From Desulfogranum japonicum DSM 18378 (lineage in GTDB: Bacteria; Desulfobacterota; Desulfobulbia; Desulfobulbales; Desulfobulbaceae), in contig NZ_AUCV01000033.1 in assembly GCF_000429945.1 (NCBI RefSeq), forward strand, positions 24,001 through 70,078: a DNA stretch of 46,078 nucleotides. Direction: 5' to 3'. Shown in pieces: positions 1 through 46,078 of the stretch (positions within the stretch are counted from its first letter, which is position 1; every line of letters starts with the position of its first letter). Made by a program: the position numbers and the translations under genes. The notes beneath the pieces are model-generated. The model saw nothing but the letters and a program-made list of their open reading frames with translations. It did no database searches and had not been told where the DNA came from.

Positions 1-1156
1 GCTTGACCTGGCGGGCTCTCTCGAAAAGAGCATATTCAAACATCAGGGGTGATATAATGTTGGATTTTGTTACAGCAATACGTTGTCGAAGATCTTTGCT
101 GTCCGTATGTGTCTCAAACAGTCCAAGTGCTTTGGCAATTTTCTGTTCATTTTTGGCTTGAAGCACTCCAGGGACAGAACCTGCCTGCATGGCTGTCCTG
201 TACGTGTCTGTCTTGACACTATAAATAGGCAATGCCAGATCATCGAGGCCTTCGAGAAGTCTCATCATGGATGAAGATGGCAGAAAATTGCCAGAAAGTA
301 TAAGGCCCACAGGCGACGGGTAGGTTTTGGAGATAATGGCAGCCAGAGTGGCCAGAATGATATCCGGACGATCACCAGGGGTAATGATGAGGTCATCTTT
401 TTCAAGAAATTCAAGGTAGTTGTTGCTGCTCATGGCGGCAACCTTTATGTCGCGAACATCGCGAAGGAGACGATTTTTGGGACCGGACAGGTAGGTAGCC
501 TGAATTGCCGCGATGATCTGATCCATTGTGGGCATGCTCAGGCTTGGCATATTGGGCAGCAGGGATATGGGAACAGAGCCTTTGAAGGCGTTGCAGATTT
601 TTTCCTTTTCATTGACAACAATTTCAGGAACCACTCGATTGACAAAGACAGCAACCAAAGAGGCGCGGTGCTGTTCAAAAGTATTTTCCGCTACCTGAAT
701 ATTGCGGATGATTTCATCTACAGAATGGTCAAGCCCATTGGAAACGTAGATGGCAGGTGTGCCCAATTCTCTGGCAATCCGTATGCTGATATCATAATCA
801 AATGCTTCGGAGAGGGTACTGATGTTGGGCCCTTCGCAGAGAAGGAAATCGCATTGCTCCAGGGCTTGATTGTATTTGGAAACTATTGTCCTGTAAATCC
901 GTTGTTCCTGGCCTGATGCAAGCAGAGCCCTGGCTTCTTTATGGGTAATGCCGTGCATCTGCTCGATGGGTAACGGTACGTTATATCGCTTTTTTATCAG
1001 GTTGATATCATTATCCGTTGTCCCGTCGCCATGAACTACAGGACGGAAAAAGCCGATCCGGTCAATGTGACGGGACAACAACTCCATAATCCCCAGGGTA
1101 ACCACAAGTTTTCCACTACCCTGTTCCAGACTCCCAATGTAGATGCTTCCTGTCAT
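1..1156 (-). CDS. pta: Phosphate acetyltransferase, N-terminal part (runs off left edge)
   Basis: Long open frame on the minus strand starting at ATG 1156 and still open at base 1, giving about 385 residues. The protein opens with a P-loop-like segment (GSLEQGSGK), continues with a BioD-like ATPase fold, and near residue 265 has the DRTGG-domain hallmark LIITPGDRPDIILA. This arrangement is typical of the regulatory N-terminal half of long (about 700 aa) Pta proteins, which interconvert acetyl-CoA and acetyl phosphate in the cytoplasm. The catalytic C-terminal PTA_PTB domain would lie beyond the left edge, so a stand-alone DRTGG/BioD-like protein cannot be excluded. It is divergent from the polyphosphate kinase-like gene to its right. 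Confidence 0.75.
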   Translation of the reverse strand, partial: MTGSIYIGSLEQGSGKLVVTLGIMELLSRHIDRIGFFRPVVHGDGTTDNDINLIKKRYNVPLPIEQMHGITHKEARALLASGQEQRIYRTIVSKYNQALEQCDFLLCEGPNISTLSEAFDYDISIRIARELGTPAIYVSNGLDHSVDEIIRNIQVAENTFEQHRASLVAVFVNRVVPEIVVNEKEKICNAFKGSVPISLLPNMPSLSMPTMDQIIAAIQATYLSGPKNRLLRDVRDIKVAAMSSNNYLEFLEKDDLIITPGDRPDIILATLAAIISKTYPSPVGLILSGNFLPSSSMMRLLEGLDDLALPIYSVKTDTYRTAMQAGSVPGVLQAKNEQKIAKALGLFETHTDSKDLRQRIAVTKSNIISPLMFEYALFERARQVK

Positions 1157-1499
1157 GTCGTATTCCTGCGTTGTTATGGAGATGAGGTGGCCTCAGGTCT
1201 CTTGATGGCGGTATGGTGAGATATATTTCACCATTTTTCTGTATATTATAATTTTCAGATTATACAGTTAACATATAGAAAACCAATTGGTTGCCCTTAT
1301 TTTTATATTTTTATAAAGATAATTGATTCAATGTATGTAAGATGCCTGTCTCATTGTAAGGAACACATATTTCGCGAATGATAACATGGTGGGATACACT
1401 GGTCGCTACCTGTGAATACTTTCGCTTACATACACCTGGAGCATCGGTCGTCGGTGCAAAAAGGAACGTGAAGTTCTACCAGCATGAGGGAGTAACCGT
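1157..1499. other. Intergenic region between divergent genes
   Basis: No gene seen. It separates the divergent pta-like and polyphosphate phosphotransferase genes and must hold both promoters. It contains a perfect 12-bp palindrome, AACCAATTGGTT, at 1281-1292, and AT-rich stretches with TATAAT-like sequence around 1240-1260. A GAGGGAG ribosome binding site at 1486-1492 precedes the ATG at 1500. Confidence 0.5.
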
Positions 1500-3032
1500 A
1501 TGTTTGAATCTGCAGAGTTAGGCCATAAGATTAAGAAATCAGAGTATAAAAAGGAAGTTCCTGTCCTGCGGGAAGCTCTCCTCAACGTACAGCTTGAACT
1601 GGTCGAGTCAGCCGATTTTCAGGTAATCATTCTTGTTGGCGGGTTGGACGGAGCAGGGCGCGGAGCCACTGTAAATCTGTTGAATGAATGGATGGATCCC
1701 CGCCATATTCAAACCCACGGCATGGGTGAGCCCACAGACGAAGAAATGGATCGCCCCATGATGTGGCGGTTCTGGAGAGCTTTGCCACCCAAAGGTAAAA
1801 TAGGTGTTTTTCTGGGATCCTGGTACACATGGCCCATGCTGAACAGAGCCTATGGCAGAACCAAAGATGCGGATCTGGAGCAGAGTCTTGAGCGGGCAAA
1901 GAATTTAGAAAAAATGTTGGTGGATGAGGGCGCTCTGCTGCTGAAATTCTGGTTTCATCTTTCCAAGGAAAAACAGGAGAAAAGGCTGAAATCCCTGGAG
2001 AAGGACCCTTTAACTCGCTGGAAGGTATCCAAGCGGGATTGGAAGCACTTTAAAATGTACGATACATTTCATGAGGTGCATGAAAAGGTCATCCGCCATA
2101 CCTCAACCGCAGAAGCTCCCTGGTTGATTATTGAAGGAGAGGATGCTCGCTACCGGAATTTGACAGTTGGTAAGTTGATCCTGAATGCCATTCAGGAGCG
2201 ACTGGACCTGAAGACTCAACCGTCACAGGAAATTCTTGCTCCTCCTCTTATGCCCTCCATTGATAATCTCAATGTCCTCAAGATGTTGGACATGACGCAA
2301 TCTCTGGACAAAGAAAAATACAGTATACAGCTGAAAAAGTACCAGAGAAAACTGAACCTGTTAACCAGGGACCCTAAATTTAAATATACCTCAGTACTGG
2401 CTGTGTTCGAGGGTAATGACGCAGCCGGCAAGGGAGGGGCCATACGTCGCATCACCGGGGCGCTCGATGCACGCTGGTATCAGGTTATTCCCATTGCAGC
2501 ACCTACAGAAGAGGAACGGGCTCAACCGTATCTTTGGAGATTCTGGAGGCATCTGCCACGCAAAGGCCGGGTAACCATATTTGATCGCTCCTGGTATGGC
2601 CGGGTACTGGTGGAGCGGGTGGAACAGTTTTGTTCAGAATCTGACTGGATGCGGGCCTATAGCGAAATCAACGAGTTTGAGGCACAACTTGCCCGACATC
2701 GTATTGTGGTGGTCAAGTTCTGGTTGTCTATCACCAATGATGAGCAGCTGCGAAGGTTTCATGATCGGGAACAGACAGGATTCAAGCGGTTCAAAATCAC
2801 CGATGAAGACTGGCGTAATCGCGATAAATGGGAACAATACGAGCTGGCTGTTTCAGATATGGTAGATCGTACAAGCACTTTTTACGCCCCCTGGACTCTG
2901 GTGGAGGCGAACAGCAAATATTTTGCCCGGATCAAAGTGCTCAAAACTCTGTGCGAAAGAATCGAGGACAAACTGAAAGAAATATATGATCAAGGTATTG
3001 ATTATCTGGAGAAGCCGAAAAAAAAGAAGTGA
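1500..3032 (+). CDS. pap: Polyphosphate:AMP phosphotransferase (two-domain PPK2)
   Basis: The 510-residue product has two tandem PPK2 domains, the architecture of polyphosphate:AMP phosphotransferase (about 500 aa), which makes ADP from AMP and polyphosphate in the cytoplasm. The second domain (about 270-500) carries an intact Walker A (EGNDAAGKG, 304-312) and the DRSWYGRV motif (362-369). The first domain (about 20-235) is degenerate at both points: its P-loop reads GGLDGAGRG (47-55, Lys to Arg) and the second motif reads FLGSWYTW (104-111, Asp and Arg lost). Catalysis is therefore inferred to sit in the C-terminal half. The start is supported by GAGGGAG 8 nt upstream. The C-terminus is lysine-rich (KPKKKK). 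Confidence 0.9.
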   Translation: MFESAELGHKIKKSEYKKEVPVLREALLNVQLELVESADFQVIILVGGLDGAGRGATVNLLNEWMDPRHIQTHGMGEPTDEEMDRPMMWRFWRALPPKGKIGVFLGSWYTWPMLNRAYGRTKDADLEQSLERAKNLEKMLVDEGALLLKFWFHLSKEKQEKRLKSLEKDPLTRWKVSKRDWKHFKMYDTFHEVHEKVIRHTSTAEAPWLIIEGEDARYRNLTVGKLILNAIQERLDLKTQPSQEILAPPLMPSIDNLNVLKMLDMTQSLDKEKYSIQLKKYQRKLNLLTRDPKFKYTSVLAVFEGNDAAGKGGAIRRITGALDARWYQVIPIAAPTEEERAQPYLWRFWRHLPRKGRVTIFDRSWYGRVLVERVEQFCSESDWMRAYSEINEFEAQLARHRIVVVKFWLSITNDEQLRRFHDREQTGFKRFKITDEDWRNRDKWEQYELAVSDMVDRTSTFYAPWTLVEANSKYFARIKVLKTLCERIEDKLKEIYDQGIDYLEKPKKKK

Positions 3033-3088
3033 GGGGTAGAACGTATCCAGGAGTCTGTCCATAGCTGAGAATTTTTGTTCAAGTGTAT

Positions 3089-3120
3089 CTGCTCACAGTG
3101 CCTCTGACCTTTCCGCGAGT
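3089..3120. repeat. Fragment of dispersed repeat family B
   Basis: The sequence CTGCTCACAGTGCCTCTGACC followed by TTTCCGCGA closely matches one end of the complete family B elements near 20.93 kb and 33.45 kb (subtype with a CTGATCTTTCCGCGATCAG-like hairpin). Only about 32 bp remain. It ends exactly at the stop codon of the LysR gene, in the gap between two convergent genes. Confidence 0.6.
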
Positions 3121-3989
3121 CATTCCTTTTTATCCCGCAGCATATCCATGAAAGCCAGGGCTGCATTGGAGAGAATACGTTGCCTGTGGTGCAACAGGCC
3201 CAGATTTCTGGTGCACTGGAATCCGCTGATATTGTAGCAGTGCAGGGAACTGTTGCCCATGCTGGCAGGAAGAACCGACCAGCCAATGCCCGCTGTGACC
3301 AGCATTCTGATGGTTTCAAAGCTGTCAGCAGTTTCCGTACGTTCAGCTGTGGCTCCGATGGCTTCGAGGGATTTATGAATAAGGATGCTGGTGCTGGTGG
3401 TCTCTGCAGGCAGGATGATGGGGTAATGGGTCAACTCTGCAGGCAGGTTTTTCTTTTTTGTTACAGGGTGGTGGGTTGCCGTCATGATAACCATGGGATC
3501 CTTCCAGAGTCTTTCTGCAATAATTTTTTCTGGCAGAAAGTCTGGAAGGGTTACCACCGCGACTTCGCACGTGCCATCCTGTACCATTTTGATTCCCTGC
3601 TCTGAATCAGTAAATTTCACATGAAGTTGTACTTCCGGATATGTGCAGCAATACTTCTGCAGAGATTGCGGAAGTCTGTGCAGTCCGATATGGTGGCTGG
3701 TGGCAATTGTGAGTTCACCCTGTATGGTTGTGCCAAGATTGGCAACCATCTTTTTTGCCTCTGTAATTTCAAGCAGGATTTTATGGGCATGTGGCAGAAG
3801 AACCTTACCCGCTTCAGTGAGAAGAACGGTGTTGCCAAGTCTGTTAAAAAGTTTACTTCCTAGATCGGTTTCGAGATTGGCTATACGCTTGCTGATTGCA
3901 GGTTGGGTTACCAAAAGTCGTTCCGCAGCAACCGAAAACGATCCTTCTTCCGCTACCATCAAAAATGCTTTGAGCCCATGGAGGTCCAT
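3120..3989 (-). CDS. LysR-family transcriptional regulator
   Basis: A 289-residue protein of standard LysR length. Residues 1-60 form the winged helix-turn-helix (FLMVAEEGSFSVAAERL, then TQPAISKRIANLETDLGSKLF). A linker helix and a substrate-binding domain (about 90-289) follow. Such proteins bind promoter DNA as tetramers and respond to a small-molecule effector. The neighbours are convergent pap on one side and a 440-bp gap to the ectoine operon on the other, so the target cannot be read from context. The ligand is unknown. The ATG at 3989 gives the usual LysR N-terminus (MDLHGLKAFLMVAEEGSF). Confidence 0.9.
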   Translation of the reverse strand: MDLHGLKAFLMVAEEGSFSVAAERLLVTQPAISKRIANLETDLGSKLFNRLGNTVLLTEAGKVLLPHAHKILLEITEAKKMVANLGTTIQGELTIATSHHIGLHRLPQSLQKYCCTYPEVQLHVKFTDSEQGIKMVQDGTCEVAVVTLPDFLPEKIIAERLWKDPMVIMTATHHPVTKKKNLPAELTHYPIILPAETTSTSILIHKSLEAIGATAERTETADSFETIRMLVTAGIGWSVLPASMGNSSLHCYNISGFQCTRNLGLLHHRQRILSNAALAFMDMLRDKKE

Positions 3990-4173
3990 TGGAGTTATTC
4001 CATCTTGGAATGATTTGTTCGATAATTATAAGAATAATGTATTTAACACGTTGGAGAAATATTTTGCAAGTACGGAGCTTTTTTGCAGAGTTCATACTGA
4101 ACCTGGCAAATGCTTGACAAATGGAATGTATCGAGGAGGCTGCAACGATTCTGTCGTTCGCTCGGAGGATTTA

Positions 4174-4336
4174 AGGGTCGCGGAAAATATTAAATATCCA
4201 AAAATTGCGTAGGATATCGGTTTGGTAACGTTGTTGCGTCAATGGTTCCATACTGGCCGTATTGAACCATTGACGCGACGACGTTACCGAGTTGAGAGAA
4301 AAGCAAGATTGGAATATTTATTTTTTCCGTGACCCT
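4174..4336. repeat. MITE-like element, family A, full copy A1 (163 bp)
   Basis: It begins AGGGTCGCGGAAAATATTAA and ends TTTATTTTTTCCGTGACCCT, which are inverted terminal repeats of roughly 30 bp. Inside, about 4228-4291, lies a 25-bp inverted repeat (GGTAACGTTGTTGCGTCAAT... against ...ATTGACGCGACGACGTTACC) around a 15-nt loop containing a smaller palindrome. A second copy of identical length lies at 15571-15733 and half copies lie elsewhere in the window. No open frame is present, so it would depend on a transposase encoded elsewhere. It sits between the LysR start and the end of the ectoine operon; the rest of 3990-4429 holds no gene. Confidence 0.85.
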
Positions 4337-4346
4337 AAGCCACTGC

Positions 4347-4390
4347 TTCTCTGTTTGACAGGTATGTATGCGACGCTGCCAAACAGAGAA
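4347..4390. terminator. Hairpin downstream of ask, possible terminator
   Basis: TTCTCTGTTTG (4347-4357) pairs perfectly with CAAACAGAGAA (4380-4390) across a 22-nt loop. It lies 40-83 bp past the ask stop codon in the direction of ectoine operon transcription. No clear T-run follows, so it may be only a stabilising hairpin. Together with the neighbouring MITE hairpin it could end the ect transcript. Confidence 0.35.
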
Positions 4391-4429
4391 AAACCAGAAG
4401 CACAAGTACTAACCGCGGAAGTGAAGCAA

Positions 4430-5848
4430 TTATATGGTCAGGCTTTCTTCCACAAGATTTTTATGCAGTGCAGTAATGGCCTTTTGAAAGTCTTTTTCTT
4501 CCACCACAAACTGTACATCAATCTGGCGCATACATTTATGGAGTCCCAGGATTTCTACTCCGGCATTGGCCAACGCATGAACAGCAGTGGGTAACACCCA
4601 GGTATCTGCCATATTTGTTCCGATCAGTGATACCAGGGCAACTTTTCTAACCATAATATCCGCGTTTGGAAAAGATTTCTGAATTGCCTCGCTGAGTTTC
4701 CTTATATCTTCCAACGGCGCAGCTACATAGTGGGTCAGGGTGTTGGCGTTGGTATCCTTGGCAAGATAACGGATTTTTCTTTCGGTAAAATGCTGCAGCA
4801 ATTCTGCGTCGTGGTCCCAGCGGCCAACCATATCCTGATCCCATACTTCAATGCCCGTAACTCCCCGTCTTCCAGCAATGATTTCCACCTTGGCCTCAGG
4901 GCTTCTATACACATTGGTGATCAGGGTTCCTGGGTGCTCAGGTTCAAAGACGTTTTTCACGCGTAGCGGAATATCGTCCCTGCGCATGCCTTTGGCGGCT
5001 CCTGGATGTATGGCTTCCATACCAAGATCAGAGAGTTGATCGGCGACATCATAATTTGTGTCTCCGATAACTTCCACTCGATCTTCACCAACTATTTTGG
5101 GATCACCACTGCTTAAGTGGTATTCTTTATGGATAACTCCCTCTTTTGCCTTGGTCAAAACGCATATCTTGGAAAAAGTAATTTCTGTATAACCGCGGTC
5201 ATACGTGCCCATGATGCCTTCTTTACATTGCGTATACCCTGTGGCTATGGGAAGTTCTGTTTTCAGGTCTATGTCATCAAAGTATTTATGGATTTTTTCC
5301 TCAAAGCCGAGCTGCTCGGTTTCCATCCAACCTGAAAGGTCAACAAAGCGGGCATTGATCCCTTTGTTTTTCAGAATCAGGTACGTGTTATAGGCGCTGT
5401 GTGCTTCACCAATGGCAGAGAGCATTTCACGGACCGTCATCAGATGTTCATCCAGCTGGAAATGTCCGAATGAACAAAGACGGGTGAGATCAAGGAGGCA
5501 ACTGCGCGCGCCCTCGATCCGTTCTTTGACAAATCTGTCTGCCTGTATAACGTCAAGGCCCAGGGATTCAAATCCCTTATTGATATTGCACATATGCTGG
5601 CAGACTCTGGTGATGGCGTCACTCCAGGCCCAGGAATCGTTATTTTTTGAAAAGAGGCTGTATATTCCAGACTGCTGCGTTTTTTTATGCTCTAATAACT
5701 CATTGGTAATTCCTGCATAGGCTGATACTACTATGATTCTATTGTATAATTGCCCGTTTTTACGGTGTCCTACCAGAACATTGTCAAGCACCTTGTCAAA
5801 CTGGCTCATGGAGGTGCCGCCAATTTTTTCTACAGTATGGGAAGGCAT
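4430..5848 (-). CDS. ask: Aspartate kinase of the ectoine cluster (Ask_Ect)
   Basis: A 472-residue aspartokinase beginning MPSHTVEKIGGTSMSQF. This has the kinase KxGGTS-type motif in the VEKIGG form common in ectoine-cluster aspartokinases. The kinase domain spans about 1-315, followed by two ACT repeats (about 325-472). It phosphorylates L-aspartate as the first step toward aspartate semialdehyde, the ectoine precursor. It is last in ectA-ectB-ectC-ask and only 3 bp after ectC, so it is transcribed with the pathway. Ask_Ect enzymes are known to be less feedback-inhibited than housekeeping aspartokinases; this is family knowledge, not shown here. Confidence 0.92.
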   Translation of the reverse strand: MPSHTVEKIGGTSMSQFDKVLDNVLVGHRKNGQLYNRIIVVSAYAGITNELLEHKKTQQSGIYSLFSKNNDSWAWSDAITRVCQHMCNINKGFESLGLDVIQADRFVKERIEGARSCLLDLTRLCSFGHFQLDEHLMTVREMLSAIGEAHSAYNTYLILKNKGINARFVDLSGWMETEQLGFEEKIHKYFDDIDLKTELPIATGYTQCKEGIMGTYDRGYTEITFSKICVLTKAKEGVIHKEYHLSSGDPKIVGEDRVEVIGDTNYDVADQLSDLGMEAIHPGAAKGMRRDDIPLRVKNVFEPEHPGTLITNVYRSPEAKVEIIAGRRGVTGIEVWDQDMVGRWDHDAELLQHFTERKIRYLAKDTNANTLTHYVAAPLEDIRKLSEAIQKSFPNADIMVRKVALVSLIGTNMADTWVLPTAVHALANAGVEILGLHKCMRQIDVQFVVEEKDFQKAITALHKNLVEESLTI

Positions 5849-5851
5849 GGG

Positions 5852-6241
5852 TTATTCCTTGACCAGTTCATATGAGCCGTCGCTGTCATGTGTTTCTCGA
5901 CCAGTGACTGGAGGGCTGAAGGCACAGATCAGGCGCATATCTTCGGATCCTCCCCGTAAGACGTGCTTATCATGCTCATTCAGCGCATATAAAATGCCGT
6001 CTTTGAGAGTGTGAACTTCGCCGGTAGCTAAATCTTCAATTGTGCCATTACCTGCAACACAATAGACAGCTTCCAGATGGTTTTTATACCAAAGACGCAG
6101 TTCAGCACCGGCTGGAATAATGGTTTCGTGAAAGGAGAATCCCATATTATCTTTCTTCAGTAAAAGCCGACGGGAAGTCCAGGTTTCTGTTTGTACTTCT
6201 CGCTCACTGCCAATAATATCTTGTATATCTCTGATAATCAT
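5852..6241 (-). CDS. ectC: L-ectoine synthase
   Basis: A 129-residue cupin-fold protein of normal EctC length, starting MIIRDIQDIIGSEREV. It contains the cupin/EctC signature GAELRLWYKNHLEAVYCVAG and ALNEHDKH, where Glu, Tyr and His act as the metal ligands in characterised EctC proteins. It cyclises N-gamma-acetyl-diaminobutyrate to ectoine in the cytoplasm. Its ATG overlaps the ectB stop codon by one base (TAATG), indicating translational coupling. The neighbouring ectB and ask make the assignment secure. Confidence 0.95.
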   Translation of the reverse strand: MIIRDIQDIIGSEREVQTETWTSRRLLLKKDNMGFSFHETIIPAGAELRLWYKNHLEAVYCVAGNGTIEDLATGEVHTLKDGILYALNEHDKHVLRGGSEDMRLICAFSPPVTGRETHDSDGSYELVKE

Positions 6242-7515
6242 TAGAACTCACCTTTGAGGTTATCTTGTTTTTCCTGGAGTATTTCTGCAATGGATTGTTT
6301 GACAATGCCTATGCCTTTAAGCAAGGTTTCTTCGTCAATAACAAGGGGGGGTAAAAATTTGAGAACTTGGTCTTCAGCGCCAGCCAATTCAATGACAAGG
6401 CCGTTTTCGAAACACCGTTCTGAAATTTGATTTGAAAGTCCGCGTTCAGGAATTTCAAACCCATAGATCATACCCCGACCACGAACCGAAGCGTTCAGTT
6501 CAGGAAACTCCTTAGCGATGGTGTTGAGTTCCCGGTCCAGCACCGCTCCTTTGTATTGAATGGCTTCTGAAAGATCGTTTGTGTCCCAGTAACTTAACGC
6601 CTGGGTTGATGCTACAAAAGCAAGGTTGTTGCCACGAAAGGTTCCTGTATGTTCACCTGGTTTCCATTGATCCAGGTCAGGACGCAAGAGAATAAATGCC
6701 AGGGGCAAACCACCACCGATAGCCTTGGAAAGACAGATGATGTCTGGTTTAATACCAGCCTCTTCAAAACTGAAGAAATCTCCGGAGCGACCGTTTCCGA
6801 CCTGAATGTCATCCACAATTAATAGGATATCAAACTCATAGCATATCTCTGAGAGCTCTTTCAGCCATCGCCTGGAGGCAATGTTAACCCCGCCTTCAGC
6901 CTGGATGGTTTCCAGGATAACTGCAGCAGGTAAATCCAGACCACTGGAGTTATCTTCGAGCATGCGCCTGAAAAGTGCCAGTGTATTACAGTCCGGACCG
7001 AGATAGTTGTCGTAGGGCATGAAACTTACATTGGAGCGGCTGATATATGCCTCGTCACGATAATGATTATTGCCGGTGATGGCCAATGAGCCCATGGTGA
7101 GCCCATGATATCCATTGGTAAAGCAGACAATATTGGAACGTCCCTTGACCATTCTGGCCAGCTTGAGAGCTGTTTCCACCGCATTGGTACCCGTGGGACC
7201 GGTAAATTGGAGTTTGTAATCAAGCTGTCTGGGTTCCAGGATGGTCTCTGTAAACTTGTAGAGAAAATTTTTCTTTGCAGTTGTTGCCATGTCAAGGCCG
7301 TGCAATACACCGTCATTTTGCAGGTATTCAATCATGGCATTGCTGATCATTTTGTTATTGTGGCCATAATTCAGTGTGCCGGCGCCGGCGAAAAAATCGA
7401 TGTATTCCTTATCCATCTCGTCAACGAGCATTGCTCCCTTTGCTGACTTGAAGATGACAGGAAACGAACGGATATAGCCGCGGACACGTGATTCCATATT
7501 TTCGAAAATACGCAT
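6241..7515 (-). CDS. ectB: Diaminobutyrate--2-oxoglutarate transaminase
   Basis: A 424-residue class III (fold type I) aminotransferase. The PLP-binding lysine is K264 in CLSKAIGGG, and the cofactor-binding IVDDIQVGNGR segment lies at 233-243. It converts aspartate semialdehyde and glutamate to L-2,4-diaminobutyrate, the first committed ectoine step. The N-terminus MRIFENMESRVRGYIRSFP is typical EctB. It is separated from ectA by 334 bp containing a dispersed repeat, unlike the tight ectB-ectC junction, so it may need its own promoter. Confidence 0.95.
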   Translation of the reverse strand: MRIFENMESRVRGYIRSFPVIFKSAKGAMLVDEMDKEYIDFFAGAGTLNYGHNNKMISNAMIEYLQNDGVLHGLDMATTAKKNFLYKFTETILEPRQLDYKLQFTGPTGTNAVETALKLARMVKGRSNIVCFTNGYHGLTMGSLAITGNNHYRDEAYISRSNVSFMPYDNYLGPDCNTLALFRRMLEDNSSGLDLPAAVILETIQAEGGVNIASRRWLKELSEICYEFDILLIVDDIQVGNGRSGDFFSFEEAGIKPDIICLSKAIGGGLPLAFILLRPDLDQWKPGEHTGTFRGNNLAFVASTQALSYWDTNDLSEAIQYKGAVLDRELNTIAKEFPELNASVRGRGMIYGFEIPERGLSNQISERCFENGLVIELAGAEDQVLKFLPPLVIDEETLLKGIGIVKQSIAEILQEKQDNLKGEF

Positions 7516-7783
7516 ATTTTGCCTCTTAGTATAAAAATGAAATGATGTAGTTTGCTTTAAGATGGTTTCTGTTTCAGTAAGTTTACTCTGCGTGTATTTC
7601 TCAAAGCGGTGTGGGCAAGTCCACTATTGGATCGCCCAGTGGAATGACTTGTTAAAATCATTATGAAATGCAGTCTGTTAAGCTGTTGTGAAGGTTAGAA
7701 GAAATGTAGATTAATGCCTGTCCATAAACGGTTTTTTCACCAATTTTTGCGTTATGCTCAACATTGTATCCTCGAAGGGAACA

Positions 7784-7831
7784 CTCCGATATCCTACTAA
7801 ATTTTGAATATTTATTATTTTCCGCGATCCT
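7784..7831 (-). repeat. Family A half element (A3) in the ectA-ectB gap
   Basis: On the minus strand this reads AGGATCGCGGAAAATAATAA followed by ATATTCAAAATTTAGTAGGATATCGG, matching about 48 bp of one end of A1 and A2. Similarity stops abruptly after GATATCGG, and the opposite terminal repeat is not found, so this is a solo end. The remainder of the 7516-7849 gap shows no open frame that looks coding. The element abuts a further shared segment (7830-7866) that runs into the ectA stop codon. Confidence 0.7.
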
Positions 7832-7849
7832 AAACCTGAGCAAAAAACC

Positions 7850-8356
7850 TTATTTATGGGCAGATACAGGCTCGTCAGTAAAAGGTCCTATTCGCATGAG
7901 ATATTCAGCCTCTTCACCTTGCCCCAATTCCTCTTTATGGAAAAAAGGTTCAGCTGAGAAGTGGTATTTTGTATGAAGAGCTGGGCCAAGGGAACTGAAT
8001 ACCTTAATGGAAGCGGTATTCTCTCGTGTGATGGTTGACTCCAGAAAACGTGGCTTGCACTGGTTCACAAGGGCAAGCAACATCTCTTTACCTACTCCCT
8101 TTCCCTGATATTGCCGGGCAACACCAATTTGCCAGACAAAAAGTGTTTCAGGTGAACTGGGAGGCGTGTAGCCAATGACATAGGCAACTATCTCACTTTC
8201 CTTTTCACCAACGATGCAGGTTTCAGGGAAATGACGGGACATCAAAGTGTATGCGTAGGTGGAGTTGACGGAGAGTACTCCTGTTTCCTCTGCTATGGCA
8301 TGTATCCGGGGGCCGTCTTGACTTGTTGGGCGTCTATAAAGAATTCCAGTTGACAT
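7850..8356 (-). CDS. ectA: L-2,4-diaminobutyrate gamma-acetyltransferase
   Basis: A 168-residue GNAT acetyltransferase. The GNAT beta4-alpha3 acetyl-CoA motif is visible in VWQIGVARQYQGKGVGKEML (Q/RxxGxG/A form), and a C-terminal ENTASIKVFSSLG helix is typical of EctA. It transfers acetate from acetyl-CoA to diaminobutyrate. It is the first gene of the ectoine operon. The last residues (EPVSAHK) are encoded by sequence shared with another intergenic repeat copy at 15994-16030, which suggests the 3' end was remodelled. No convincing ribosome binding site is seen before ATG 8356. Confidence 0.93.
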   Translation of the reverse strand: MSTGILYRRPTSQDGPRIHAIAEETGVLSVNSTYAYTLMSRHFPETCIVGEKESEIVAYVIGYTPPSSPETLFVWQIGVARQYQGKGVGKEMLLALVNQCKPRFLESTITRENTASIKVFSSLGPALHTKYHFSAEPFFHKEELGQGEEAEYLMRIGPFTDEPVSAHK

Positions 8357-8578
8357 ATGTATATTTGTTTTCAGTTAGTTACAGGCAGTTTCTCAAAAGA
8401 ACGGGTCGCAGTTATCATTGCAGAGCAATGAATGCTGTTCTTTATGGGAATCTTGGCATTGACTTGGATTGGGATCCGAACGGAAATGGGGGTCAACTCT
8501 TGAATCAGATTTGCATATGATTTTTTGTAATGTGTTTTTAGCAACAATTTTGTGATTAAGTTTTCAAATCATACATAA

Positions 8579-8606
8579 ATGTTACATATATAGATATATT
8601 TTTCAA
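8579..8606 (-). promoter_or_regulatory. ectA: Candidate sigma-70-type promoter upstream of ectA
   Basis: On the minus strand TTGAAA (8606-8601) is followed after 16 bp by TAACAT (8584-8579) in a very AT-rich stretch. It lies about 220 bp upstream of ectA. The match is moderate and AT-rich DNA yields such hits easily. Confidence 0.3.
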
Positions 8607-8951
8607 GAAAATAATTTTTGATAAAATTGTTTTGTGTAAAAATAAACACAAAGGCACTTGTATTTCAGACTAGGCTTTTTTGCAAAGGAAACAATGTCAG
8701 GCTCAATAAAATATGTATGTATTTTAAATTGTTGCCTGCTCTGTGCCAGATTAGGCTGCTGATTGTTTCAGGCTGAGACGAGGCAATAGATGCGGGTAGA
8801 TGGTAACCTGAGCTTATTTAAAAGTATGGCAAATTTGGAGGAGAGGGCAGGGGGGCGGATGCAGGTAGTGAAGTAACCGGAGGCGTGTGGTTTGGATACT
8901 TTGCTCTATGTAGCCTTTATGAATTACCGCCGCACTTTCAGCAACAGGCAG

Positions 8952-9044
8952 GTAACTGATCACAGACTCCACGAAGTCTCCCGCTGGTCGCTAACCTGCG
9001 AAAAACCGCGCTTGCACAAATCTGAAGCACCCGTGACCAGTTAC
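8952..9044. repeat. Dispersed repeat family B, copy B2
   Basis: The element runs from GTAACTGATCACAG to CGTGACCAGTTAC, so the ends are inverted repeats of about 12 bp. Its body contains ACTCCACGAAGTCTCCCGCT and GGTCGCTAACC, the subtype also seen near 15.9, 38.6 and 42.1 kb. The 862-bp gap 8357-9218 between ectA and the tungstate-binding gene otherwise shows no supported gene; it holds the ectA promoter region and a terminator at its right end. Confidence 0.8.
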
Positions 9045-9147
9045 GACTCAGAACTAACCGAAATATCAGTGTTGTTACCCACGTGATCAGTTGTACAGGC
9101 AGGGCATCTACAACGTCATGGGTGATTTAAAGATGCATCCTCCAACT

Positions 9148-9190
9148 GAAAAAAATGGAAGATGCTGTGCTAGGCGCAGCACCTTCCAAA
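9148..9190 (-). terminator. Rho-independent terminator of the tungstate-binding protein gene
   Basis: Read on the minus strand, GGAAGGTGCTGCGCC, loop, then AGCACAGCATCTTCC form a strong GC-rich hairpin (9157-9187) followed by ATTTTTTTC. It lies about 30 bp past the stop codon at 9219, in the correct orientation. Confidence 0.8.
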
Positions 9191-9218
9191 AACGTGGTTT
9201 ATTGGGCTATGCCATGTA

Positions 9219-10196
9219 CTATTGTTGCACTGCGGCTTGGGATTGCAGGGAGACTGGAAGTTTGTGCAACATATCCTGGGAAGGAACCCTCACGGGAATG
9301 AATGGAGGCTGGCCCATGGATTCGAGAACTTTTAATCCGCCTTCCTTGTCAAACAGATATGCGAGAAAGGCTTCTGCGGCTTCTTTGTTGGCTGCATTAT
9401 CCAACATGGTAATACCGTAGGTGATGGATTTACCAATGCGGTCAATGGTGGTACCGGGTTTTTTGCCGGACACTGTAACCTTGGCTTGCTTATAAATCGG
9501 TGTCATTTTGTAATTGCCAAGGTTGATATGATCATCCAGGGTAATGTATTTCAGATTATGTTGCACTGCAACTGAGAGATATTCCCATGCGTAATCCATG
9601 CTACCGGATTGGAGAAGCGAGATGAGTTCTGCAGCTTTGGGCAGCACATTTTTTTCAGGGCGATTGGCCAGGAGCTGGGCGTTTAATCCTGGGATATTAT
9701 AAAAAATTTCAGCTAGCTGTAAAACCATGAGGGCGCGATACCCGCAAGGATCCAGGTTGGGATCTGAGTGTCCCCAGGCGACTCCTTTGCGTTGCAGTAT
9801 TTCATACCAGTTGTCAGCATTGATTTCGTCTGCGAATTTTGATTTGTCTGTATAACAGAGAACCAATTGATTAGAAGCAAAACGGACATTCCAGGATGCA
9901 AATTTCGGAATAAGGTTTTTGTCAATCACCACGTAATCTGCAGAGGCCATGATATCTGCAGGTTTACCTTCCTCTGAGATCATGCGTGCCATCTTGGTGG
10001 ATCCACCAGCTTCCCGCAGGATATCAACCTTTGGGTATTTTGCTTCAAAAGCTTTTTCCATTTCCGCAAAAGGAACGGAAAGCGATCCGGCGTGAAAGAT
10101 AACCAGTTTACCGGACGGTTCCGCATTTGCCAGAGCGGCGGCGATGAGCAGAAATGCCAACGCGAATGCCATCAGTTCCAACAGATTTTTTAGCAT
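9219..10196 (-). CDS. Tungstate/molybdate-type ABC transporter substrate-binding protein (WtpA/ModA-like)
   Basis: A 325-residue secreted protein with a signal peptide of about 26 residues (hydrophobic [14 protein letters not shown], likely cleavage after ANA). The mature N-terminus [24 protein letters not shown] and the [25 protein letters not shown] segment are typical of tungstate/molybdate-binding proteins, whose Ser residues contact the oxyanion. It would capture oxyanions in the periplasm. No permease or ATPase gene is adjacent: the left neighbour is the ectoine operon beyond a terminator, and the right neighbour is an alcohol dehydrogenase. The transporter partner must be elsewhere. 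Confidence 0.85.
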
Positions 10197-10467
10197 AATA
10201 GCCTCATAGAAATAAATTTGTAGAAGTAGATACAGCCTGATCGATTGCTGATGCTATGTTAGCATTTTTATGCGTCTTATCAAGTACCTCAAAGTGGCAC
10301 TCTGGTAGTTTATTATGAATAAAGAAGAGAGAGCCCTCTGCGTAACGTTGAAAAACTACAGATAATATTGGTGACTGTTTCAAATGTGGGATCTTGGATG
10401 AAAGAAAAGTCTTTTGTTATTTTTGTAATTGGTCTTCGTTTTGATGGTGTTCAAATGCCAGGGCTTT

Positions 10468-11646
10468 TTACAGTGCCCTTTGCAGAATATGTCGGAGGTC
10501 GTTTTCAGTCAGGGCAATGGGGTTGCCTTTCATGCTGCTGGCATTTTGAGCAGCCTGGAGGAGCGCTGTGACGTTGTCCATGGAAAAACCATATGCTGCC
10601 AGGCCGGGAATTGAAAATTGTTTGCAGAAGGCAAGGAGTTGTTTTGGTCCTTCATGGATATCTGCATCGGGGTTGCCAGTTATCATTGCAGCGATGTGCT
10701 GGTAGCGGGCAAGAGCACTGTTTTCAGGCTCTCTCTCCAGCATGGCCTCAATATTAATCGCCATGACATGTGGCAGCAGCGCAGCACAGATCCCACCGTG
10801 TGGAGCATCGTACATTCCGCCAAAAGGGCCGGCAATGCCGTGGACAGCACCCAACTTGGCATTGGCCAGTGCCAGGCCTCCATAAAGACTTGCCAGGGCC
10901 ATATTACTTCTGGCCTGGATATCAGAGCCGTTTGTACAGGCACGGGGAAGTGCTGAAAATGCGCGTTTGAGACCATCGATACAGAGCTGGTCTGTAAGGG
11001 GTGAGTTTTGAAGGGAGACATAAGGTTCCAGCACCTGGGTCAAAGCGTCCATGCCGGTTAATACAGTAATTGCAGGGGGCATGGTTATTGTCAGTTCCGG
11101 ATCTACTAACGCTACCCTGGGGAGCATACGCGGACTTCGCAGGCTTACTTTCAGTCGGTGTTCCGGTGAACCGATGACAGCATTGGCTGTCACTTCCGCA
11201 CCGGTTCCTGCGGTGGTCGGGACTGCGATATAGGGTAATGGGTCTGCCAGCAGAGGTTTGCCCCGGCCAATGATTTCCAGGTAATCGGTTATATCGCCGG
11301 GGTTGTTTACCAGGGTAGCCACCGCCTTACCCGTGTCCAGTACACTGCCGCCTCCAATGCCTATTACCAGGTCGCATTCGTTCTGATGACAGGATGTCAC
11401 ACCGCTGGCAACCGTATTTATGGTCGGCTCTATGTGTACGGGATATTCGTGGATATGCAGCCCCTTGCTGCGAAGCATATCGATCAGGGGTTGGTGGCGC
11501 TCCATACTCTTTCCATGAACCAGAAAAACCTTTGCTCCAAACTGCAGAGCAGTGTCTCCCAGCTGTAGGTGTGTACCTGGGCCGAAAATGATTTTGCCGG
11601 CTGTGGAAAAGGTAAAGGCTTTGGGTGGTTCAACGGGTTGTATCAT
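10468..11646 (-). CDS. Iron-containing alcohol dehydrogenase
   Basis: A 392-residue group III (Fe-type) alcohol dehydrogenase. Visible features are the GIGGGSVLDTGK nucleotide-binding segment (96-107), PTTAGTGAEVT (143-153) and the metal-site region. Of the four usual metal ligands, D200, H269 and H283 are present, but the second position is Q204 (MDALTQVLEPY) instead of His. This variant may use a different metal or bind it less tightly; that is inference. The ATG at 11646 lies inside the 3' end of the transglutaminase gene (17-bp overlap), so it is probably translated with the moxR-DUF58-tgpA operon. The alcohol substrate is unknown. Confidence 0.88.
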   Translation of the reverse strand: MIQPVEPPKAFTFSTAGKIIFGPGTHLQLGDTALQFGAKVFLVHGKSMERHQPLIDMLRSKGLHIHEYPVHIEPTINTVASGVTSCHQNECDLVIGIGGGSVLDTGKAVATLVNNPGDITDYLEIIGRGKPLLADPLPYIAVPTTAGTGAEVTANAVIGSPEHRLKVSLRSPRMLPRVALVDPELTITMPPAITVLTGMDALTQVLEPYVSLQNSPLTDQLCIDGLKRAFSALPRACTNGSDIQARSNMALASLYGGLALANAKLGAVHGIAGPFGGMYDAPHGGICAALLPHVMAINIEAMLEREPENSALARYQHIAAMITGNPDADIHEGPKQLLAFCKQFSIPGLAAYGFSMDNVTALLQAAQNASSMKGNPIALTENDLRHILQRAL

Positions 11647-13615
11647 GCTGTGTACCTGGACGAAAATTGGTTGTCATGCTGCGGAAATGCGCAAGGTCAT
11701 CATCGTTGTACTGCCCACTGAATCGTAGTTTGATGTATAAATGTACAATCGGCGCTGCCTGGTCGTAAAGGTCCTGCCTCTGTTTTTTGATTTTTTCCAG
11801 AAAGAGTATAGGGCCCTGACTTGGAAGCCTCCCAACCCCTGCGCGCTGCATTTTTGTACAGAATGTGGACCAGTACTGGCTTACTTTATCCTGTTCCTGT
11901 TTTTTGGGCCGTAAAAAAACCAGGTTCAGGAAAAATGTGGCCCCGAGAAGGACCGCGGCAATAAACACTATTTGTACGATACCTTTATTGAGTGAAATAT
12001 TGATACCGATTTTGGAGAAAAGGCTTCTCTGGCTGGATATGGAATATTCCATGACCCACATGTTCCATTTGTTATTGGCAAAATCCCACATGTTGCGTAC
12101 ACCCGTAAACCACTGGGGGACTTCATGAAAACCCAGTCGGGAGAGCCATGAGGCTTGAGTATCATCCTGTATTGCCTGTTCTGCGCTCAGGTTTGCTCTT
12201 TCCGGGGCGACTATGGTGGTCGGATCAACTCTTTGCCAGATATTTTCGTCGTTGAGCACTTCCACCCAGGCGTGGGCGTCTGATTGGCGGATAATCCAGT
12301 AATCGCCCATGGGATTTTTTGCTCCGCCGAGATAGCCGCCAACCAGTCTTGCCGGGACATCAGCTGCCCGCAGGAGAAATGCCAGGGACGTTGCAAAATG
12401 TTCGCAGAAGCCGCTTCGACTGGAGAACAAAAAGTAGTCTATGGGATCCCCCTGCATGGAAACAGGTATGGCACCTGGTTTCAGGGTATAGACAATGTTC
12501 TGGGTTTTGAAGAATTGAATTGCTTTTTCAACTATTTCCATTCTGGAACCAGCTACCTGAGACCATTGCCTGGCAAGGTCACGTGCCCTGGGATTTCCTG
12601 TGGAGGGAAGGGATAATGCCAGGTCTATATTTGGTGACCTGGCTTGGGAACGGGCCCCCAGATATGATTCCACCGTATAATTGAAACGGCTGCTCACAGG
12701 CCTGCGTCTGTACAGGGAGTGATCATCGCGTAGCCAACTCCAGGAGGCTTGCAGCTGAGTGGGTAGGTCGATACCAAAGAGCCACTGCTGGTTGTGGGGT
12801 TCCAGGGTTACGTTGTAGCGAATTTTTCGTGTTCCTTTCTGGAACTGGCTGGCTGCTCCACGGCTGCGGTTTCCCCTTTTCCATGTCTGGCCGTCAAAAT
12901 TCCAAAGTACGATACCCCGCCAGTAGAGCTGGTCTTGCGGGGGAGGATCAGAGGTAAAGGTAACTCGAAAGGCAACTTTATCGCTTTGAGCCAGAGAAGC
13001 CACGGTGCCTAAAGATATGGTGTCGCTGAACCCGGTTTTGTTTTGCAGTAGCTCCGGTCTGCCCCAGAAGCCTGTCTGAATGCGGGGGAAGACGAGAAAG
13101 AGGATAATCATGAAAGGAAACGCCCGCAACGCCAGCTGAAAGGAGAGTGAAAAAGCTGGAGAAAGTTGTAGTTCCGGATACTGAATATGGATAAGCACTG
13201 CTGTGTTGAACAGGACCGTGAACAGAATATAAAAAGTGGCAATGATGGAATCATTGAAAAACATACCGCTGACAATGATGAAATAGCAGAGGATGACGGC
13301 GATAACACCATCTTGTAGCTTTTTCAGTTCAAAGAGTTTCAGGGCTATCATTAGAGTGAGAAGGGCAACAAAGGCCTCCACGGTCAGACCTTCATGGGTG
13401 AGTACCGCCATGATGAACAGGATCGTACCCAGGACAGTCCGGACTTTCAAACCAGGTATGGGCCAGCCTTTATACAGGGAACCCAGATGATATCCCCACA
13501 TGCAAATACAGATCAGTGTTGCAATGACGGATATGTTAATCAGGTGGGGAAGGGTGCACAGGATAACTGTGTAAAGAATGGGAAGGGTTTGGCTGCGGTC
13601 GGAATGACTGTTCAT
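11630..13615 (-). CDS. TgpA-like membrane transglutaminase (DUF3488 + transglutaminase core)
   Basis: A 661-residue protein with several membrane segments in the first 180 residues (DUF3488/TgpA N domain), an extracytoplasmic transglutaminase-like domain, a further membrane helix near 545-568 and a cytoplasmic tail. The catalytic triad is intact: C404 (SGFCEHFA), H448 (SDAHAWVEV) and D464 (QRVDPT). TgpA-type proteins act on periplasmic or cell-wall proteins; the exact substrate is not known. It overlaps the DUF58 gene upstream (ATG 13615, DUF58 stop at 13612), forming the common MoxR-DUF58-TgpA operon. Confidence 0.92.
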   Translation of the reverse strand: MNSHSDRSQTLPILYTVILCTLPHLINISVIATLICICMWGYHLGSLYKGWPIPGLKVRTVLGTILFIMAVLTHEGLTVEAFVALLTLMIALKLFELKKLQDGVIAVILCYFIIVSGMFFNDSIIATFYILFTVLFNTAVLIHIQYPELQLSPAFSLSFQLALRAFPFMIILFLVFPRIQTGFWGRPELLQNKTGFSDTISLGTVASLAQSDKVAFRVTFTSDPPPQDQLYWRGIVLWNFDGQTWKRGNRSRGAASQFQKGTRKIRYNVTLEPHNQQWLFGIDLPTQLQASWSWLRDDHSLYRRRPVSSRFNYTVESYLGARSQARSPNIDLALSLPSTGNPRARDLARQWSQVAGSRMEIVEKAIQFFKTQNIVYTLKPGAIPVSMQGDPIDYFLFSSRSGFCEHFATSLAFLLRAADVPARLVGGYLGGAKNPMGDYWIIRQSDAHAWVEVLNDENIWQRVDPTTIVAPERANLSAEQAIQDDTQASWLSRLGFHEVPQWFTGVRNMWDFANNKWNMWVMEYSISSQRSLFSKIGINISLNKGIVQIVFIAAVLLGATFFLNLVFLRPKKQEQDKVSQYWSTFCTKMQRAGVGRLPSQGPILFLEKIKKQRQDLYDQAAPIVHLYIKLRFSGQYNDDDLAHFRSMTTNFRPGTQHDTTR

Positions 13616-14565
13616 TGTCCGTAGAGACTCAGGGCTTTAAGGCAGGAAGATGTATGAGGTGCACCTTGTGACGGCTCAAGGAGTTGCGATCCCAACCGGA
13701 GGCCAAATGGGATTCCCCTGGCATCAGCAGTGAGGATCATCTGGCAGAGTCTGGAGAGTTTGAACTCCAGATCTTTTCCTGGAATATCCTGAAGTGAAAA
13801 GAGCGAACTACCTGAAGTTTGCTCCTCAAAAAATTTCGAATGCAGCCCTTTTCCTCCAGCCAGACTTTTCCAATGGATTTGCCGAGGCGTATCGCCTGGT
13901 TTATAGGCGAGCAGGCCGGAAAAATCCTTGCCTTTGGAGCGTTCCTGCTGGTGTTGATCTTCATCTGAACCTGTGCCGGTCTCAGTGTGTAAAGGCCCGG
14001 CAATGGGGGTGGGATAGACCAGGCAGGAGAGCGAAACAGGGGCTTCCGTTCGCCAGGTGAACAGGCCAAGGGGGAAACTGGTGGAGAGAAAAATTCTGTT
14101 CACCTGCAGTATTCCTCTGCTTTTTGCGGGCAGGGCAAGTTGTGTGCTGGCAGCAAGATTATGAGTGAGGTTCAGTTGTTGGCGGTGATGATGATCAAGG
14201 GCGGCTACTACTCCGTATCGTTTCCCTTCCCTTGCCTGCAGATGAATATTGAATCGGGTGGTCTGGCCTGCAAATACTGGTCTGCCATTTCCCCCTGAAA
14301 CAGTAATGTTACGCAGATTACGATAGGTCAACATGATTGAAACCAGGAACATGGAGCTGAGAAGAAACGTCAACAGATACCCCAGATTATTGTTATGGTT
14401 GATTGAGCCTATGAGCAGTGCCGTCAACATCCCGAAAAATATCACCCCGTACAGGGTCGGATGAAACCGGTATGTAACGGTTTTGATGCGAATGGCTGGC
14501 ATGAACTTGTGCAGCCTGTCAGAGGTGAAATATTGTTGAATGGCAGAGACGACGGATGTACTCAT
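13612..14565 (-). CDS. DUF58 domain protein, MoxR-associated
   Basis: A 317-residue protein with two membrane helices (about 36-75) and a C-terminal DUF58 domain containing the conserved GDTPRQIHWKSLAGG segment. DUF58 proteins are von Willebrand A-related partners of MoxR AAA+ ATPases. It overlaps moxR upstream (4 bp, ATG 14565 against stop 14562) and the transglutaminase gene downstream by 4 bp, so all three are translationally coupled. The detailed function of the system is not established; roles in envelope protein maturation have been proposed. Confidence 0.9.
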   Translation of the reverse strand: MSTSVVSAIQQYFTSDRLHKFMPAIRIKTVTYRFHPTLYGVIFFGMLTALLIGSINHNNNLGYLLTFLLSSMFLVSIMLTYRNLRNITVSGGNGRPVFAGQTTRFNIHLQAREGKRYGVVAALDHHHRQQLNLTHNLAASTQLALPAKSRGILQVNRIFLSTSFPLGLFTWRTEAPVSLSCLVYPTPIAGPLHTETGTGSDEDQHQQERSKGKDFSGLLAYKPGDTPRQIHWKSLAGGKGLHSKFFEEQTSGSSLFSLQDIPGKDLEFKLSRLCQMILTADARGIPFGLRLGSQLLEPSQGAPHTSSCLKALSLYGQ

Positions 14566-15536
14566 GTTGGTACCGCAACAGCTTGAAAAGAGGTAACAAG
14601 GTCATCAAACGGCATTTCCGTCATGGTATCGGTCTGGTGTAGTCTGTGAATTGCCACATAGGGCAGTACCTGCTGGATATCTTCTGGAATCACGTAATCC
14701 CTTCCACTGATCAGTGCCCAGGCCTGTCCCGCCCGAGCCAGGGAAAGGCCTGCACGGGGAGAAAGACCCAGGGAGAAAAGGCCGCTGTTTCTACTATATT
14801 CCAGCAGGTTCTGGATGTAGGTTACCAGAGGATCTGAAAGATGAACGTTCATCACCATCTGCTGCAGGTTAAGTACTTGATCCGGCCCAAGCAACGGTTG
14901 TGCTTTGGCAACTTCATCCTGAATTCCTCCCCCGCGCAGCAATCTGTTTTCCGCTTCTTTGCTCGGGTAGCCGATGGATATGCGAAACAGGAATCTATCC
15001 AACTGGGACTCTGGCAGCGGATAGGTGCCTGCCTGTTCCAGGGGGTTTTGGGTGGCCATAACAAAAAATGGGTTGGGCAGCATCCTGGTCTCTCCTTCAA
15101 TGGATACCTGATGCTCTTCCATGGCCTCCAGCAGGGCACTCTGGGTCTTGGGAGTGGTTCTGTTGATTTCATCTGCCAGTAGAATCTGGGTGAAGACCGG
15201 ACCTTTGTGAAAGGAAAACGAGCCGCTTTTCGGGTCAAAAACAGCCACTCCCAGAATGTCGCCTGGCAGCATATCGTTGGTGCATTGAATACGCTGGAAT
15301 TCCAAACCTAAAATTCGGGCCAGCACTTTTGCCAGGGTGGTTTTACCTATACCTGGAATATCTTCTATAAGCAGATGCCCCTGGGCAAGAAGGCAGCACA
15401 GCGACAGTTTAACCTGCAGTTCCTTTCCCAGAACATAACTGCTCACCCGTTGTTCGAGGGAAGAGAAAATGGCGGCTAATTCTTTTTTATCATGAAATAC
15501 ATCGTGATTTTCTTTGGAGGTTGTGGGCACACTCAT
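14562..15536 (-). CDS. MoxR-family AAA+ ATPase
   Basis: A 324-residue AAA_3-type ATPase with Walker A EDIPGIGKTT (58-67), Walker B ILLADEIN (118-125), the sensor segment VMATQNPLEQAGTYPLPE and an AAA lid domain. MoxR ATPases act as chaperone-like remodelers for partner proteins, here presumably the DUF58 and transglutaminase products encoded downstream. It is the first gene of the operon, and family A element A2 begins only 35 bp upstream of its ATG. Its promoter therefore overlaps or lies within that repeat. Confidence 0.92.
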   Translation of the reverse strand: MSVPTTSKENHDVFHDKKELAAIFSSLEQRVSSYVLGKELQVKLSLCCLLAQGHLLIEDIPGIGKTTLAKVLARILGLEFQRIQCTNDMLPGDILGVAVFDPKSGSFSFHKGPVFTQILLADEINRTTPKTQSALLEAMEEHQVSIEGETRMLPNPFFVMATQNPLEQAGTYPLPESQLDRFLFRISIGYPSKEAENRLLRGGGIQDEVAKAQPLLGPDQVLNLQQMVMNVHLSDPLVTYIQNLLEYSRNSGLFSLGLSPRAGLSLARAGQAWALISGRDYVIPEDIQQVLPYVAIHRLHQTDTMTEMPFDDLVTSFQAVAVPT

Positions 15537-15570
15537 TGAATTTTCTGTATATGATTTTGATATGAAATTT

Positions 15571-15733
15571 AGGGTCGCGGAAAATAATAAATATCCAAAA
15601 ATTGCGTAGGATACCGGTTTGGTAACGTCGTCGCGTCAATGGTTCCATACTGGCCGTATTGAGCCATTGACGTGACGACGTTACCGAGTTGAGAGACAAG
15701 CAAGATTGGATAATCTATTTTTTCTGTGACCCT
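15571..15733. repeat. MITE-like element, family A, full copy A2 (163 bp)
   Basis: It has the same length and structure as A1: it begins AGGGTCGCGGAAAATAATAA, ends TCTATTTTTTCTGTGACCCT, and has a 25-bp inverted repeat around the loop CATACTGGCCGTATT. Differences from A1 in the hairpin arms mostly leave G-C or G-U pairs in the RNA. It lies directly upstream of the moxR operon. The sequence from 15734 to 15898 shows no gene. Confidence 0.85.
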
Positions 15734-15898
15734 TATATGTGTCTTGCTGTTATGCCCCAGGGCATATCATGAGTCAGGGTTCACTTTGATTATAAAAGAA
15801 CAGGGGCAAAATCTGAAAGCTGTATTTGGTTTTTTATAAGCTGAATCAACTAAAGCTCAAAATCTGATTTCAGATAATTCAGTAACAGCAAAGAACTT

Positions 15899-15995
15899 GA
15901 TCATAGAGACTCCACGAAGTCTCCCGCTGGTCGCTTATCTCTTTAAACGATAGCGATTTCACGCATGGATAGGCCAACGGAGCCTGCACTTACCT
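15899..15995. repeat. Dispersed repeat family B, copy B3 (ends degraded)
   Basis: The body GACTCCACGAAGTCTCCCGC plus TGGTCGCTTATCTCTTTAAACGATAG is the same subtype as B2, B6 and B7, including the GGATAGGCCAACGGAGCCTG block. The left terminal GTAACTG is missing (TGATCATAGA remains). It occupies part of the roughly 600-bp gap between moxR and the FadR-type regulator, where no gene is supported. Confidence 0.7.
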
Positions 15996-16067
15996 AAACT
16001 TGAGCAAAACTCCTCATTTCTGGACAAACACTCGTTATGGATACTTCCGGCGATGGGGAAAAAAACA

Positions 16068-16118
16068 TTGACATAGGATGTGTTTTTTTGTATTTGGCTA
16101 AATTGGTTGGGCCAATTT
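16068..16118 (+). promoter_or_regulatory. Promoter with overlapping FadR/LldR-type operator (autoregulation)
   Basis: A -35 TTGACA (16068-16073) and -10 TATTTG (16091-16096) are separated by exactly 17 bp. Immediately downstream is the inverted repeat AAATTGG-N5-CCAATTT (16100-16118), one base off AATTGGTnnnACCAATT, the established operator type of the PdhR/LldR branch of FadR regulators. The operator covers the expected transcription start, so repression of the regulator's own gene is likely. Confidence 0.65.
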
Positions 16119-16135
16119 TTTTTCAATGTAATGCT

Positions 16136-16873
16136 ATGCAGAAAATACGACACGATCAAGTAGTACGAAAAATAGAAGAATTTATTGCCTGCGGTCAGTT
16201 CAAAGCAGGGGAACGTATCCCACCGGAACGTGACCTGGCGGATCATTTTCAGGTTTCGCGTAATACTATCCGAGAAGCGATCAAAGCCCTGGCTGAGAAA
16301 GGTGTATTGGTAAGTCGCCGTGGTGCCGGAACCTTTGTGGCTCAGGGAGCCCTGGCATGCGTGGTCTATGGTTTTACTCGACGTCATAAACGGCTGACGG
16401 AAATTTTTGAGTTGAGAAATCTTCTGGAACCTCAGATCGCCCGTCTTGCAGCCAGGAGGATAACCTCTGAGCAGATTGAAATTCTCAAGGGTATTGTGCA
16501 GCAGCAGCGAGAGAATCTGGAAGACAAAACAATCCAGGCAATGCTTGATGACCAGTTTCATTCCCTGATAGTACAGGCAGCTGGAAATACGGTTCTTAGT
16601 GAACTGTATGACGCTTTGCACGGGGCACTGACCGAGAGCCGCTCCCAGGAACTGCAAAGTTATGAACGCAATGTACGTTCCATGGAATACCATGGCAGGT
16701 TGGTAGAAGCACTGGAGGCACATGCTGAATCACAGGCCGCGACTATAATGCGTGAGCACATGCAGCAGGTGGAATCCAATTTTGAACAGCTTGTCAGGGC
16801 ACAGCATCACACTGATGGAACTGAGCATTTGCTCGAAAATGATGCGGAACCGCATGCTAACAAGAAATTGTAA
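16136..16873 (+). CDS. FadR-subfamily GntR regulator (LldR/PdhR-like)
   Basis: A 245-residue protein starting MQKIRHDQVVRKIEEFI. It has an N-terminal winged HTH (ERIPPERDLADHFQVSRNTIREAIKAL) and an FCD ligand domain (about 90-225) with the helical pattern RNLLEPQIARLAARR. The open frame extends upstream to 16037, but that start would place the promoter and operator at 16068-16118 inside the gene, so ATG 16136 is preferred. No strong ribosome binding site is visible. Regulators of this branch sense carboxylates such as pyruvate or lactate. The next gene encodes an FMN hydroxyacid dehydrogenase, which fits. Confidence 0.85.
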   Translation: MQKIRHDQVVRKIEEFIACGQFKAGERIPPERDLADHFQVSRNTIREAIKALAEKGVLVSRRGAGTFVAQGALACVVYGFTRRHKRLTEIFELRNLLEPQIARLAARRITSEQIEILKGIVQQQRENLEDKTIQAMLDDQFHSLIVQAAGNTVLSELYDALHGALTESRSQELQSYERNVRSMEYHGRLVEALEAHAESQAATIMREHMQQVESNFEQLVRAQHHTDGTEHLLENDAEPHANKKL

Positions 16874-16925
16874 TACAGTTATGTTGTCTGAATATACGCA
16901 GTCCGTATAAAAACTCAAAGCGTTT

Positions 16926-16939
16926 ACAGGTGTACCTGT
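16926..16939. promoter_or_regulatory. Perfect palindrome upstream of the hydroxyacid dehydrogenase
   Basis: ACAGGTGTACCTGT is a 14-bp perfect palindrome 42 bp before the ATG at 16982, followed by a second ACAGGT half at about 16960. It may be an operator for the adjacent regulator or another factor, although it differs from the AATTGG-type operator of the regulator gene itself. Confidence 0.4.
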
Positions 16940-16981
16940 GGAGTCTCTGTGAATGCTTACAGGTAAACACAGGAGAAAATC

Positions 16982-17992
16982 ATGAAAGAAGTCTTAGATG
17001 CAGCACGTGAAAAAATGAAAGGCTATTGCCGGGTTTGTCCCCAGTGTAACGGCAAGGCCTGCGTGGGAGAGGTTCCCGGCATGGGCGGGCTTGGTACCGG
17101 CTCTTCCTTTGCCGCTAATCTCGAGGCACTGGCAAAGTATCGGTTTAATATGCGCCTTATCCATGACGTGACAAAACCTGACACCAGCATTGATTTTCTG
17201 GGGCGAAAACTATCCATGCCCGTACTGGCCGCCCCCATTGGCGGTGTGAGTTTTAATATGGGCGGAGGTATCACTGAAGAGGAATATACCGATGCGGTTA
17301 TCGGAGGTTGCGTAGCAGCAGGAACCCTCGGCTGTACAGGTGACGGCGTACCTGATTTTATCCATGAATCAGGCTTTGGTTCTATTACAAAGAATCAGGG
17401 ACAGGGAATCCCCTTTATTAAACCCTGGGAAGACGAAGAATTTTACCAGAAACTGGAAAAAGCACAGCAAACAGGGATCGATACCTTTGGTATGGATATT
17501 GATGCTGCAGGTCTGGTTACCCTGCGTGAAATGGGAAGACCTGTTTCTCCTAAAAACCCCTCACAGTTACGCAAAATTATTCAATCCACATCGCTCAAGT
17601 TCATTCTTAAAGGCGTGATGACTGTGGATGAAGCAGTGTTGGCTGCAGAAGTGGGTGTTGATGCCATTGTTGTGTCCAATCATGGGGGGCGAGTTCTGGA
17701 TTTCTCTCCAGGATCGGCAGATGTGCTGGAAGACATTGCTGACGCAGTGAAAGGTAAAGTTACCATTCTTGCCGATGGCGGTGTACGAAGCGGCGCAGAT
17801 GTATTGAAGCTGCTTGCCCTGGGGGCGGATGCTGTTATGATTGGCCGTCCCATTTCTGTGGCAGCCGTGGGCGGTCTGCAGCAGGGCGTGGAGAGCTATC
17901 TGGCCAAGATCAAGGGCGAGCTAATTCAGTCCATGGTGCTTACCGGCACAGCTACGGCTTCCATGGTGAGCAAAGAAATTTTGTATTCCTGA
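16982..17992 (+). CDS. FMN-dependent alpha-hydroxyacid dehydrogenase
   Basis: A 336-residue TIM-barrel flavoprotein of the lactate dehydrogenase/glycolate oxidase superfamily. Signatures include LAAPIGGVSFN, the active-site segment VVSNHGGRVLDFSPGS with its catalytic His and Arg, and ILADGGVRSGADVLK followed by GADAVMIGRP for FMN phosphate binding. The N-terminus carries C16, C19, C22 and C27 (CRVCPQCNGKAC), absent from classical LldD, which could hold an Fe-S cluster or zinc and link the flavin to an anaerobic electron acceptor. The likely reaction is oxidation of L-lactate or another 2-hydroxyacid. An AGGAG site precedes the start. It forms an operon with the exporter gene 20 bp downstream. 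Confidence 0.85.
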   Translation: MKEVLDAAREKMKGYCRVCPQCNGKACVGEVPGMGGLGTGSSFAANLEALAKYRFNMRLIHDVTKPDTSIDFLGRKLSMPVLAAPIGGVSFNMGGGITEEEYTDAVIGGCVAAGTLGCTGDGVPDFIHESGFGSITKNQGQGIPFIKPWEDEEFYQKLEKAQQTGIDTFGMDIDAAGLVTLREMGRPVSPKNPSQLRKIIQSTSLKFILKGVMTVDEAVLAAEVGVDAIVVSNHGGRVLDFSPGSADVLEDIADAVKGKVTILADGGVRSGADVLKLLALGADAVMIGRPISVAAVGGLQQGVESYLAKIKGELIQSMVLTGTATASMVSKEILYS

Positions 17993-18012
17993 TCAGGGAG
18001 AAGCGAGACATT

Positions 18013-18807
18013 ATGGAAATTATACTTCTCTATTTAGCTCTTGGGGCCTTTGGCGGCGTGCTTGCAGGACTCCTCGGCATTGGTGGCGGATTGGTTATTG
18101 TACCCATGCTCACCTTCAGCTTTGCGGCCCAGGGTATTCCCCATGAGCACATTCTGCACCTGGCGTTGGGAACTTCACTGACTTCAATCATTTTTACGTC
18201 CATTTCCAGCCTGCTGGCCCACCATAAGCGTGGAGCAGTTATTTGGCCCACTGTGATCAGTCTTACCCCTGGAATCCTGATCGGCACCTTTTTCGGTACC
18301 TGGGTGGCAGCGCAGTTGTCCACCAATTTTCTGAAAATCTTTTTCGGGGTTTTTCTGCTTTACGTGGCTACGCAGATGCTGCTGGGCATTAAACCCAAGG
18401 CATCTCGGGAATTGCCAGGCACCACCGGTATGTTTGCCTCTGGCAGCATCATCGGTATCTTTTCCAGCCTGGTGGGAATTGGCGGAGGCACTTTGTCTGT
18501 TCCTTTCCTGGTGTTTCACAATACAGCCATGCACAAGGCAATTGGTACAGCAGCTGCCATTGGCCTGCCCATTGCCCTGGCCGGCTCTGCAGGCAATATC
18601 CTCAACGGCTGGTCTGCAGAAGGGCTTCCAGCCGGATGCATCGGCTATGTATATTTGACAGCACTGATCGGTATTGTGGCAGCCAGTGTCTGCACTGCCC
18701 CCCTAGGTGCAAAACTGGCCCATAGCCTGCCCGTGGCAAAGTTAAAACGAATTTTTGCCATTCTTTTGTATGTGGTGGGAATTAAGATGTTGATCGGTGG
18801 GTTATAA
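18013..18807 (+). CDS. TauE/SafE (TSUP) family membrane transporter
   Basis: A 264-residue protein with about eight membrane helices and the duplicated TSUP signature: LLGIGGGLVIVPML near residue 21 and LVGIGGGTLSVPFLV near residue 155. TSUP proteins move sulfite, sulfoacetate or other organic anions across the inner membrane. It lies 20 bp behind the hydroxyacid dehydrogenase with its own GGGAG site, so co-transcription is expected. It may transport the hydroxyacid substrate or a sulfonated product. The substrate cannot be decided from sequence. Confidence 0.85.
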   Translation: MEIILLYLALGAFGGVLAGLLGIGGGLVIVPMLTFSFAAQGIPHEHILHLALGTSLTSIIFTSISSLLAHHKRGAVIWPTVISLTPGILIGTFFGTWVAAQLSTNFLKIFFGVFLLYVATQMLLGIKPKASRELPGTTGMFASGSIIGIFSSLVGIGGGTLSVPFLVFHNTAMHKAIGTAAAIGLPIALAGSAGNILNGWSAEGLPAGCIGYVYLTALIGIVAASVCTAPLGAKLAHSLPVAKLKRIFAILLYVVGIKMLIGGL

Positions 18808-18824
18808 AACGGGAATAAAAAGAA

Positions 18825-18854
18825 ACCTGGCAGGGGGAAATCTCCCTGCCAGGT
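18825..18854 (+). terminator. Hairpin after the TSUP gene, probable terminator
   Basis: ACCTGGCAGGG pairs perfectly with CCCTGCCAGGT around an 8-nt loop, 17 bp after the stop codon. No T-run follows on the plus strand, while A-rich sequence precedes it, so the T-tract is on the opposite strand. Termination efficiency is uncertain. Confidence 0.5.
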
Positions 18855-18892
18855 ATGGTATTATCTCCAAAATACATTCACTTGTAACTGAT

Positions 18893-19130
18893 CACAGTTC
18901 CTCCATCTTCAGCACAGCTTTGCCGCAGCCAATAATCGCAAAATTCTTTTTAGCCGCAAGCAGTTATTATATGCATCTGCGCTATGGGAGAAGGGTACTG
19001 AAATGCTCTTCCAGTCTTTGACACGGTCGCCACAGATACCATCCCTTGGAAGTATGACAGGGAGATTTTCCATGGCATAAAGAGAAGCTTTGGAGTATGG
19101 AACAGAAAAATGCTCACTGATTAATTCAAG
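18893..19130 (-). pseudogene. Possible gene remnant on the minus strand
   Basis: Upstream of the LysE-like gene the minus strand reads a protein-like stretch (about 19130-18960, including SVPYSKASLYAMENLPVILP) and, in another frame to about 18898, AAKKNFAIIGCGKAVLKM ending in EEL and a stop. Neither part has a start codon of its own. The two frames together look like a broken C-terminal gene fragment. No family is recognised and chance is possible. The remaining intergenic sequence contains only a short GTAACTGATCACAG end of repeat family B near 18884-18897. Confidence 0.2.
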
Positions 19131-19143
19131 ATGGTTCCCTTCT

Positions 19144-19779
19144 ATGTTTACAGCTCTGGTTACTATTTTTACCACCAGTTTTATGATAGCCCTTTCCGGA
19201 GCTCTCATGCCCGGACCCGTACTGACAGTTACCGTGACTGAAAGTACTCGACGGGGAGCTTTTGCCGGGCCATTGATGATGCTTGGGCACGGAATCCTTG
19301 AGCTTGCCCTGATCGTGGCTCTTTTGGCAGGACTGGCACCTTTGCTCAATCAGGATAAGGTCTTTATAACTGTTTCTGTTGTGGGGGGAGTAATCCTTCT
19401 GTGGATGGGAGTGAGTATGCTTCGTCAGTTGCCTGATACTTCACTTACCGTGGAAGCATCATCGGATAAATCCAGAAATCTGGTACTGGCCGGTATCCTG
19501 CTGAGTCTTGCCAACCCATACTGGTTAATCTGGTGGGCAACTATTGGCATGGGATACATTGTTGTGTCTGTGAAGTATGGTGCGGCAGGGGTTGCGGCCT
19601 TTTTTTCAGGACATATTCTTGCCGATTTTATCTGGTACAGCCTGGTATCCTTTGGGGTAGCCAGAGGCAAACGGTTTTTAAGTGATGGCGCATACCGAAA
19701 ATTGATTGGTTTTTGTGCTTCCTTCCTGCTTCTTTTTTCCTGTTATTTTTTCTATTCAGCAATAGATCGCCTGGTGTAA
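19144..19779 (+). CDS. LysE/RhtB-type translocator
   Basis: An integral membrane protein of about 211 residues, with six predicted helices, of the LysE superfamily of amino acid and small-molecule exporters. The N-terminal SGALMPGPVLTVTVTESTRRGAF segment matches the conserved PGP motif after the first helix, and LANPYWLIWWATIG is the typical second motif. The open frame extends to 19090, but MFTALVTIFTTSFMIALSG at 19144 starts at the family's normal position. No clear ribosome binding site is seen. The substrate is not deducible from the neighbours. Confidence 0.8.
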   Translation: MFTALVTIFTTSFMIALSGALMPGPVLTVTVTESTRRGAFAGPLMMLGHGILELALIVALLAGLAPLLNQDKVFITVSVVGGVILLWMGVSMLRQLPDTSLTVEASSDKSRNLVLAGILLSLANPYWLIWWATIGMGYIVVSVKYGAAGVAAFFSGHILADFIWYSLVSFGVARGKRFLSDGAYRKLIGFCASFLLLFSCYFFYSAIDRLV

Positions 19780-19795
19780 AAATCAGGGGAAACGT

Positions 19796-19831
19796 GTAAT
19801 GCGCATAGAGCGGAGTCGCTCTATGCGTTAC
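19796..19831. terminator. Intergenic hairpin between convergent genes
   Basis: GCATAGAGCG (19803-19812), loop GAGT, and CGCTCTATGC (19817-19826) form a perfect 10-bp stem, with further pairing of GTAA and TTAC outside. It lies 17 bp after the LysE-like stop and 34 bp before the convergent transporter's stop. It could act as a bidirectional terminator, although no T-run is present. Confidence 0.5.
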
Positions 19832-19864
19832 CTGCATATCTGGTCTACTGTCTGTGATTTCGGA

Positions 19865-20869
19865 TTATGCTTCCTGGGCTTCAGGTGTGACAGACTGAGG
19901 AAGCTCACCAAATACCGAGTCGGTGAATCGTACGTACCAGGCGGCGGACTGTACCTGAATAATATATGCCAGGGCGATTACCAGGGCTGCATTGGCTCCG
20001 GCTTCACCAAAAGCATTGATGGCAATGGCCAGGGCAATGGACAGGTTGCGCATAACCGTACCGTAAACCAAAGCGATCCCATCGTTGCGTCCAAACATTG
20101 TCTTGCCAACTACGGTGGACAGTGCAAAGTTAAGACCGTAGAGAATCAGCAAGGGCAGAAAAATTGATACCAGCATTCCAGGTTGCGCAGTGATGGTCTT
20201 TGCCTTCAGTGCCATGGCAACAAAGACAATGCCCAGGACACCTATGGTGGATAGAGCCGGGAAACGTGGCGCGACCTTTGCTTTAAATTCATTCATGCCA
20301 TATTTCTTCAATAGAAACTGGCGGGTCAGATATCCTGCTGCCATGGGCAAAAACACTATAAAGATAATCTGTTGCACTACCTTTGCAAAATTTACATCAA
20401 CCTGCGCCCCAAGAAGCCATTGCACATAAAAGGGGGTGGCAAGCGAGCCCAGAGTGAGGCCGATCACAGTCATATTGATGGCTGCTCCCATATTGCCCTT
20501 GGCAAAGCCTGTCCAGGAGATGGTCATCCCGCTTGTGGGCAGGAGGGCCGCCAGCAGGAGGCCCAGTGCCATGTATGGTTGGCCTGGAAAGAAAATTTTT
20601 CCCAGACCAAAAGCAACAAAGGGAATCAGACCAAAATTAATGAGCTGGGTCATTGATTGCAGCTTCATATCCATGCCCTGTTTCAGGTGGTTGATGTTCA
20701 GGGTGACCATCATAGGGTAGACCATGAGAAAAGTCATCGGAATGATGAGTATTTTAAGGCTTTTTATCAGTTGTGGCGATGTCAGTACGCCAAAAATACA
20801 ACCAGCAATCATGAGCGTTGGAATCGCGTATACCAGGTTTTTATTTATCTTGATCAGATATTTCCACAT
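19865..20869 (-). CDS. ACR3/bile acid:sodium symporter family transporter
   Basis: A 334-residue membrane protein with about ten helices of the BART superfamily. Motifs such as PMMVTLNINHL, GLLLAALLPTSGMTISWTGFAKGN and LVYGTVMRNLSIALAIAI resemble ACR3 arsenite permeases and related bile acid:sodium symporters. No arsR or arsC gene is nearby, so an arsenite role is not supported by context; organic anion transport is equally possible. An AGAGG site lies just before ATG 20869. It is convergent with the LysE-like gene. Confidence 0.8.
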   Translation of the reverse strand: MWKYLIKINKNLVYAIPTLMIAGCIFGVLTSPQLIKSLKILIIPMTFLMVYPMMVTLNINHLKQGMDMKLQSMTQLINFGLIPFVAFGLGKIFFPGQPYMALGLLLAALLPTSGMTISWTGFAKGNMGAAINMTVIGLTLGSLATPFYVQWLLGAQVDVNFAKVVQQIIFIVFLPMAAGYLTRQFLLKKYGMNEFKAKVAPRFPALSTIGVLGIVFVAMALKAKTITAQPGMLVSIFLPLLILYGLNFALSTVVGKTMFGRNDGIALVYGTVMRNLSIALAIAINAFGEAGANAALVIALAYIIQVQSAAWYVRFTDSVFGELPQSVTPEAQEA

Positions 20870-20926
20870 GGTTGCACCTCTCGATGGTTACAGACTGTCT
20901 AGGGATATACACTTTGTTTATCTCGC

Positions 20927-21085
20927 GTAACTGCTCACAATGCACCTGATCTTTCCGCGATCAGCCTGGCTTACGTATGGCCCAATACGCTGCGCCAGCC
21001 TGCTTGCAAAAAACTCAGGCACCCTGTAACCAGTTACAAATACAGGGGAGTTTCAAGCTTATTCGTCTCCCCTATGAGTAGCTAC
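20927..21085. repeat. Dispersed repeat family B, copy B4 (second subtype)
   Basis: The core 20927-21037 runs from GTAACTGCTCACAA to TGTAACCAGTTAC and contains a GATC...GATC hairpin plus an inner GGCTTACGTATG...CAATACGCTGCGCC stretch. It continues with AAATACAGGGGAG to CTCCCCTATGAGTAGCTAC. The reverse complement of 33301-33459 is nearly the same along its whole length. The extended right end coincides with the stop codon of the DUF302 gene. Confidence 0.8.
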
Positions 21086-21501
21086 TATCTTGCTTCATCA
21101 ATCATCGAATGAATCGTACTATGCGTTCCTGCAAGTGATTCCGGAAATTTTGGGTCTTCAGGGACCAGCGCTTCTATGTCTTCCTGTTCATAGCTCAGGT
21201 ATCGAATTTGTGTTGTACTGTTTTTAGTGAAAACATGGACAAACTTGGGCATGAGGATGGCCCGTTCAGGGTTGGCCGTTAAACTTTTATCAGCTTTTGT
21301 GGGTTTACAGATCTGGATCATATGCAGATCGAAATCTTCCGGGACATTGCCGCCATGTTCGGTAAAAGTTTTTTTCATATCCATGGTAGCGGCGTTGTTG
21401 ATGACAAAATTTTTTGATCTGGCAATGGCGGCAAAATCCTGCACAAAGGTGGCTACGCTTTTATCGCTTTCCACAGCATAGACATTTGTATTTCTCTGCA
21501 T
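21085..21501 (-). CDS. DUF302 family protein
   Basis: The product, about 138 residues, begins MQRNTNVYAVESDKSV. The segment HMIQICKPTKADKSLTANPE followed by RAILMPKFVHVFT matches the DUF302 core (a conserved Cys-Pro-containing strand, then a Pro-containing strand). The function of the family is unknown. The frame stays open to 21543, but GAGGGG lies at the right distance from ATG 21501, so that start is chosen. It is divergent from the sigma-54 activator at 21750, with twin palindromes between them, so the two may be co-regulated. Confidence 0.75.
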   Translation of the reverse strand: MQRNTNVYAVESDKSVATFVQDFAAIARSKNFVINNAATMDMKKTFTEHGGNVPEDFDLHMIQICKPTKADKSLTANPERAILMPKFVHVFTKNSTTQIRYLSYEQEDIEALVPEDPKFPESLAGTHSTIHSMIDEAR

Positions 21502-21669
21502 GGGTAGGGCCCCTCGTTTGTTACTCATGGTTGTTTCAGGCAAACTCGATTGTCAACACTGTAGAACAGTGCGAGTTGTATTGTATTTCTGAATAGATAA
21601 CAAAATATATGCCAGAAGATGTTTTTTGTTGTAAAGCGTTGAAATGGTGAGTGTATTTTGAGATCATGC

Positions 21670-21731
21670 TTGACAGTGGTTCATGTTTCCTGTATGACGT
21701 AACGTTACTATTGCATGTTTGGTAACGTTAC
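21670..21731 (+). promoter_or_regulatory. Promoter with twin GTAACGTTAC palindromes
   Basis: TTGACA (21670-21675), a 17-bp spacer and TATGAC (21693-21698) form a plausible promoter for the activator gene. Two identical 10-bp palindromes, GTAACGTTAC, lie at 21699-21708 and 21722-21731, centred 23 bp apart, roughly two helical turns. This looks like a paired operator overlapping the transcription start, possibly also serving the divergent DUF302 gene. Confidence 0.6.
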
Positions 21732-21749
21732 TCTTTGCAGAGGTAACAG

Positions 21750-23153
21750 GTGGAGAAAACAAAAGGCAGTATTCTCAATGAACAGTTTGTCAGCAGGATT
21801 ATTGATTCCATGGCGGATGGGGTTTTTATCATGGATGACAAAGGCCGCATTACCTACTGGAATCGGTCCATGGAGCGCATCAGTGGCTACACAAGCGGAG
21901 AAGCTCTGGGCAAAACCTGTGCGTTGTTGAGTTGCAGCAGATGCTTTGGCAAAAGTTGTCCCGCAGATGCCAACAGATGCAAAATCTTCGAGCGTGGCTA
22001 CTCTGAAGCCAAGGAATGCCACCTGCAGCACAAAGACGGTCGCGATATTCCGATAATTAAAAACGCCAGTGTGGTAAAAGCCAATGATGGCAGTATACTT
22101 GGGATTGTTGAAACAGTAACAGATCTCACTGAACTCAACAGGGCCAGAGCAGAAGCTGAACAGGCATCTCTCAGGCTGGGCGAGATGCACAGGCTGGATA
22201 ACATCATTGGCAAGAGCGAAGCCATGACCAAACTGTTTGCAGCAGTGAAAATGGCTGCTGCCAGTGATGCAACGATTCTGATCCATGGTGAGAGCGGTAC
22301 CGGAAAAGAGCTTATCGCAGGAGCCATTCATTTTAACAGTGATCGCAGGACCAATCCCCTTGTTACCGTGAATTGCAGCGCCTTGCCGGAAACCTTGCTG
22401 GAAAGTGAACTGTTCGGCCATGTGAAAGGGGCATATACAGGAGCTGTACGTTCCAGGACCGGGCGTTTTGAAGAGGCGACAGGAGGAACCATTTTCCTTG
22501 ATGAAATTGGCGAACTGAGCCCCTTTATCCAGGTCAAACTTCTTCGGGTGTTGCAGGAACGTGAGATCGAACGGGTTGGGGAATCTGTTAAACGCAAGGT
22601 AAATATCAGAGTGGTTGCAGCCACAAACAAAGATCTGAGAGAAATGATCCGCGATAAAACCTTTCGTGAAGATCTGTATTATCGCCTGCATGTTTTTCCG
22701 CTTTCTGTGCCACCGCTGCGCGAACGGAAGGAAGACATTCCGCTTCTGGTGAGTCATTTTATAGACAAGCTGAAACAGAACACCGGAAAGCAGATTGTAG
22801 ATGCCTCGCGGGAAGTCATGCGTGCTTTTCTCGATTATGACTGGCCTGGTAATGTGAGGGAGTTGGAGAATGCTATCGAACATGCTTTTGTTCTCTGCGG
22901 CAGGGATCGGATAGAGCTTGATGATCTACCCGACAATCTCCGGAATCCCACTGCTCACAAACTTGATGCGGTAACCCGTCCTGTGGAGACAAAAAAATCC
23001 AGGGTAACAAGGGAGGAACTTTTTACACTCCTCCATGATTGCCAGTGGAACAAGGCCGAGGTGGCGAGAAGGCTTGGGGTCAGCCACACCTCGGTGTGGA
23101 AATATATGAAAAAATGGGATATCCCTCTACGACCTCAGGGGCGCGGTAGATAA
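21750..23153 (+). CDS. Sigma-54-dependent activator with cysteine-rich PAS domain
   Basis: A 467-residue enhancer-binding protein. It has a PAS domain (about 10-135), an AAA+ domain (about 150-380) with Walker A GESGTGKE, the sigma-54 contact loop GAYTGA and Walker B IFLDEIGE, and a C-terminal Fis-type HTH (EVARRLGVSHTSVWKYMKKW). The PAS domain contains a cysteine cluster (CALLSCSRCFGKSCPADANR, then C) that may bind metal or Fe-S and sense redox. GTG 21750 is chosen because AGAGG lies 7 nt upstream; the next in-frame ATG at 21810 would cut into the PAS domain. Targets are unknown. Confidence 0.9.
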   Translation: MEKTKGSILNEQFVSRIIDSMADGVFIMDDKGRITYWNRSMERISGYTSGEALGKTCALLSCSRCFGKSCPADANRCKIFERGYSEAKECHLQHKDGRDIPIIKNASVVKANDGSILGIVETVTDLTELNRARAEAEQASLRLGEMHRLDNIIGKSEAMTKLFAAVKMAAASDATILIHGESGTGKELIAGAIHFNSDRRTNPLVTVNCSALPETLLESELFGHVKGAYTGAVRSRTGRFEEATGGTIFLDEIGELSPFIQVKLLRVLQEREIERVGESVKRKVNIRVVAATNKDLREMIRDKTFREDLYYRLHVFPLSVPPLRERKEDIPLLVSHFIDKLKQNTGKQIVDASREVMRAFLDYDWPGNVRELENAIEHAFVLCGRDRIELDDLPDNLRNPTAHKLDAVTRPVETKKSRVTREELFTLLHDCQWNKAEVARRLGVSHTSVWKYMKKWDIPLRPQGRGR

Positions 23154-23260
23154 TATGCTGTAACCAGTAACCAGTAATCCGGATCACGGATTGTTTTTAT
23201 ATTGGTTGAAACTGCAGGGCTTGTTCTGTTTGTGGCATGTCCGCAGTTGGTGTTATGGTT

Positions 23261-23296
23261 GCCGGTGTTTGCCGGTGTTTGCCGGTGTTTGCCGGT
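23261..23296. repeat. 10-bp tandem repeat
   Basis: GCCGGTGTTT occurs three times in perfect tandem (23261-23290), followed by a partial fourth copy, GCCGGT. It lies in the 312-bp gap between the two activator genes, where no other gene is supported. A GTAACCAGTAACCAGTAA stretch near 23160 resembles ends of repeat family B. Confidence 0.8.
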
Positions 23297-23465
23297 AACA
23301 GGTGTTGAATTTTTCTGCAAATCCGGCAGGTTCTGGTATGTTCGAAGGGAGAGGCAAACATACCGGGCTGCCGGATTGGCACCCTTTACAGGAGGGGGAG
23401 ATTTTTCCTCGGCAGCTATTGTTTTATATTCCATTACGGACTTCAGCATCGCGAAAGGGGGGATC

Positions 23466-25559
23466 ATGAAGGTCGTAAAGGTCATGGATACTGAAATAGC
23501 AGTTCTTTCAGTTGATGACTCCTTGCAACAGGCAGCAAAACTGCTGGAACAAACTGATCGGCAGGAAATTGTGGTGGTACACCCGGATTTTTCACCTGCA
23601 GGCCTGTTAAGTCACCGTGAGATACTTCGCGCCATTGGTCAGGGAATGACTGTGGATGGGGCTATCGGCCCAATGGTGAATACCCATTTTGGCGTGACAG
23701 ATCCTGATTCATCGTTATCTGCTTTGGATTCCGACGGTTATGGGCACTGGATAGTATATGCCCAGGGCAAACCTGTGGGCCTTGTCCGATATGCTGAGGT
23801 CGCCGAGAACGGTTTTCAAGATCCCAGGCATCTTTTTCGGCATCTCGGCAGGCTCATGGAAAGTGTTCAACTTCCTGTTCTGGTTCAGGATATTTCTTCC
23901 ACCATTGTGGTTGCCAACAGCACAGCCTGCCAGGTAATAGGCCTTGCTTCGGAATCCATTATCAGCCATCCCATAGGCTCCATTCTAACGTCACTTGGCT
24001 CTGAAGACAGACGCAGCGTTGGCACTATGGAGTTCATCCAAAGATTCCGTCTACATGGGGTCACCTATATGGCCACCTGGGCACCGGTCAATCTTCGGGG
24101 GAAAGAGGTAGGTGCATGTGCCATTTTGGGAGACTGTACCGAAAGCGAGGTCATGTTTGATGAACTTTCCCATGCCCGGGATGTTTCCAAAGAACTCAGC
24201 GCAATCATAGAATCTTCCTTTGATGGTATTTATGTTACCGATGGTCGCAGTCGTACATTACGGGTGAACAGAGCGTATGAACGGATCACCGGCATTAAGA
24301 GCAATGAGGTTGTGGGCAAGACCATGACTGATTTGGTTGAAGGAGGAATGTATAATGAATCTGCAACGTTACGTGTTCTCAGGGAAAAGCATCCGGTGAC
24401 CATTGTCCAGAACATTATGAAAACAGGCAAAACCATTGTTGCCACCGGTAATCCGGTATTTGACGAACAGGGCAACATTTTCCGGGTAGTCACCAATGTT
24501 CGGGATGTGACGGAATTGAATCGTTTGCAGGAGCAGATCGAAAAGATGGAGCAGCTCCAGTCCCGTTATGAAATGGAGTTGCAGCAACTGCGCAAAAACA
24601 GCAAAGATCATAAAAGATTCGTGCTGAAGTCGAAAAAGATGAAGGAGATCTACGCCTTGGCGCTCAAGCTGGCCAAGGTGGATTCCACCATTCTCATCCA
24701 GGGAGATTCAGGGGTGGGGAAAGAGGTGTTCTGCGAGATTATCCATAGCAATGGAGTACGGCAAAAGAAGCCATTTATAAAGATCAGCTGTGCTGCTATT
24801 CCTGAAAATCTGTTGGAATCCGAGTTGTTTGGGTATGCACCCGGTTCATTCACTGGAGCCAGTAAAGAGGGGCGGGCCGGAATTTTCGAGGTAGCGCACG
24901 GGGGCACCATCTTTCTTGATGAGATAGGTGAGATGCCCATGAGTTTGCAGGTGAAATTGCTGCGTGTATTGCAGGAAAGAGAAATCGTACGCATAGGCGG
25001 GTCTAAACCGATCAAGGTGGATACACGTATTGTAGCAGCCACAAATCGTGACCTGGAAGAAATGGTGAAGAATAAAGATTTTCGAAAAGATCTCTTTTTT
25101 CGCCTAAATGTTGTGCCTGTCATGATCCCGCCGCTTCGAGAGCGTAAGGAGGCAATCAGTCATTTTATTTTCTTCTTTCTTGAAAAGCACAATAAAAAAT
25201 ACGGATTCAGCAGGCAGATAACCCCGGAAGCCGTTGATGCCATGATAGAGTACGATTGGCCCGGCAATGTGCGTGAATTGGAAAACCTGATAGAACGTCT
25301 GGTGGTCATGTCTCAAGGCGAGATAATCACCGCCGATGATCTGCCCAGCAAGATCAGGTCAGTGCAGGTACTGCACAATGGCATCAGCCGAGAAGATAAA
25401 CCCCTTAAGGCTGCACTGGCAGAATTTGAATATCAGTTGCTGAGTGCTGCCCTGGAAAAATATGGCAGTTCCCGGAAAGCTGCCATGGTCCTTGGAATAA
25501 ACCAATCCACCGTTGTCCGTAAGGCTAATCGTCTGGGGATTCGGATTGGTACTGAGTGA
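23466..25559 (+). CDS. Sigma-54-dependent activator, CBS-PAS-PAS-AAA-Fis (paralogue 1)
   Basis: A 697-residue enhancer-binding protein. Residues 1-115 form a CBS-like pair (LSVDDSLQQAAKLLEQTDRQ), then two PAS domains (about 130-235 and 245-355), a coiled-coil linker (EQIEKMEQLQSRYEMELQQL), an AAA+ domain with Walker A GDSGVGKE, contact loop GSFTGA (usual GAFTGA, so Ala is replaced by Ser), Walker B IFLDEIGE, and a Fis HTH (AAMVLGINQSTVVRKANRLG). The frame is open from 23202, but ATG 23466 follows a GGGGGG site and matches the paralogue's N-terminus. It is followed by the GATGCATC palindromes and a permease gene. Confidence 0.92.
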   Translation: MKVVKVMDTEIAVLSVDDSLQQAAKLLEQTDRQEIVVVHPDFSPAGLLSHREILRAIGQGMTVDGAIGPMVNTHFGVTDPDSSLSALDSDGYGHWIVYAQGKPVGLVRYAEVAENGFQDPRHLFRHLGRLMESVQLPVLVQDISSTIVVANSTACQVIGLASESIISHPIGSILTSLGSEDRRSVGTMEFIQRFRLHGVTYMATWAPVNLRGKEVGACAILGDCTESEVMFDELSHARDVSKELSAIIESSFDGIYVTDGRSRTLRVNRAYERITGIKSNEVVGKTMTDLVEGGMYNESATLRVLREKHPVTIVQNIMKTGKTIVATGNPVFDEQGNIFRVVTNVRDVTELNRLQEQIEKMEQLQSRYEMELQQLRKNSKDHKRFVLKSKKMKEIYALALKLAKVDSTILIQGDSGVGKEVFCEIIHSNGVRQKKPFIKISCAAIPENLLESELFGYAPGSFTGASKEGRAGIFEVAHGGTIFLDEIGEMPMSLQVKLLRVLQEREIVRIGGSKPIKVDTRIVAATNRDLEEMVKNKDFRKDLFFRLNVVPVMIPPLRERKEAISHFIFFFLEKHNKKYGFSRQITPEAVDAMIEYDWPGNVRELENLIERLVVMSQGEIITADDLPSKIRSVQVLHNGISREDKPLKAALAEFEYQLLSAALEKYGSSRKAAMVLGINQSTVVRKANRLGIRIGTE

Positions 25560-25561
25560 TT

Positions 25562-25597
25562 GATGCATTTGTGCATATGTCGATGCATTTGTGCATC
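25562..25597. promoter_or_regulatory. Two tandem GATGCA-N4-TGCAT palindromes
   Basis: GATGCATTTGTGCAT occurs at 25562-25576 and again at 25582-25596, exactly 20 bp apart. Each is a palindrome with a TTTG centre, and the second is perfect (GATGCATTTGTGCATC). They begin 3 bp after the activator stop codon. The spacing of about two helical turns suggests binding of a dimeric protein to paired sites. Confidence 0.55.
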
Positions 25598-25660
25598 AAA
25601 CGATAAGGTTCCCTCTCGGCCACAGTTGTAAAAACTATTTCAGTTATATTTTCGATGAAC

Positions 25661-25702
25661 AACCCCTGCCATCGATGCATTAATGCATCGGATAGCAGGG
25701 GT
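25661..25702. terminator. Long imperfect hairpin with central GATGCATTAATGCATC
   Basis: AACCCCTGC (25661-25669) pairs with GCAGGGGTT (25694-25702). Between them is the perfect 18-bp palindrome CGATGCATTAATGCATCG (25673-25690). TGTGTTATTTTC follows, so the structure may end the activator transcript. The central palindrome is also the third copy of the GATGCA-N4-TGCATC motif found twice about 100 bp upstream. Confidence 0.55.
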
Positions 25703-26533
25703 TGTGTTATTTTCATATGCGTATTGTCCTTTCCGGTTCCAGGAAAGTGCTCTCTATCCTTTACTAAAAAATCGCATGCCCGCAACGGGTTCAATGGAGC
25801 ATCCCATGAATGGAGAAATTTATTTAAAGGTATAGTTTTCAGATGGTTAAGAGGTTGATCGCTTGTGGTTCTGGTAGTGTACCACTGTTGGTCCGGGATA
25901 CAGGCAGGTCTGTCTGCAACAGACCTTGTATAAAAATCGGCTGCAATTCCAATTAAAATGTGACCGGAGATTGCTAACGGCTCGTTTCTTGCTCATACAA
26001 GAGCATATACCACCGGTATTGACGAGTTTCTCTGGAACATTGCTGTGTTTGCATATGGGGAATGCGGATTCATTCCATGGGTGCGGATCCTGATGTCCTC
26101 ATTTCCGTCAATGTTCTCCCTGGGGGGTATTCAGGCAGTACATGGCCAATCAATGCTTGGCTGGGTGTCGTATCTTTCCATGACATTGTCATAAAGTAGA
26201 TTGTCTTTCGTATCTGTCTGTAAAAATGAGTAAACTTTAATATCGGATTCTCTGCGCAGGGATACTCCGCATTTCTCACAGGCATATTTTGCTGTGTCAC
26301 AGGTTTTCAGATATGAAGTCGTGTACTCCTGTTGGAGTGTACGCCTGGCTTACATGTCTGCATGTACTGCTGATGCCTTAAAATAGGTTTGTCCGAAAGG
26401 GTGGCTTTTTGATGTCGCGCATTCCTTGTTTGTAAAGGGAGCCAGCGTGCTTTTCAAAAAGTCATGGGTGGTGTGGAGTTGGGGGGCTTTTCTAGAAGGA
26501 AGAATATCCAAATAAGGAAAGGAGTGTTTGCAC
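25703..26533. other. Intergenic region upstream of permease
   Basis: About 830 bp without a supported gene. The short open frames here lack ribosome binding sites and recognisable protein character. It must contain the permease operon promoter. An exact sigma-54 -24/-12 element (GG and GC 12 bp apart) was not found. Small inverted repeats occur near 26334 (GTACTCC-TGTT-GGAGTGTAC). GGAG at 26521-26524 is the ribosome binding site of the permease. Confidence 0.4.
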
Positions 26534-27961
26534 ATGAGAAAAAAGAGAGAGTATGGGGCGAGACAACCAGGCATACCCATGGGGCCATTGACCCTGCGTA
26601 TACCCTTTATCCACTATCGGTTCGAGATAGCAGATTACCTGCAGGGGCTGTTGATGTGTACAGTCTGTCTCGCAATTATCCCGGTGTTAACGGGTAAGTT
26701 AGGGATGTCATTTGAGGTGGCTCTGGCTATCGTTATAATGAATGGCACGCTGTATCTGGCCCATGTCACATTTGGTGATCCGGTCATACCTGGCTGGGTA
26801 ACACCGGCTATCCCCCTGCTGATTGCCTATGTGGAGACATTTGCACCTGGGGTAGAACGCATGCAGGCGTTGATCGCATTTGAGCTGACCTTCGGGCTGT
26901 TTTGTGTTTTTTTGGGAATTACAGGGCTTGCAAAGCGTTTCGTGCGCCTGATACCCAATGCGGTGCAGTCTGCTATTTTAATGGGTGCAGGATTCTCAGC
27001 TGTCATACTTGTGTTTAAGCCTGGTGAGGGATTGAAGAGTTTTGATTCCAACCCCTGGACGATCACCATCTGCATAGGTATTGCCTTTTACCTTTTGTTT
27101 TCCGAACATTTTAAAAAATTGAGGCGTGAAAACAAATTTATGTACTACCTGGGGAATTTGGGCATGATGCCTGCTCTGGCGTTGGCAATTGTTGTGGGGC
27201 CGCTGCTGGGTGAACTGTCATGGCCCACCTATGACGGTAATATCATTACCCACCCTGATTTCCAGACCCTTTTTAAAGAATTTACTATTTTCGGTAACAT
27301 ACCCTTTCCTTCTCTGAAGATGTTCATCACTGGACTGCCCATGGTGATCAGTTCTTATGTGGTGGTGTTTGGAGATGTTATTCAGTCACAGGCATTACTT
27401 GATGATGCGCAGAAATATCGGCCTGATGAAGAAATCAATTACAATCCTAACAGGTCTCACATCATCTTTGGTGCCAGAAACAGTATCATGTCCATCATAG
27501 GCCCTGACATTTCCATGTGCGGTCCGTTGTGGGCAGCCATGCAGGTCGTTGTCTGTGAACGTTACAAACATGGCCCTAAAGCCATGGAATCAATCTATGG
27601 CGGTGCGGCATCATTTCGTTTCGGAACATGGACCGGTTATTTTCTCGCTCCAATAGTATCCACTGTTAAGCCAATCCTCGGTGTTGGTCTTGCTTCAACC
27701 ATGCTTATTCAGGGGTATGTGAGTGTCCGGGTGGGTGTCCTTAAATCACGTGGATTTAATGATTTGGGCATTGCAGGTGTTGCCGGGGCAATTCTTGCTA
27801 CCCGTGGAGCCGCCTGGGGATTGGGATCAGCAATTATCCTGACCGTTCTCATTTATCTGAGTAACTTCCGTAAAGCATATGAAAAGGAAGAACCGATTTT
27901 TCCCATGGATTCTCCTGACGCCATTGCCAAGGAAATTGCAGAAACAATGAAAGCAAAATAA
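26534..27961 (+). CDS. SLC23/NCS2-like permease
   Basis: A 475-residue membrane protein with about 12 helices, related to the xanthine/uracil/ascorbate (NCS2) permease superfamily. It has the long GAGFSAVILVF, SSYVVVFGDVIQSQALL and MSIIGPDISMCGPLWAAMQ segments in helices 8-10, but not the canonical QNxGxxxxT motif of purine permeases. Substrate is therefore uncertain. ATG 26534 is preferred over the TTG two codons earlier because GGAG lies 9 nt upstream. The next gene follows after 13 bp, and the ADH and hydrolase genes lie downstream, suggesting uptake of a substrate for that pathway. Confidence 0.75.
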   Translation: MRKKREYGARQPGIPMGPLTLRIPFIHYRFEIADYLQGLLMCTVCLAIIPVLTGKLGMSFEVALAIVIMNGTLYLAHVTFGDPVIPGWVTPAIPLLIAYVETFAPGVERMQALIAFELTFGLFCVFLGITGLAKRFVRLIPNAVQSAILMGAGFSAVILVFKPGEGLKSFDSNPWTITICIGIAFYLLFSEHFKKLRRENKFMYYLGNLGMMPALALAIVVGPLLGELSWPTYDGNIITHPDFQTLFKEFTIFGNIPFPSLKMFITGLPMVISSYVVVFGDVIQSQALLDDAQKYRPDEEINYNPNRSHIIFGARNSIMSIIGPDISMCGPLWAAMQVVVCERYKHGPKAMESIYGGAASFRFGTWTGYFLAPIVSTVKPILGVGLASTMLIQGYVSVRVGVLKSRGFNDLGIAGVAGAILATRGAAWGLGSAIILTVLIYLSNFRKAYEKEEPIFPMDSPDAIAKEIAETMKAK

Positions 27962-27974
27962 TACGACTGACTCC

Positions 27975-28685
27975 ATGGCCAATATACTCGGATTTACGAA
28001 AAATTCTCAAGATAGATTGTCGGCAGAACATGTGTTCCTGATTGGTATTGTCGCGGTTTCCCTGGCGGGCTTTATGCTGTTTTCCGATGATCGCTGGGCA
28101 GATCATCTCTTGTCTATGGTTGGGACAATCGCTGTCATTCTTCTTTTGATTGGGTTTGGACTGAGCAGGATGCATCCCATGCTGTGGAAACGAATTTTTC
28201 ACAAAGCCGAGTATGGGCGATATGTAAAAGGGCAAAGAGAAATCGTTGAAGCTCTGCAGAACCTGGGTGATGAGTACCAGGTGCTGTGCGGGTTCACCTT
28301 TGAACTGATCCATATAGAGTTTCTCGTTCTTTGCCCCGGCAATATTTTTGTACTAGGCCAGGCCAATACACAGGCTCCCCTGCGTGTGGAAGATGATCTG
28401 CTCATGGCTGGAAACCAGTCTCTACAGAAGCTGACCGCCAATCTGTGGAAAGCAAGTCACCTGGTCAATCTTGTTTTCAAAAAAGGCTATGGCAGGGATC
28501 TTATGCCCATGCCGATTCTGGTGATACCCCATGGCCAGGAGCAAGGAGTGGAAGAATTTGACGGTATAACCATCGTTCACCCTGAGCAACTTGGTGCACT
28601 TCTGGATCGGTCGCGCCAGCAGGATATCTCTGAAGAGATGGTGTTGGGCTTCAGTGAATATCTCTACAAAAGGTACATGGCATAA
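27975..28685 (+). CDS. Membrane protein with degenerate NERD-like domain
   Basis: A 236-residue protein with two membrane helices (about 19-37 and 45-63) and a cytoplasmic domain. The pattern EYQVLCGFTFELIHIEFLVLCPGNIFVLGQAN, then LQKLTANLWKASHLVN and MPMPILVIPHG, resembles the strand order of NERD (nuclease-related) domains, where an Asp and a Lys normally mark the catalytic site. Those positions read Glu and Gln here, so nuclease activity is doubtful. The similarity is judged by eye. It starts 13 bp after the permease stop and is probably co-transcribed with it. Confidence 0.6.
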   Translation: MANILGFTKNSQDRLSAEHVFLIGIVAVSLAGFMLFSDDRWADHLLSMVGTIAVILLLIGFGLSRMHPMLWKRIFHKAEYGRYVKGQREIVEALQNLGDEYQVLCGFTFELIHIEFLVLCPGNIFVLGQANTQAPLRVEDDLLMAGNQSLQKLTANLWKASHLVNLVFKKGYGRDLMPMPILVIPHGQEQGVEEFDGITIVHPEQLGALLDRSRQQDISEEMVLGFSEYLYKRYMA

Positions 28686-28921
28686 CCCTGTTTCTACAGA
28701 TGCATACCACTGTTTAAATATGATACCGGGAGATTGTTCGAGAAGAGGGTTTTTTCCCAGATCCGAACATTTCAGAAAAGCAAGCATAGCCGTATGCGTA
28801 AGATTGCAAACAGTTTTTTTGAAATAACAGCGGGCTGGGGCAAAAGGGCCTTCTCAGGCAACCTCCTGGCGTCCTTCAGGAGCATTCCATAGGTTGTGCT
28901 CCTGTACGAAAGGAGAAATAT

Positions 28922-30079
28922 ATGTCGAATATAACTTTATTTCGGACCACTGAACGCATTGTGATGGGTGCCGGAGCGATCAACAATATTGTTGAAGAGA
29001 TTCAGCGCTTTGAAGGTAAGAAGCCAATTATTATCACGGACCCTGGCCTGGTTTCCACCGGGATCATAGACCGGCTGGAACAGATTCTGGATGACGGCGG
29101 CATTTCATTTGTCCGCTTTGATCGAGTAGAGGCCGATCCTCCTTACGAACTGGTCAACGAAGTCGTTGACCTGGTCACTGCCAACGGCGTGGACTGCGTA
29201 ATAGGCATTGGGGGTGGTTCTTCCCTTGATATTGCCAAGGTTGTTGCCGTCATGGTGACTAACCCTGGCTCGGTGGAGGATTATTTTGGCATTGATCTGC
29301 TGAAAAAAGCGGGCATTCCCCTGGTTTTGATTCCAACTACTGCAGGAACAGGCAGTGAAGTGACGCCCATTGTCATCCTTTCAGATCATCACGAAAAATT
29401 GAAAAAAGGCGTTGTCAGTTCTTTCCTGTTTCCAAATTGTGCCTTGCTTGATTCCGAGTTGACCCTCGGGCTGCCGCCTGCGGTAACTGCTGCAACCGGT
29501 ATGGATGCACTGATACATGCCATGGAAGCATATACCTCGATCAATGCCAATGCCACCACAGACATGCTGGCTGTGCAAGCCATGGATCTAATTTTCAATA
29601 ATATACGCACAGCCTATGCTAACGGTAGTGATATTACAGCCCGTGAGAAAATGCTGGAAGGCAGTATGCTGGCAGGGATGGCATTCGCCAACGCCGGGGT
29701 CACTGCCGTACATGCCTTTGCCTATCCCATTGGTGCGGAATTTCACATTCCCCATGGCATTGCCAATACGATAATGTTGACTCCGGTCATGGAGTTTAAC
29801 CTCATTGGCAACCTGGATAAATTTGCAGATATTGCCCGTATTTTTGGCGAAGATCATGCTGATATCAGTGTAAGGAAACAAGCAGGGCTTGGAGTTGCAG
29901 CCGTACGACAGTTGGCTGAAGACTTGAACGTTCCACAACATTTAAGCGCCTATGGAGTGCAAGAAAAACATATTCCAGACTTGGCTGGAGGTGTGATGAA
30001 AGTCACCAGGTTGCTGGCAAATAATCCGCGCCTGATGCGGATCGAGGACGCAGAAGCTATTTACAGAAAGGTGTTGTGA
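28922..30079 (+). CDS. Iron-containing alcohol dehydrogenase
   Basis: A 385-residue group III alcohol dehydrogenase with GIGGGSSLDIAK (95-106) for the nucleotide and all four metal ligands: D195 and H199 (MDALIHAME), H264 (AVHAFAYP) and H278 (HIPHGI). AAAGGAGAAATAT precedes the ATG. The lactonase-like hydrolase gene follows 21 bp later. ADH plus metallo-beta-lactamase hydrolase is the pairing seen in gamma-butyrolactone catabolism (BlcB/AttL with BlcC/AttM), where the ADH oxidises 4-hydroxybutyrate. That substrate is an inference here. The 236-bp gap before the gene presumably holds its promoter. Confidence 0.9.
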   Translation: MSNITLFRTTERIVMGAGAINNIVEEIQRFEGKKPIIITDPGLVSTGIIDRLEQILDDGGISFVRFDRVEADPPYELVNEVVDLVTANGVDCVIGIGGGSSLDIAKVVAVMVTNPGSVEDYFGIDLLKKAGIPLVLIPTTAGTGSEVTPIVILSDHHEKLKKGVVSSFLFPNCALLDSELTLGLPPAVTAATGMDALIHAMEAYTSINANATTDMLAVQAMDLIFNNIRTAYANGSDITAREKMLEGSMLAGMAFANAGVTAVHAFAYPIGAEFHIPHGIANTIMLTPVMEFNLIGNLDKFADIARIFGEDHADISVRKQAGLGVAAVRQLAEDLNVPQHLSAYGVQEKHIPDLAGGVMKVTRLLANNPRLMRIEDAEAIYRKVL

Positions 30080-30100
30080 GCAGGCAAAGGAGAAAAACAA

Positions 30101-30994
30101 ATGGGACTAAGCAGAAGGGATCTGTTTAAATTAGGTGGAGGAGCGGCTGCCGTTGTTGGGCTTTCACACTTTCCGATTTTCAGTGCCAGGGCGTCCCGTG
30201 GCCTGGAGGTAGAGGTTTATGCCTTTCATTGCGGTATCCTCAAAACCCAGACCCAGTACATCCTGAAAGACACGCGGGTAGGAGTACCGTTTGATATCCC
30301 TGTTCCGTTTTATCTTATTCGTCGAGGAGGGGACTGGGTGGCCTATGATATGGGCAATAACGCCCAGGTAGCTGTCGATCCCATAGGATACTGGAGTCAG
30401 TCAGTCTGCGAGGCATATATGCCGGTCATGAAACCGTATGAGGCCTTCAGGATTCAGATTAAAAAGCTCGGACTCAAGCCAGAGGATCTGCACGCCGTTA
30501 TTGTCAGCCATGGTCACCTTGATCATTGCGGGGCTTTGGAAGACTTTGTCGGAACCCAGGTGCCGATCTACATCCAGAAAAAGGAACTGGAGTGGGTTAA
30601 AGCTCAGGTGGAATCTGGTAAGAGAACTGCGTATATACCCGATGATTTTAAGCAACTCGGGGAAGTCAATATTCAGCAGGTCGATGGTGTACTTGATCTT
30701 TTTGGCGACCAAAGCGTCATGGCCATCCCAACCGTTGGCCACACTCCGGGGCATCAGTCACTGCTTGTTCGTGCCAGCAGCGGCAAGAATTATATTCTTG
30801 CCCAGGACGCCTGCTATACCCTGGAAAACATGTTTGCATGTATTCCTCCGGGATTAGCCCATGATATTCCCGATTCAATGACCAATATCTATCATTTCAA
30901 AGCTATGAGCGTCATTGGTGCTGAACTGGTACCTCCCCACGACCCTGATTGGTGGGCAGGTAAACCATTGGCTCCGCAGAAATTGATAGTATAG
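30101..30994 (+). CDS. Tat-exported MBL-fold hydrolase, lactonase-like
   Basis: A 297-residue metallo-beta-lactamase-fold protein. The N-terminus MGLSRRDLFKLGGGAAAVVG is a twin-arginine signal, so it is exported folded to the periplasm. The dinuclear metal site is complete: HGHLDH (H137, H139, D141, H142), H218 (TPGHQ), D236 (AQDACYT) and H280 (VPPHDPD). This is the arrangement of the AHL-lactonase/gamma-butyrolactonase branch. Most characterised members are cytoplasmic, so the Tat signal is notable. It could open a lactone outside the cytoplasm to give a hydroxyacid for the neighbouring ADH. Quorum-quenching or esterase activity are alternatives. Confidence 0.85.
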   Translation: MGLSRRDLFKLGGGAAAVVGLSHFPIFSARASRGLEVEVYAFHCGILKTQTQYILKDTRVGVPFDIPVPFYLIRRGGDWVAYDMGNNAQVAVDPIGYWSQSVCEAYMPVMKPYEAFRIQIKKLGLKPEDLHAVIVSHGHLDHCGALEDFVGTQVPIYIQKKELEWVKAQVESGKRTAYIPDDFKQLGEVNIQQVDGVLDLFGDQSVMAIPTVGHTPGHQSLLVRASSGKNYILAQDACYTLENMFACIPPGLAHDIPDSMTNIYHFKAMSVIGAELVPPHDPDWWAGKPLAPQKLIV

Positions 30995-31070
30995 CCGTCG
31001 TGTCAACCAGCCTCTCCCTCGTTCATCACGTCCTGCCTTTTCGGGGGGCGTGGTGAACTTTTCACTGTGC

Positions 31071-31115
31071 GATCTCCTACGCAAATTTTGGATATTTATT
31101 ATTTCCCGCGACCCT
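31071..31115 (+). repeat. Family A half element (A4) just before activator gene
   Basis: GATCTCCTACGCAAATTTTG then GATATTTATTATTTCCCGCGACCCT matches one end of A1 and A2 in reverse orientation. The opposite end is absent. It stops 17 bp before the ATG at 31133, so the 5' leader of the activator mRNA lies in or next to the repeat. Confidence 0.7.
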
Positions 31116-31132
31116 AACACATTGTGAAACGT

Positions 31133-33229
31133 ATGCAAGTCAGGGACTGTATGCAGCATGAAATCAACGTGCTATCCGGTGATGATACCTTACGGTATGC
31201 TGCCTCCACTTTCGCAGTACATTCAGATCAGCTCGCTCTGGTTCTGGATACTCAAGGATATCCGGTTAGAGTTGTTACCTCTGCACATATCATACAGGCC
31301 ATTGCTCTTGGACAACGTATGCACGAACCAGTTCATACATTACCCGGACCCCGGTGCGGGGTGGTCTCTCCAGAAGATATGGTGTCTGCAATTATGGATT
31401 CGCGATATGATTACTGGGCAGTGTGCGAAGCAAACAATATTATCGGTTTTCTCCAGCGCAGCCAGATCTGTCAGGATTCTGAATCTTCTGAAAAAGATTT
31501 TTTTCATCATATGGAGACAGCCCTGGAGTGTATTTCCAGACCAGCTCTCCTGGTGAACAAACAGAACCATATTGTTGCCTGTAACACCTCCCTGTGTCAA
31601 ACGATACGCAGGATGAAAACCGATATTGTTGGCCATGGCATCGCATCAGTGCTGGGCTTGTTTCAGTATCAGGGACAGAAAAATCGACCAGGGGACATTC
31701 TGGCAGAATTGGGTCAGAGATGTACCATTGACGGCACTGCATATGTGGCTGATTGGATACCTCTTCTTTTGGAAGATGACCCGAGGGGGGCATTTGTTCT
31801 TTTACAGAATGCAGAATATTCTTCCACTTTTTGTGAGCTTGAACAGGCACGCGATACATCGCGTGAACTTAACGCCATTATAGACTCGTCGTTTGACGGT
31901 ATCTATGTCACCGACGCAGACAGCCGCACTATCATGATTAATGATGCCTATGAACGTATCACAGGAATCAAGGGGCATGAGGTTGTGGGGAAGACCATGA
32001 TCGAGCTTGTTGAGCAAGGGGTTTTCAGTGAATCGGTTTCTTTGCGCGTATTGAAAGAGAAACGACCGATTACCATTGTGCAGAATATTACGCGAGCCAA
32101 TAAAACCATAGTAGTAACCGGTAATCCTATTTTCAACGAAAAGGGAGATTTGTTCCGGGTTGTGACCAATGTTCGTGATGTTACAGAACTGCATCAGTTA
32201 CAGAATAAAATAAAAAAGATGGAGCAACTGCAGTCAAGATATGAGGTTGAACTGAGACAATTTCGTGAAACAGGAGACGATCATACAAAATATGTGATTA
32301 AGTCAAAGAAAATGAAAGCCGTCTATGAACTCGGGCTGAAGCTTGCCAATGTTGACTCAACTATACTGATTCAGGGCGAATCCGGAGTGGGCAAAGAAGT
32401 CTTTGCGGAAATCGTCCATAATAACGGCAGGCGAAGAAAAAAACCTTTTATTAAGATCAGTTGTGCTGCAATACCTGACAATTTATTGGAGTCTGAGCTT
32501 TTTGGATATGACCCCGGTGCCTTTACGGGTGCAAACAGAGAAGGCAAGGTCGGTATTTTTGAGTTAGCCCATGGTGGAACTATTTTTCTCGATGAAATAG
32601 GTGAAATGCCCCTTGGATTGCAGGTTAAGCTGTTACGTGTCCTGCAACAGAAGGAAATTGTCCGTATCGGAGGAAATAAACCTATACAGGTGGATGCACG
32701 CATCATGGCTGCCACCAACCGTGAACTTGAGGAAATGGTTCGCAGCCACCGGTTCAGAAAAGACCTGTTTTTCAGGCTTAATGTAGTACCTGTGGTTATT
32801 CCGCCACTCAGGGAAAGAAAAGAGGCTCTCAGTCATTTTATCTATCTTTTTCTGCAAAAATGTAACAGTCGTTACGGCTTCAGCAAACAGATAGCTCCAG
32901 AAGTGGTCGATATCCTGGCATCGTATGATTGGCCGGGGAACGTAAGGGAACTGGAGAACATGATCGAGCGATTTGTGATAATGGCAAACGGTGAAGTGAT
33001 AACTGCAGATACCTTGCCTTTGCATTTGAAATCGTTTTCCAGCAAACCTCCAGCAGCATGTTTTGAGAAAAAGACATTGAAAATGGCCATGGACGAGTAT
33101 GAACGGAAACTTCTTCATGCTGCCATAACCAAATATGGTACCTCCAGAAAAGTTGCAGCAGCACTGGGCATTAATCAGTCTACCGTTGTGCGTAAGGCAG
33201 AGCGATACAGTCTTTCCATTGGAAAATAA
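31133..33229 (+). CDS. Sigma-54-dependent activator, CBS-PAS-PAS-AAA-Fis (paralogue 2)
   Basis: A 698-residue full-length paralogue of the activator at 23466, with the same domain order and near-identical blocks in the second PAS, the linker (KKMEQLQSRYEVELRQF) and the AAA+ domain: Walker A GESGVGKE, a consensus GAFTGA loop, Walker B IFLDEIGE and Fis HTH AAALGINQSTVVRKAERYS. The CBS and first PAS regions are more divergent, suggesting a different signal. The start is ATG 31133 (MQVRDCMQHEINVLSGDD); the frame also allows GTG 31124. No strong ribosome binding site is seen. It lies 138 bp downstream of the hydrolase gene. Confidence 0.92.
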   Translation: MQVRDCMQHEINVLSGDDTLRYAASTFAVHSDQLALVLDTQGYPVRVVTSAHIIQAIALGQRMHEPVHTLPGPRCGVVSPEDMVSAIMDSRYDYWAVCEANNIIGFLQRSQICQDSESSEKDFFHHMETALECISRPALLVNKQNHIVACNTSLCQTIRRMKTDIVGHGIASVLGLFQYQGQKNRPGDILAELGQRCTIDGTAYVADWIPLLLEDDPRGAFVLLQNAEYSSTFCELEQARDTSRELNAIIDSSFDGIYVTDADSRTIMINDAYERITGIKGHEVVGKTMIELVEQGVFSESVSLRVLKEKRPITIVQNITRANKTIVVTGNPIFNEKGDLFRVVTNVRDVTELHQLQNKIKKMEQLQSRYEVELRQFRETGDDHTKYVIKSKKMKAVYELGLKLANVDSTILIQGESGVGKEVFAEIVHNNGRRRKKPFIKISCAAIPDNLLESELFGYDPGAFTGANREGKVGIFELAHGGTIFLDEIGEMPLGLQVKLLRVLQQKEIVRIGGNKPIQVDARIMAATNRELEEMVRSHRFRKDLFFRLNVVPVVIPPLRERKEALSHFIYLFLQKCNSRYGFSKQIAPEVVDILASYDWPGNVRELENMIERFVIMANGEVITADTLPLHLKSFSSKPPAACFEKKTLKMAMDEYERKLLHAAITKYGTSRKVAAALGINQSTVVRKAERYSLSIGK

Positions 33230-33300
33230 TTGTTTGAGCATGAGTTTTTAAGGGGCAACCCAGCAAAAAGGGCAAGTAAAAACGTATTCATTGAAGTATG

Positions 33301-33459
33301 GTAACCCCTTATAGGGGAAACAGATAAAATTGAAATTCCCCTGTATTAGCAACTGGTTACAGGGTGCCTGAGATTTTCGTAATCAGGCTGGCGCAGCGTA
33401 TTGGATCATACGTAAGCCAGGCTGATCGCGGAAAGATCAGGTGCACTGTGAACAGTTAC
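33301..33459. repeat. Dispersed repeat family B, copy B5 (inverted relative to B4)
   Basis: The core 33349-33459 runs GCAACTGGTTACAGG to GTGAACAGTTAC. Its reverse complement matches B4 closely, including the GCACCTGATCTTTCCGCGAT and CAATACGCTGCGCCAGCCTG blocks. The extension at 33301-33348 contains CCCCTTATAGGGG, corresponding to the CCCCTATGAGTAG tail of B4. Confidence 0.8.
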
Positions 33460-33539
33460 GAAGTATGTTGAAAAGCCGCTGGCTCAGGGCCTCGGAAAAG
33501 AATAAATGATCCAATCGTGTTGGTTTCTCAACTCATTTT

Positions 33540-33580
33540 TCCTGCGCAATTTTTGTGTAGTGAGTATTTTCCGCGCCCCT
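33540..33580 (+). repeat. Degenerate family A half element (A5)
   Basis: CCTGCGCAATTTTTGTG, then GAGTATTTTCCGCGCCCCT, aligns with the same end as A4 but with more differences. It falls within the upstream open extension of the Lon-like gene, one reason to place that gene's start further right. The gap 33230-33624 otherwise holds only repeat B5. Confidence 0.5.
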
Positions 33581-33624
33581 TGGATCTCGATGTTAAACAA
33601 TTTTATTACGCTGTTTTGCCGCCT

Positions 33625-36045
33625 ATGCCCATCTCGAAGCTTACCGTTGCTGAACTTCGCCTCACCCTCGATCCCGACACACTGGGATTTGCCGATACTT
33701 CAGAATTGCTGGATCATACACTACCCTGGATTGGACAGGAACGTGCGGAAATCGCTGCGCGTTTCGGGCTCGAAATGGATCAATCGGATTACAATCTGTT
33801 CGTCTTGGGTGAGGTCGGCAGCGGCCGCTCTTCGCTGCTGAAACAGGCTATGCAGAAAGTCGCCTTGAAACGGCCAACGCCGCCGGACTTGTGTTATCTG
33901 CATAACTTTGACACGCCAAAGCATCCTTGCGCAGTCAGGCTTCCTGCTGGCCAAGGTCGCTTGCTCTGTCAATACATGGCGCGCATGATCAAAGATCTGT
34001 TGACGGAAATCCCCCTCCAGCTCGACGGGCCGGATTTTAAGGTGGAAAGTGAGCGGATAGAAAAATCCTACACAGAAGAAGAATCCAAGGCCTTTGCTGA
34101 ACTTGAAGCTTTTGGTGAGGCGCGCCATTTCAGGATGCACCGGGAAGCCAACCAGATCCTGTTTACTCTGCATGGCAAGAAAGGGCAAGCCATGACCGAG
34201 AATGAAATGCTTGCCTTGCCCAAAGAACAACGTGCCGCCATTGCACAGGCGGAACAGGAACTGCTCGCTGAAATCAATCGGTATTTCGAAAAAAGCCGTC
34301 CTATGGAAAGGGCGAAAAACGAGGCTCTTGCGGCCTTAAGTCGGCAAGTGGTCAAGCCGCTGCTGGAACGTGAACTGCAAAAAATTCGCACACCTCTGGG
34401 AATCAAGGATTCCAGCAAACTCGGCGTCTATCTCGACCAGGTTATGGAAGATCTGCTCGACAATCTGGAAGTATTCAAAGCATGCGAAACCGACGATGAG
34501 TTACACAAAGAGACATTGAACAATGTATTATCCCACTATCAGGTTAATCTGGTGGTAGACAATCATGGGTTGGATGGCGCACCGGTGATCGTGGAAGACA
34601 ATCCTTTGTTCCGCTCACTGTTCGGCAGTATTGAGTACCAGACCGAAAGCGATGTGCTGGTAACGGGTTTTTCCCGCATCCATGCAGGCAGCCTGCATAA
34701 GGCCCATGGAGGCTTTCTGATGCTGCATCTGAGTGATCTGCTGACCGATCCTCTGGTGTGGGAAAAATTACGGCGTTTTTTTCGCAGCGGACGCCTTCAG
34801 ATCGAAGAGCCGGACACGGCATTTGCTCCGATTGCAGCGGTTTCGCTTGTACCCGAAGCTGTTGATGCCACCGTAAAGATTGTCCTCATAGGCTCGCGGG
34901 AGCTATACTACGAGTTGCAGGAGGCTGATCCTGAATTTGCACGACGCTTTCGGGTGAAGGTGGACTTTGCCGATCGATTTTCCGCCAACAGTGATACGCA
35001 TCGAGCTTCAGCCATCTTTGTTGCTCATACCTGTCAGAAATTTGGATTGCCCCATTTTTCCGCAGCCGCAGTCGCACGCCTGTTGGAACAGGGACATCGC
35101 GAAGTGGAAGACCGTTCACGCCAAAGTGCCATCTTTGGGCACGCGAAAGCTCTGATAATAGAAAGTGCTGTCCTGTGCCAGCAACAAGATGGTGGTCTGG
35201 TCAAGGCGGCTGATGTCGATGCAGCTCTTGCCGCACGTAAGCTGCGTCATGACTATCCTGAGCAGCGGATGCAGGAAGCCATCGCCGAAGGCCAGGTGAT
35301 GATTTCCCTGTATGGCGAGGAGGTTGGCCGGGTGAACGCCCTGACAGTAGTGGACCTGGGAGATCATTGCTTCGGTTTTCCCATGCGGGTCACTGCACGT
35401 ACCTACGCCGGTGAGGATGGCCTGATCAATATTGAGCGTGAGGTGGAGATGTCCGGTCCTGTTCACGACAAGGGCGTGCTTATTCTCCATAATTATCTCT
35501 CTGCACTGTTTGCCAGCAATGCCCCTCTAGCCCTCAGTGCCTCGCTTGTTTTTGAGCAGGAATATAGCGGTATCGAAGGCGACTCTGCTTCCTGTGCAGA
35601 ATTGTATGCTTTGCTCTCATCGCTGGCCGGGTTGCCCCTTAAGCAGGGCATAGCAGTGACCGGTGCACTCAATCAGCACGGTGATGTGCTCCCAGTAGGT
35701 GGTATCAATGAAAAGATCGAAGGCTATTTCAAGATTTGTTCTGCTGCAGGACTTGATGGCAGCCAGGGGGTATTGATACCGTACCGTAATCGTCGCCATT
35801 TGATGCTCAATCACGAGGTGATCGAAGCCGTTGCCCAGGGATTGTTTACCATCTATACCGCAGAGCATGTCTCCGAAGGTATGGAGCTACTTACCGGAGT
35901 GCCTGCGGGCAGTTCAGATAACAGTGGCGTTTTCTCCAGCGGCAGCGTTTTGAGCCATGCCCAGGAAACCCTGCAGGCTTACCGTCAAGCTTGTCAGGCC
36001 TCGCAGGACGGCAGGAAGGTGAAACATGTGGGTTCTCCGCAATGA
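33625..36045 (+). CDS. Lon-like ATP-dependent protease (AAA_32, S16 peptidase)
   Basis: An 806-residue protein with an N-terminal ATPase region. Its P-loop is GEVGSGRS (62-69, Arg in the usual Lys position). A long charged helical insert (about 140-300), AAA lid elements and a C-terminal Lon protease domain follow. The catalytic dyad is S654 (GDSAS) and K697 (GGINEKIEGYF). Such LonB-like proteins degrade cytoplasmic or membrane-associated substrates. The frame extends to 33517, but the extra 36 residues overlap a repeat and are not family-like, so ATG 33625 is used; no strong ribosome binding site supports either start. Base composition is slightly more GC-rich than its neighbours. Confidence 0.85.
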   Translation: MPISKLTVAELRLTLDPDTLGFADTSELLDHTLPWIGQERAEIAARFGLEMDQSDYNLFVLGEVGSGRSSLLKQAMQKVALKRPTPPDLCYLHNFDTPKHPCAVRLPAGQGRLLCQYMARMIKDLLTEIPLQLDGPDFKVESERIEKSYTEEESKAFAELEAFGEARHFRMHREANQILFTLHGKKGQAMTENEMLALPKEQRAAIAQAEQELLAEINRYFEKSRPMERAKNEALAALSRQVVKPLLERELQKIRTPLGIKDSSKLGVYLDQVMEDLLDNLEVFKACETDDELHKETLNNVLSHYQVNLVVDNHGLDGAPVIVEDNPLFRSLFGSIEYQTESDVLVTGFSRIHAGSLHKAHGGFLMLHLSDLLTDPLVWEKLRRFFRSGRLQIEEPDTAFAPIAAVSLVPEAVDATVKIVLIGSRELYYELQEADPEFARRFRVKVDFADRFSANSDTHRASAIFVAHTCQKFGLPHFSAAAVARLLEQGHREVEDRSRQSAIFGHAKALIIESAVLCQQQDGGLVKAADVDAALAARKLRHDYPEQRMQEAIAEGQVMISLYGEEVGRVNALTVVDLGDHCFGFPMRVTARTYAGEDGLINIEREVEMSGPVHDKGVLILHNYLSALFASNAPLALSASLVFEQEYSGIEGDSASCAELYALLSSLAGLPLKQGIAVTGALNQHGDVLPVGGINEKIEGYFKICSAAGLDGSQGVLIPYRNRRHLMLNHEVIEAVAQGLFTIYTAEHVSEGMELLTGVPAGSSDNSGVFSSGSVLSHAQETLQAYRQACQASQDGRKVKHVGSPQ

Positions 36046-36150
36046 TTCGGATGTTTCCTGTTAACGTTTTTGTTTGCACCCAGCCGGAGCCGTATTTGCC
36101 GTTGTCGTGGTTGGCGATGTGTGCGGAAATTTTTTGAGGTTTTGTGTTCA

Positions 36151-36171
36151 GATGAACCTTTTTCGTTCATC
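36151..36171. terminator. Small hairpin between convergent genes
   Basis: GATGAAC (36151-36157) pairs with GTTCATC (36165-36171) across a 7-nt T-rich loop, in the 183-bp gap between the Lon-like gene and the convergent TPM gene. It is weak and without a T-run, so it is only a candidate terminator. Confidence 0.3.
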
Positions 36172-36228
36172 GACATCTATAACATACAGAGGGCTGCCAT
36201 TTGGTGTTCAAGTGATTATCAGAGATTG

Positions 36229-36882
36229 TCAGTCCCGGATTATGAGATTGTGCAATTCGTCCACATTATCTTCTTTTATCGGAAAGTGGGCAGCAAGGCT
36301 TTCGCCAATACTGTCCACTGCCCTGCAGATTCCCTGACACCGTTTCCCTATTCTGATGTTGGCGACGAGTTCGGACACAACGTCGTTCCAGTAATTTTCG
36401 TCAATAACAGCATTTACCCCTGCATCGCCAAGAACCCAAACTTTTCGTTCAAAAACGGAAATGTAGAGCAGCACGCCATTTTCCTGTTTTGTTTTGTAAA
36501 GCTGTTCCATGAAAAAGGCGGTTATAGCCCCTTCACGTACCTCGTCTTCAATATCGCCTTCAGTGATGAAGAATCTGTGTAATCTTTGAGTGCGCGGAAT
36601 GATGAGAGTAAACAGGAAATATGCAGAAATGAAAAATCCGCAGAAAAGAAGATATGATGAAGACTCTGCCTGTAAAACACCTGATAATGGAGGTGTGAGG
36701 ATAAGGCTTGTCAACATTCCTAGTAATAGAGCTCCCAGATGTGTTGCCAAAGGGTAAGAGTAACTCCGTGAAACGATCATGGGGACAATTTCACCGGAAC
36801 TCTTTTTTTCAGCCCTGTGTACGGCTTCTGTAACCAGACGTTTCTCATCCTCTGAGAGGAATGTAGCTGCTGAATTTTTCAT
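36229..36882 (-). CDS. TPM-domain membrane protein
   Basis: A 217-residue protein with a split TPM (TLP18.3/Psb32/MOLO-1) domain: an N-terminal part (LSEDEKRLVTEAVHRAEKKSSGEIVP), two membrane helices (about 48-66 and 78-98), and a C-terminal part with GVLLYISVFERKVWVLGDAGVN. Its ATG directly follows the stop codon of the upstream frameshifted TPM gene (TAAATG), so the three genes lemA-TPM-TPM form one operon. The biochemical role of this family in bacteria is unclear; acid phosphatase activity is known for plant TLP18.3. Confidence 0.85.
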   Translation of the reverse strand: MKNSAATFLSEDEKRLVTEAVHRAEKKSSGEIVPMIVSRSYSYPLATHLGALLLGMLTSLILTPPLSGVLQAESSSYLLFCGFFISAYFLFTLIIPRTQRLHRFFITEGDIEDEVREGAITAFFMEQLYKTKQENGVLLYISVFERKVWVLGDAGVNAVIDENYWNDVVSELVANIRIGKRCQGICRAVDSIGESLAAHFPIKEDNVDELHNLIIRD

Positions 36883-37738
36883 TTACCATCCTCCGGAGGC
36901 ACCGCCTCCACCAAAACCACCCCCGCCGCCGCTGAAACCACCGCCAAAACCGCCCGGTGAACCTCCACCGGATATCCATCCGGAATGTCTGGATGAGCTG
37001 ACAGTAGGAAGCGTAAACAGGGAACCAATAAAATAGCCGTAGAATGCGCCAGCCACCGCGAATAGAATCAGAATAAGCGCTCCAGGCATAAAAGAGAGCA
37101 TGGCAATGATGGGCAGCGCAATAGCTCCGACAATAGCTCCAAGAACTTTGCTTATTTTTCCGATTGTATTGAGAAAGAGAGTCGCTAGGCCAAATAGGAG
37201 TAAAAAATCGGTAATCTTGCTGCCTTTCTTCTGTGATGACAGATCTTTTGCGGTGAATTCTCCCTGGACAGCCTTGACCATAGCGTCGACTCCGGCTGTA
37301 ATGCCTGCATCAATTAAATTCAGGGGTAATCAGTACATCTATGATCCTGCCCGAGAGCAAGTCTGTGAGAACAGCTTCCAGGCCGTAGCCGACTTCGATA
37401 CGGATTTTTCTGTCATTTTTGGCTACGAGCAGCAGGGCGCCATTGTCCGTTCCTTTTTTTCCTATTCCCCAAGTCTCGGCAACCTTTAACGAGTATGCAT
37501 CAAGGCTTTCACCTTCAAGGGAATCTATGGTGAGGACGACAATCTGGGTGGAGTCAGACGCTTCAAGGGCAGCCAGTTGAGTGTTCAGTTGTTGCCGGGT
37601 TTCCGGAGAAAGCATGGCAGCGTAATCATTTACCCTGCCACCAAGTTTCGGCACTTGGGCTGCTTGCGTAGCTCCAAATCCTGCAAACATGCCTGTGATG
37701 AAAAACAGAAGAAGAAATATTCGAATATGCTTTAACAT
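36883..37738 (-). pseudogene. TPM-domain protein with Gly-rich tail (YgcG-like), frameshifted
   Basis: The first part (ATG 37738, signal sequence, then VPKLGGRVNDYAAMLSPETR and DNGALLLVAKNDRKIRIEVG) is a TPM domain that stops at 37310 right after DVLITPEFN. One base further, another frame continues the family pattern (DAGITAGVDAMVKAVQGEF), followed by membrane helices and a Gly-rich C-terminus. One extra T near 37313-37316 (or two missing bases) explains the break. It could be a real mutation, a sequencing error or, less likely, recoding. The intact form would be a secreted, membrane-anchored partner of LemA, about 280 residues long. The start overlaps the end of lemA closely. Confidence 0.8.
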
Positions 37739-37742
37739 GATA

Positions 37743-38330
37743 TTAGAACGTGACTTTGGGAACGGCTTTGGCGCTTTCATCCGCTTTGAAGTATTCCTTG
37801 CGCTCGAGTTTTAGCAGCAAGTTGTTGGTCAGGCTGGCTGGAAAACGGCGAATAGCACTGTTAAATTCCTCAACAGCCTGGTTGTAACGCTGCCGCGCAA
37901 CATTAATTCGATTTTCTGAACCTTCCAGCTGGTGCTGCAGGTCAAGAAAGTTCTGGTTGGCTTTTAAATCCGGATACCGTTCCACAACCAGCAAGAGCCT
38001 GGAGAGCGCTGAAGAGATCTCACCTTGTGCCGCTTGTAGTGACTGCATCATGGCAGGATTGCTCAAATCAGCAGTGGATAGATTGACCGAAGTGGCCTTG
38101 GCCCTGGCATCTATAACTGCCTGCAGGGTTTCTTTTTCATGGGCAGCATATCCTTTCACTACCTCTACCAGGTTGGGGATAAGGTCACCCCGTCGCTGCA
38201 GGGCTGCTTCAATGTCTGCCCAGGCTTTGAAAACCCCTTCTTCTTTTGTTTGCAATGAGTTATAACCACACCCCCAAAAAAGGGATGCTGTCAGCAGGAG
38301 AGCAACAATCTGTACTATTTTTTTCATCAT
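37743..38330 (-). CDS. lemA: LemA family protein
   Basis: A 195-residue protein with an N-terminal lipoprotein-like signal ([17 protein letters not shown], lipidation Cys at 21; the Trp before Gly-Cys makes the lipobox atypical). The LemA helical domain contains [24 protein letters not shown] and the [19 protein letters not shown] signature. LemA proteins are commonly encoded with YgcG/TPM proteins, exactly as here. The function is unknown. It is first in the operon and divergent from the glycosyltransferase genes beyond an 876-bp gap. Confidence 0.92.
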
Positions 38331-38462
38331 TTCACCTCTAGCAGGTTTATACGCAGGAAAGGAAGGATTTTTTCATCAGAATTCGGCTTACTACTTGTTG
38401 GCTTGGTATTTTTGTAACTCATCATGGGGGTGTATCTTGTTGGTTTCACTCACCTTCAAACT

Positions 38463-38664
38463 GTAACTGCCCACAGGTGCTTCATGTTTGGATAAGTGAT
38501 TAATTACAGGCAAGCGCAGACTCCTTTAGCCTGTCTATGCGTAAAATAGCTATCATTCAAAGAGGTAAGCGACCAGCGGGAGACTTCGTGGAATGTCTGC
38601 AAGCAGTTATAAATAAATACAGGAAAGTTGCCAGGTTTAGTTACTTACCCTATGAGTAGTTACC
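38463..38664. repeat. Dispersed repeat family B, copy B6 (longest)
   Basis: The core 38463-38610 runs from GTAACTGCCCACAGG to AGCAGTTAT, with the body block GACCAGCGGGAGACTTCGTG that B2, B3 and B7 share. An extension follows the B4 pattern (AAATACAGGAAAGTT to CCCTATGAGTAGTTAC), showing that the tail belongs to the family. The remaining sequence of 38331-39206 (876 bp) shows no gene; it is AT-rich, with the promoter below at its right end. Confidence 0.75.
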
Positions 38665-39096
38665 AAATAAGATACAGGATAAGGTAGCACTATTTTTGAT
38701 TATAGGTAACAAAAACATACAGTTTGTCACGAAAAATAGATTCATGATATCGTATAGTTTGCGTCATCGACGTTCTGTTTCTTTCCTGTGGTGTGTTGAA
38801 AAATATTTTCGCTACATTCAATAGTGTACAAATATGTCTTTACAAAACAGCTGCAAAATACGGTGTTGAACAGGCGGTATTTTCGACTTTTTCAAAACCT
38901 TGTCAGCTGAACAGAGAAATGCAACAATAACAGGAGCTATAGTTGATAAAGTTCAAAGATGGAAAAATGTGAGAGCTGTGATTATCTCGTTTTACCTGTT
39001 GTTAGGACAAATATTGTTTGTTATTGTTAAGCCGATTATATCCTTTATGTTTGTACGAAACTATTGTGCTGAATGATGTTAATTTTTTGGTATGTT

Positions 39097-39125
39097 TTGA
39101 CCTAAATTTGAATAAATATCATAAT
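39097..39125 (+). promoter_or_regulatory. Candidate promoter for the glycosyltransferase operon
   Basis: TTGACC (39097-39102), a spacer of 17 bp and CATAAT (39120-39125) lie about 80 bp before the GT2 start codon at 39207, in AT-rich DNA. This is a good match to a sigma-70-type promoter. Confidence 0.5.
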
Positions 39126-39206
39126 TGTTGAGTTTATAACTTTTCATCTCTGAGGCAGGAGTATTGAAAAGTAATCAATGGAATTCATTTTCTTTCGTGT
39201 GTATCC

Positions 39207-39902
39207 ATGAGATCTCTTTCCATAGTTATCCCTTTTTATAATGAAGAAGAAAACGTTCTTACTATCTTAAACGAAGTCAGATCGTACCAACCACAAGCTG
39301 AAATCATTGCAGTGGATGACGGTAGTACGGATAGGACATGGGAACTGATATGTTCCCACGAGCATTCAAAAGGCATGAGAATGACCCACAATCAAGGGCA
39401 AAGTGCAGCCTTGCTGGCAGGATTAAAAAAAGCCCAGGGTGATATTGTAGTTATGATGGATGGAGATGGGCAAAATGATCCTGCAGATATCGCGATTTTT
39501 TTGGAAAAAATGGAACAGGAAAAAGTTGATGTCGTCTGTGGGTACCGACTCCTGCGCCAGGATGCTTTTTCCAAACGCCTGGCATCACGCATCGGTAACT
39601 CAATTCGTCGATTTATCCTTCACGATACCTTGCAAGACACGGGATGCTCACTCAAAGCGTGCCGACATGAAGCAATAGATCATTTGATCGCTTTTAACGG
39701 TATCCATCGGTATTTAGGTGCTTTTTTTGAAAGCGCTGGTTTTTCTATATGTGAGGTGCCAACAAATCACCGCCCACGTCTTTGTGGCACTTCTAAATAT
39801 TCCAATTGGGACAGAGCATTACGTGGTTTATATGATCTCATTGGGGTGAGGTGGTATCTGAAAAGGATGGTCAACCCTCTCGCAATTCGTGAACATAAAT
39901 GA
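39207..39902 (+). CDS. Family 2 glycosyltransferase (DPM1/ArnC-like)
   Basis: A 231-residue GT-A fold enzyme without membrane segments. It shows the N-terminal SIVIPFYNEEENVLTIL, the nucleotide-sugar motif AVDDGSTDRTWEL and the DGDGQNDPADI catalytic region. It resembles dolichyl/undecaprenyl-phosphate sugar transferases that charge a lipid carrier at the inner face of the membrane. The next gene (lipid-A-synthase-N-like) overlaps its stop by 4 bp, and a GT39-type membrane glycosyltransferase follows. Together they likely make a lipid-linked sugar and transfer it to lipid A or another glycan. Confidence 0.9.
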   Translation: MRSLSIVIPFYNEEENVLTILNEVRSYQPQAEIIAVDDGSTDRTWELICSHEHSKGMRMTHNQGQSAALLAGLKKAQGDIVVMMDGDGQNDPADIAIFLEKMEQEKVDVVCGYRLLRQDAFSKRLASRIGNSIRRFILHDTLQDTGCSLKACRHEAIDHLIAFNGIHRYLGAFFESAGFSICEVPTNHRPRLCGTSKYSNWDRALRGLYDLIGVRWYLKRMVNPLAIREHK

Positions 39903-40216
39903 ATGAATTACTTCTCCATATTACTCTTTTTGGCTCCACAATCACCGTCACCTGGTGGAAAATCATTGGATATTTTGGAGTTTTTTGTTTTGGTGGGCGT
40001 TGGGTGGTGCAGGTAATAGCCTCCTATAAAACAAAAAATCCGACTTTTCCTCTTCTCTTTTGGCTCATGAGTTTGTTCGGCAGTATTTTGCTATTGTCCT
40101 ATTTTATATTTGGCAAAAACGACTCTGTTGGTGTTATGTCTAATCTTTTTCCAGCAGCGGTTTCCAGTTACAATCTGGTTTTGCATCTGAAACAGCGGAA
40201 TCGACGATTGCGATGA
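39899..40216 (+). CDS. Lipid-A-disaccharide synthase N-terminal-like membrane protein
   Basis: A 105-residue protein with three membrane helices, matching the LAB_N domain (WWKIIGYFGVFCFGGRWVVQVIASYKTKNPTF split around the typical FxxRWxxQ motif, then PLLFWLMSLFGSILLLSYF). Despite its name, the domain occurs as a stand-alone membrane protein beside GT2 and ArnT-like genes, as here, and may act as a small flippase-like or accessory subunit. ATGA overlap with the GT2 gene implies coupled translation. Confidence 0.85.
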   Translation: MNELLLHITLFGSTITVTWWKIIGYFGVFCFGGRWVVQVIASYKTKNPTFPLLFWLMSLFGSILLLSYFIFGKNDSVGVMSNLFPAAVSSYNLVLHLKQRNRRLR

Positions 40217-40366
40217 ATATTTTTTGTAATATCCCATTGAAAAGCTGTTTTTGGTAACACCGATAACGCTACGTTTCTTGTTGATTTTTCTAACACCATG
40301 CAGGTGCAATTTTTAATGTCACTGCATGATCCACAAAGCTATCGATTTTAAATATCTGGTGCTCAT

Positions 40367-41959
40367 ATGGGGTTCAGTTTATTACAATATCGTGATGATG
40401 CGTCAGCACATTTTTTTAAAAAAATACCTGCTTTTCCTTTCTTTATTGCGATTTTATTCGTCGTGTCGATGATATTGGGCACATTGCATAATACGCAACC
40501 ATATACGTTCCACCCTGATGAGCCAGGTAAAGTAAGGCAGATATTCAGTCATCAATGGAATTTTCACCATCCACAACTTCTGCTTTCCACCACTCGCGTG
40601 GCAATGAAAATCGCGGATACCTTTTCGCACAACGGACATAAACATAAGTGGAATAGCCAGGAAGTAGTTGAATTGGGACGAACTGTCAATGCGATTTTTT
40701 TCGCGTTGACGGCCTGTTCAGTGGCCATAGGTTTTTGGCTGTTACGGGGAACAATTTGGGGAATGAGTGCTGGGATCATGGTTGGAATATGTCCCCCCCT
40801 TGTGCTGCGGGCACATTTTATGAAAGAAGACCCGGCAATGATTTTAGGATTTGGAGTAATGTGGCTGGGCTTTGCTCTCCTGAATCGTAAAAGTACGGTA
40901 TGGGCAGGTGTAGTTATTGGGCTTGGAATGGGGCTTGCCATAGCTGGAAAATATATAGGTTTAGCCGTTGGTGTGATGGGGAGCGTTGCAATATTGGCAT
41001 ATCCTGGTTGGAAAAATACAACGGATCGTTTGAACGCTGCATTTCTTGGAATGGCAATGGCCGTTACTATATGGGCAGGAGCTGATTTTGAAGCAATTCT
41101 TCACTGGCATGACTTTCTCAATGGATTTACAAAGGAATTCGCGCATTCACAGCACTACCATGTGGGTTTTTATGTTCCATGGTATGAGTTTTATTTTTTA
41201 AGGGTAATTTTCATTGAAGCGGGGCATTGGGCCTGTGGATTGGCCATGCTCGGATATTGCTGGGCTTTCTATCAAAGAAAAAAACTTCTTTATGCAGAGT
41301 GGTTGATGTTGATATGGCCCATTGCCTTTTACATACTTTTGATGTTTTCAAAGATTGGCGTACAGCGGTATGTGCTACCTGTTACAATTGGACTCTATGC
41401 CATTGCAGGTTGGACTATCGCTGAAATTAGTATGTGGTTCATCAGGCAAAAACTACGAACATGGACTGGCGTTTGTGTTGGGATGATTTTAGGAAGCATA
41501 GTATTGTTCGAAGCAGCAGGGCAGCTTCAGCAAATGTATTATGCCATGGCCCATGACAGTCGCCACCGTTTGGAAACCTTTATGGAATCTCTTGATAAAG
41601 GCGCGTTTGTGTTGGCCGAAATTTATACGCGATATGAGCCTCATAAGGGAGAACGGGTGGGGCATAAGGTTAGACTTGCAATGCAGGCAACTGCCAAAGG
41701 TAGCGTTGAAGAGTTACAAGAGCAGGGATATACACATGTTATTATCTGCAGTTTCATGTATGCACGTTATTTCCTTCCGGGAATGGAAGATGCGAAAGAA
41801 ATGGCGGAAACAGACCAACTGCTCAGGGAAAGATATAGGGTTCTTCTTGAGGAATATGAACCGATATGGGACAGTGGGCAAGCGTTTTGGGTCGTGACTC
41901 CGGTAAACCCGGAAATCAAGGTGTATGATTTGAGAGCCATGAAGAAAAAGGTGCTCTGA
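40367..41959 (+). CDS. GT39/ArnT-like membrane glycosyltransferase
   Basis: A 530-residue protein with about ten to twelve membrane helices and the first periplasmic loop motif FHPDEPGKVRQI, whose acidic pair is typical of PMT/ArnT (GT-C) catalysis. A C-terminal soluble tail (about 430-530) is present. It would use a lipid-phosphate sugar made by the GT2 enzyme and transfer it at the periplasmic side. The acceptor (lipid A, protein or polysaccharide) is unknown. It lies 150 bp after the LAB_N gene, still in the same orientation. Confidence 0.82.
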   Translation: MGFSLLQYRDDASAHFFKKIPAFPFFIAILFVVSMILGTLHNTQPYTFHPDEPGKVRQIFSHQWNFHHPQLLLSTTRVAMKIADTFSHNGHKHKWNSQEVVELGRTVNAIFFALTACSVAIGFWLLRGTIWGMSAGIMVGICPPLVLRAHFMKEDPAMILGFGVMWLGFALLNRKSTVWAGVVIGLGMGLAIAGKYIGLAVGVMGSVAILAYPGWKNTTDRLNAAFLGMAMAVTIWAGADFEAILHWHDFLNGFTKEFAHSQHYHVGFYVPWYEFYFLRVIFIEAGHWACGLAMLGYCWAFYQRKKLLYAEWLMLIWPIAFYILLMFSKIGVQRYVLPVTIGLYAIAGWTIAEISMWFIRQKLRTWTGVCVGMILGSIVLFEAAGQLQQMYYAMAHDSRHRLETFMESLDKGAFVLAEIYTRYEPHKGERVGHKVRLAMQATAKGSVEELQEQGYTHVIICSFMYARYFLPGMEDAKEMAETDQLLRERYRVLLEEYEPIWDSGQAFWVVTPVNPEIKVYDLRAMKKKVL

Positions 41960-41992
41960 GTTGAATGACATACGTCATTGTTGCAATTTTTC

Positions 41993-42140
41993 GTAACTGG
42001 TCACAGGGGCTTCAGATTTGGGTAAGCGCAGTTTTTCGCAGGTAAGCAAAGGCTCCGGTAGGCTATCTATGCAGGAAACCGCGATTGTGCAAAGAGATAA
42101 GCGGCCAGCGGGAGACTTCGTGGAGTCTGTGATCCGTTAC
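41993..42140. repeat. Dispersed repeat family B, copy B7
   Basis: It runs from GTAACTGGTCACAGG to GTGATCCGTTAC and contains GGCCAGCGGGAGACTTCGTG and the GTAAGCAAAGGCTCCGGTAG block. It is the same subtype as B2, B3 and B6, in the inverted orientation relative to B2. It lies in the 242-bp gap between convergent genes. Confidence 0.8.
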
Positions 42141-42201
42141 GGTCTATAGGAAGATCGGCTACGCCCAGTCGCGTGGGAGGAACGATCAGTGTTGGTCGTC
42201 T

Positions 42202-43065
42202 CTATCCCGATAGATGATTTTTATTAAGGGTATTAAAATAATCTCTTAGGATATGGGTTCCATACTCTGGAGCTACCATGTCAATTGCCATTACATTCAT
42301 AAAGAACTCAATAGGACCATACTTCTTAGGATCCATAAAGAGTTTGAGTGATCTAAGCAAAATGCGTCTAATCCAGTCAGGAATGTAGGTAATTTTAATT
42401 GGGTTGCCAGCGGCCTTAAAAGCAATTTTAGCTATTTCGTTTTGGCTTAAAGTCTCTGGCCCTCCTACTTCTATCTCAGCTTCATTTTTATCAATAGCGT
42501 CCACACAAACTTGAGCCAAATCTTTTCCATGGATCGGATTAGACTTTAAACTGCCATTGCCAAATAAATACATTCTTCCTTTTTTGGCCATATTGTAAAA
42601 CTCTGTCATATCTGAAAAGAAACCGTTTGGTCGTATTATGCAGTACTCCAGTCCAGAATTCTTGAGTTCTTCAACAAATTTTTCTTTTGCTGCGCAAATT
42701 TGTAATGATTTGAGTTTGTTTCCATTTAGAACGGAAATGTAAACAAATTTCTTTACACCACTTTTTTTCGCTTCATTAAGTAAATTTAAATTGGCTTGGT
42801 AATCTACATCCATATAGGTGAGGCCATCGGTTTGCTTGGTTATACCAACAGAAGAAATGACTATATCAATTCCGTTACAACAATTCTTTATAGTTTTTTT
42901 GTCTGTAATTTCAGCTTCCAAGACCTTATTAACTTCGATGCCGAAATTTTCAAATTTAGAGGTATTACGAATAAGAACCGTTGTATTGAAACGTCGTTCT
43001 GAAAGTTCCTTAGTGATATATTTCCCGAGATAACCTGTTGCTCCAGCGATGAGTACATTTTTCAT
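42202..43065 (-). CDS. NAD(P)-binding SDR/NmrA-like protein
   Basis: A 287-residue atypical short-chain dehydrogenase with the Rossmann motif GATGYLG (8-14), IDIVISSVG and FVYISVL. Residues NPIHGKDLAQVC and EIEVGGPETLS fit the NmrA/UDP-sugar epimerase-like branch. The typical Tyr-Lys pair is not obvious, so it may bind NAD(P) without classical catalysis. It is visibly more AT-rich than genes to the left, consistent with recent acquisition. A 16-bp inverted repeat lies just upstream of its start. Confidence 0.85.
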   Translation of the reverse strand: MKNVLIAGATGYLGKYITKELSERRFNTTVLIRNTSKFENFGIEVNKVLEAEITDKKTIKNCCNGIDIVISSVGITKQTDGLTYMDVDYQANLNLLNEAKKSGVKKFVYISVLNGNKLKSLQICAAKEKFVEELKNSGLEYCIIRPNGFFSDMTEFYNMAKKGRMYLFGNGSLKSNPIHGKDLAQVCVDAIDKNEAEIEVGGPETLSQNEIAKIAFKAAGNPIKITYIPDWIRRILLRSLKLFMDPKKYGPIEFFMNVMAIDMVAPEYGTHILRDYFNTLNKNHLSG

Positions 43066-43075
43066 AATTTTACCT

Positions 43076-43124
43076 CTAGTGCTCCATCAATGTATCCATC
43101 ATTACAAAATTGATGGAGTACTAG
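43076..43124. promoter_or_regulatory. Inverted repeat upstream of the SDR gene
   Basis: CTAGTGCTCCATCAAT (43076-43091) and ATTGATGGAGTACTAG (43109-43124) are inverted repeats with 15 of 16 bases matching, around a 17-nt spacer. They begin 11 bp upstream of the SDR start codon. They may be an operator, a leader hairpin or the ends of a tiny mobile element. Confidence 0.5.
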
Positions 43125-43373
43125 TTTATAATTTTTCATAAAATCTATTATTACAGGGTCCTGATTCGTTTTCGTTTAACTTCCACCCTCGCTCGAGCCT
43201 TTTTTGTTTGCAGCCGTTGGTGGGACCAATTGAGAGCCGTTTATAAAGGCCAAAAAATACCCAGGTACCGCTTAATTCACGTATTCTATCCTTGTATTCT
43301 ATTCTGAATATTGTAGCTTAATTATTGCTGTTCAATAAGCGTTCTCCGTGACTGTCGTGAACGCTAAGATTAT

Positions 43374-43602
43374 TTGACCCACTTGTGCTAAGATAAACAG
43401 GCCCACCCGGTTGGCGCGCGCCAACGATGGTTATTGTGACTGGTTAAGATAAATGATGGAAAATAAGATATTTTTTCCTTTCAATTAGTCCATGCTAACA
43501 AATCAAGGGAATGATTGAAAGTGGAAAATATCTTCATGCTATTCATTCCTTATTAGATGTTTAGGGGGGGTGGGGCAGTTTATCTTAGCAAACCCGGGTC
43601 AA
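43374..43602. mobile_element. 229-bp inverted-repeat element (MITE or IS remnant)
   Basis: The 35-bp ends are inverted repeats: the left reads TTGACCC, then GCTAAGATAAAC, then CCCACCC; the right is its complement with only spacer differences. Inside is another imperfect inverted repeat with 21-nt arms (43465-43485 and 43514-43534). No open frame is present, so it is either a non-autonomous element or an internally deleted insertion sequence. The rest of the 917-bp gap 43066-43982 has no supported gene. Confidence 0.7.
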
Positions 43603-43906
43603 TTCTGATTAGCGTTGAAGTGATTGTCGTTAAAACACGGGTGTAGCCAGTCTTCCTAAAAAAAACAGGAAGAAAAGAAAATAAGGAAAATTAGCATGAT
43701 ACACAACATTATTTTCCCATGATTTGTCAATAATTGTGTTTTAATGCCAAAAAAATCGCCATTTTTGACAAATTGTTGAAAATGCCTTTTTCCAAAATTT
43801 CGCAATTATAGTCAGATAGAAAAGTGGTTTTTTAATATAGACAGGCTGCACCCTTAAAACACTCACCATGTAGCATAGAATTACCATGGGAGTGTGGTAA
43901 ACTATG

Positions 43907-43939
43907 CTCGATAACTAGCGTTTTTGATGTGTTATCGAG
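43907..43939. promoter_or_regulatory. Inverted repeat before small hypothetical gene
   Basis: CTCGATAAC (43907-43915) and GTTATCGAG (43931-43939) are perfect 9-bp inverted repeats with a T-rich 15-nt spacer, 43 bp upstream of the start at 43983. It could be an operator or an upstream terminator. Confidence 0.4.
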
Positions 43940-43982
43940 AAACTTCATAACTGTTTGTTCGGCAACTTAAGGAAAAGTTTTG

Positions 43983-44267
43983 ATGATTGAATGTTTGGTA
44001 AAATGTGATGATGAAGAATTTCTTATTCATAAGGATCATTTTGAGAAAGCTATTCGTCCAACCTTACCTCACACATTAGGTCCAGGAAAATGGACAATCG
44101 ACATAGGTGATGACCGATTCATTGACTTTTCTCCTGAATTTTCAGGGATTCAAGTTTCTTTTGATGAAAAGATTGAACGTGAGATTGCAGAACTAATAAT
44201 CGCAGATGTTGCTTCAAACCTTACTTCATTGACAAGTAGTTCATTTCATGTTGTTTGGTTGTCGTGA
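43983..44267 (+). CDS. Hypothetical protein, 94 residues
   Basis: A small acidic cytoplasmic protein (MIECLVKCDDEEFLIHKDHF at the N-terminus) without signal peptide or membrane helix. No family is recognised. ATG 43983 is preferred over the in-frame TTG one codon earlier, because AAGGAAAAG lies at a suitable distance. It sits alone between an inverted-repeat element and a group II intron in AT-rich accessory DNA. Such small acidic single genes are sometimes immunity or anti-defence proteins, but nothing in the sequence shows this. Confidence 0.6.
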   Translation: MIECLVKCDDEEFLIHKDHFEKAIRPTLPHTLGPGKWTIDIGDDRFIDFSPEFSGIQVSFDEKIEREIAELIIADVASNLTSLTSSSFHVVWLS

Positions 44268-44290
44268 ATAACTTACTGATAATATGCATT

Positions 44291-44347
44291 AATCGGCTTT
44301 GCCGAACAAAGTGGTGCACTCTGACTGGCTACGTCGGCTTTTTTTTA
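44291..44347 (+). terminator. Possible terminator after the small hypothetical gene
   Basis: A GCCGA...TCGGC pairing, plus an internal CGGCTTTGCCG hairpin, is followed by TTTTTTTT near 44338-44346. The distance from the stop codon is about 25-80 bp. The stem is short, so confidence is moderate. Confidence 0.4.
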
Positions 44348-44425
44348 CAGTCCGTCGTTTTCTAAATTTTTTTAATTTTTCCACCTCTGTCGTTAATTTC
44401 CGCCAGCAGGTGACCACAAGCGTTA

Positions 44426-45112
44426 GTGCGCCAGGCGCAGCTTGGCGCTTCTTGCAGGGTGACCTGCTATAAAGCAGGAAGTCCCTGTCGGGCAAAGCCT
44501 AGCCAGCAGGCCGTACCGAGTGTTGCGCGACTCGCGGAGCCATTTGGCGAACAACAGTCGTGAAGCGTACACAGGGAACATTGCAGGCCGCAGGGGAGAC
44601 GTACCTCCCTCAAGCAATTCAGCCTCGTCAGGGTAAAATGCAGTTGGCGACGATTTTAACGTATCGGAAGCCAGAACAAAGGAGTCGCAATGGCAAGATT
44701 CCGGAGGGACTGCCGGGGTCCTAGAGCGTGGCATGTAATGAGAGAAGTGTCAGGAACCCGGAGTCTACGCTTACCTGGGAGGCCCTTTTATCTCCTCTCA
44801 AAACGGAGGTAAGATGTATCAACCACAAGAAGAGCATCTGATGGGTAAAAGGGAGTCAGATCATTCCATAGTACTCCGAGACGGTAGGGCCGATCACATG
44901 GGGAAGGGAATGACGGTAGTATGTAGCCCGCATAAGGAAACATATGCAGATAAGACAGGCTGATGAACATATGCAAACCTCACTGCGGGGGATAGCAAAG
45001 GAAGCTAAACTGCTTCTGTACGAAGCGAATACTATTGAGGAGCCCTGTGCGGGAAAACCGCACGCAGGGATCTGCGAGGGGACGGTCGGGTAACTGACCG
45101 TTCTACCTCGAT
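44426..45112 (+). ncRNA. Group II intron, reverse transcriptase deleted (687 nt)
   Basis: The 5' end GTGCGCCAGGCGCAG is a typical group II intron start. Domain V is complete near 45037-45079 (GAGCCCTGTGCGGGAAAACC, then GCACGCAGGGATCTGCGAG), followed by a domain VI helix with bulged-A geometry (GACGGTCGGGTAACTGACCG) and the 3' end around CTCGAT at 45112. The domain I-III region is present. The domain IV reading frame is reduced to about 49 codons, so maturase must be supplied in trans for any activity. The intron class was not assigned. Exact exon junctions are estimated from the conserved ends. Confidence 0.85.
44814..44963 (+). pseudogene. Remnant of intron-encoded reverse transcriptase
   Basis: A 49-codon frame behind GGAGG (44805-44809) reads MYQPQEEHLMGKRESDHSIV, then LRDGRADHMGKGMTVV. 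The ESD...IV and GKG pattern resembles the N-terminal leader of group II intron-encoded proteins. It ends at TGA 44961-44963, with no reverse transcriptase, maturase or endonuclease domain. This indicates a large internal deletion in domain IV. Confidence 0.55.
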
Positions 45113-45157
45113 TGGAATAGAAAATTTTGCGCTGTTCTGAATAAATAAAGTAATTTA

Positions 45158-45769
45158 ATGCATAAATATTATCTCATTACTTTGTTATTATTGGCATGCA
45201 ATAACATGGTTTCTTGCGCTTTAATTGCAAAAGACACACATAGTATTGACAGTAGGCTTTATGTGTTAATGGAAAGCAGTTTATTTATTTCGGGAAATGA
45301 CCATCCTTTAAAAAATGTGAATGATATTGTTCTCGAAAAGATTAAAGAAGATTTAGAGCATAATCAGGCGGAATTTATTGAACTCTCTATTGAGGAGACG
45401 AAAATAATTACAAATCATTACCTATTTTCTTGCTTTGACCATTGGGATAGCTATTTAGAGGTAATAAACAAAAGAAAGATTGACTTAAGTAATCCAATTT
45501 TGATTTTGTCTATCCATCCGACAGAGAGCAATAAACCATCAGGGATTGAAGCAAATATTTATCTACATTTGAAGGACGCTAAATTTCCGCGAGAGTTCAA
45601 TTGGATTAGTGGAAAGAGATATACAAACATCAAGCCAAATGAAAAAAATGAATTGGTCGTTTCGATTGTGAAATATTTTGAGAAAGAGATAAATAATATT
45701 AAAGCCATAACCAATCATTCCTCGTGCCAGGGCAATCGCATGGGTAATGTCAGCCAAACAATACCTTAG
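45158..45769 (+). CDS. Putative lipoprotein, 3' end truncated by an insertion sequence
   Basis: A 203-residue AT-rich product with an N-terminal secretion signal (YYLITLLLLACNNMVSC); either Cys 14 or Cys 20 could be lipidated. No family is recognised. The frame crosses the insertion sequence boundary at about 45728, so residues from about 191 onward (QGNRMGNVSQTIP) are encoded by IS sequence. The native C-terminus is therefore probably lost and the frame is chimeric. It follows the group II intron by 45 bp. Confidence 0.55.
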   Translation: MHKYYLITLLLLACNNMVSCALIAKDTHSIDSRLYVLMESSLFISGNDHPLKNVNDIVLEKIKEDLEHNQAEFIELSIEETKIITNHYLFSCFDHWDSYLEVINKRKIDLSNPILILSIHPTESNKPSGIEANIYLHLKDAKFPREFNWISGKRYTNIKPNEKNELVVSIVKYFEKEINNIKAITNHSSCQGNRMGNVSQTIP

Positions 45770-46078
45770 CAAGATAATTATTGTCCCACCCAGCTTTCTG
45801 ACGTTTGATTTGAGTGCCGACTTTGGCAGTTTTTTCCTGCTTGAGTAAATTCAGTGCTATATGTCTTAACAGCGCTAGGTTTTCAGCACTATGGCCATTT
45901 CGGACCCTGGATTCATCCTCACGAAAAGCAACATCAAGTACCCAATGCAGTTTGTTTTCAATGCCCCAATGTTGGCGAACGACATTCATAAAGTTGCAGG
46001 CATTCACCTCTGCAAGGCTGGAAATATAATAGCGACACTCTTGTGATATATTACCGTTTATGTGACGTTCTGATTCCA
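45728..46078. mobile_element. ISAs1-family insertion sequence, left part (runs off right edge)
   Basis: The element is inferred to begin at CAGGGCAATCGCATGGGTAATG, where the AT-rich lipoprotein sequence ends; CAGGG-type ends are usual in this family. It contains the 3' part of a transposase gene on the minus strand. The other inverted repeat lies outside the window, so the exact end and any target duplication cannot be checked. Confidence 0.7.
45750..46078 (-). CDS. ISAs1-family transposase, C-terminal part (partial)
   Basis: The minus-strand frame enters from the right edge and ends at 45750 (KVLFG, stop). It reads ESERHINGNISQECRYYISS, then RQHWGIENKLHWVLDVAFRE, then ESRVRNGHSAENLALLRHIA, the C-terminal DDE region of ISAs1-type transposases with the glutamate in HWGIEN. 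The frame is intact over its visible 110 residues, so the copy may be functional. Its insertion truncates the lipoprotein gene. Confidence 0.88.
   Translation of the reverse strand, partial: ESERHINGNISQECRYYISSLAEVNACNFMNVVRQHWGIENKLHWVLDVAFREDESRVRNGHSAENLALLRHIALNLLKQEKTAKVGTQIKRQKAGWDNNYLAKVLFG

Follow-up and report, generated by a model that had tools for sequence, protein, structure and literature searches.

The 46,078-nt stretch of Desulfogranum japonicum DSM 18378 DNA analysed here (the window; NZ_AUCV01000033.1, 24,001-70,078, forward strand) carries three copies of a short palindrome between the gene of a sigma-54 activator, EBP1, and that of a permease-like protein (Table 1). What is the role of these palindromes? 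The original prediction took them for enhancer or operator sites. Their reading as enhancer sites for the adjacent Fis-type activator is strongly supported: the sites are conserved, the doublet is specific across the genome, a sigma-54-like promoter is kept downstream, and half-site and recognition helix covary. The palindromes are real and, judging from the sequence, have a high probability of being functional. Very probably, they constitute a sigma-54 enhancer from which EBP1 switches on the permease and iron-containing alcohol dehydrogenase (Fe-ADH) genes.

Table 1. Features of the locus and of the two further site clusters on contig C54 (window positions unless C54 is given)
Feature	Position	Strand	Remarks
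EBP1, CBS-PAS-AAA+-HTH_50 sigma-54 activator	23466..25559	+	helix INQSTVVRKA, GSFTGA loop
Enhancer site 1 (predicted)	25562..25577		GATGCATTTGTGCATA, 15/16, counterpart in orthologues
Enhancer site 2 (predicted)	25582..25597		GATGCATTTGTGCATC, exact, TTTG centre
Long hairpin enclosing site 3	25659..25705	+	47 nt, -32 kcal/mol, z -5.4
Enhancer site 3 (predicted)	25674..25689		GATGCATTAATGCATC, exact, TTAA centre
Sigma-54-like -24/-12 promoter	25978..25993	+	CGGCTCGTTTCTTGCT, 10/12 consensus match, position kept in five loci
Permease-like protein	26534..27961	+	presumed operon's first gene, weak BenE match below cut-off
236-aa protein	27975..28685	+	no Pfam/NCBIfam family, relative after permease in several related loci
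Fe-ADH	28922..30079	+	third gene downstream of the sites
Metallo-beta-lactamase (MBL)-fold protein	30101..30994	+	nearest AttM/BlcC-type lactonases, below cut-off
EBP2, EBP1 paralogue (55% identity)	31133..33229	+	second CBS-PAS sigma-54 activator, same NQSTVVRKA helix
Cluster M	C54: 8075, 8094, 8182		upstream of molybdopterin (molybdenum) aldehyde oxidoreductase, spacing 19/88
Cluster O	C54: 24784, 24763, 24682, read toward gene		upstream of oadA/oadB-like (oxaloacetate-decarboxylase-like) genes, spacing 21/81

Palindromic sites in the window and the genome

The predicted GATGCA-N4-TGCATC palindromes are confirmed at 25562, 25582 and 25674, after the activator stop codon (25557-25559; site 1 begins 2 nt later) and before the permease gene. 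Their start-to-start distances, 20 bp and 92 bp, agree with the 20 bp and about 90 bp anticipated, but site 1 is not an exact copy, its final base being A instead of C. Likewise, the proposed phasing holds for sites 1 and 2, which are about two helical turns apart, and fails for site 3, whose offset is not a whole number of turns.

When at most one mismatch is allowed, sites 1-3 are the sole matches in the window, so that none is located directly before the ADH gene or either activator gene, where the original prediction had proposed to look. The ADH lies downstream of the permease on the same strand, and the link between the sites and the ADH is one of gene order only. Up to three mismatches, the window holds 38 matches against 28.4 expected, a count that 3 of 100 shuffles reach. 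Since this is barely above chance, it is the strict copies, and the way they cluster, that carry the signal.

The genome-wide search that had been proposed for the motif (5.8 Mb) yields 36 places with at most one mismatch versus 2 for a reversed control, and the exact motif occurs at five places, two in the window and three on contig C54. A degenerate doublet, GATGN8CATN5-7ATGN8CATC, is found at exactly three places, i.e. the window and clusters M and O, each with a third site toward the gene, whereas the control gives 0. Read toward the target, all three share one layout: a close pair 19-21 bp apart, then the third site 81-92 bp on. A chance origin of the sites was rejected by the comparison with the controls for both the motif and the doublet. 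At cluster M a standard sigma-54 element was not found, the best candidate, CGGCACGATTATTGAT, being without the GC, and the candidate at cluster O, TGGTCTATTTTTTGCT, is an 8/12 match near background, 265 bp past the third site. An earlier pattern search matched 28 of 57 relatives, with 7 places in the D. japonicum genome and 0-4 in the others; no regulon emerged from that search alone.

Conservation of the sites with the activator

Orthologues of EBP1 (E <= 1e-180, four candidates scored per genome) were found in 4 of 257 genomes of the class, D. japonicum included. The other three share 62% (G091), 63% (G092) and 57% (G141) identity with EBP1. All four genomes have the doublet at the EBP1 or orthologue locus and one rpoN gene over the cut-off. 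In G091, G092 and G141 the doublet occurs once per genome, directly behind the EBP1 orthologue; the third site follows after 92-95 bp, and then comes the permease gene. The inner bases differ in G141, and thus the conserved core is GATGC-N6-GCATC.

A looser doublet is found in 19 genomes of the class, including the four with EBP1. Among the other 15, two (G006 and G167) have it beside other activators, 37-38% identical to EBP1, while in 13 no EBP1-like gene was found near it within the locus of 1.6-3 kb taken for each. The doublets beside these two activators (L066 in G006 and L072 in G167, one of them in the window's own genus) are of ATGC type. The same layout may be used in modified form by related activators.

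To cover the wider family, named genomes were scanned with a five-EBP alignment, and the best 79 homologue loci of 151 confirmed stretches were used; a contig scan with EBP1 alone as query confirmed no relative. A strict GATGC triad is located 5-39 nt past the end of the EBP match in 11 of the 79 named loci, the carriers including Desulfobulbus rhabdoformis, three Desulfoluna genomes, Solidesulfovibrio alcoholivorans and Thermosyntropha lipolytica of the Bacillota. Even distantly related anaerobes share the three-copy layout next to their activators of this family.

Elsewhere, 5 such triads occur in 2.15 million strand-bases, as compared with 0 in an equal base-shuffled amount. Three of these are second triads just upstream of the 4-hydroxybutyryl-CoA dehydratase gene (L082:13799, L083:13837 and L088:13355; spacing 18/69-70), and the remaining two are a single array of four sites (L081), counted once on each strand. 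This array, at L081:7486-7613 in a Thermoanaerobacterales MAG, consists of two doublets in mirror orientation; on one side lies the activator and on the other the divergent 4-hydroxybutyryl-CoA dehydratase genes, and a 12/12 sigma-54 element faces the dehydratase.

Sigma-54-like promoters

The background for a 10/12 match, such as that of the element downstream of site 3, is 0.016 per 300 bp. An exact GG-N10-GC element lies 281-295 bp past site 3 in the window, G091, G092, G141 and D. rhabdoformis, scoring 8 to 10 of 12 in these five loci. We regard it as a putative -24/-12 promoter served by the sites.

For the counts across the family, 84 proteins were considered (the 79 named ones, those of G091, G092 and G141, EBP1 and EBP2), with an array taken to require four or more scored half-sites of the same type between the stop codon and 330 bp beyond it. 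Arrays are present at 34 of the 84 loci; the 50 with fewer than four half-sites were left out of the promoter and covariation counts. In 28 of the 34 array loci the last site is followed, at no more than 500 bp, by an element of at least 9/12; random placement would give 4.6. The misses are G091 (8/12), L093, L123, L124, L087 and L097, of which the last two are on contigs that end early (148 and 123 bases past the last site) and were counted as misses all the same. No 8/12 element was found within 500 bp of the second triads in L082, L083 and L088.

Compared with G091, G092 and G141, the window has about 300 bp more leader (about 26070-26430) between the sigma-54-like promoter and the permease start. 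A repeat origin of the extra DNA was rejected, as 26050-26500 matches only its own place in the genome.

Presumed target genes and pathway

The permease family travels with two alternative gene sets. The first is composed of Fe-ADH and aldehyde dehydrogenase (ALDH) in G091, G092 and D. rhabdoformis; in G141 it contains an aldehyde:ferredoxin oxidoreductase, and in S. alcoholivorans a lactonase, below its cut-off, and a succinate-semialdehyde dehydrogenase, above the NCBIfam SSADH cut-off. The second consists of 4-hydroxybutyrate CoA-transferase and 4-hydroxybutyryl-CoA dehydratase, the best solved relatives of these proteins in L085 being 3eh7 and 1u8v. Both sets would make sense for 4-hydroxybutyrate, and the neighbouring genes suggest a 4-hydroxybutyrate/lactone pathway. 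At 1e-25 the window has no homologues of the ALDH, SSADH, AOR and Mop references; the aldehyde oxidoreductase marked by cluster M, elsewhere in the genome, could close this gap.

It is quite possible that the enhancer is correctly identified but serves general alcohol or diol oxidation instead. Such a role would fit two results: among solved structures, enzymes for methanol, 1,3-propanediol and lactaldehyde come closest to the Fe-ADH, and neither the ADH nor the MBL-fold protein of the window reaches an NCBIfam cut-off. However, the EBP and permease families accompany 4-hydroxybutyrate CoA-transferase and 4-hydroxybutyryl-CoA dehydratase elsewhere, and also occur with Fe-ADH, lactonase and succinate-semialdehyde dehydrogenase, which argues for the 4-hydroxybutyrate/lactone pathway.

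EBP1 and its paralogue

The start of EBP1 was picked by homology, the longest ORF beginning at 23202. Pfam matches to Sigma54_activat (1.9e-68) and HTH_50 (7.7e-12) identify an activator encoded next to the sites. Its sigma-54 contact loop is GSFTGA (residues 460-465), compared with GAFTGA in the other four aligned EBPs; the accessible text of PMC4641369 names GSFTGA as one of the variants that are said to stay active. Against the PrdR model (NCBIfam NF041552) EBP1 scores 472 bits, below the curated cut-off of 795.

EBP2, encoded after the ADH and MBL-fold genes, may bind sites 1-3 too. The sites could even be mainly those of EBP2 or shared by both paralogues, in which case EBP1 would not be the sole regulator; the identity of the two proteins, the retained helix and the lack of an array in the 330 bp after the EBP2 stop codon are consistent with this. 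We consider it rather unlikely, given that G091, G092 and G141 show one such EBP each (E <= 1e-180) among the four candidates scored per genome, located beside the sites. Downstream of EBP2, a Lon-like ATP-dependent protease is encoded at 33517-36045, with a LonB-type match below the cut-off.

The hairpin around site 3

The third copy had been placed inside a 42-bp hairpin that doubles as a terminator-like structure. The hairpin is present but measures 47 nt, and the terminator part was not supported: the T-run of an intrinsic terminator is absent, the scan calls no terminator, and the outer stem is not conserved. Of nine third-site regions folded, only that of the window has it, whereas six homologue loci and clusters M and O lack it; the third-site region of L124 folds at -25.4 kcal/mol with an interrupted stem. 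Despite the folding energy and z-score of the structure that encloses site 3 (Table 1), it is very improbable on these grounds that the sites following EBP1 are a transcription terminator or a palindromic repeat of mobile type, and the restriction of the doublet to three places in the genome speaks against this as well. The hairpin may be an add-on of the D. japonicum genome, and it might have a further role in slowing read-through.

Proposed mechanism and known systems

We propose that EBP1 dimers would bind the three GATGC-N6-GCATC dyads via the INQSTVVRKA helix, with EBP2 perhaps competing or helping. The dyad pair and the third dyad 92 bp on might act as the scaffold on which three dimers build the active AAA+ hexamer. 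A DNA loop of about 290 bp would bring this hexamer to the sigma-54 RNA polymerase at 25978-25993, where ATP hydrolysis would open the promoter of the genes for the permease, the 236-aa protein, Fe-ADH and the lactonase-like protein. Through clusters M and O the regulon would also take in the aldehyde oxidoreductase and the oxaloacetate-decarboxylase-like genes. A hydroxy-acid, e.g. 4-hydroxybutyrate or its semialdehyde, is the probable signal. An anaerobic hydroxy-acid/alcohol pathway would thus have, in more than one phylum, a predicted regulator together with its site, promoter and targets. The specific cis-element could also serve to trace more regulon members, such as the aldehyde oxidoreductase on another contig.

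Three-site sigma-54 enhancers are already known from AdhR and NorR; the comparisons here refer to the accessible text of the papers cited. In Clostridium beijerinckii, AdhR has three sites upstream of the sigma-54 promoters of adhA1 and adhA2, and disruption of any one of them severely impairs promoter activity (PMC7017808). The window likewise has three sites before a putative promoter that would serve an ADH, here as the third gene, but unlike in the AdhR system the first target gene is a permease. Three sites are also shared with NorR at norVW of Escherichia coli, where they scaffold a higher-order activator assembly (PMC2941729). NorR has a GAF domain and senses nitric oxide, whereas the Pfam scan of EBP1 finds CBS and PAS and no GAF domain, and the motif is another one.

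GabR of Bacillus thuringiensis is, like EBP1, a one-component PAS sigma-54 activator, and responds to GABA or succinic semialdehyde, a metabolic branch neighbouring the one suggested for EBP1; however, it protects 96 bp with a 21-bp inverted repeat, and its abstract names PAS and no CBS (PMC4279683). The Agrobacterium blcABC (attKLM) operon, which serves to degrade gamma-butyrolactone by way of gamma-hydroxybutyrate and succinic semialdehyde with a BlcC-type lactonase, may be compared with the Solidesulfovibrio locus L124, although it is under the repressor BlcR and not a sigma-54 activator (PMC5924552).

One-component activators beside sigma-54 targets are also described for the sulfate reducer Desulfovibrio vulgaris, where the GSFTGA variant occurs; Table 1 of that paper is without a 4-hydroxybutyrate set, and 'CBS' is absent from its accessible text, motif logos in figures aside (PMC4641369). 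In the literature searched, the GATGC motif and its regulon were not found: the accessible text, including PMC4324140 and PMC11887813, does not describe them, figures, supplements and regulon databases aside. The D. vulgaris gene DVU2405 presumably encodes an iron ADH. The nearest D. vulgaris entry pairs the two-component regulator DVU2394 with DVU2405-DVU2399, under energy metabolism (PMC4641369).

Recognition helix and half-site

Across the array loci, the half-site varies with the recognition helix. Proteins with the helix [ND]QST are followed by 104 GATGC-type and 2 GTTGC-type half-sites (18 loci), those with [ND]AST by 86 GTTGC-type and 6 GATGC-type half-sites (16 loci). Both G[A/T]TGC halves were allowed in site picking; because sites were picked at 9/10 or better, the near-invariance of the pooled core is partly due to selection, while the A/T choice is unaffected. 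None of 25 proteins with other helices has at least four half-sites (the helix of L156 is unread), and in the 330 bp after the stop codon arrays are absent for 15 [ND]QST proteins, EBP2 included, and 10 [ND]AST proteins.

In a tree of 83 proteins (L156 left out as too short), the switch of helix and half-site is one event among the array loci. The [ND]QST pair L090/L097 adjoins the [ND]AST clade, and the sites of L097 are mixed; another clade, with 7 rows and no arrays, has the [ND]AST helix as well. The root is a midpoint only and does not fix the direction of the code change. As the switch is single, the covariation points to direct binding as strong circumstantial evidence and not as many independent repeats. 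Although palindromes between genes suit many types of regulator, operators for an unrelated repressor or activator of the permease operon are hardly credible here, since the half-site varies with the EBP recognition helix and the arrays track the EBP gene in Desulfobacterota and Bacillota though the next gene varies.

The motif of the AdhR group of Clostridiales, TGT/ACA with a 10-12-bp spacer (PMC6615313), was rejected for the window sites. Beside [ND]QST activators, the window included, none of 53 sites matches TGT-N10-12-ACA, versus 14 of 49 beside [ND]AST activators, all of them N12. The window motif thus departs from the AdhR class, and the Syntrophomonas motif falls partly inside it.

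On balance we favour a joint reading, in which sigma-54 activators of CBS-PAS type would form a family widespread among anaerobes, with no description in the literature searched, and would keep their own three-dyad enhancer directly behind the gene in two codes, separated by one joint switch. In Desulfobacterota and part of the Bacillota, GATGC would accompany 4-hydroxybutyrate/lactone genes; in the Syntrophomonas lineage, GTTGC would accompany thiolase/fatty-acid genes. The codes would differ by a joint change of half-site (A/T) and helix (Gln/Ala), the array layout being kept. The arrays would thereby form a natural series in which a single residue of the HTH_50 helix is a candidate for switching specificity.

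Relatives in Syntrophomonas often have GTTGC-N6-GCAAC arrays at the same place behind the EBP gene. Such arrays at the Syntrophomonas-type loci L101, L102, L106 and L107 are accompanied by strong sigma-54-like elements, with a thiolase as the next large ORF, which suggests a parallel sigma-54 regulon for fatty-acid degradation.
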